Below are positions 1-33,419 of a stretch of 33,419 nucleotides of DNA, piece by piece. Where the stretch lies: NCBI GenBank assembly GCA_903840385.1, contig CAIMFT010000131.1, positions 1 to 33,419 on the forward strand, read 5' to 3'. The position numbers and the translations under genes were made by a program. Source of the DNA: an uncultured Holophagaceae bacterium. Lineage in GTDB: Bacteria; Acidobacteriota; Holophagae; Holophagales; Holophagaceae. The stretch's first letter is position 1. Each line of letters begins with the position of its first letter. The notes beneath the pieces were generated by a model that worked only from the letters and a program-made list of their open reading frames with translations, did no database searches and was not told the origin of the DNA.

Positions 1-126
1 ACAGCTAACAGCTAACAGCTAACAGCTAACAGCTAACAGCTAACAGCTAACAGCTAACAGCTAACAGCTAACAGCTAACAGCTAACAGCTAACAGCTGAC
101 AGCTGATAGCTGACAGCCGACAGCCC
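1..126. repeat. Heptanucleotide tandem repeat (unit ACAGCTA)
   Basis: Thirteen perfect copies of ACAGCTA fill bases 1-91. Five decayed copies follow (ACAGCTG, ACAGCTG, ATAGCTG, ACAGCCG, ACAGCCC) up to base 126. The array continues beyond the left window edge, so its full length is unknown. It stops two bases before the stop codon of the minus-strand histidine kinase gene, so it is intergenic and cannot shift a reading frame here. The copies nearest the gene are the most mutated, as expected for slippage in the array core with decay at the edge. Confidence 0.95.
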
Positions 127-128
127 CC

Positions 129-1571
129 TTAAGCAATCAGCATCGTCACCTTCAGCGTGCTGCCCTTCCCCAGGCCTTCGCTGCTGAGGCTGATGGAGCC
201 GCCCATCATGCCCATGAGGTGCTTGCAGATCACGAGGCCGAGGCCGGTGCCGCCGAACTCCCGGCTGTGGCCACCTTCGGCCTGGGCGAACTTCTGGAAT
301 AGGCGGGCCTGAGACTCGGCGCTGACCCCAATGCCCGTGTCCACCACCAGGAGGGTGAGGGTGCCTGGGTTGCGCTCGACATCAACGGAGACACTGCCCT
401 CCCGGGTGAACTTGAGGGCGTTCGACAGCAGGTTGAGCAGCACCTGCTTGAAGCGGTGGGGGTCCACATGGACATCCGGCAGGTCCAGGGCTTCCGGCCA
501 CACCAGGGCCACCCCTGGCTTGCGGGGATAGGCCTCGGCAATGGGCTTCACCTCATCCAGCAGGGCCGCCAGGCTGTGGGGCTCCGGGTGCACTTCCAGC
601 TTGCCGGACTCGATCTTCGCCAGGTCCAGGATGTCGTTGAGGAGCCCCAGGAGGTGCTGGCCCGAGACATAGCTGTCCATGAGCATGGAGTGCATTTCCT
701 CGGCATCGTCGTAGAGGCCGTCCATGACCAGCCGGGTGAAGCCCAGGATGCCTGTCAGCGGGGTGCGCAGCTCATGGCTGGTGAGGGCCAGGAACTCGCT
801 CTTCAGCTGGTCCGCTTCCCGCAGGGCATCGTTGACGCGCTCCAGCTCCAGGGCCTGGCGCTGGAGGGCATCGCGCTGGTCCGACAGGTCGTGGAAGAGC
901 CAGGCGTTGTAGAGGGAGATGGCGGTCTGCCGCTGCAGGATCGTGATGGAGTCCAGCTCCTCTTCCTCCCAGCGCCGCTCGGCGGGCATGGCCAGGATGG
1001 CGAACCCCAGCAGGAGCAGCTGATTCTCGAAGGGGATGAAGTAGAGCTGGGCGCCATCCTCCCCCCGGAGTGGGCCCAGGGAGGGGCCATCATGGCCCTG
1101 CTCCAGCCACTGGCCCTGGAAGAGGACCAGGGGTGTGGCCGGGAAGGGGTTGGGCGCGGGCAGGCGCAGGCTGGACCACTCGGCCCGGCTGAGGCCCGTG
1201 CCATCGCGCGGGACATAGCTGGCCCCACCGTCCTCCAGGACCCAGACCACCGCTCTGCGGCAGTGGAACTCCTGGGCCAGCACGTCCAGCACCACACTCA
1301 CCACCTGACCGCCCTTGGAGGTGGCAGCAAGAATCTCGGAGACGTGGCGAAGCACCTGCATCTGATGGGAGCGCTGGCTCAGGCGGGCCCGCAGATCCCG
1401 GATCTCCTGGAGGGACGACGTGAGCTGCCGCTGGGTCTGCATGAGCTCCAGCACGGTCTCCGCCGCCTGGGGCCGGGCCGCCTGGGCCGGTGCGGCCGGC
1501 TTGGGGCCGCTACCGCTCGAGAGCGGGGGTGGGGTCGCCTTGGGACCCGAGGGACGATCCGAGTTCGCCAT
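129..1571 (-). CDS. Cytoplasmic GAF-domain sensor histidine kinase
   Basis: A 480-residue protein without membrane segments. After a Pro/Ala-rich N-terminus (about 1-35) comes a coiled coil (40-70), a GAF-like domain (about 72-225), a second helical linker (230-258) and a HisKA/HATPase core. The phospho-acceptor is His266 in SHELRTPL. The ATP site shows the N box (NLLSNALKFT), the G1 box (DTGIGV) and the G2 box (GGTGLGL). No receiver domain and no partner response regulator gene is in view, so its target is unknown. The ATG at 1571 (MANSDR) is preferred because the longer open frame upstream would enter the promoter region of the divergent kinase gene. The signal sensed is not predictable. 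Confidence 0.85.
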   Translation of the reverse strand: MANSDRPSGPKATPPPLSSGSGPKPAAPAQAARPQAAETVLELMQTQRQLTSSLQEIRDLRARLSQRSHQMQVLRHVSEILAATSKGGQVVSVVLDVLAQEFHCRRAVVWVLEDGGASYVPRDGTGLSRAEWSSLRLPAPNPFPATPLVLFQGQWLEQGHDGPSLGPLRGEDGAQLYFIPFENQLLLLGFAILAMPAERRWEEEELDSITILQRQTAISLYNAWLFHDLSDQRDALQRQALELERVNDALREADQLKSEFLALTSHELRTPLTGILGFTRLVMDGLYDDAEEMHSMLMDSYVSGQHLLGLLNDILDLAKIESGKLEVHPEPHSLAALLDEVKPIAEAYPRKPGVALVWPEALDLPDVHVDPHRFKQVLLNLLSNALKFTREGSVSVDVERNPGTLTLLVVDTGIGVSAESQARLFQKFAQAEGGHSREFGGTGLGLVICKHLMGMMGGSISLSSEGLGKGSTLKVTMLIA

Positions 1572-1636
1572 GGGGTTCAGGATGGTCCTGCGCAGACGGT
1601 CTGCCAAGGGGTGGAAAATTCGTCCAAGATGGAAGC

Positions 1637-2854
1637 ATGGCGACCCGCCCCTCCACCTTCCCACTTCAGCGCATCATTTTCCTGGCTGTGTCGGTGGTCC
1701 TGTGCGTCCAGGTGGGCTGGTGGTTCAACGTCCAGATCCGGGAGTCCTCCCGCCTCATGGAGGCCCGCATCCGGGCCCTGCGGGCCACCCGGGCTGAGGC
1801 CTGGCAGCTGGATGGGCTGAGCCTCCTCTCCAAGAACCAGCCCGGCAGTGCCTCTCGTGCCGGGCTCCTGAAGGGTCACCTGCCGAACCTGCCGGACCTG
1901 GAGCAGCGCCGCAAGCGGATCCAGAGCCGCTATCCCCATGTGGCGGTGGTACCCGCGCCCATCGCCCTGGATGACCCGGCCCTGCTGGATGGGGCCGCCT
2001 ACCTGACCCTCCGGCCCGAGCCCATCCTCGAGCTGGAGAACCAGCGCTGGCACACCGTCTTCCGGGCCGTCACCGAGGGCGCCTTCATGGTGGTGGTCGT
2101 GCTGTCCGGCCTGGTGCTGCTCTACCGGAAGCTCTCGGAGGAGCTGGACCTGCGGCAGCGGCAGCGCAACTTCACCTCCGCCGTCACCCATGAGCTGAAG
2201 ACCCCCATCGCCTCCCTGCGGGTCTGGACCGAGACCCTCTTCACCCGGACCCTCCCGGATGATCAGCGAGCCCGCATCCGGGACCTCATGGAGCGGGATC
2301 TGGAGCGCCTGAATGAGCTGGTGGGCAACCTGCTGGACGTGGCTCGCGCCGAGGCCGGCAACCTGGTGATCCACCCCGAGCCCCTGGAGCTGGAGCCCTG
2401 GCTCCGGGAGCTCTGCGAGGACATGGACCACCGGCTGGGGGCGGGCGCCCTGGGCCTGCGCCTGGAGCTCAGCTCGGAGCCCCTCTGGACCCACGCCGAC
2501 CCCAAGGCCCTGGGCACCGTCATCGAGAACCTGCTCAGCAATGCCTTCAAGTATGCCTCGGAGCCCCGGGCGACCACCGTGACCCTGGACGAGGACGGGG
2601 AGGATGTCCGCATCGTGGTGAGCGACCAGGGCCATGGCCTGGCCGCCCAGGACCTGCCCCACCTCTTCCAGCGCTTCTTCCGAGTGGGGGACGAGCTGAC
2701 CCGGCAGGTGGCGGGTACGGGCCTGGGCCTCTTCCTGGTCAAGGAAATCGTCACCCGCCATGGCGGCTTGGTCCGGGCCTCCAGCCGAGGCCTGGGCTTG
2801 GGCTCGGCCTTCACCATCCGCCTGCCCCGCCTCCCGAGGCCCGCCGATGCCTGA
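1637..2854 (+). CDS. Membrane sensor histidine kinase
   Basis: A 405-residue transmembrane kinase. One membrane segment lies at about 12-29 and a second at about 145-163, bracketing a periplasmic region of roughly 115 residues that I do not recognise. No HAMP domain is evident after the second segment. HisKA follows with His185 in THELKTPIASL, then HATPase motifs NLLSNAFKYA, DQGHGL and GTGLGL. The ATG at 1637 has a short purine run (GGAAG) just upstream. Its 3' end overlaps the ECF sigma gene by 8 bp, so the two are probably translated together. No response regulator is encoded next to it, which is unusual for this type of kinase. Confidence 0.87.
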   Translation: MATRPSTFPLQRIIFLAVSVVLCVQVGWWFNVQIRESSRLMEARIRALRATRAEAWQLDGLSLLSKNQPGSASRAGLLKGHLPNLPDLEQRRKRIQSRYPHVAVVPAPIALDDPALLDGAAYLTLRPEPILELENQRWHTVFRAVTEGAFMVVVVLSGLVLLYRKLSEELDLRQRQRNFTSAVTHELKTPIASLRVWTETLFTRTLPDDQRARIRDLMERDLERLNELVGNLLDVARAEAGNLVIHPEPLELEPWLRELCEDMDHRLGAGALGLRLELSSEPLWTHADPKALGTVIENLLSNAFKYASEPRATTVTLDEDGEDVRIVVSDQGHGLAAQDLPHLFQRFFRVGDELTRQVAGTGLGLFLVKEIVTRHGGLVRASSRGLGLGSAFTIRLPRLPRPADA

Positions 2855-3467
2855 GCCTGTTCCGCTGAGCGCCGAGGCACCCCTGCTCCGTGCCGCCGCA
2901 GACGGCGACAGCGCCGCCTTTGAGGCCTTGGTCCGGCCCCACCTGGGCATGTTCTTCCGGGTCATCGACCGGATCCTGGGCAACGAGGCCGAGAGCCAGG
3001 ACGCCCTCCAGGACGCCCTCATCACCCTCTTCCGGGAGCTCCCGGGCTTCCAGGGCGCCAGCAAGTTCAGCACCTGGGCCTACCGCATCTGTGTCAACCA
3101 GGCCCTGATGGCCCGCCGCAAGCGGGTCCGCCGCCGGGAGGATGCCATCGAGGATCTGATGCCACGTTTTGGCGACGACGGGCATCACATGAGTGAGGAC
3201 GTCGTCCTCGACTGGAGCGAGGACGCGGAGGCACTGGCGATGGTTCAGCAGGAAGAACTGAAGTCCCGGGTCCGGGCGGGCCTTGATCGGCTCTCCGATG
3301 ACCAGCGGGCGGTCTTCGTATTGCGGGACCTGGAGGGCTGGAACACCGAAGAGATTGCAGACCACCTGGGCATCACCCGGGAGCTGGTCCGCCAGCGGGT
3401 CCACCGGGCCCGCCTGGCGCTCCGGGCCCTCCTGCCCGAGTTTGCTCCGACCGGAGGGGTGCGATGA
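2847..3467 (+). CDS. ECF-type RNA polymerase sigma factor
   Basis: A 206-residue sigma-70 family protein of the extracytoplasmic-function size class. Region 2 occupies about residues 25-95 and includes the FSTWAYRICVNQALMARRK stretch that contacts the -10 element. Region 4 (about 150-200) contains the helix-turn-helix EEIADHLGITRELVRQRVHRA for the -35 element. An acidic linker lies between them. The start at 2847 overlaps the upstream kinase stop by 8 bp. Its own stop overlaps the anti-sigma start in an ATGA arrangement, so kinase, sigma and anti-sigma form one coupled unit. The downstream ChrR-like protein is its likely regulator. Confidence 0.9.
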   Translation: MPEPVPLSAEAPLLRAAADGDSAAFEALVRPHLGMFFRVIDRILGNEAESQDALQDALITLFRELPGFQGASKFSTWAYRICVNQALMARRKRVRRREDAIEDLMPRFGDDGHHMSEDVVLDWSEDAEALAMVQQEELKSRVRAGLDRLSDDQRAVFVLRDLEGWNTEEIADHLGITRELVRQRVHRARLALRALLPEFAPTGGVR

Positions 3468-4240
3468 CGGTCCTGGTCCCCACCTGCGAGCGGGTCACGG
3501 CCCTCCTCACGGACTACGAAGAAGGCTCTCTGGGCCCCCTGGACTGGCTGGGATTGAAGGTCCACCTGGCCATCTGTCCCCCCTGTCGCACCTTCCTCGA
3601 GGCCTTTGCCCGCACCCCGGCCCTGGTGGCCCGGGCCTGGGACGAAGCGCCGGAAGCCCGCGCCGAAGGTGCCCTGGCCGGCGCCCTGGCCGCTCTCCGG
3701 GAAGGCCGCATCCCCAAAGGGCCCCGGCACCATCCAGAGCCCAGCGCCTGGCGCGCCCTCGAAGCAGGGGGCGATACCTTCACGGCCCTCCTCCTGAGGA
3801 TCCACCTGGGGCACTGCTCCTCCTGCCGCGAGGCTCAGGGTGGCGAGCAGGCCATCACCCCGGCCGCCGGGGATCCCCTCGAGGCCCTGCGGCCCCACCT
3901 GCCTCCCGACAGCCGCTGGCGCTGGTCCAACCTCGGGGACGGCCGCATCACCCGGGTGCTGCGGGATGCCCGCTCCGGCGCCTCCCTGAGTGTGGCCCGC
4001 CTGCCGGGGGGTGCCCGGGTGCCCAGCCATGGCCATGAGGGCCCTGAGGTCTCCGTGCTGCTCTGTGGTGGCCTGCAGGATGGCCCGGCCCACCTGGGCC
4101 CAGGGGACTGGATCGAGCACACCCGCGGCACCCGCCACGCCCCCGAGGCCGATCCCCGAGGCGAGTGCTGGGCCCTGGTGCGCCTGGAGTCCGGCATCCG
4201 GTTTGAAGGCTGGCGCAGGGTGTTTGGGGTCCTGCGTTAG
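3464..4240 (+). CDS. ChrR-like cupin anti-sigma factor with two zinc-finger motifs
   Basis: A 258-residue protein. Two H-x3-C-x2-C motifs are visible: His34/Cys38/Cys41 and His114/Cys118/Cys121. This is the ligand pattern of zinc-binding anti-sigma domains, which normally occur once. The C-terminal half is a cupin resembling ChrR, with the metal-site segment SHGHEGPE and the later strand GDWIEHTRGTRHAP. By analogy to ChrR, the N-terminal zinc domain would hold the ECF sigma factor and the cupin would sense an oxidant or ligand; that role is inferred. Translation is coupled to the sigma gene (ATGA). Its stop codon overlaps the convergent hypE stop by 4 bp, leaving no room for a separate terminator. 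Confidence 0.82.
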   Translation: MTVLVPTCERVTALLTDYEEGSLGPLDWLGLKVHLAICPPCRTFLEAFARTPALVARAWDEAPEARAEGALAGALAALREGRIPKGPRHHPEPSAWRALEAGGDTFTALLLRIHLGHCSSCREAQGGEQAITPAAGDPLEALRPHLPPDSRWRWSNLGDGRITRVLRDARSGASLSVARLPGGARVPSHGHEGPEVSVLLCGGLQDGPAHLGPGDWIEHTRGTRHAPEADPRGECWALVRLESGIRFEGWRRVFGVLR

Positions 4241-5283
4241 CAGATCCGGGGTAGCTGCTCGCCGCTGAGGAGGTCCAGCAGCCGAGAGGTCCCCAGGACC
4301 GTGCGGAGCCCCACCCGGCCGGCGGGTCCCTCGACCACCCGCCCGATGCGGGCTGCGCCCTGACCCTCTGGAATGGCTTGGAGAATCGCCAGCGCCTGGT
4401 CGGCCTCGGCCTCGGGCAGGAAGGCCACCAGGCGCCCCTCGCAGGCCACGTAGAGGGGGTCCAGGCCCAGGATCTCGCAGGCCGCCGCCACGGCCTCGTC
4501 CACCGGGATGGCGGCCTCATCGGCCTCAATGGCCACCCCGGCGGAAGCCGCGATCTCGTTAAGCACGGACGCCAGGCCCCCCCGGGTGGGATCCCGGAAG
4601 CAGTGAACGTCGAGCCCCGCGGCCAGGAGGGCCGCCGCCAGGTGGTGCACGGGCCCACAGTCGCTGGTGACCGGGGTCTCGAAGCGGATGCCCTCCCGCA
4701 CGGACATGACGGCGATGCCGTGCCGACCCAGATCCCCGCTCACCAGGACCGCATCCCCCGGGCGCACCCGGCGCGGGTGCAGCTCCACCCCGGCGGGAAT
4801 CAGGCCGATGCCGGCGGTGGTGATGAACACGCCATCGGCCTTGCCCCGGTCCACCACCTTGGTGTCGCCGGTGGCGAGGCGCACGCCGCAGCGGTCCGCC
4901 GCCGCCTTCATGGCGGCCACCAGAGGCGTCAGCTCGGCGAAGGGCAGGCCCTCTTCGAGAATGAAGGCGCTGCTCAGGGCCAGGGGCCGGGCGCCGGCCA
5001 TGGCCAGGTCATTGACCGTGCCGTAGACCGCCAGCTCCCCCAGGTTGCCGCCAGGGAAGGCCCGGGGATGCACCACGAACCCATCCGTGGTGAAGGCCAG
5101 GCGGGCGCCGCCGGCTTCGACCACCGCACTGTCGTGGAGGCCCGCCGGGTCGGCCCCCAGGATGGGCAGGAAGAGCCCCTCGATGAGCTCCTTCATGAGG
5201 CGGCCGCCGCCGCCGTGGGCCATCTGCACCGAGTCGTGGCGCAGGGGGCGGGGGCAGGCCAAGGCGAAGGGATCGGTGGTCAT
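4237..5283 (-). CDS. hypE: Hydrogenase maturation protein HypE (carbamoyl dehydratase)
   Basis: HypE (348 residues) takes the carbamoyl group from HypF onto its C-terminal cysteine and dehydrates it to the thiocyanate that becomes the CN ligands of the NiFe centre. The family-defining C-terminal PRIC tail is present, ending in Cys348, as is the N-terminal MAHGGGGRLM motif. The PurM/ThiL-type fold is shown by FTTDGFVV, GTVNDLAM and the ATGDTKVV loop. I take the ATG at 5283. It is the last gene of the structural hydrogenase operon, 42 bp after the maturation protease. Confidence 0.94.
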   Translation of the reverse strand: MTTDPFALACPRPLRHDSVQMAHGGGGRLMKELIEGLFLPILGADPAGLHDSAVVEAGGARLAFTTDGFVVHPRAFPGGNLGELAVYGTVNDLAMAGARPLALSSAFILEEGLPFAELTPLVAAMKAAADRCGVRLATGDTKVVDRGKADGVFITTAGIGLIPAGVELHPRRVRPGDAVLVSGDLGRHGIAVMSVREGIRFETPVTSDCGPVHHLAAALLAAGLDVHCFRDPTRGGLASVLNEIAASAGVAIEADEAAIPVDEAVAAACEILGLDPLYVACEGRLVAFLPEAEADQALAILQAIPEGQGAARIGRVVEGPAGRVGLRTVLGTSRLLDLLSGEQLPRIC

Positions 5284-5325
5284 GGGGCGTCCGGGGAGTG
5301 AGCCAAGGGTCGCACAGGAGGCCAC

Positions 5326-5790
5326 TCAGGGCCTGAGGCATTCCTGACGGACGGCCGCAGCGATGGCCGGGAGGGCCGCCGCCACCTCGGGGCTGAGGCT
5401 GTAGCGCATGTCCTGGGGCCAGCCGATGGAGACGGCGAAGAGCACCACCTCCGGCTCCTCGCCCAGCAGGTAGAAGCTGTCCAGCAGGTCCCGCAGGCCG
5501 ATGTCATGGGCCGTGAGGGTGACGGGGTACTCCGTCGAGAACCGTGGCTCCAGGCGCTGCACGGTGCCCGGTGGCTGGCCGTCCGCCGTGGCATCGATCA
5601 GGATCATGCGGCGGGCCTCGCGCATGGGCTCGAGCAGCACGAGGCTGCCCGTGCCGCCATCCAGGAGGTCCACGTGGGAGGGCAGGCCCCCCTCCGCCTG
5701 GAGGTGGTCGATGACAGCCACCCCCACCCCCTCGTCACCGAGGAGGACATTGCCGATGCCAAGGACCAAGGTGCGACCGTCAATCTTCAA
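5326..5790 (-). CDS. NiFe-hydrogenase maturation endopeptidase (HyaD/HupD family)
   Basis: A 154-residue protease that trims the C-terminal peptide of the large subunit once nickel is in place. The N-terminus VLGIGNVLLGDEGVGV is the family signature, with the nickel-binding Glu/Asp of GDEG. LLDGGTGS and the later TAHDIGLRD (Asp/His) supply the remaining conserved positions. No ATG fits. A TTG at 5790 gives the expected N-terminus directly before the signature, has a GGAAG ribosome site 8 bases upstream, and overlaps the cytochrome b stop by 11 bp. Its likely substrate is the large subunit encoded two genes upstream. Confidence 0.88.
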   Translation of the reverse strand: MKIDGRTLVLGIGNVLLGDEGVGVAVIDHLQAEGGLPSHVDLLDGGTGSLVLLEPMREARRMILIDATADGQPPGTVQRLEPRFSTEYPVTLTAHDIGLRDLLDSFYLLGEEPEVVLFAVSIGWPQDMRYSLSPEVAAALPAIAAAVRQECLRP

Positions 5791-6463
5791 GCAGGTCTTC
5801 CCGTTCGAACTTCCAGCCACCGACCATGGAGGAGGTCGTGCCGCGGCCTTCCACGTAGTCGTGGTAGAAGACGAGGTAGACGTGGACCACCGTGAACAGG
5901 ACGTAGAACCAGAGCATGGCGTGGTGCCACTGGCGCACCACCAGCTCCCCACCCATGAGGGGCACCACCCAGGCGGCCAGCTTGCCGAGGACCGAGTGGC
6001 TCATGGGGCCGTAGAGGGCGAAGCCCGTCAGGCCCTGGAACATGAAGATGAGGAAGGTGACGAAGTAGATGAGCCCCGCCAGGCGGTTGTGGCCCAGCGG
6101 GATGCGGCCCGTGCCACGGGTCTGCAGGATGTCGATGCGCAGCACCTCCACGATGTCCTGCCAGGCCTTGCGGGTCATCGGGATGAACTTGTCCCAGGCG
6201 GCGAAGCGGTTGCCCACGAAGCCCCAGTAGGTGCGGACCAGCATGTTGAACAGGAAGACGTAGCCGGCGGTGAAGTGCAGGAAGCGCACCGTGCCAAACC
6301 AGTACTGGCCAGAGGCCTCCTGGGCGAGGCTCACCGTGAAGGGCTTCCCGATGAGGAAGCCGGTGACGCCGAGGACGCAGATGGACAGCGCATTCAGCCA
6401 GTGGTAGACCCGGACAGGCATTTCCCAGACATAGAGCCGGCGGTAGGTGTGTCTCGAGGACAT
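5780..6463 (-). CDS. NiFe-hydrogenase cytochrome b subunit (HyaC/HupC family)
   Basis: A 227-residue integral membrane di-haem cytochrome b that anchors the hydrogenase and passes electrons to quinone. Four hydrophobic segments are visible: around YHWLNALSICVLGVTGFLIG, FLHFTAGYVFLFNMLVRTYW, LIYFVTFLIFMFQGLTGFAL and HHAMLWFYVLFTVVHVYLVF. Histidines expected as haem ligands lie in VYHWLN, FLHFTAGY, QWHHAMLW and VHVYLVFYH. The ATG at 6463 gives the family-typical N-terminus (RLYVWEMPVRVYHWLN) and follows GGGAGCTC; it sits 13 bases after the large-subunit stop. Longer open frame upstream is antisense-like sequence inside the large-subunit gene and is ignored. Confidence 0.92.
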   Translation of the reverse strand: MSSRHTYRRLYVWEMPVRVYHWLNALSICVLGVTGFLIGKPFTVSLAQEASGQYWFGTVRFLHFTAGYVFLFNMLVRTYWGFVGNRFAAWDKFIPMTRKAWQDIVEVLRIDILQTRGTGRIPLGHNRLAGLIYFVTFLIFMFQGLTGFALYGPMSHSVLGKLAAWVVPLMGGELVVRQWHHAMLWFYVLFTVVHVYLVFYHDYVEGRGTTSSMVGGWKFEREDLLED

Positions 6464-6476
6464 GGGGAGCTCCCGC

Positions 6477-8195
6477 TCAGTAGAACTGCACCTGGTGGAT
6501 GTGCTTGCCGGAAGGATCGTAGAGGTGCACCGCACAGGCGAGGCAGGGGTCGAAGGAGTGGATGGTGCGGAGGATCTCCACCGGCTGCTCGAGGTTGGCC
6601 ACCGGGGTGCCAATGAGAGCCTGCTCGTAGGCGGAGCGCTGGCCCTTGGGGTCCCGGGGCGAGGCGTTCCAGGTGGTGGGCACCACCAGCTGGTAGTTGT
6701 CGATGACCCGATCCTTGATGCTCACCCAGTGGGCCAGAGCACCGCGGGGTGCCTCGGTCATGCCCACGCCCTCGGCCGTGGCCGGCCAGGTGTCGGGCTC
6801 CCACTTTTCCTTGGTGAAGGTACGGGTCTCACCAGCCTTGAGGTTGGCAATCAGGTCCCCGTAGAAGCCCTTCATCCAGTGGGCCACGATCTGGGTCTCC
6901 ACGCCGCGGGCGGCGGTGCGACCCAGGGTCGAGAACAGGGCGGTAATGGGCACGTCGAGCTTCTTCAGCACCACGCCCACCAGCTCCTTCACGTCCGTGT
7001 TCCCCTTGGCATAGGCCACCAGCATGCGGGAGAGGGGACCCACTTCCATGGGGTTTTCCTTCCACCGAGGCGTCTTCAGCCAGGAGTACTTGCCGTCCGT
7101 GTTGAGGTGCTGGTAAGGCGGCTGGGGGCCGGTGTAGTTGAACTCGGTCTCGCCCTTGAAGGGGTGCAGGCCCACGCCATCGCCACCCCCGTACTGGTAC
7201 CAGCTGTGGTTGATGTACTCCTTGATCTCGTTCAGGTTCTTGCCGTTGACCTCGTGGATCTCGTTGAGGTTGCGGTTGAGGATCGCGCCCCGGGGCAGCA
7301 GGTAGGAGCTGGGATCGTTGTAGCCCTTGGTGGGCAGGTCGCCGTAGGCCAGGTAGTTGGGCAGGCCGCCGCCGATGGCACCCCAGTCCTTGTAGAAGCT
7401 GGCGATGGCCAGCAGGTCCGGGATGTAGACCTGCTCCACGAAGGCGATGGCATCGTTGATCAGGCTGCCCACATGGTTCAGGCGCTCGGTGTTGATGGCG
7501 CCCACGTCTTCGAGGTTGAAGGAGCAGGGTACGCCGCCCACCAGGTAATTGGGGTGCGGATTATTGCCACCGAAGATGGCGTGGATCTTCACCAGCTCCT
7601 TCTGCCACTCCAGGGCATCCAGGTAGTGGGAGACCGCCAGGAGGTTCACTTCCGGGGGCAGCTTGTAGGCCTTGTGGCCCCAGTAGCCGTTGGCGAAGAT
7701 GCCCAGCTGGCCACTCTCCACGAACTTCTTCATGCGGGTCTGCACCGCCGCGAAGTGGCCGGGGTTGGACTTGGGCCAGGCACTGAGCGACTGCGCGAGC
7801 TTGGAGGTGGCCACAGGGTCCGCCTTGAGCATGCTCACCACATCCACCCAGTCCAGGGCATGCAGGTGGTAGAAGTGCACCACGTGGTCCTGCACAAACT
7901 GGGCGCAGAACATGAGGTTGCGCACCAGCTCGGCGTTCTTGGGCACGGTGATGCTGAGGGCATCCTCCACAGACCGCACGCTGGCCAGAGCGTGCACCGT
8001 GGTGCAGACGCCGCAGACGCGCTCGGTGAAGGCCCAGGCATCGCGGGGATCGCGGCCCTTCAGGATCTTCTCGATGCCGCGCACCATGGTGCCGGCACTG
8101 TAGGCGTCCGTTACGACGCCGTTTTCCACCACCGCCTCGATGCGGAGGTGACCCTCGATGCGGGTGACGGGATCAATGACGATGCGGTTGCTCAT
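6477..8195 (-). CDS. NiFe-hydrogenase large subunit, group 1 uptake type
   Basis: The 572-residue catalytic subunit. The four nickel-binding cysteines are in RVCGVCTTVH (Cys61, Cys64) near the N-terminus and DPCLACAVH (Cys551, Cys554) near the C-terminus. A 15-residue peptide follows His557 and would be cut off by the protease encoded downstream. The N-terminal IDPVTRIEGHLRI is typical of group 1 enzymes. The start overlaps the small-subunit stop by one base (TGATG), so the subunits are translationally coupled. The enzyme would oxidise periplasmic H2 and, with the small subunit and cytochrome b, feed electrons into the quinone pool. Confidence 0.96.
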   Translation of the reverse strand: MSNRIVIDPVTRIEGHLRIEAVVENGVVTDAYSAGTMVRGIEKILKGRDPRDAWAFTERVCGVCTTVHALASVRSVEDALSITVPKNAELVRNLMFCAQFVQDHVVHFYHLHALDWVDVVSMLKADPVATSKLAQSLSAWPKSNPGHFAAVQTRMKKFVESGQLGIFANGYWGHKAYKLPPEVNLLAVSHYLDALEWQKELVKIHAIFGGNNPHPNYLVGGVPCSFNLEDVGAINTERLNHVGSLINDAIAFVEQVYIPDLLAIASFYKDWGAIGGGLPNYLAYGDLPTKGYNDPSSYLLPRGAILNRNLNEIHEVNGKNLNEIKEYINHSWYQYGGGDGVGLHPFKGETEFNYTGPQPPYQHLNTDGKYSWLKTPRWKENPMEVGPLSRMLVAYAKGNTDVKELVGVVLKKLDVPITALFSTLGRTAARGVETQIVAHWMKGFYGDLIANLKAGETRTFTKEKWEPDTWPATAEGVGMTEAPRGALAHWVSIKDRVIDNYQLVVPTTWNASPRDPKGQRSAYEQALIGTPVANLEQPVEILRTIHSFDPCLACAVHLYDPSGKHIHQVQFY

Positions 8196-9313
8196 CAGTC
8201 CACCTTTTCGCTGACAGGAGTGTCTTGGACGGCCTCGGCCACCTGGTCATGGATCAGCTTGCGCTTGCGGATGTTGGTGGAGACCGCATGGGCCGCCACG
8301 CCGACGGCGGCGCCGGCACCCAGGGCCAGGCCGACGCTGTCCGCCGTGGACTCGATGCCAAAGCCCGGGAAGGAGGGCAGGTGCCGATAGAAGGGGCCGT
8401 TGTCCCAGAAGCCCTTCTCGCTGCAGCCCAGGCAGCCATGGCCGGACTGGATGGGGTAGCTGGTCCCACCGTTGAACTTGGTCACGGCGCAGGCGTTGTT
8501 GGTGACGGGGCCGCGGCAGCCCATCTTGTAGAGGCAGTAGCCCTTCCGGGCACCATCGTCGTCAAAGGACTCCACGAAGAGGCCCGCATCGTAGTAGGGG
8601 CGGCGGTAGCAGGTGTCGTGGACCCGGCGACCATAGAACTCCTTGGGCCGGCCCTGGGCATCCAGCTCCGGCAGGCGGCCGAAGAGCAGGATGTGGGTGA
8701 CGATGGCCACCATCACATCGGCGATGGGCGGGCAGCCCGGCACATTGATGACGGGCTTGCCCACCAGCTTCTGGATGCCCGTGGCCCCGGTGGGGTTGGG
8801 CTTGGCGGCCTGGACGCAGCCGTAGGAGGCGCAGTTGCCCCAGGCCACGATGGCGGCGGCACCCTTGGCGGCCTCCTGCAGCAGGTCCTCGGCGGTGCGA
8901 CCCCCGATCACGCAGAAGACGCCATTCTCCTTGGTGGGCACGGAGCCTTCCACCAGCAGGATGTACTTCCCGGCGTAGTTCTTCATCACGTCGTTCTTGC
9001 ACTTCTCAGCGGCATGGCCAGCGGCGGCCTGGAGGGTCTCCTGGTAGTCCAGCGAGATGGCATCCAGCAGCACATCGGCCACCAGCGGATGGGAGGCGCG
9101 GATGAAGGACTCGCTGCAGCAGGTGCACTCCTGGAAGTGGAGCCACAGCACCGGGGGGCGGTCCTTCTTCTCGAAGGCCTTCGCCACAGCGGCGGTGGCC
9201 TGGGTGCCCAGGCCCGCAGCGGTGGCGGCGAAGGTGCAGAACTGCATGAAGTCCCGCCGTGAGTAGCCCTTGTCCCGCATCACATCCCAGAGGGAGTGTC
9301 GTGCGCCTGGCAT
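8195..9313 (-). CDS. NiFe-hydrogenase small subunit, Tat-exported, six-cysteine proximal cluster
   Basis: A 372-residue iron-sulfur subunit. The twin-arginine signal SRRDFM (Arg19-Arg20) plus hydrophobic stretch directs export of the folded heterodimer. A C-terminal hydrophobic anchor (around ADSVGLALGAGAAVGVAAH) followed by basic residues holds it in the membrane next to the cytochrome b. Around the proximal cluster it has ECTCCSES (Cys63, Cys65, Cys66), NCASYGC (Cys161, Cys166) and VPGCPP (Cys194). These are the four standard plus two extra cysteines (65 and 166) that form the [4Fe-3S] cluster of O2-tolerant enzymes such as E. coli Hyd-1. I chose the ATG at 9313 because AAGGAGG lies just upstream and the longer frame adds non-homologous sequence. 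Confidence 0.95.
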   Translation of the reverse strand: MPGARHSLWDVMRDKGYSRRDFMQFCTFAATAAGLGTQATAAVAKAFEKKDRPPVLWLHFQECTCCSESFIRASHPLVADVLLDAISLDYQETLQAAAGHAAEKCKNDVMKNYAGKYILLVEGSVPTKENGVFCVIGGRTAEDLLQEAAKGAAAIVAWGNCASYGCVQAAKPNPTGATGIQKLVGKPVINVPGCPPIADVMVAIVTHILLFGRLPELDAQGRPKEFYGRRVHDTCYRRPYYDAGLFVESFDDDGARKGYCLYKMGCRGPVTNNACAVTKFNGGTSYPIQSGHGCLGCSEKGFWDNGPFYRHLPSFPGFGIESTADSVGLALGAGAAVGVAAHAVSTNIRKRKLIHDQVAEAVQDTPVSEKVD

Positions 9314-9522
9314 GCTGCCTCCTTGGCCGTGTGGCCCGGTATTGAGACTGCGTCTTAAAAAAGTGATTTGGGTGAGGTTATGTGATTCAAAGCCTAGGGC
9401 GAGGCCTCTCTCTGTCAATGATTTTTTGGACGAATTTTATGCGTTATTCCGCAAAGCGAGGCCCAGCCTCACAAGCGTTCCGTCACAACTCGGCTGTCAT
9501 AACCCCGAAGGGTAATTTGAGA
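9314..9522 (-). promoter_or_regulatory. Hydrogenase structural operon upstream region
   Basis: A 209-bp gap between the hypD stop and the small-subunit start, by far the longest in this cluster, so a separate promoter is likely. On the minus strand there is a perfect TTGACA at 9418-9413, but no convincing -10 box at the usual distance. Two TTGTGA half-sites occur further upstream, and a small UUCG-loop hairpin lies at 9501-9514, just after hypD. I see no sigma54 element. The exact promoter is not determined. Confidence 0.35.
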
Positions 9523-10620
9523 TCACCGAGTCTGATTAAAGCGCCGGTACCGGTAGTAGGCCGCACAGGCTCCCTCGGACGAAACCATGGTGGCCCCCAG
9601 GGGTCGCTCTGGGGTGCAGGTGGTGCCGAAAGCGGGACACTCCGGGGGCTTGAGCAGGCCCTGGAGGATCAGGCCGCTCTGGCAGTCCGGGGACTCGGCG
9701 CCACCGACGTCCTCCACCCCGAAGCGGCGGGCGGCATCGAAGGCGGCGAAGGCCGGCCGCAGCCCGAAGCCGCTGGCAGGGATGGGACCAATCCCCCGCC
9801 ACGTGCGATCCACCACCTGAAAGACCCGCCCGATGAGGTCCAGGGCAGGCCGGTTGCCCTCGGCCTTCACCAGGCGGGCGTACTGGTTCTCCACCTCGGC
9901 CCGGCCCTCCTCCAGCTGGGTCACCGCCATGAGGATGCCCTGCAGCAGGTCCAGGGGCTCGAAGGCCGTCACCACGATGGGCACCTGGAAGCGCGCCGCC
10001 AGAGGCAGGTACTCCTCGGTGCCCATCACGCTGCAGACATGGCCTGCCGCCAGGAAGGCGTCCACCTTGCACTGCGGCGAGGACATGAGGGCCTCGATGG
10101 CCGGCGGCACCCGCACATGGCTCACGAGGATCGAGAAGTTCGCCAGGCCTTCCTCGGCGGCCTGGGCCACGGCCAGGGCGTTGCCGGGGGCGGTGGTCTC
10201 GAAGCCCACGGCGAAGAACACCACCTGCCGCTCCGGCAGCTCCCGGGCCAGGGCCACGGCGTCCAGGGGGGAGTACACAATGCGCACATCCCCGCCCCGG
10301 CTCTTCACCGAGAACAGATCCTCGCTGCTGCCCGGCACCCGCAGCATGTCGCCGAAGGAGCAGAAGGTGACCTCGGGCCGGGCGGCGATGGCCAGGGCCT
10401 GATCGATGATGGCCACGGGGGTCACGCAGACGGGGCAGCCGGGGCCGTGAACAAGGGTGAGTTCCTTGGGCAGCAGCTCATCCAGGCCAAAGCGCACGAT
10501 GGCGTGGGTCTGCCCGCCGCAGACCTCCATGAGGGTCCAGGGCCGGGTCACCTTGCGGTGGATGGCGACCGCCAGGGCCTTGGCCTTGCGGCCATCGCGG
10601 AACTCCTCTACGAACCTCAA
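9523..10620 (-). CDS. hypD: Hydrogenase maturation protein HypD
   Basis: HypD (365 residues) is the iron-sulfur scaffold on which, with HypC, the Fe(CN)2CO unit is assembled. The characteristic motifs are present: [10 protein letters not shown] near the N-terminus, [12 protein letters not shown], and the [11 protein letters not shown] segment. The open frame begins with a TTG at 10620 (second residues RFVEEFRDG). The TTG overlaps the hypC stop by 4 bp (TTGA) and lies behind a GGAGG, so coupled translation from TTG is the best start. It is 209 bp upstream of the hydrogenase structural genes on the same strand. Confidence 0.95.
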
Positions 10621-10859
10621 GCCTCCTCCTGCTCCACGCCCTCAGCCAGTGCGTTCAGGCACTCCAGCATGTGCATGGCCTCGGCCTCATCGAGCTGATC
10701 CAGGGCCAGGCCCGCGTGGACCACCACCCAGGCCCCCGGCCCGGCGTCCGGCACGCAGGCGAGGCTGATCTCCTTGATGGTGGAGCCGAAGGCCACGCGC
10801 CCCAGGCGCAGGGGCGATTCCACGACGTCGAGAATCTGGCCGGGTACGCCAAGGCACAT
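10617..10859 (-). CDS. hypC: Hydrogenase assembly chaperone HypC/HupF
   Basis: An 80-residue chaperone that carries the iron unit from the HypCD complex to the large subunit. It opens with MCLGVPGQI; Cys2 is the residue that contacts iron and is exposed after removal of Met1. The [15 protein letters not shown] stretch is also typical of the family. GGAGCTCCCC precedes the ATG. It overlaps hypD by 4 bp and is the first gene of the hydrogenase gene series, diverging from the EamA gene across only 61 bp. Confidence 0.95.
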
Positions 10860-10920
10860 GGGGAGCTCCAGGGGGGATGGGACAGGTTAGTCCTTTCCGG
10901 CCCCATGCTCCAATAGATCC

Positions 10921-11799
10921 ATGACGCAGCCAGGAGATCATCTGCGGGGCGCAGCCCTGGTGGCTGCGGCGGCGCTGCTCTGGAGCTCCAGCGGGCTGTT
11001 CATTAAGGTGCTGCCCCTGGGCCCGCTGCAGATCGCCGGGGCCCGGAGCCTGGTGGCGGCGCTGGTCATCGCGGCGGCCGTGCGCTGGCGGGGGGGCAGG
11101 CCCTTCCCCAAGCCCACCGGCCTGGACCTGGCCTGCGCCGCGGCCTACGCCGCCATGCTCATCCTCTTCGTGGCAGCGACAAAGCTCACCACCGCCGCCA
11201 ATGCGATCTTCCTGCAGTTCTCCGCACCCATCTACCTGGTGTTCCTGGAGCCCTGGGTCACCCGGCGGGCTCTGCAGGGCCGGGACCTGCTGGCGGTGGC
11301 CCTCTGCATGGGCGCCATGGCCTGCTTCTTCGGCGGTCGCCTGGAGGCAGGCACCCTGGCGGGCAATGTCCTGGGGGTCCTGTCCGGCGTCATGCTGGCG
11401 GTGTTCACCCTCACCCTGAAGCTGGGCCGGGCCCGGCACGCCGGCGCCGACCCCATCACGGCCATCATCCTGGGCAACCTCCTGGTGGCGGTCTTCTGCG
11501 CGCCCTGGGCCCTGCCGGGCTTCCACCCCACCCTGGGCCAGGGGGCCGCCCTGCTCTACCTGGGGGTCTTCCAGATCGGCCTGGCCTACCTGCTGTTCAA
11601 TGCGGGGATGCGGCACCTGTCCGCCACAGCCGCCGTGGTCACCGGCACCCTGGAGGCGGTGCTGAACCCCGTCTGGGTCTTCCTCGGCATGGGCGAGCGG
11701 CCCTCGCCTTGGGCCCTGGTGGGGGGGCTCCTGATCCTCGGCACCATCGCCTGGTACACGCTGCTGCCGGGGCCCAGGCGGAAGCCCGCCCTGCTCTGA
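10921..11799 (+). CDS. EamA/DMT-family transporter
   Basis: A 292-residue membrane protein with ten predicted hydrophobic segments arranged as two EamA repeats (about 8-140 and 150-285). The N-terminal AALLWSSSGLFIK and the second-repeat LGVFQIGLAYLLFNAGMRHLSATAAVV are typical of drug/metabolite transporters. The substrate cannot be inferred. It is the only plus-strand gene between the two hydrogenase maturation loci and shares a 61-bp divergent gap with hypC, without an obvious functional link. Its last 161 bp lie antisense to the open tail of the convergent MFS gene. Confidence 0.88.
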   Translation: MTQPGDHLRGAALVAAAALLWSSSGLFIKVLPLGPLQIAGARSLVAALVIAAAVRWRGGRPFPKPTGLDLACAAAYAAMLILFVAATKLTTAANAIFLQFSAPIYLVFLEPWVTRRALQGRDLLAVALCMGAMACFFGGRLEAGTLAGNVLGVLSGVMLAVFTLTLKLGRARHAGADPITAIILGNLLVAVFCAPWALPGFHPTLGQGAALLYLGVFQIGLAYLLFNAGMRHLSATAAVVTGTLEAVLNPVWVFLGMGERPSPWALVGGLLILGTIAWYTLLPGPRRKPALL

Positions 11800-12979
11800 G
11801 CTCCAGCAGGCCTGTGCCCAGCGGCAGGAGCAGCGCCGCCCCGGTGATGGCCACCACGCCATGCCAGCCCAGCGCATGGTAGGCGTGGCCGCTGAGGGTG
11901 ATGCCGGCGGCCCCGCCCAGGTAGTAGAAGAGCACGTAGAAGGCGTTGGCCCGGCCCCGACCGGCCTGGAGCTTGCGGTTGAGGGCCCCCGCTGCCGCCG
12001 CGTGGACGGTGAAGAAGCCCGCACACACCAGGGTCAGCGCCGCCGCCATGGCCCAGCCTGTGGGCAGGAGGGTGAGGGCCAGGCCCCCGCCCAGAACAAC
12101 GGTGCCCGCCAGCATGGCCGCACCGTTGCCGATGCGGTTGCTGAGGCGGCCCGCCAGGGGCCCCGCCACCACGCCCATCACGTAGCTGAGGTAGAGCAGC
12201 GTCACGGCCCGGGTGGACCAGTGGAAGGGCGCGCCGTGGAGGTAGAAGGGCAGGTAGTTGAACACCGACGAGAACACAAAGTAGGCCCCGGCTCCCACGC
12301 CGTAGAGGCGGATCAGATCATGGCGCAGGAGCACGTCCCGGAAGCGGGTGGTGTCCCGCACCGCCGGCCCCTCCTCGGGCTCCCGGGGCAGGCCGGCATA
12401 GGCGGCGAAGACCGTGGCCACCAGCAGGGCCGAAGCCAGGAAGAAGGCCCAGCGCCAGTGCGCCGCTGGCAGGAGCACCCCCGCCAGCAGGCGGCCCGAC
12501 AGTCCGCCCAGCACCGTGGCCGAGACATAGGTCCCCATCACCACGTTGAGGCGCCCCGCCGGCATCACCTTGGCCAGATACGCCGCCAGGCAGGTGGTGA
12601 GGGAGGGGATGAACAGGCCCTGGATGAAGCGGGCCGCCACCAGCCACTCCAGGCTGGGGGCCAGAGCGGAGGCCAGCCCGGCGGCGGCCACCACCAGTCC
12701 CCCTGTCAGCAGGATCTTGCGGATGGGCAGGCGGTCGGCAAGAGCCCCGAAGGGCAGGTTCGCCAGCGCCATGCCCAGCACCACGGCGGACACGGCCCGG
12801 GAGGCCACCCCCTCCGCCACGCCGAACTCCTGCCGCAGCATCGGCAGCACCGGCTGGGGAATATAGACCGTCGTGAACACCGCCGCCACCAGCGCAAACA
12901 CCAGCAGCTGCAGCCGCAGGAAGGGATCCCCCGGGGCCGGCCCCTCGGTGCTGCGGGCCTGGCCTGGAAGAACGTTCAT
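11639..12979 (-). CDS. MFS transporter
   Basis: A major-facilitator permease of 446 codons from the ATG at 12979 (MNVLPGQ), which has GGAG seven bases upstream. About twelve hydrophobic segments are visible. The loop after the second segment (GALADRLPIRKI) matches the MFS signature region. The sequence resembles the arabinose-efflux/YnfM-like branch, but the substrate is unknown. Segment twelve ends near GTGLLELRAG, roughly at base 11800. The remaining 53 or so residues are Pro/Arg/Ala-rich, do not look like membrane protein, and are exactly the antisense of the EamA gene's end. The native stop may have been lost, so the functional C-terminus is probably near 11800. Confidence 0.85.
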   Translation of the reverse strand: MNVLPGQARSTEGPAPGDPFLRLQLLVFALVAAVFTTVYIPQPVLPMLRQEFGVAEGVASRAVSAVVLGMALANLPFGALADRLPIRKILLTGGLVVAAAGLASALAPSLEWLVAARFIQGLFIPSLTTCLAAYLAKVMPAGRLNVVMGTYVSATVLGGLSGRLLAGVLLPAAHWRWAFFLASALLVATVFAAYAGLPREPEEGPAVRDTTRFRDVLLRHDLIRLYGVGAGAYFVFSSVFNYLPFYLHGAPFHWSTRAVTLLYLSYVMGVVAGPLAGRLSNRIGNGAAMLAGTVVLGGGLALTLLPTGWAMAAALTLVCAGFFTVHAAAAGALNRKLQAGRGRANAFYVLFYYLGGAAGITLSGHAYHALGWHGVVAITGAALLLPLGTGLLELRAGRASAWAPAAACTRRWCRGSGAPPPGPKARAARPCRGRPRRGSAPPPGCR

Positions 12980-13100
12980 CAGCGGCTCCGGAGTCCAGTC
13001 CCAGTATGAATGACCAGGGGCGTGTCCGTTCCGGCTCCTAAGACTTACGGCCAAGAGGGTCGCTACGGGGGAGCAACCTCCCAAAAGGGCTCCCAAAATC

Positions 13101-13416
13101 CTTCCTGGTTATCGGCATTGCTCCGCCAAATCGGACCTTCAAAGATCCCCACTAAGGACACGAAGAACTGCCGAAAAGGGCACGAAGGCAAGCTGTCGCG
13201 CCGACAGGGCCTCCGGGCCTACGGCCCCCGGTCGCCTGCGACCGGCCATGGGGGCGGCGGCTGGAACGGCCTTTTGGGGGCCGCAGCCAGCCGCCGCCCC
13301 CTTGGGGATGCCCGCGGTGGGTCAAGGTGCATTCGTGTGCTTCCTGCGCCCGCAGGGCGTCTTCGTGCCCTTAGTGGAGCGCCCTTTTTTGCTGAGCCTG
13401 GCCGATAACCAGGAAG
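13101..13416. repeat. 316-bp palindromic element with 16-bp terminal inverted repeats
   Basis: The ends are a perfect 16-bp inverted repeat: CTTCCTGGTTATCGGC at 13101-13116 and its complement at 13401-13416. Inside are a second inverted pair (13149-13166 with 13360-13377, 17 of 18 matching) and a central perfect 15-bp GC-rich stem (13250-13264 with 13287-13301). A small 7-bp hairpin lies at 13228-13245. There is no credible gene inside. The nested layout resembles a MITE or other non-autonomous repeat. It occupies most of the 489-bp gap between hypF and the MFS gene; the rest of that gap (12980-13100) shows nothing I recognise. Confidence 0.75.
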
Positions 13417-13428
13417 ATCTATTAACCA

Positions 13429-13454
13429 GTGATGCACTGTGATGAACGGTGATG
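13429..13454. repeat. Three GTGATG direct repeats at 10-bp spacing
   Basis: GTGATG begins at 13429, 13439 and 13449, exactly one helical turn apart. The repeats lie between the right end of the inverted-repeat element and the hypF stop codon. Function unknown; they could be protein-binding iterons or simple tandem decay. Confidence 0.5.
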
Positions 13455-13469
13455 ATCAAGAAGGGAAGT

Positions 13470-15728
13470 TCACCGGCCTATCGGTGTCGTCGCCGCCACG
13501 GCGGCCTGGCCGAGGGAGATGCAGCCGTCGTTGGCGGGGAAGCGGCGAGGGCGGTGGACTTGGAAGCCGGCGGCACCGAGGGTGGCCTGGACCAGGGCGG
13601 TGAGGCGGGCGTTCTGGAAGCAGCCGCCGGAGAGGACCACGTCCGGCAACCCGCCCAGTCGGGCCCAGGTCAGGGCCAGCTCTGCGAGGGCCTCATGGAA
13701 CCGAGCCGCCACCACGGCAGCCTGCGTTCCCGCAGCAACATCCGCCAGCACCGCAGCCACCAGGGGCGCTGGATCGGCCACGCCGTCCTGCAGGTCCCAG
13801 GGATAGGCACCCTCGGCTCGCTCCCCAGCGGCGAACTCCAGGGTCATGGCCGCCTGACCCTCGAAGCCACGCTTGGCCCGCAGGCCCGACAGGGCCGCCA
13901 CCGCATCGAAGAGGCGGCCCACGCTCGAGGTGAGCGGGCTGTTCACCCCCCGGGTGGCCATGGCCTGGAAGCGGGCCCAGTCCCCCGCCGAGAAGGCCCC
14001 GGCCAGGGACGGAGGAGCCTCCCCAGGGCCCTGGGTGGCCCACAGCAGGCCACAGGCGGCGCGGCGCGGCTCCCGGGCGGCCACCTCCCCGCCCGGGAGC
14101 GGGAAGGGCTTCAGGTGACCGATGCGACTAAAGGTGGCCCCATCGATGCGCAGGGCCTCGCCGCCCCAGAGGGTGCCGTCGGCACCCAGCCCGGTCCCAT
14201 CCCAGGCCAGGGCCAGCACCGGTCCCTTGAGGCTGTGCTCAGCGGCACAGGCGGCGCCGTGGGCATGGTGGTGCTGGACCCGAGTCAGGGGCAGGCCCCA
14301 GGCCTGGGCCAGACCCTCGGCGAGCCGGGTGCTGGCGTAGTCCGGGTGGAGGTCGCAGGCGATGCGCTCGGGCCGGGCCCCGAAGAAGGCCAGCAGGTCC
14401 GTCACGGTCCGTTCCAGGACCCCTGCCCCCTCCAGGCTCATCAGGTCACCCAGGTGCTGGCTCATGATCAGCTCGCCGCCCTTCAGCAGGGCCACGGTGT
14501 TCTTCTGGTGGGCCCCCAGGGCCAGCACGCAGGGGCCGCCCAGAGCCAGGGGCACCGCCAGGGGCGCAAAGCCCCGGGCCCGCCGCAGCAGGGTGGGGCC
14601 ATCCCCATCGATGCGCAGCACCGAGTCGTCCACAGGCCGCACGATGGGCCGGTTGTGCACCAGCAGCAGGTCTGCCAGACCCCCCAGCCGCGCCCGCGCC
14701 TCGGCGTCCTCGAAGGCCATGGGCTCGTCGCTGAGGTTGCCCGAGGTGCAGACCAGCGGCCGCCCCGCTGCGCCCAGCAGCAAGTGGTGGAGGGGCGTGG
14801 TGGGCAGGAAGGCGCCGAGGCGCGGGTTGCCGGGAGCCACCCCCGGCGCCACGGCCCCGCAGGCCCGCCGCCGGAGCAGCAGGATGGGCGCCTCCGGGGC
14901 CTCGAGCCAGGCGGCCTCTGCCACGGACAGCTCGCAGTCCAGCTCCAGGCTCGCGCGGTCCGGGAACATCACGGCGAGGGGCTTCTCTTCCCGCCGCTTC
15001 CGCTCCCGCAGGCGGCCCACAGCTTCACCGGAGGTGGCGTCCACCAGCAGCTGGTAGCCGCCGAGGCCCTTCAAGGCCACCACCGCACCTTCCTTCAGGG
15101 CTGTGGCGGCGGCCTGAAGCGCCTCCTCCCGCTCGGCCAGGGCCGTCCCGGCGGGTGACCGCAGGGTGAGGTGGGGCCCGCAGCTGGGACAGGCCACGGG
15201 CTGGGCGTGGAAGCGCCGGTCCAGGGGATCCCGGTACTCCCGCTCGCAGTCGGGACAGAGGGGAAACCCCTTCATGGCCGTGTGGGGCCGGTCGTAGGGC
15301 AGGCGCTCAATGAGGGTGTACCGTGGGCCGCAGCGGGTGCAGTTGGTAAAGGGGTAGCGGTGGCGCCGCTCTCCCGGCGTGGCCACCTCGGCAGCGCAGG
15401 CTGGGCAGACCGCAAGGTCAGGCGGGACCACGGCACGGCCCTCGCCGCCGGGGCCGCTGGGGAGGATCCGGAAGTCGGCTTCCGCCGGGACCTCCGGCAG
15501 AGGCTCAGTGGCGATGGATTCCACCCGGGCCGGCAGGGGCACGCTCTCCCGCAGGGCCCGCTCGAAGCGAGCCAGGGCTTCCGCCGCTCCCTGGGCCTCG
15601 ATGGTGACGCCCTCGGCATGGTTCCACACGGTGCCGCTCAGGCCCTCCTCGAGGGCCAGCCGATAGACCTCCGGCCGAAAACCGACGCCCTGGACGACGC
15701 CCCGGACGAGGAAGCGGAGGCGGGCCAT
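13470..15728 (-). CDS. hypF: Carbamoyltransferase HypF
   Basis: A full-length 752-residue HypF, which activates carbamoyl phosphate and transfers the carbamoyl group to HypE for CN ligand synthesis. Domains in order: acylphosphatase-like (about 1-90, with VRGVVQGVGFRPEVY); two zinc-finger pairs (CPAC, CTRC, CPDC, CPSC, about 105-185); a YrdC-like nucleotide-binding domain (about 200-380); and a Kae1/TobZ-like carbamoyltransferase domain with the HHHAH metal motif. The ATG overlaps the hypB stop by one base (TGATG). It is the last gene of the rsmI-hypA-hypB-hypF unit, followed by the palindromic element. Confidence 0.95.
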   Translation of the reverse strand: MARLRFLVRGVVQGVGFRPEVYRLALEEGLSGTVWNHAEGVTIEAQGAAEALARFERALRESVPLPARVESIATEPLPEVPAEADFRILPSGPGGEGRAVVPPDLAVCPACAAEVATPGERRHRYPFTNCTRCGPRYTLIERLPYDRPHTAMKGFPLCPDCEREYRDPLDRRFHAQPVACPSCGPHLTLRSPAGTALAEREEALQAAATALKEGAVVALKGLGGYQLLVDATSGEAVGRLRERKRREEKPLAVMFPDRASLELDCELSVAEAAWLEAPEAPILLLRRRACGAVAPGVAPGNPRLGAFLPTTPLHHLLLGAAGRPLVCTSGNLSDEPMAFEDAEARARLGGLADLLLVHNRPIVRPVDDSVLRIDGDGPTLLRRARGFAPLAVPLALGGPCVLALGAHQKNTVALLKGGELIMSQHLGDLMSLEGAGVLERTVTDLLAFFGARPERIACDLHPDYASTRLAEGLAQAWGLPLTRVQHHHAHGAACAAEHSLKGPVLALAWDGTGLGADGTLWGGEALRIDGATFSRIGHLKPFPLPGGEVAAREPRRAACGLLWATQGPGEAPPSLAGAFSAGDWARFQAMATRGVNSPLTSSVGRLFDAVAALSGLRAKRGFEGQAAMTLEFAAGERAEGAYPWDLQDGVADPAPLVAAVLADVAAGTQAAVVAARFHEALAELALTWARLGGLPDVVLSGGCFQNARLTALVQATLGAAGFQVHRPRRFPANDGCISLGQAAVAATTPIGR

Positions 15729-16477
15729 CAGGCCTGCTGGGGGGCCGGGCGGCGCGCCTCGACCCAGCGCAGCCAGTCGTCCAGGCCCTCACCGGTCTGG
15801 GCAGACACGCGCAGGACCTCGATCCCCGGATTCACGCGCCGGGCATGGGCCACGCAGCGCTCCACGTCGAAGCGCAGGTAGGGCAGCAGGTCCACCTTGT
15901 TGAGCAGCATCAGGTCTGCGGCCGCAAACATGTCCGGGTACTTGAGGGGCTTGTCCTCGCCTTCGGTGACGGAGAGGATCACCACCTTGTGAGCCTCGCC
16001 CAGGTCGAAGGCGGCGGGGCAGACCAGGTTGCCCACGTTCTCGATCATCACCACGGCACCGGGGGGCGGGGCCAGGACCTCCAGCGCATGGCCCACCATG
16101 TGGGCATCCAGGTGGCAGCCCTTCCCGGTGTTGATCTGCACCGCCGGGGCACCCGCGGCCTTGATGCGGTCAGCGTCCTGGCTGGTCTGCTGGTCCCCCT
16201 CGATGACCACCACCGGCACCCGATCCTTGAGGCGCAGGATGGTCGCCTCCAGGAGGGTGGTCTTGCCAGAGCCAGGGCTGCTCACCAGGTTGAGGGCCAG
16301 CCAGCCCTGCGCGGCGCAGCGGATGCGGTTCACCGCCGCCAGGGCGTCGTTCTTGGCCAGGAGGTTCTGCTCCAGGCTGACCCGCCGTCGCCCCGGCCGC
16401 AGGGGCGCTGGAGCATGGCTGTGCGCCTGCCCATCCAGGGTGGAACCGCCGCCGCCACAGCCACAGGTGGTGCACAT
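15728..16477 (-). CDS. hypB: Hydrogenase nickel-insertion GTPase HypB
   Basis: A 249-residue SIMIBI-class GTPase that, with HypA, delivers nickel to the large subunit. It begins MCTTCGCG, matching the N-terminal CxxCGC high-affinity nickel motif. The P-loop is SSPGSGKTT, with IEGDQQTS and NKVDLLP as the later nucleotide motifs and the metal-site segment [10 protein letters not shown]. The histidine-rich stretch seen in some HypB proteins is reduced to HSHAP, so nickel storage is probably limited. The start at 16477 is set by the CxxCGC motif. It lies 2 bp after hypA and overlaps hypF by one base. Confidence 0.96.
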
Positions 16478-16479
16478 GG

Positions 16480-16827
16480 TCAGGTCTCCTCCACGTCGAT
16501 GTCCTTGATGCGCAGCTCCGTCCCACCCGTCACGACCACGAAGCCCTGCCCACAGGCAGGGCACAGCTCGAAGCGGGCCTGGATCTCCACCTCGGCACCG
16601 CAGTCCTGGCAGCTCCCAGTCCCGGGAATTTCAAGAATCTCCAGGCTGGCGCCTTCCACCAGCGTGTCCTGGGAAGCCGCATCAAAGGCGAAGCGCAGGG
16701 CCTCCACTTCGGCACCGGACAGGCGTCCCACCTCCAGCCGCACCCCCGCCACCCGCGTGAACCCCTGGAGGCTGGCGGCCTCCTGGATGCCCTGGATCAT
16801 CCCTTCGAGGATGGCGAGCTCGTGCAT
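16480..16827 (-). CDS. hypA: Hydrogenase nickel metallochaperone HypA
   Basis: A 115-residue nickel chaperone. The N-terminal Met-His-Glu (MHELAI) supplies the nickel ligands; His2 is intact. The zinc site is formed by CQDC and CPAC, both present. The body [17 protein letters not shown] is typical of the family. It starts 3 bp after the rsmI stop and ends 2 bp before hypB, so it must share the rsmI transcript unless an internal promoter lies within rsmI. Confidence 0.96.
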
Positions 16828-16830
16828 GGG

Positions 16831-17703
16831 CTACTCCACCGCAGGGGGCGGGGCTGCGTCTGAGGCCTGCCGATAGACCTCCGACGCCGGCAGGCCAAGG
16901 TGCTTGGCCAGGGGCTTGACCGCCTCCCGGAGGGTCATGCCGCCCTCCCGCGCCGCCGCCAGGAAGGCCTTCGCCCAGTCCGGCAGGTCCTCCCCCTCGA
17001 AGGTCGGCGCCCCCTCCGTGACCACCCGCTTGGCGGCGGCTCCGGCCAGGACCAGCACCATCTCGCCGCGGTCCTCGCGGCCTAGCTGGACCCGCACCTG
17101 GGCAGGGGTGCCCCGGTACCAGGTCTCGTGGAGCTTGGTGAGCTCCCGGCCCAGGGCGATCTCCCGGTCCGGCAGCAGGTCCTCCAGGTCATTCAGGGTC
17201 TCGTGGATCCGGTGGGGGGTTTCGAAGACGACCACCGTCTCCTCCTCCGCACCCAGCCGCTTCAGCATGGTGCGCCGGGGCTCGCCCCGGTTCGGCAGGT
17301 AGCCCTGAAAGCTGAAGGCGTGGCAGGGCAGGCCCGAGGCCACCACCGCGAGCAGCACGGCGGAGGCGCCCGGCAGCACGGTGACCTTGGCGCCGGCGGC
17401 GCGGGCCGCCCGCGCGATCTCGAAGCCCGGGTCGTTGATGCCAGGCATGCCAGCATCGCTGCAGTAGGCCACCGTCCGCCCAGCCGCAAGCTCGAGCGCC
17501 AGCCGCGCGAAGGCTGCCTCGCCCGCGTGGTCGTCGAAGCGCAGGAGAGGCTTGTCCAGCCCCAGGTGCTTCAGCAGCCCCCCTGTGCGCCGGGTGTCCT
17601 CGCAGGCCACCAGGTCCGCCTCGGCCAGCACCTCCTGGGCGCGGACGGTGAGATCGCCGAGGTTCCCGATGGGGGTGGGTACGAGGAGCAGGTGGCCGGT
17701 CAT
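16831..17703 (-). CDS. rsmI: 16S rRNA 2'-O-ribose C1402 methyltransferase RsmI
   Basis: A 290-residue SAM-dependent methyltransferase of the tetrapyrrole-methylase fold. It methylates the ribose of C1402 in the ribosomal P site. Family motifs are clear: LLLVPTPIGNLGDLT at the N-terminus, ACEDTRRTGGLL, YCSDAGMPGINDPG and FVFETPHRI-like VVVFETPHRIHETL. It is a housekeeping gene but here leads directly (3 bp) into hypA-hypB-hypF, tying hydrogenase maturation to a probably constitutive transcript. The 93-bp gap upstream shows no clear promoter. Confidence 0.95.
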   Translation of the reverse strand: MTGHLLLVPTPIGNLGDLTVRAQEVLAEADLVACEDTRRTGGLLKHLGLDKPLLRFDDHAGEAAFARLALELAAGRTVAYCSDAGMPGINDPGFEIARAARAAGAKVTVLPGASAVLLAVVASGLPCHAFSFQGYLPNRGEPRRTMLKRLGAEEETVVVFETPHRIHETLNDLEDLLPDREIALGRELTKLHETWYRGTPAQVRVQLGREDRGEMVLVLAGAAAKRVVTEGAPTFEGEDLPDWAKAFLAAAREGGMTLREAVKPLAKHLGLPASEVYRQASDAAPPPAVE

Positions 17704-17796
17704 GGTGCCCCCAGTCTGGCATCCTCAGCCGGATGGCGTTACCTGCATCCAAGGGTGGCCGGAACAGGAAGCCCCAGAAGCAGAGGCAGAAGCGGC

Positions 17797-18909
17797 TCAC
17801 AGCTGCCCCAGGATAGGGGGTATCCAGGGATGTGGAGGCGTTGGAGCGGTGGGTCCGGGCCGTCGACGAAGGGAGAACCGGGCCGTGGGGATCTCGAACT
17901 CCGGCAGGCTCCAGACCAGGCTTAGCGTGTCCATGCCCATGCTCTCCTTCAGGGCGGCCTCCAGCCGCTCCCGGCAGGAGGCCAGGCCCAGCCCCGTCGG
18001 ACCCGGAATCCAGAGGGTGGCCCCCATGGCCCCGCCCCCCAGCTGGCTCCGCAGGCGGAGCAGGAGCACGTGGGCGATGCTGTGGGGCGTGTGCCGGAAG
18101 ACCACCATGAAGCGGTCCAAGCTCACGCGAAGGAGCAGGTCCCCAGCCCGCACACCCGCGGAAGCACTGCGAATCCGGGCCGGCTCCCGGTCCCTCCGGA
18201 GGGGCACCAGGAACTCCGCGACCACCAGACTCGCAGGCCGGTGGTCGGAGCTCAGCAGCGCCTTCTCCCACACCTCCAGGTAGCGGAGGTTGGGCAGGTC
18301 TGTTTCCGCATCCCGGATGGAGCTGTCCTCCATCACGGCCTGCGTGATGGCCAAGGCATCCTCCAGGCGCAGGATGGACTGCTTCAGGTCCTGCACCTCC
18401 ATGAAGCGACCCAGGAGCAGGGCCACAGCCTCGATGAGCGCCGTGTCCGTGCGCAGCAAGGTGCGGGGGCTTTCAAAGCTGGCAAACAGCAGGGCCCGGA
18501 CCCCCTGTCCATGCCGGAGGGCACAGCCCAGCACCGCGCCGTGGGGAAACCCAGCCGGCAGGCGGCCGCCCACGTGGGGGTTCGTGGCCGTGTTCTCGAC
18601 GGCCAGCACCCGGTCCGGATGTTCCAGCAGCCAGAGGCAGAAGGGCACCACGGGCACCGGCGGAATCTGGTCCGCCTCCTCCGGGTACCACCACCGCGTG
18701 TCCAGGGTGGGGCCGTCGGTCATGACCAGGCAGGTCTGGGTAGCCCCCAGGTGCTGGGCCAGCAGCTCCATGCCATGGCTGAGGAGGTTGGGCTCGGAGG
18801 CCTCTCCCGCATGAAAGAGGCCATGGACCGCAGCCACCAGATGCTTCAGGTTGCGCCCCTCACTCTTCAGGCGCCGGGCATAGCGCTCCAGGCATTTTCG
18901 ATCCACCAT
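17797..18909 (-). CDS. GAF-domain protein with degenerate GGDEF domain
   Basis: A 370-residue cytoplasmic protein. Residues about 25-168 look like a GAF sensor domain. A short helical linker leads into a GGDEF-type fold recognisable by DAETDLPNLRYLEVW (compare the usual D-x-LTGLPNRR) and AGDLLLRVSLDRFMVVF. At the place of the GGDEF signature it reads VSLDRF (262-267), so the catalytic residues for c-di-GMP synthesis are lost. It is probably a non-enzymatic sensor or scaffold, or a very divergent nucleotide-binding protein. The ATG at 18909 follows GGGAGGAG; the open frame continues upstream into the DUF218 gene without homology. Confidence 0.75.
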   Translation of the reverse strand: MVDRKCLERYARRLKSEGRNLKHLVAAVHGLFHAGEASEPNLLSHGMELLAQHLGATQTCLVMTDGPTLDTRWWYPEEADQIPPVPVVPFCLWLLEHPDRVLAVENTATNPHVGGRLPAGFPHGAVLGCALRHGQGVRALLFASFESPRTLLRTDTALIEAVALLLGRFMEVQDLKQSILRLEDALAITQAVMEDSSIRDAETDLPNLRYLEVWEKALLSSDHRPASLVVAEFLVPLRRDREPARIRSASAGVRAGDLLLRVSLDRFMVVFRHTPHSIAHVLLLRLRSQLGGGAMGATLWIPGPTGLGLASCRERLEAALKESMGMDTLSLVWSLPEFEIPTARFSLRRRPGPTAPTPPHPWIPPILGQL

Positions 18910-18959
18910 CGCTCCTCCCAGGTCCGTTTCAATTTCTTCGGCACATCTGGAAGTAGATA

Positions 18960-18989
18960 TGAATACAATATTTACCACCTGTTGGTCAG
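18960..18989 (-). promoter_or_regulatory. Possible sigma70 promoter of the degenerate-GGDEF gene
   Basis: On the minus strand CTGACC (18989-18984) is followed after 18 bp by TATTCA (18965-18960) within a locally AT-rich patch, 51 bp ahead of the start codon. The -35 part overlaps the stop codon of the DUF218 gene. Both boxes are imperfect. Confidence 0.3.
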
Positions 18990-19714
18990 GTGATTCGGGC
19001 CAGGGCTCCGTGAATTTTGAAGAGCCGACAATATCCCAGCCCCACCCAGTACCAGTGCAGGAGGAAGGCCTCCCCTCCAGCACGCAGCCACCACCCGAGC
19101 GACCCTGGGAGTGGAGGGGCCGAGGCGGCGGGACAGCACCGAACAGGGAGGCCAAGGCCCCGGGCCGTGGCCTGGGCCCGAGCCATATGCAGGGGATCCG
19201 AGACCAGCAGGAGGGTCCCCCAGCCTTCCGAGCGCAGCAGCGCCCGCACATGAAAGAGGTTCTCCACGGTGTGCTGGCTGGCGGCCTCGAGGTGGATCGC
19301 CTCGGCGGGAGTCCCATGGGCCACCAGCCAGGCCCGGCCGGCCTCGGCCTCGGTCCGAACGGCCCGCCCGGTGGTGCCGCCGGCCACCAGGATGCGGGGG
19401 GCCAGCCCCTGGCGCCAGAGCAGGGCGGCGTGGGCCAAGCGGGCCTGAAACACCGCGGTGGGGTTCCCCTCGTCCAGCTGGCGACCCAGCACCAGGATGG
19501 CGTCCCCGGGAGCGGCTTCGTCCCGGCGCGCCTGGCGCAAGACCCTGGCCAGGGCCCACAGCCAGGGCACTCCCAGCAGGACCAGGGCGGACGAGAGGGC
19601 GAGGGCCAGGGTGGCAGCTCCCCCTGGCCCCAGCTTCTGCAGAAACGTGGCCTGGGGGGGCGCGGTGTAGACGCTGCCTGGACCTGCCCCCATGCCCTTC
19701 TCCAACGGTGTCAT
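18986..19714 (-). CDS. DUF218 (YdcF/ElyC/SanA-like) membrane-anchored protein
   Basis: A 242-residue protein with one N-terminal membrane segment (about 30-55) followed by a DUF218 domain. Typical motifs are DAILVLGRQLDEGNPT, RILVAGGTTGRAVRTEAEAG, ASQHTVENLFHVRALL and LLLVSDPLHMARA. Family members in E. coli influence envelope integrity and peptidoglycan or lipid-carrier metabolism; the precise reaction is not settled. The ATG at 19714 has its GGAG only three bases away. A second ATG at 19693 with a better spaced GGAGAAGG may be the real start. It lies 39 bp after the second porin gene and could be cotranscribed with it. Confidence 0.82.
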   Translation of the reverse strand: MTPLEKGMGAGPGSVYTAPPQATFLQKLGPGGAATLALALSSALVLLGVPWLWALARVLRQARRDEAAPGDAILVLGRQLDEGNPTAVFQARLAHAALLWRQGLAPRILVAGGTTGRAVRTEAEAGRAWLVAHGTPAEAIHLEAASQHTVENLFHVRALLRSEGWGTLLLVSDPLHMARAQATARGLGLPVRCCPAASAPPLPGSLGWWLRAGGEAFLLHWYWVGLGYCRLFKIHGALARIT

Positions 19715-19753
19715 CGGCTCCGTTGTAGCACCTTCCAGGCGCCACGGGCTCGG

Positions 19754-20455
19754 CTAGAAGGCCTTGCTCACCGTGAAGGTCACGCGGTTCCCGCCGATGT
19801 TGCGGCCCAGGGCGTTGGTGTAGACCGCGTCCTTGGTGTCGGCCTTGGTGCCGGCCAGGGCGAAGGTGTAGCCCTTCAGCTCCTTGGCGATACCCAGCTT
19901 GGTGTCCGTGTAGTCGAGGGGGCTGTTGCCGGTTCCTGTGTAGGTGGTCTTGCCGGCGTGGGCCAGCACGGTCCAGCCACTCTCCCCCAAGGGATAGGCC
20001 ACGCTTAGATCGAGGTAGCTGGAGCCATCCGCCTTGGCGACGCCGAAGCTCCCGGCGCTGAGCACCTTGGAGTACTTGAGGCTCGCCCAGGCGTAGCTGA
20101 GGCCCAGGTAGCCCTCGGTGGTGCTGGGGCTGGTCATGGCGACGTGGGAGTAGTCGCCAGGGTAGAGGTAGCGGTAGGCGCCGATGTCCAAGGTCCAGTC
20201 CTTGGCGAAGCCCCACTTGTAGCCACCGAAGACATCCACCTCAACGCCAGCGGACAGCGGCCCGACACCCGCGTCGGTGAGCCAGGAGATGTTGCTGGCG
20301 GCGAGGCTGAGATACCAACCATCGGCGTGAGCCAGATCGATCTCAGCCTGCACGGTGGGCTTGCCATCGGTCTGCGTGAGGCCGCGGAAGATGTACTGCG
20401 AGCCCAGCGTGGCCGAGCCCGTCACCGCAAAGCCCAGGAGGGCGGGTGGGGCGGG
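19754..20455. repeat. Long direct repeat, copy 2 of the porin barrel region
   Basis: Partner of the 22817-23518 repeat, same length and orientation, about 2.4 kb apart. Differences are scattered single bases, so it is a real paralogue rather than a duplicated assembly segment. Confidence 0.85.
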
Positions 20456-20518
20456 CGGCTCTGCCAGCAGGGGCAAGCCCAGGGGGGCCAGGAGGGTCAG
20501 GAGCAAGGGAGTGCGCAT
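19754..20518 (-). CDS. TorF-family putative porin, distal copy
   Basis: A 254-residue outer-membrane protein of the TorF/Gcw_chp family. It has a signal peptide (about 1-19), a short Pro/Ala linker, and alternating beta strands ending in the C-terminal aromatic residue (VSKAF) expected for outer-membrane insertion. The TGSATLGSQYIFRGLTQTDG start of the barrel is typical of the family. Such proteins often sit beside ammonium transporter genes and are thought to be small-solute channels; the substrate is unproven. About 96% of the mature residues are identical to the proximal copy at 22817-23614 (nine differences), while the signal peptides differ. It lies 176 bp downstream of glnK. Confidence 0.88.
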   Translation of the reverse strand: MRTPLLLTLLAPLGLPLLAEPPAPPALLGFAVTGSATLGSQYIFRGLTQTDGKPTVQAEIDLAHADGWYLSLAASNISWLTDAGVGPLSAGVEVDVFGGYKWGFAKDWTLDIGAYRYLYPGDYSHVAMTSPSTTEGYLGLSYAWASLKYSKVLSAGSFGVAKADGSSYLDLSVAYPLGESGWTVLAHAGKTTYTGTGNSPLDYTDTKLGIAKELKGYTFALAGTKADTKDAVYTNALGRNIGGNRVTFTVSKAF

Positions 20519-20590
20519 GGAGACTCCAGCGTCTGGGCCAGACCTGGGCAGAGGTTCCGCCAGTCAGGCGACCCGAAGGGGCCTTTTCGC

Positions 20591-20663
20591 CTCGGCGCAG
20601 CACGTCCATAAGTCTGGACGCCAGAAGGACGCGGAAGGCGCCGAGCGCACCTGCCGCGTCCTT
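20591..20663. other. Interlocking inverted repeats between glnK and the distal porin gene
   Basis: CTCGGCGC (20591-20598) pairs with GCGCCGAG (20638-20645) and encloses a small hairpin (CGTCCA/TGGACG, 20603-20620). AAGGACGCGG (20625-20634) pairs with CCGCGTCCTT (20654-20663). The second pair straddles an arm of the first, so in RNA they would be mutually exclusive or form a pseudoknot. No U-run follows, so it is not a standard terminator. Confidence 0.5.
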
Positions 20664-20694
20664 TCGGTTTCCGGGGAACCCCAGGGGGGGAACC

Positions 20695-21048
20695 TCAGGG
20701 CCCGATGGCGTCTCCTCCCTGCTGTCCCGTGCGGACCCGGAAGCAGTCCTCGAGGTTCAGGACGAACACCTTGCCATCCCCCAGCTGACTGGGTTCAGAC
20801 TTGGCGGCCGTCATGATGGCCTCCACGGCAGGTCGGACAAACTCTTCGTTCACGGCGATCTCCAGCTTCACCTTGGGCAGCAGGCGGATCTGGCCGATCT
20901 TGTTGCCCCGGAACTGCTCGGCGTAACCCCTCTGGGTGCCGCAGCCCCGGACATCCGACACGGTCATCAGATGGATGTCCTGGGCGACCAGGGCGGACTG
21001 GACGGCTTCAAACCGCTCAGGCCGGATGATGGCGATGATCATTTTCAT
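20695..21048 (-). CDS. glnK: PII nitrogen-regulatory protein (GlnK-type) lacking the modification tyrosine
   Basis: A 117-residue PII signal protein, 48 bp downstream of amtB as usual for glnK-amtB pairs. It would bind ATP/ADP and 2-oxoglutarate and plug the AmtB trimer with its T-loop. The core motifs are present: GCGTQRGYAE, LLPKVKLEI and the C-terminal GDGKVFV and RVRTG. In the T-loop the usual ELYRGAEY reads EQFRGNKI, so the tyrosines at positions 46 and 51, including the uridylylation site Tyr51, are replaced by Phe46 and Ile51. Ser49 is Asn49. Control by uridylylation or the known serine phosphorylation is therefore unlikely. A GAGGAG site precedes the ATG. Confidence 0.92.
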   Translation of the reverse strand: MKMIIAIIRPERFEAVQSALVAQDIHLMTVSDVRGCGTQRGYAEQFRGNKIGQIRLLPKVKLEIAVNEEFVRPAVEAIMTAAKSEPSQLGDGKVFVLNLEDCFRVRTGQQGGDAIGP

Positions 21049-21096
21049 AGTGGACTCCTCTTGCGAACGGTTGGGCAGGTCGGGCTCATGATGCGC

Positions 21097-22770
21097 TCAC
21101 TTCTTGGCGGTGGGAGGAACGGTGATGGGAGCGCCAGCCGGGGCCGCCAGGGCGGAGATGACGTACTCGGGGTAGGCCGAGATGCCGTGCTCGTGGATGT
21201 CCATGCCGTCCAGCTCACCCACCTTGGAGAGGCGGAGCAGGCCAAAGGCATCGATGGCATACATCACCGCCAGGGAGACCCCGAGGGTGGCGACGGTGAC
21301 GATGGCGCTGCCGATCAGCTGGGCTTTGAGCACCTGGCTGCCGCCGCCGTAGAAGAGGCCCGTCAGCTTGCTGGTGAGGTCGGGGCTGATGGGGTCGCTC
21401 CCGATGGCAGAGAACTGACCGCTGGCGAAGAGCCCCAGGGAGATGGTGCCCCAGATGCCGTTGACCATGTGCACCGGCACAGCGCCGATGGGATCGTCAA
21501 TGCGGAGGTACTCGAGCATGTCCACGGCCAGGATCACCAGGACACCGGCGATGGCACCGATCATCACCGAACCGAAGGGAGACACCCAGTAGCAGGGGGC
21601 GGTGATGGCCACCAGGCCGGCCAGGAAGCCGTTGGTGATGGAGCCCGGATCCCACTTGCCGGTGCGGAAGTAGATGTAGAACACGGCGGTGAGGGCGGCG
21701 GCGCAGGCAGCCAGGGTGGTGTTGGCGGAGACGCGGCCGATGCCTTCGAAGTCCATGGCGGAGAGGGTACTGCCGGGGTTGAAGCCATACCAGCCGAACC
21801 AGAGGAGCAGGCCGCCGCACACGGCGATGGTGAGGTCGTGAGGCGTCATGGGGCCGCCGCCGTCCCGCTTGAACTTGCGGCCGATGCGGGGGCCGAGGAC
21901 GATGGCGCCCGCCAGGGCCACGGCGCCGCCGATGGTGTGGACCACGGTGGAGCCGGCGAAGTCATGGAAGTTCATGCCCAGGCCGGGGAGGAACTTGCCG
22001 GCGCTGCCCATGGTGGCCAGGAAGCCATCGGGGCCCCAGGCCCAGTGGCCGATGATGGGGTAGATGAAGCCGGAGACGCAGAAGCTGTAGAGGATGTCAC
22101 CGATGAAGTCGGTGCGGCCGATCATGGCGCCGGAGGTGATGGTGGAGCAGGTGTCAGCGAAGGCGAACTGGAAGATCCAGTGAGCCAGCAGGGCCACGCC
22201 GGTGGTCCCATAGGTGGCGGGCACGCCCTTGAGGAAGAACCAGTGGTAGCCGATGAAGCCGTTGCCCTCGCTGAACATGAAGGCGTAGCCCCAGGCCCAG
22301 AAGAGGATGCCGCAGAGGGCCGTGTCAAACACGCACTCCACCAGGACGTTGACCGTTTCCCGGGAGCGGCAGAAGCCAGCTTCCAGCATCACGAAGCCCA
22401 CCTGCATGGCGAAGACCAGAAAGGCTGCGATCAGGGTCCACATGGTGTTCAGGGGATTGATGATGTCCTTGGCGAGCACCACAGGAGCGGCGGGGGCCGG
22501 GGCAGCGGCAGGTGCTGCAGCTGCGGGGGCGACGTCGGCAGTGGCGACCACGGCCGGGGTGGGCGCCGGGGTGTCTGCGTGGGCCGGGGTGCCGTTGAGC
22601 AGCATGGGGATGAGGATGACCATGGCCAGGATGGCCACGATGCCCAGGCTCTTGCCGGCGGCCATGAGCAGGCCGTAGCGGCGCCACTCGGGGTCCTTCA
22701 TGCGCTCGCGGAGCCGGGAGAGCTTCTGCGGGTAGGTGAGCTTCTCGGTGGTGCAGGAAGTGCTTGCCAT
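21097..22770 (-). CDS. amtB: Ammonium transporter AmtB with N-terminal extension
   Basis: A 557-residue Amt/Rh channel. The conserved core runs from about residue 105 (INPLNTMWTLIAAFLVF) with eleven hydrophobic segments. The pore histidines are recognisable in DFAGSTVVHTIGG and VPVHMVNGIWG, and the preceding aspartate is kept. The N-terminus is unusual: about 35 polar, basic residues, one hydrophobic segment (GIVAILAMVILIPMLL), a possible signal-peptidase site after AHA, then an Ala/Pro linker of about 35 residues. I chose the ATG at 22770 because GGAG lies five bases upstream; the ATG at 22782 has no ribosome site. It lies between the proximal porin and glnK in the nitrogen operon. Confidence 0.93.
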   Translation of the reverse strand: MASTSCTTEKLTYPQKLSRLRERMKDPEWRRYGLLMAAGKSLGIVAILAMVILIPMLLNGTPAHADTPAPTPAVVATADVAPAAAAPAAAPAPAAPVVLAKDIINPLNTMWTLIAAFLVFAMQVGFVMLEAGFCRSRETVNVLVECVFDTALCGILFWAWGYAFMFSEGNGFIGYHWFFLKGVPATYGTTGVALLAHWIFQFAFADTCSTITSGAMIGRTDFIGDILYSFCVSGFIYPIIGHWAWGPDGFLATMGSAGKFLPGLGMNFHDFAGSTVVHTIGGAVALAGAIVLGPRIGRKFKRDGGGPMTPHDLTIAVCGGLLLWFGWYGFNPGSTLSAMDFEGIGRVSANTTLAACAAALTAVFYIYFRTGKWDPGSITNGFLAGLVAITAPCYWVSPFGSVMIGAIAGVLVILAVDMLEYLRIDDPIGAVPVHMVNGIWGTISLGLFASGQFSAIGSDPISPDLTSKLTGLFYGGGSQVLKAQLIGSAIVTVATLGVSLAVMYAIDAFGLLRLSKVGELDGMDIHEHGISAYPEYVISALAAPAGAPITVPPTAKK

Positions 22771-22816
22771 TGCTGACTCCATGGAGTGGGTAATGGGAAC
22801 GAGGGGCGGTTTGGAA

Positions 22817-23518
22817 TCAGAAGGTCTTGGCGACGGTCAAGGTCACGCGGTTGCCGCCGATGTTGCGGCCCAGGGCATTGGTGTAGACCGCGTCCTTGGT
22901 GTCGGCCTTGGTGCCAGCCAGGGCGAAGGTGTAGCCCTTCAGCTCCTTGGCGATGCCCAGCTTGGTGTCCGTGTAGTCGAGGGGGCTGTTGCCCGTGCCG
23001 ACGTAGGTGGTCTTGCCGGCGTGGGCCAGCACGGTCCAGCCACTCTCGCCCAGGGGGTAGGCCAGGCTCAGATCGAGGTAGCTGGAGCCATCGGCCTTGG
23101 CGACGCCGAAGTTTCCGGCGCTGAGCACCTTGGAGTACTTGAGGCTCGCCCAGGCGTAGCTGAGGCCCAGGTAGCCCTCGGTGGTGCTGGGGCTGGTCAT
23201 GGAGACGTGGGAGTAGTCGCCAGGGTAGAGGTAGCGGTAGGCGCCGATGTCCAAGGTCCAGTCCTTGGCGAAGCCCCACTTGTAGCCACCGAAGACATCC
23301 ACCTCAACACCGGCGGACATGGGTCCGACACCCGCGTCGGTGAGCCAGGAGATGTTGCTGGCGGCGAGGCTCAGGTACCAGCCATCGGCATGAGCCAGGT
23401 CGATCTCAGCCTGCACGGTGGGCTTGCCATCCGTCTGGGTGAGGCCGCGGAAGATGTACTGGGAGCCCAGGGTGGTCGAGCCCGTCACCGCAAAGCCCAG
23501 GAGGGCGGGCGGTGCGGG
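22817..23518. repeat. Long direct repeat, copy 1 of the porin barrel region
   Basis: About 702 bp covering the mature porin coding sequence is closely repeated at 19754-20455 in the same orientation. The two copies flank amtB-glnK. Similarity stops sharply inside the signal-peptide/linker region at one end and at the stop codon at the other. Confidence 0.85.
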
Positions 23519-23614
23519 CGGAGCCGGCGGTGCTGGAGCAGCCGGAGCCGGCGTCTGTGCCGACAGGGTGGAGCCCAATAGGGCCAGGGTGGCGAGCAGG
23601 GGTTTGATGCGCAT
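22817..23614 (-). CDS. TorF-family putative porin, proximal copy
   Basis: A 265-residue outer-membrane porin-like protein, the near twin of the distal copy. A signal peptide (about 1-19, ending LSA) is followed by a longer Pro/Ala linker of roughly 18 residues and then the barrel beginning FAVTGSTTLGSQYIFRG. It ends in an aromatic residue (VAKTF). The ATG follows GAGG. It stands 46 bp before amtB and 48 bp after the small secreted peptide gene, so it is probably the second gene of the sigma54-controlled operon. It would move a small solute, perhaps ammonium or amines, across the outer membrane; this is inferred from context only. Confidence 0.88.
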   Translation of the reverse strand: MRIKPLLATLALLGSTLSAQTPAPAAPAPPAPPAPPALLGFAVTGSTTLGSQYIFRGLTQTDGKPTVQAEIDLAHADGWYLSLAASNISWLTDAGVGPMSAGVEVDVFGGYKWGFAKDWTLDIGAYRYLYPGDYSHVSMTSPSTTEGYLGLSYAWASLKYSKVLSAGNFGVAKADGSSYLDLSLAYPLGESGWTVLAHAGKTTYVGTGNSPLDYTDTKLGIAKELKGYTFALAGTKADTKDAVYTNALGRNIGGNRVTLTVAKTF

Positions 23615-23662
23615 GAAAACCTCGAATGGGGGGGGAGGGATGAATGAACGTGGGCGAGTGGT

Positions 23663-23821
23663 TTAGCGCTGGGACAGGAGGGCCTGCCCCTGAATCTGGG
23701 AAGGGCCCTGCAGATCGGTCACGGGATTCCCGCAGCTGGGCTCGGCAGCAAAGACGAGCGAGGACAGGGCCACAAGGGCCACTGCCACAGCGAGGGAACG
23801 GGTCAGGGTCCGCCGGTTCAT
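23663..23821 (-). CDS. Small secreted peptide (52 residues), first gene of the nitrogen operon
   Basis: A short gene with a strong ribosome site (AAGGAG, seven bases before the ATG). The product starts MNRRTLTRSLAVAVALVALS and continues to LVFA, a textbook signal peptide with a cleavage site after VFA. About 27 mature residues would remain (beginning AEPSCGNPVTDLQG), with a single cysteine and several glutamines. No family is recognised. It is the first gene after the predicted sigma54 promoter and stands 48 bp before the proximal porin gene, which suggests a role in ammonium uptake or in the envelope. It could also be a leader peptide whose translation matters more than its product. Confidence 0.65.
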   Translation of the reverse strand: MNRRTLTRSLAVAVALVALSSLVFAAEPSCGNPVTDLQGPSQIQGQALLSQR

Positions 23822-23905
23822 GGGTGTCTCCTTCCTAATGTCCGGGGAGGGAAGATCCGGGGGCGTCTCGCCTGGTCCGGCTCCCGGTCCTCCCGGGCTG
23901 TCATC

Positions 23906-23926
23906 AGGGGCCGGCCATCGGCCCCT
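23906..23926 (-). other. Hairpin in the 5' leader of the nitrogen operon
   Basis: An 8-bp GC-rich stem (AGGGGCCG with its complement) around a 5-base loop. It begins about four bases after the predicted sigma54 transcription start, so the transcript would start with a stable stem. It may protect the 5' end. No U-run follows. Confidence 0.5.
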
Positions 23927-23940
23927 CCCGCTCTTTCCAG

Positions 23941-23956
23941 AGCAGGGGCCGTGCCA
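23941..23956 (-). promoter_or_regulatory. Predicted sigma54 (-24/-12) promoter of the peptide-porin-amtB-glnK-porin operon
   Basis: On the minus strand the sequence TGGCACGGCCCCTGCT matches the sigma54 consensus TGGCACG-N4-TTGC(A/T) at all positions except one T (C here), with the GG and GC doublets at the exact required spacing. The start of transcription would be near 23930, about 110 bp before the small peptide gene. The next gene upstream encodes a sigma54 activator, and paired palindromes lie about 123 and 153 bp upstream, as expected for enhancer sites. Confidence 0.78.
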
Positions 23957-24046
23957 GCCTTCATCGGAGCTCGGTCTCTTAAATTTATTAATTGATATTA
24001 TTTGTTTTATCCATTAAATGCTTGAATCATCGCCCAGATTCAATGC

Positions 24047-24090
24047 AAACATTTTTGTAGATAAATCCATGTCTTACGACAATTTTGTAA
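24047..24090. promoter_or_regulatory. Paired palindromic sites upstream of the sigma54 promoter (predicted enhancer)
   Basis: Two sites resemble TTACAATTTTGTAA: 24077-24090 (12 of 14 match, within the last codons of the activator gene) and 24047-24060 (10 of 14). Their centres are 30 bp apart, the same spacing as the perfect pair in front of the activator gene. They lie about 123 and 153 bp upstream of the predicted start, a normal enhancer distance. Confidence 0.6.
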
Positions 24091-25645
24091 TATTTTGTGC
24101 TTCCGAGGACGTCTGGAACCGCTCCGGCTCCAAGCCGTGCTTCTTCACTTTGTAGTTGAGGATGCGCTCCGTGGTCTGGAGCAGGCGGGCGGCCCGGGCC
24201 CGGTTGCCTCGGGCCGACTTGAGGGCATCCTGCAGGATGTCCCGCTCGAAGGCTGAGACCGCATCCCCCAGGGCCTGGGACGGCAGGGTCCCGGAGACCT
24301 CGGCGGTCTGTAGGCTGGGCGGCAGGTGGTGGCCATGGACCACGCCCCCCTCGCAGACCAGGACGGCCCGCTCCATGCAGTTCTCCAGCTCCCGAACGTT
24401 GCCGGGCCAGTGGTAGGCCACCAGCATGTCGATGGCGGAGGTGGACAGGCGGCGCACGTCCTTGCGGTGGCGGGCGGCGTATTTCTCCACGAAGTGATCA
24501 GCCAGTAGAAGGATGTCGGTGTTCCGCTCCCGCAGGGGGGGCAGGAAGACTTCAAACACATTGAGGCGGTAGTAGAGGTCCTCCCGGAAGAGGCCATTGA
24601 GGGTGGCCGCCTCCAGGTCCCGGTTGGTGGCGGTCACGAGGCGCACGTCCACCTTCACAGGCGTGACCCCGCCGAGCCGCTCAAACTCCCGCTCCTGCAG
24701 CACCCGCAGGAGCTTCACCTGGGTGGCCGGACTGAGCTCCCCCACCTCATCCAGGAAGAGGGTCCCGCCCTGGGCCAACTCAAACCGCCCCAGCTTCTGC
24801 TTGCGGGCATCGGTAAAGGCGCCGGGCTCATAGCCGAACAGCTCTGACTCGATGAGGTTCTCGGGCAGGGCCCCGCAGCTCACCTTCACGAAGGGCTTGT
24901 TGGCCCGGGGGGAGCTGTAGTGGATGGCATGGGCCACCAGCTCCTTGCCGGTGCCGGACTCCCCCCGGATGATCACGGTGGTGCTGGCGGGCGCCGCCTG
25001 GGCCACCAGGTCGTAGACCCGCTGCATGGCGTGGCTGGTGCCGATGAGGTTCCGGAGCTCGTAGCGCTCCCGCAGCTCCTCACGCAGCTGTCGGTTCTCC
25101 TCCAGCAGGCGCTGGCGATCGGCGGCCACCAGGCGGGCCACCTTCATGGCCATCCCCACCATGGACGCCGCAATCTGCAGGAGCTTGGCCTCGCCGTCGT
25201 AGTCCCGGGCGGCGTCGTAGGGCGTGGTCAGGGAGAGGGCCCCCACGGCTTTGCCATCGACAAAGAGGGGCAGGCAGAAGAAGCTCAGCTCGCCCTTCTG
25301 GCGGCGGTGCTCCCGCAGGATCCCCGTGCGGTCCAGATAGAGGGGCTCCTGGCTCACCTTGGGAACGACCACGGCCTTGCCGCTCTTGAGGACCCGGCCT
25401 GTGACCCCCTCCCCAGCCCGGTAGCGGGCCCGCTCGATGGCCTGTCGGCTCAGGCCCCGGGAGGCCTCCAGCCGCAGCTCACCACTCTCCTCTTCCGCCA
25501 GCATGATGACGCCACTGAGGGCACCAAAGGCCTCCGCCAGGATCTCCAGCACCCTGGGCAAAGCCGCCCGGATATCGGAGGTGGACAGGGCCTGGCTCAG
25601 CTCCACCAGGGTGGTGAGGTTGCGTGGATCCTCTGGGTTCGCCAC
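24074..25645 (-). CDS. GAF-AAA+-Fis sigma54-dependent activator (NifA/FhlA-like)
   Basis: A 523-residue enhancer-binding protein. A GAF domain (about 15-170) and a helical linker lead to the AAA+ domain, with Walker A GESGTGKE (228-235) and Walker B GGTLFLDE (293-300). The sigma54-contact loop reads GAFTDA (275-280) instead of GAFTGA. A Fis-type helix-turn-helix (GNRARAARLLQTTERILNYKVKKHG) ends the protein. The start is a GTG at 25645 with GGAG seven bases upstream; the nearby ATG is out of frame. It lies just upstream of the sigma54 promoter of the ammonium operon and is its probable activator. No receiver domain is present, so the signal is likely a ligand or protein contact at the GAF domain. 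Confidence 0.92.
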   Translation of the reverse strand: MANPEDPRNLTTLVELSQALSTSDIRAALPRVLEILAEAFGALSGVIMLAEEESGELRLEASRGLSRQAIERARYRAGEGVTGRVLKSGKAVVVPKVSQEPLYLDRTGILREHRRQKGELSFFCLPLFVDGKAVGALSLTTPYDAARDYDGEAKLLQIAASMVGMAMKVARLVAADRQRLLEENRQLREELRERYELRNLIGTSHAMQRVYDLVAQAAPASTTVIIRGESGTGKELVAHAIHYSSPRANKPFVKVSCGALPENLIESELFGYEPGAFTDARKQKLGRFELAQGGTLFLDEVGELSPATQVKLLRVLQEREFERLGGVTPVKVDVRLVTATNRDLEAATLNGLFREDLYYRLNVFEVFLPPLRERNTDILLLADHFVEKYAARHRKDVRRLSTSAIDMLVAYHWPGNVRELENCMERAVLVCEGGVVHGHHLPPSLQTAEVSGTLPSQALGDAVSAFERDILQDALKSARGNRARAARLLQTTERILNYKVKKHGLEPERFQTSSEAQNITKLS

Positions 25646-25661
25646 ACATGCTCCAGGGCTT

Positions 25662-25711
25662 GAATTACAAAATTGTAACTTATCTTAGGTATTCTTACAA
25701 TTTTGTAATTC
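25662..25711. promoter_or_regulatory. Perfect palindromic operator pair upstream of the sigma54 activator gene
   Basis: A perfect 17-bp inverted repeat (25662-25678 and 25695-25711) surrounds a 16-bp spacer. Each arm itself contains the dyad TTACAA-N2-TTGTAA, so there are two complete sites with centres 30 bp apart, on the same helix face. The first site ends 20 bp before the GTG start. Binding here would cover the likely promoter or ribosome site, so autoregulation is expected. Confidence 0.75.
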
Positions 25712-25764
25712 GTCCCATCAAGCAGAAGCATAGCAATGGAAGCAGGCTACTTACCGACGATCGC

Positions 25765-27606
25765 CTAGGTTGCCCAGGTGTTGTCGCTGGGGCGCCGCTC
25801 GGACTTCTTGCGCTCGTTGGTGTCGAGCACCCGCTTCCGCATGCGGATGAAGTTAGGGGTGACCTCCACCAGCTCGTCGAGCTCGATGTACTCCAGGGCC
25901 TGCTCCAGGGTGTGCTCCCGGGGCGGGGTGAGGCGGGTGGCCTCGTCGCTGCCGCTGGCGCGCATGTTGGACAGCTTCTTGCCCTTGGCCACGTTCACCA
26001 CCAGGTCATTCTCCCGGGCGTGCTCGCCCACGATCATGCCCTCGTAGCAGCGGACGCCCGGGTGCAGGAAGATGACACCGCGCTCTTCGAGGTTCATGAG
26101 CGCAAAGCCCACGGTCTCGCACTGCTCCATGCTGATGAGGACGCCGTTCTTGCGGCCCGGCAGGTCGCCCTTGTGGGGGCCGTAGTGGCTGAAGAGGCTG
26201 TGGATGATGCCCTCGCCGCGGGTGTCGGTCATGAACTCACTGCGGAACCCGATGAGGCCGCGGCTGGGGATCTTGAAGTGGAGGCGCAGGCGACCACCCT
26301 CGTTGCCCATGTCCTGCATCTCGGCCTTGCGGTTGCCCATGTGCTCCATGGTCACGCCCATGAAGGCCTCGGGGATGTCGATGGTGACGTCCTCGTAGGG
26401 CTCCATCTTCTCGCCGGTGACCGGGTCGATGTGCAGGATCACCTCGGGACGGCTCACGCAGAGCTCGAAGCCCTCGCGGCGCATGGTCTCGATGAGCACC
26501 GAGAGGTGCAGCTCGCCGCGGCCGCTCACCTTGAAGGCGTCCGGGGTGTCCGTGTCCTCCACGCGCAGGGCCACGTTGTGCTGCAGCTCCTTGGTGAGGC
26601 GCTCGCGGATGCGGCGGCTCTGGACGTGCTTGCCGTCCTGGCCGGCGAAGGGGCCGGCGTTGACCATGAACATCATGGAGATGGTGGGCTCGTCGATGTC
26701 CACATACTCCAGGGCCACAGGGCTGGCCGGGTCGGCGATGGTCTCGCCCACGCGGATGTCGGCGATGCCGGCGATGGCAACAATCTCGCCCGCACTGGCC
26801 TCCTGGAGCTGGACCCGGGTCAGGCCCTCAAAGCCGTAGAGCTGGGAGATCTTCTGGGGCTGGACGGTGCCATCCCGCTTCACCAGGCCCACTTGGTCGC
26901 CCACCCGGATGCGGCCGTTCACGATGCGCCCGATGCCGATCTGGCCGACAAAGTCGCTCCAGTCCATGAGGGTGACCAGCATCTGCAGGGGGGCGTCGGG
27001 GCTCCCCTTGGGATGGGGGCAGTGCTTGACGATGGTGTCGAAGAGGGGGTCCAGGGTCTCGCTGGCATCATTGATATCCAGCATGGCGTAGCCCATCTTG
27101 GCGCTGGCGAAGACGCAGGGGAAGTCGAGCTGCTCCTCGGTGGCTCCGAGCTCAATGAGGAGGTCGAAGACCTGATCCTGGGACCAGACCGGGCGGGCGC
27201 CGGGGCGGTCCACCTTGTTGATCACGACGATGGGCCGCAGGCCCAGGGCCAGGGCCTTCCGGGTCACGAACTTGGTCTGGGGCATGGGGCCGTCAAAGGC
27301 GTCCACCACCAGCAGGACGGAGTCCACCATGCTCAGCACGCGCTCAACCTCACCACCGAAGTCGGCGTGGCCAGGGGTGTCCACGATGTTGAAGCGGTAG
27401 CCGCCCCAGTGCAGGGAGGTCGTCTTGGCCAGGATGGTGATGCCGCGCTCCCGCTCCTGGTCATTGCTGTCCATGGCCCGTTCCTGGACGCGCTGGTTGT
27501 CCCGGAACATGTGGGCGCCCTTGAACAGGGCATCCACCAGGGTGGTCTTGCCGTGATCAACGTGGGCAATGATGGCGAGGTTGCGGATCTTTTCAAGGGC
27601 GGACAT
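25765..27606 (-). CDS. typA: Translational GTPase TypA/BipA
   Basis: A full-length 613-residue EF-G-like GTPase involved in ribosome assembly and stress adaptation. The G motifs are intact: AHVDHGKTT (G1), RGITI (G2), [14 protein letters not shown] (G3), [10 protein letters not shown] (G4) and FASA (G5). The C-terminal half shows the BipA signatures [20 protein letters not shown] and [19 protein letters not shown]. The ATG at 27606 gives the standard N-terminus ([14 protein letters not shown]). A TAAAAT -10-like box lies at 27657-27652 on the minus strand in the 146-bp gap shared with the divergent pilus gene, with no good -35 partner. Confidence 0.97.
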
Positions 27607-27752
27607 CGGGCTCCCGGGGGCGGCCAGGACAGAGCTCTGGCAGAACCCTCGATTTTACCAGAAAGCACGGTCTTTTCCGAGCGGTAATCGCTATCCCCTT
27701 CCCTTTGCAATCAGGAGGTCTAAGATAAGCGAACCCCAAGCGGGAGCGATCA

Positions 27753-28985
27753 ATGCACATCAACGAGCTGCTCACGGTGGTCTGCGAGCAGGGCGCCAGC
27801 GACCTCCACCTCAAGGTGGGGAACCATCCCATTGCCCGAATCCGGGGCAAGCTGACGCCCATGACCCAGTTCAAGCGCCTGGTGCAGGAAGACACCATCG
27901 CCATGGCCTACGCCATCATGGCCAGCGACCGTCAGAAGGGTAAGTTCAAGGAAAACTTTGACATAGACATTGCCTACTCGGTGCCGAGCCTGGGCCGCTT
28001 CCGGTGCAACATCTTCAACCAGCGGGGCACGGTGGGCCTGGTGCTGCGGGTCATTCCCCGGAAGATCTTCACCATCGATGACCTCATGCTGCCCAAGGTC
28101 CTGAAGACCATCTGCCAGGAACAGCGGGGCCTGGTGCTGGTGACGGGCACCACGGGCTCGGGCAAGTCCACCACCCTGGCGGCGATGATCGACCTCATCA
28201 ACGCCACCCGCACCGAACACATCCTCACCATCGAGGATCCCATCGAGTACCTGCACCGGGACAACCTCAGCATCATCAACCAGCGAGAGGTCGAGGCCGA
28301 CTGCAAGAGCTTTTCCTCTGCCCTGCGCGCCGCCCTGCGCCAGGACCCGGACGTGATCCTGGTAGGCGAGATGCGCGACCTGGAGACCATCGAGACCGCC
28401 CTGCACGCCGCCGAGACCGGCCATCTGGTGTTCAGCACCCTGCACACCCTGGACGCCACCGAGACCATCAACCGGGTCATCTCCGTCTTCCCGCCCCACC
28501 ACCAGAAGCAGATCCGCCTGCAGCTGGCCTCGGTCCTCAAGGGGGTCATCTCCCAGCGCCTCGTGCCCCGGGCCGATGGCCAGGGCCGGGTCCCTGCGGT
28601 GGAGGTCATGGTCACCACCGAGTCCGCCCGCGCCTGCATCGAGGACAAGGAGAAGACCAAGCTCCTCAAGGATGTCATCGCCTCCGGCACCGCCCAGTAC
28701 GGCATGCAGACCTTCGACCAGAGCCTCTACTTCCTGCTGCGCCAGGGCCTGATCACCGAAGAGGAGGCCCTCCTCCGGGCCACCAATGTGGGCGAGTTCA
28801 AGCTCCGCCTGGAGGGGGTGCTGGCCACCTCCGACATGGCCAAGTCGAACATGGAGCGCGGCATGGCCATTGCCCAGGGTCCGGGGCGAGAGTCCAGCCT
28901 TGCCCCCTCCCCTTCCCTGGCGCCCCCGGGCATGCCCCTGCCCATGCCCCCGGGCCCGGAAGTGAAAATCACCTTGGCACGGTAG
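27753..28985 (+). CDS. Type IV pilus retraction ATPase, PilT/PilU family
   Basis: A 410-residue hexameric secretion-type ATPase for pilus retraction. Motifs: Walker A GTTGSGKSTT, the Asp box ILTIEDPIEYL, Walker B DPDVILVGEMRD, and the His box GHLVFSTLHTLDA. The PilT hallmark AIRNLIRE near the C-terminal domain is absent; the region reads DKEKTKLLKDVIASG, closer to PilU. A Pro-rich tail of about 35 residues, not typical of either protein, ends the sequence. Start ATG has GGGAG upstream. It is divergent from typA. No other pilus genes are in the window. Confidence 0.9.
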   Translation: MHINELLTVVCEQGASDLHLKVGNHPIARIRGKLTPMTQFKRLVQEDTIAMAYAIMASDRQKGKFKENFDIDIAYSVPSLGRFRCNIFNQRGTVGLVLRVIPRKIFTIDDLMLPKVLKTICQEQRGLVLVTGTTGSGKSTTLAAMIDLINATRTEHILTIEDPIEYLHRDNLSIINQREVEADCKSFSSALRAALRQDPDVILVGEMRDLETIETALHAAETGHLVFSTLHTLDATETINRVISVFPPHHQKQIRLQLASVLKGVISQRLVPRADGQGRVPAVEVMVTTESARACIEDKEKTKLLKDVIASGTAQYGMQTFDQSLYFLLRQGLITEEEALLRATNVGEFKLRLEGVLATSDMAKSNMERGMAIAQGPGRESSLAPSPSLAPPGMPLPMPPGPEVKITLAR

Positions 28986-29033
28986 CCTTCCTTCCCCTAT
29001 TCTTGCTTTCCCACCCCTTACCCGAGGTTTCCG

Positions 29034-29309
29034 ATGATCAAGATCGACATCGCCAATTCGCTGATGAAGGTTCACCCCTGCTCCCGGGCCACCGCCCTGC
29101 AGGTTGTTGATCTCCTCACCGAGCGCCTCAAGGATGCCCTGCTCAACGGGCACCGCATCGAGATCCGCGGCTTCGGCGTCTTCGAGCCCCGCCCCCGCAA
29201 GCGCGGCATGGGCCGGAACATCAAGACCGGCGCCAGCGTCCAGATCCCCAAGGGCAAGAGCATCCGCTTCAAGCCGGGGAAGGACCTGCGCGAGATCGAG
29301 GTCAAGTAG
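29034..29309 (+). CDS. HU/IHF-family DNA-bending protein
   Basis: A 91-residue nucleoid protein. The N-terminal helices (SRATALQVVDLLTERLKDALLNG) form the dimer base. RIEIRGFGVFEPRPRKRGMGRNIKTG and IPKGKSIRFKPGKDLR make the DNA-embracing arms and the saddle. The arm begins GRNIKTGASVQIP, nearer to IHF than to classical HU (GRNPKTG is the shared theme). The subunit type cannot be fixed from this alone. It lies 48 bp after the pilus ATPase gene and may be cotranscribed. Confidence 0.9.
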   Translation: MIKIDIANSLMKVHPCSRATALQVVDLLTERLKDALLNGHRIEIRGFGVFEPRPRKRGMGRNIKTGASVQIPKGKSIRFKPGKDLREIEVK

Positions 29310-29310
29310 G

Positions 29311-29333
29311 CTCTCAGTGCTGCGCACTGAGAG
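29311..29333. repeat. GCTGCGC-core hairpin, copy 1
   Basis: A 10-bp perfect stem (CTCTCAGTGC and its complement) with a 3-base TGC loop, directly after the HU/IHF-like gene. It is followed by ACAGTGAAAAGCAA, which recurs after copy 2. No U-run follows. Confidence 0.7.
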
Positions 29334-29361
29334 ACAGTGAAAAGCAAGGGACACATCCTTG

Positions 29362-29634
29362 ATGGACGAAGTTCGCCTGCGGCCTGAGGTCACCTATCCC
29401 AACCGCGTGCCCATGAAGATCATCGGGCGCCAGGAGGAGTTGCGCCCCGAGATGGTGATGCAGACCATCCTGGCCCACCTGGGACCCCAGCCCGAGGGCG
29501 AGGAGCAGCACCGGTCCTCCTGCAAGGGGGCCTTCATCAGCTACACCTTCTGGGTCACCCTGCCCGACGACCAGGCCGAGACGCCCCTGCGAGAGGCCAT
29601 CCAGAAGTTGCCCGGCGTGGTGATGCAGTTGTAG
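29362..29634 (+). CDS. DUF493 (YbeD-like) small protein
   Basis: A 90-residue protein of the DUF493/YbeD family, an ACT-like alpha/beta fold of unknown function. Recognisable parts are the N-terminal YPNRVPMKIIG, the central SSCKGAFISYTFWVTL and the C-terminal LREAIQKLPGVVMQL. The ATG at 29362 is used; a TTG directly before it (29359) is better spaced from the AAGGG upstream and may be the real start. It lies downstream of the HU/IHF-like gene, separated by a hairpin. Confidence 0.8.
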   Translation: MDEVRLRPEVTYPNRVPMKIIGRQEELRPEMVMQTILAHLGPQPEGEEQHRSSCKGAFISYTFWVTLPDDQAETPLREAIQKLPGVVMQL

Positions 29635-29664
29635 GGGTGGGTTCCGATCTAGGGCCGTGCTTCT

Positions 29665-29685
29665 GAAAATCGCTGCGCGATTTTC
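29665..29685. repeat. GCTGCGC-core hairpin, copy 2
   Basis: A 9-bp stem (GAAAATCGC with its complement) and TGC loop, followed by ACGGGGAAAAGCAA. The stem differs completely from copy 1, but the core and the tail are shared. Confidence 0.7.
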
Positions 29686-29745
29686 ACGGGGAAAAGCAAA
29701 GCAAGAACGGCACTGAAAGCGTGCTTCCCAGGCAATTGCTCTACG

Positions 29746-29766
29746 GAAAATCGCGCAGCGATTTTC
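29746..29766. repeat. GCTGCGC-core hairpin, copy 3 (inverted copy 2)
   Basis: The exact reverse complement of copy 2, 60 bp downstream. The two could also pair with each other over a long range. It lies between the DUF493 gene and the convergent asnS. Confidence 0.7.
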
Positions 29767-29769
29767 TAT

Positions 29770-29790
29770 CACACGGGCGCAGCCCGTGTG
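29770..29790. repeat. GCTGCGC-core-like hairpin, copy 4
   Basis: A 9-bp stem (CACACGGGC with its complement) around GCA, three bases after copy 3. It shares the GCGCAGC heart but has different arms. It sits 16 bp beyond the asnS stop codon and might help to end transcription, though no U-run is present. Confidence 0.65.
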
Positions 29791-29806
29791 CGGTTACGGA
29801 TGCCCG

Positions 29807-31108
29807 TTAGGGCCTCAGCGTCCCCATCATCCGCGGATAGGGGATGGTCTCCCTAACATGCGGCAGCTTGCACAGCCATGCCACGGCGCGCTCGAGGCCC
29901 ATGCCGAAGCCGGCGTGGGGGACGCTGCCGTACTTGCGGACGTCCAGGTACCACTCGTAGTCGGCCCGGGTGAGCTGGTGGTGCTCGATCTGGTCCAGCA
30001 GGTACTGCAGGTCGCTGGCCCGCTCGCCGCCGCCGATGACCTCGCCGTAGCCCTCAGGGGCCAGCAGGTCGGCGCCCAGGGCCAGACGGTCATCCAGGGG
30101 GTCCGGCTCCATGTAGAAGGCCTTGAAGGCCCGGGGGAAGCGGTGTACCCAGAGGGGGCGGTCCGTGGCGTTCATGAGGATGGTCTCGTCGTCGTTGCCG
30201 AAGTCCTCGCCCCACACGATGTCACTGCCCAGGGTCTTGAGCTTGTCCACGGCCTCGGAGTAGGTCATGCGGTCGAAGGTGGTGTTGAGAGCCAGCTCCA
30301 GGGGGGCGGTGTCGCGCTCCAGAATCTTCAGCTCCTCCTGCCGCCCCTCCAGCACCCGCTGGATGAGGAACTTGGTCATGCGCTCGCCCAGGACCATGAC
30401 ATCGTCCAGGTGGGCGAAGGCCACCTCGGGCTCCACCATCCAGAACTCCGTGAGGTGGCGGCGGGTCTTGCTCTTCTCGGCCCGGAAGGTGGGGCCGAAG
30501 CAGTACACCTTGCCGAAGGCCGCGATGCCCGGCTCCTGGTAGAGCTGGCCCGACTGGCTGAGGAAGGCCGTGCCCTCGTGGAAGTACTCGGTACCGAACA
30601 GGGTGCTGGTGCCTTCGCAGGCGCTGGGGGTCAGGATCGGCGCATCCAGGAGGGTGAAGCCATCGCTGTCAAAGAAGTCCCGGATGCCCTTCACCAGGGT
30701 GTGCCGGATGCGGAGGATGGCCCACTGGCGGCGGCTCCGCAGCCACAGGTGGCGGTTCTCCATGAGGAACTCGGTGCCGTGCTCCTTGGGGGTGATGGGG
30801 AAGTCGGTGCTGCCCCCGATGAGCTCCAGGGCCTTCACCAGAATCTCGGGCTGGCCGGTCCGGGGGTGCTGCTGCACCACGCCGGTGAGGGCGATGGCGG
30901 ACTCCTGCGTGAGCTTCCCGGCCAGCTCATAGGCAGCGGGGTCGGCCTCGGCGGCTCCCACCACGCACTGGACGAAGCCGGAGCCATCCCGCAGCTCGAT
31001 GAAGCGGGTCTTGCTGGTGCGGGCATTGCGGACCCAGCCCCGCAGCCGGACAGTCTCGCCGATCTGGTCGGCGAGGAAGCGGACTTCGGTGAAGGGGGTA
31101 ACGCTCAC
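29807..31108 (-). CDS. asnS: Asparaginyl-tRNA synthetase
   Basis: A 433-residue class IIb synthetase that charges tRNA-Asn. An N-terminal OB-fold anticodon-binding domain (about 15-105, VRLRGWVRNARTSKTRFIELRDG) precedes the catalytic core. Motif 2 is FRAEKSKTRRHLTEFWMVEPE-like with the conserved arginine, and motif 3 is GFGMGLERAVAWL. The FDRMTYSEAVDKL and GEDFGNDDE segments distinguish AsnRS from AspRS. The start is a GTG at 31108 with a strong AGGAGG seven bases ahead; no ATG gives this N-terminus. It is convergent with the DUF493 gene across the hairpin region. Confidence 0.96.
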   Translation of the reverse strand: MSVTPFTEVRFLADQIGETVRLRGWVRNARTSKTRFIELRDGSGFVQCVVGAAEADPAAYELAGKLTQESAIALTGVVQQHPRTGQPEILVKALELIGGSTDFPITPKEHGTEFLMENRHLWLRSRRQWAILRIRHTLVKGIRDFFDSDGFTLLDAPILTPSACEGTSTLFGTEYFHEGTAFLSQSGQLYQEPGIAAFGKVYCFGPTFRAEKSKTRRHLTEFWMVEPEVAFAHLDDVMVLGERMTKFLIQRVLEGRQEELKILERDTAPLELALNTTFDRMTYSEAVDKLKTLGSDIVWGEDFGNDDETILMNATDRPLWVHRFPRAFKAFYMEPDPLDDRLALGADLLAPEGYGEVIGGGERASDLQYLLDQIEHHQLTRADYEWYLDVRKYGSVPHAGFGMGLERAVAWLCKLPHVRETIPYPRMMGTLRP

Positions 31109-31176
31109 GGGGCCTCCTGGGCCAAACCCCTATTGTGACCGGGGAAGGCCCCAGGCTCCAGTGGGATGCCCCAGGC

Positions 31177-32103
31177 TCAGGCCGGGGTCCGCAGCTTGCC
31201 AGAGATCACGCCCTGCATGCCCTTCAGGTGGACCATGACCCGCTCCAGCTTCTGCCGGGCGATGTCCTGGTACTGCATCTGCTGGATGAGCACGAACACC
31301 GTGTCCTCGAGCTCCTGGTTGGTGCGCTCCAGGTCCACGATGGCCGCTTCCTGGCCCCGGAGCTTGCCCAGGCCAACCTCGTGCTTGAGGTAGCCGATGC
31401 TTTTGAAGGCCCGGTCCGTCCCCGCCAGCATGGCCTCCACCCGCTCCATGACCTTGCCCATCTCCTGCTCGGTGTAGTTGATGGAGCTCTCGATCTGGGG
31501 GAGGATCCGGTTCTGTTCCTGCCCTGTGTCCTTGGTGGGGGCCAGCTCGATGAGGCGACGCAGGTCCTCGTCCAGGCGCTCTTCCAGGTTCAGGGTGGCG
31601 AGGGCCTCGCGGCCCGCCACGTTTCCACCGCCCAGGTTGGTGACGATGGCTGCGTCCAGGATGGTGATGAGGCGCTCCCCCAGGGCAATGAAGCCCACGG
31701 CCCAGGCGCCATTCACCCCTGCCAGCATGGGGCTGGCGGTCACCAGGGCCTCCGGCTGGACGCTGATCACGGCGTCCACGCCATCCACCAGCAGGCCCGT
31801 GGCAGTTCCCGCCAGGTCCAGGACCAGGATGGTGCCGGTGCGCGCCGCGTCCAGGGGGGGGAGGGACATGCGCTCCCGCAGGTTCATGATGGGGACCACC
31901 CGCCCTCTGAGCTCGAGGATGCCCTCCACGGCCCGGGGCATGTGGGGCAGTCGGTTCAGCGGGCGCAGGGGGGTGATCTCCGCCACCTGGGCCAGGGGCA
32001 GCCCATAGGACCGATCATCCAGAAAGAAGGTCAGGAACCGCTGGGGGGCGGCCTCAGGGTCGCGGTCACCGGGCCGGGACAGGAGGCCGTCGCCTGGGTT
32101 CAC
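31177..32103 (-). CDS. CheW-domain protein with CheZ-like C-terminal segment
   Basis: A 308-residue chemotaxis protein. Residues about 22-170 are a CheW-type domain (FFLDDRSYGLPLAQVAEI, GILELRGRVVPIMNLRERM) that couples receptors to CheA. The C-terminal third is helical. It ends with QYQDIARQKLERV, where Asp280 and Gln284 match the spacing of the catalytic Asp and Gln of the CheY-P phosphatase CheZ (QDLTGQ). Whether it dephosphorylates CheY is unproven; similar QD-x-x-RQ motifs also occur in receptor-like proteins. The start is a GTG at 32103 that overlaps the cheA stop (GTGA), so CheA and this protein are made together. Confidence 0.82.
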   Translation of the reverse strand: MNPGDGLLSRPGDRDPEAAPQRFLTFFLDDRSYGLPLAQVAEITPLRPLNRLPHMPRAVEGILELRGRVVPIMNLRERMSLPPLDAARTGTILVLDLAGTATGLLVDGVDAVISVQPEALVTASPMLAGVNGAWAVGFIALGERLITILDAAIVTNLGGGNVAGREALATLNLEERLDEDLRRLIELAPTKDTGQEQNRILPQIESSINYTEQEMGKVMERVEAMLAGTDRAFKSIGYLKHEVGLGKLRGQEAAIVDLERTNQELEDTVFVLIQQMQYQDIARQKLERVMVHLKGMQGVISGKLRTPA

Positions 32104-33419
32104 ACGACCTCCTGCACCGCCAGCTGGAGCAGCTCTGCGGGATCGAGGATGAGGACCACCCCGCCATCCCCCATGATGGACGCCCCGCTGATGCCGGGCA
32201 GGCTGGCGAGGTAGGGGGCGAGCGGCTTGATGACGACTTCCTGGCGGCGCACGAAGGCGTCCACCACGATGCCCAGCCGCCGGCCACCGGCCGAGATCAC
32301 CACCACCGAGAGTCCGTCACTGCCAGCTTCGTCCCCCATGGCTTCGCCCTGGAGGAGGTGGCGGAGGCGGCTCACGCCCAGCACCTCGCCCCGCAGGTTG
32401 ATGGCCTGGCGGCTGGTGAGGTGGCTCACGGTCTCCGGCGGAATGATCAGGGTCTCCTCCACCGAGGTGCCGGGGAAGGCGAAGACCTGGCCGCCGCTCT
32501 TCACGAGGAGGGCATCAATGATGGCCAGGGTCAGGGGCAGCTTGATGGTGAAGACGGCGCCCTTGCCCACGGTGGAGCGGATGCCGACCCGACCATTGAG
32601 CTTGCGGACATTGGACAGCACCACATCCATGCCGACGCCGCGGCCTGAGATGTCCGTGACCTTGGCGGCGGTGCTGAAGCCCGGAGCGAAGATCAGCTCG
32701 ATCACATCCTCATCGGGCATGGCCTCGGCGCGCTCGACGGTGAGGATGCCCTTCTCGATGGCCTTGGCCCGGATCACCGCCGGGTCGATGCCCTTGCCGT
32801 CATCCTCGATCTCCACCACCACGCTGTCGCCCTCGTGCCGGGCGCGCAGGATGACGGTGCCGGTCTCGGACTTCCCTGCCTTCAGGCGCACTTCCGGGGA
32901 CTCGATGCCGTGGTCGGCGCTGTTCCGGATCAGGTGGATCATGGGATCCCCCAGCTCCTCGATGATGCTCTTGTCGATCTCCGTGTCCTCCCCCACCAGC
33001 TGGAGGTCGATCTTCTTGCCACTGGCCTTGGCCAAGTCCCGGAGCATGCGGGGGAACTTGGAGAAGACGGTCTTCACGGGGACCATCCGGATGCCCAGCA
33101 CCGAGGCCTGGATCTCCTTGCTCACGTGGTCCAGGTAGACCGAGGCGTGGGCCAGCTCCTTGGCCACGGGGGCCGCAGGCTGGCCGGCCACCATGGGCAC
33201 CAGGCGTTCCACCAGGTGGCTGATCATGGTCTTGCTGATGATCAGCTCCGCCACGATGTTCATGAACTGCTCGAGCTTGGCCTGGCTCACCCGGATGGTG
33301 TCGGTGGCGCCCTTATCATCGTTGCCACGGCGTCCGGCCTTGCGGCGATCCTCCGCAGGGGCGGCGGCCTCAGCAGGGGCCTCGGCACCGGCCTCGACGG
33401 TGGGGGCAGCGGCTGGTGC
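32100..33419 (-). CDS. cheA: Chemotaxis histidine kinase CheA (N-terminus beyond window)
   Basis: The C-terminal 439 residues of CheA; the frame is open to the right window edge. An Ala/Pro/Glu-rich linker (to about 33300) leads into the P3 dimerisation helices (SQAKLEQFMNIVAELII). The P4 kinase domain follows with the N box (HLIRNSADHGIE), G1 (EDDGKGID) and G2 (GRGVGMDVV) motifs, and the protein ends in the P5 CheW-like domain. The P1 phosphotransfer domain with its histidine lies outside the window. A GTG start at 33290 would cut into the P3 domain and is unlikely. It overlaps the CheW/CheZ-like gene by 4 bp. Confidence 0.94.
   Translation of the reverse strand, partial: APAAAPTVEAGAEAPAEAAAPAEDRRKAGRRGNDDKGATDTIRVSQAKLEQFMNIVAELIISKTMISHLVERLVPMVAGQPAAPVAKELAHASVYLDHVSKEIQASVLGIRMVPVKTVFSKFPRMLRDLAKASGKKIDLQLVGEDTEIDKSIIEELGDPMIHLIRNSADHGIESPEVRLKAGKSETGTVILRARHEGDSVVVEIEDDGKGIDPAVIRAKAIEKGILTVERAEAMPDEDVIELIFAPGFSTAAKVTDISGRGVGMDVVLSNVRKLNGRVGIRSTVGKGAVFTIKLPLTLAIIDALLVKSGGQVFAFPGTSVEETLIIPPETVSHLTSRQAINLRGEVLGVSRLRHLLQGEAMGDEAGSDGLSVVVISAGGRRLGIVVDAFVRRQEVVIKPLAPYLASLPGISGASIMGDGGVVLILDPAELLQLAVQEVV

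Follow-up and report, generated by a model that had tools for sequence, protein, structure and literature searches.

A short open reading frame heading a Geothrix ammonium operon is very likely the 5' end of an ammonium transporter gene and may act as an exported leader

The first open reading frame (ORF) of an ammonium operon in the window, the 33,419-nt stretch of DNA from an uncultured Holophagaceae bacterium that was analyzed as a whole (contig CAIMFT010000131.1), is very likely the 5' end of an ammonium transporter gene, amtB(S), comprising the signal peptide and part of the periplasmic linker of the encoded protein. The position of this short frame, referred to here as the leader ORF, its conservation, its homology to AmtB(S), and the selection on its signal part are established by the comparisons described below. 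Our best reading is that an orphan amtB signal peptide has been retained as a leader that would be translated, exported, and active in cis, replacing the free-standing secreted factor proposed in the first-pass annotation. No earlier description of the leader or the locus was found in open-access papers. On the minus strand, the order is activator, leader ORF, torF, amtB(A), glnK(A), and second torF, with the following features.

24,074 to 25,645, minus strand: activator, GAF-sigma54-AAA+-Fis, NifA-like (TIGR01817, 492.6 bits, below the NifA cutoff of 528.85)
24,049 to 24,089, minus strand: repeats TACAAAATTGT (24,089–24,079) and TACAAAAATGT (24,059–24,049), read from the sequence
23,942 to 23,956, minus strand: sigma54-type −24/−12 element TGGCACGGCCCCTGC, GG-N10-GC
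23,906 to 23,926, minus strand: 5' UTR hairpin AGGGGCCG-AUGGC-CGGCCCCU, from covariation
23,663 to 23,821, minus strand: leader ORF, 52 codons and stop; codons 1–26, putative signal peptide, constrained; codons 27–52, putative AmtB(S) linker remnant, nearly unconstrained, with a basic last residue
22,817 to 23,614, minus strand: torF, TorF/Gcw_chp putative porin (PF09694, E 2.9e-40; TIGR02001, E 9.8e-42)
21,097 to 22,782, minus strand: amtB(A), ammonium transporter (PF00909, E 1.1e-109; TIGR00836 over cutoff)
20,695 to 21,048, minus strand: glnK(A), P-II protein (PF00543, E 1e-26)
19,754 to 20,518, minus strand: second torF copy, behind glnK (PF09694, E 9.6e-41)

The leader ORF runs from the ATG at 23,821 to the end of the stop codon at 23,663 and encodes the 52-amino-acid sequence MNRRTLTRSLAVAVALVALSSLVFAAEPSCGNPVTDLQGPSQIQGQALLSQR. 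Its ribosome site lies six bases ahead of the ATG (AGGAAGGAG-ACACCC-ATG). The signal peptide and its cleavage site were assigned by eye: the n-region contains RR and one further R, the hydrophobic stretch LAVAVALVALSSLVF follows, and cleavage is placed at V-F-A↓A, leaving a mature part of 27 residues with one Cys. The coordinates, gene context, ribosome site, mature length, and single Cys given in the first-pass annotation were all correct. A lipoprotein reading was rejected because a lipobox is lacking (LVFAAEPSC). The ORF had no match in Pfam and NCBIfam, and the 11-helix transporter domain of PF00909/TIGR00836 is absent from it.

A search of 60 related genomes for the leader frame gave matches in many genomes of the same genus, Geothrix. 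Reading the DNA from the activator to torF gave a homologous open frame in 21 Geothrix genomes, the window's genome included, and codons 2–26 are open in all 21 torF-type genomes with a complete region. A similar frame between the activator and TorF is what the first-pass annotation had suggested looking for in relatives; its description of a short gene with a signal peptide at the head of a sigma54-driven ammonium operon is borne out, and the gene is real and conserved. The gap from the leader to torF is 49 nt in the window and ranges from 49 to 200 nt across the genomes. In G005, the DNA shows an intact leader; the corresponding place in G012 is covered by an assembly gap (NN) and was not judged. 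In the group of G008, G018, and G026, the tail and stop of the leader differ. G016, G036, G032, and G034 have lost the proximal ribosome site or ATG and use an in-frame ATG further upstream that has its own putative ribosome site; the predicted product of these leaders, which belong to one branch, is 24–26 codons longer, and the frame is kept. Decay of the leader in G016 and G036 was rejected because the upstream ATG compensates for the loss of the start. The clade with upstream starts comprises the loci L042, L044, L046, L048, L049, and L051, and the extra residues would precede the hydrophobic segment. The arrangement is different in G020 and G029, where amtB(A) is directly behind the promoter and torF has moved to the end. 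The leader of G020 has a decayed start (ATG to CTG) and no ribosome site, and no leader was recognisable at the locus of G029, although both genomes keep the promoter and the UTR hairpin. The two genomes are in one clade, and their leader decay is probably a single event.

The origin of the leader ORF is indicated by the remaining locus type. The frame that follows this activator reads on, without a stop at about 50 codons, into a full AmtB(S) in three genomes (G001, G006, and G013) and three public records (L062, L064, and L065). The transporter has roughly 517 to 538 residues; a glnK of its own lies behind it and, in most cases, a torF as well. AmtB(S) is ~42% identical to AmtB(A) of the window, and Geothrix genomes with a complete locus carry either the short type or the AmtB(S) type, never both. 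The first ~45 codons of the short frames and AmtB(S) are homologous; in many relatives, the signal part of the short frame is 47–68% identical to AmtB(S) over 31–45 residues. AmtB(S) homologues from many phyla, such as those of Myxococcales, Rokubacteria, Limnochordaceae, and others, have a linker of the form [A]DPSGxxTGGIxxVPAxxAGxPT after the signal peptide. The short frames have an N-terminus homologous to this signal peptide and DPSGxxTGGIxxVPA linker, and remnants of the linker are readable in several of them, as DPIGGIQQIPSHAGTP in G007, DPSGGSQQIPS in G025, and DPNGCARGS in G016. The motif is not recognisable in the tail of the window's own ORF, so the descent of this ORF rests on its signal part and on its relatives. 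Since the frame at the same place begins AmtB(S) and pieces of the linker are kept, the short ORF is best explained as the truncated 5' end of amtB(S). Very likely, amtB(S) once lay directly behind the promoter, its body was lost, and a torF–amtB(A)–glnK(A) cassette came to occupy its place. The leader thus resembles AmtB(S)-type transporters (PF00909/TIGR00836; e.g., that of Geothrix sp. SG200, L061) in its first ~45 codons, its locus behind the activator, and its sigma54 promoter, but it ends before the first transmembrane helix and is incapable of transport. The leader is a case of a regulatory or leader ORF whose origin can be traced to the front end of a type of gene that its own operon still encodes.

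Selection was analyzed with nine separate pairs of torF-type genomes, taking codons 2 to about 26 as the signal part. The pN/pS value of the signal part was 0.41, compared with 1.08 and 1.95 for the same DNA read in the two wrong frames, and the differences at codon positions 1, 2, and 3 were 20, 18, and 42 (chi-square p 0.0013). The tail gave a pN/pS of 0.76 and position counts of 46, 50, and 59 (p 0.42). In seven torF-type genomes (G000, G031, G030, G023, G022, G003, and G017), the codon-position differences were 66, 42, and 167. Immediately ahead of the stop, 11 of 13 separated lineages have R or H, which account for 7% of the tail residues; random-frame ends in segments of the window have R or H in 22% of cases. 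The C-terminal similarity among the leaders exceeded that of random tail windows (p about 5e-5); these C-terminal statistics are inflated by shared descent, as the separated lineages are only partly independent. The last residue, R/H or otherwise P, is clearly conserved and the preceding one (H/Q/P/R/S) weakly; a neutral last codon would be expected to vary more at such divergence. Purifying selection on the signal-peptide codons, with a tail close to unconstrained save for the basic last residue, is supported by these patterns, and the leader ORF is quite probably both translated and under selection.

An independent peptide factor with an important mature part, as the first-pass annotation had envisaged, is not supported by these results: the region after the signal part has no codon periodicity, the single Cys is not universal among the relatives (it is absent in G032, G025, G034, G008, G018, G026, and G036), and the frame shares homology with the signal peptide and linker of AmtB(S) at the same locus in other Geothrix. 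A mature peptide with a functional Cys was therefore rejected as the main function. The suggested role as a partner of AmtB or the porin is possible, but nothing points to it specifically. Short secreted peptides ahead of transporter operons should be regarded with caution, as they may represent truncated transporters instead of new factors.

Here, we propose how the leader could work. Translation would begin first at the leader, and the emerging signal peptide would pull the ribosome, together with its mRNA, to the inner-membrane Sec machinery. Translation or termination of the short exported leader would then set the translation of torF and, via torF, also that of amtB–glnK. The leader tail would serve mainly as a spacer up to the basic last residue and the stop. 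A role in cis is suggested by the constrained signal peptide, the free spacer, and the constrained end, together with the fate of the leader: it is gone or decayed in both genomes in which torF no longer follows (G020 and G029), which probably counts only once as they form one clade. Beyond the last one or two residues, no conserved arrest motif was found in the leaders, and single-sequence folds gave no common structure over the torF ribosome site. The leader-to-torF gap of up to 200 nt argues against tight translational coupling. Action in cis on the operon can be put forward only with some doubt. As a whole, an amtB(S) remnant kept by selection as an exported cis leader is the best explanation of the data, and we hold it tentatively.

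A system with a comparable layout is CutF of the Rhodobacter capsulatus cutFOG operon, a small exported leader whose signal peptide and export serve to control how the following gene is translated (PMC9973294). Both are small exported ORFs (by prediction for the leader), first in an operon whose downstream genes serve nutrient uptake or homeostasis, with an important signal peptide and a C-terminus of interest by the stop. The short ORF ahead of the Geothrix operon has an N-terminal Sec signal peptide, as judged by eye. There are also differences from CutF. The operon is for ammonium and not copper; a Cys-rich or His-rich metal motif is absent, with one Cys in the window's ORF and none in several relatives; and a proline-rich, stalling-like C-terminus is absent, only the last residue being clearly conserved. 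As for a stem-loop over the next ribosome site, the single-sequence folds gave no common structure. The likeness is one of working principle and layout, and the leader is not of the CutF family. The arrest leaders SecM, VemP, and MifM lie upstream of the regulated gene and combine a signal or membrane segment, a variable spacer, and C-terminal constraint. The leader ORF resembles them in layout, but its C-terminal end is conserved only at the last one or two residues, and an arrest peptide is unrecognisable. The best reading by analogy is that the leader ORF belongs to neither the CutF nor the SecM family and is comparable to them in layout.

Two other explanations of the conserved signal part were weighed, and we regard each of them as unlikely. 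The product may be a small exported or single-span membrane protein that acts in trans; AmtB, TorF, and the Sec machinery are examples of what it could act on, and only the hydrophobic segment would be of importance. This is a refinement of the view taken in the first-pass annotation. Small single-span proteins are common in bacteria, selection does act on the hydrophobic N-terminal part, and the 24–26 residues before the segment in one group would be more in keeping with a membrane anchor than with a classical signal peptide. However, the exported part is under hardly any constraint, and the segment goes back to a signal peptide whose cleavage site is plausible. Moreover, six genomes have no separate copy, the segment being part of AmtB(S), and G020 and G029 carry amtB(A)–glnK(A)–torF without the leader. 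Alternatively, the leader may be a relic in the course of decay, an amtB(S) start that was truncated and whose apparent constraint is residual or comes from recombination with intact amtB(S) alleles. The near-neutral tail, the loss of the ribosome site or ATG in several genomes, and the decay in G020 would fit this explanation, and cassette exchange returns intact amtB(S) starts to the locus. The frame nevertheless stays open over codons 2–26 in every complete torF-type genome with an excess of third-position differences and the low pN/pS, upstream in-frame starts replace the lost ones, and the seven-genome group, which is entirely of the torF type, still shows the 66/42/167 pattern.

The closely related genomes G006, which is of the AmtB(S) type, and G018, which is of the short type, bear on the history of the locus. 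The two share 92% DNA identity across the activator, the UTR, and the frame up to about nt 80; the homology breaks at ~80 nt into the frame and resumes past the operon at 93%. On the activator tree, loci of the AmtB(S) type fall into three separate places, and a minimum of four changes among three locus types is needed. The patchy distribution and the break between G006 and G018 indicate that the cassettes behind the leader were exchanged more than once. As the short form is present in both main branches, the truncation of amtB(S) is probably old, and the swap in G006 more likely replaced the short form with AmtB(S) again. The same facts could be read in the reverse order, with the short ORF being older and a few genomes having fused AmtB(S) to it: AmtB(S) is the less common form and is scattered on the tree, and the closest relatives of G006 are all of the short form, its swap probably running from the short ORF to AmtB(S). 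This order is very improbable, because the linker motif in the short frames belongs to AmtB(S) across many phyla, and hence the part after the signal peptide came from AmtB(S). A meaningless chance frame, as abound in G+C-rich DNA, is practically ruled out by the codon-level selection and the conservation in 21 genomes. Returning to a leader derived from amtB(S), a more far-reaching and rather unlikely extension is that the freed signal peptide, as an exported leader, senses the state of export or of the membrane, or ammonium thereby, and controls in cis the operon that replaced its own gene, while also forming the edge of amtB cassette exchange and serving alternately as a free leader and as the signal peptide of a transporter. 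With intact, truncated, and lost states at one locus in related species, the function of an orphan signal peptide is testable via natural variants.

The leader ORF is the first frame downstream of a conserved sigma54 promoter. The element TGGCACGGCCCCTGC is located 135 nt upstream of the leader ATG in the window, and nearly all relatives have a GG-N10-GC element 135–164 nt ahead of the leader start (at −39 in G001). The paired repeats at 24,089–24,049 are probably binding sites of the adjacent activator, as predicted from their sequence; similar pairs, ACAAAAATGT / ACATTTTTGT, lie upstream of the promoter in G005, G012, G016, G020, G036, G006, and L064. The consensus of the pair kept in the relatives is TACAAAAWTGT, which is usable for finding the regulon of the activator. 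The 5' UTR hairpin is at the expected 5' end of the transcript and in all Geothrix locus types examined, except in G001. In 24 sequences, 93.8% of the cells are paired and four of the eight pairs changed on both sides, and the covariation score was reached in none of 500 shuffles. The hairpin is an element distinct from the leader, as genomes without the leader also have it. The search against Rfam gave no family and nothing approaching the cutoff, so a known RNA family was rejected for the UTR. One Geothrix branch has a second structured UTR stretch with a near-invariant ACCGGATTCCCA (L055:920–1057, L041:856–993, and others; alignment A2). A long-range stem, GGATCGG...CCGATCC, encloses the near-invariant ACCGGATTCCCACGG, and the element has a riboswitch-like look with few double changes.

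In amtB–glnK operons, a sigma54 promoter is typically served by an activator of the NtrC/NifA type, and amtB is paired with glnK. The operon in the window shares the sigma54 promoter, the enhancer-type activator next door, and the amtB–glnK pair, but differs from the usual ones in the position of torF, behind the promoter and ahead of amtB, and in having an orphan signal peptide as its first frame. The two torF copies, which are 88.7% identical, flank amtB–glnK; most relatives have one copy. The duplication may be a trace of cassette exchange through recombination between torF copies. In G016 (L042) and G012 (L053), an insert of ~6 kb separates the activator from the promoter and leader of the ammonium operon, and the one in G012 opens with a permease-like frame.
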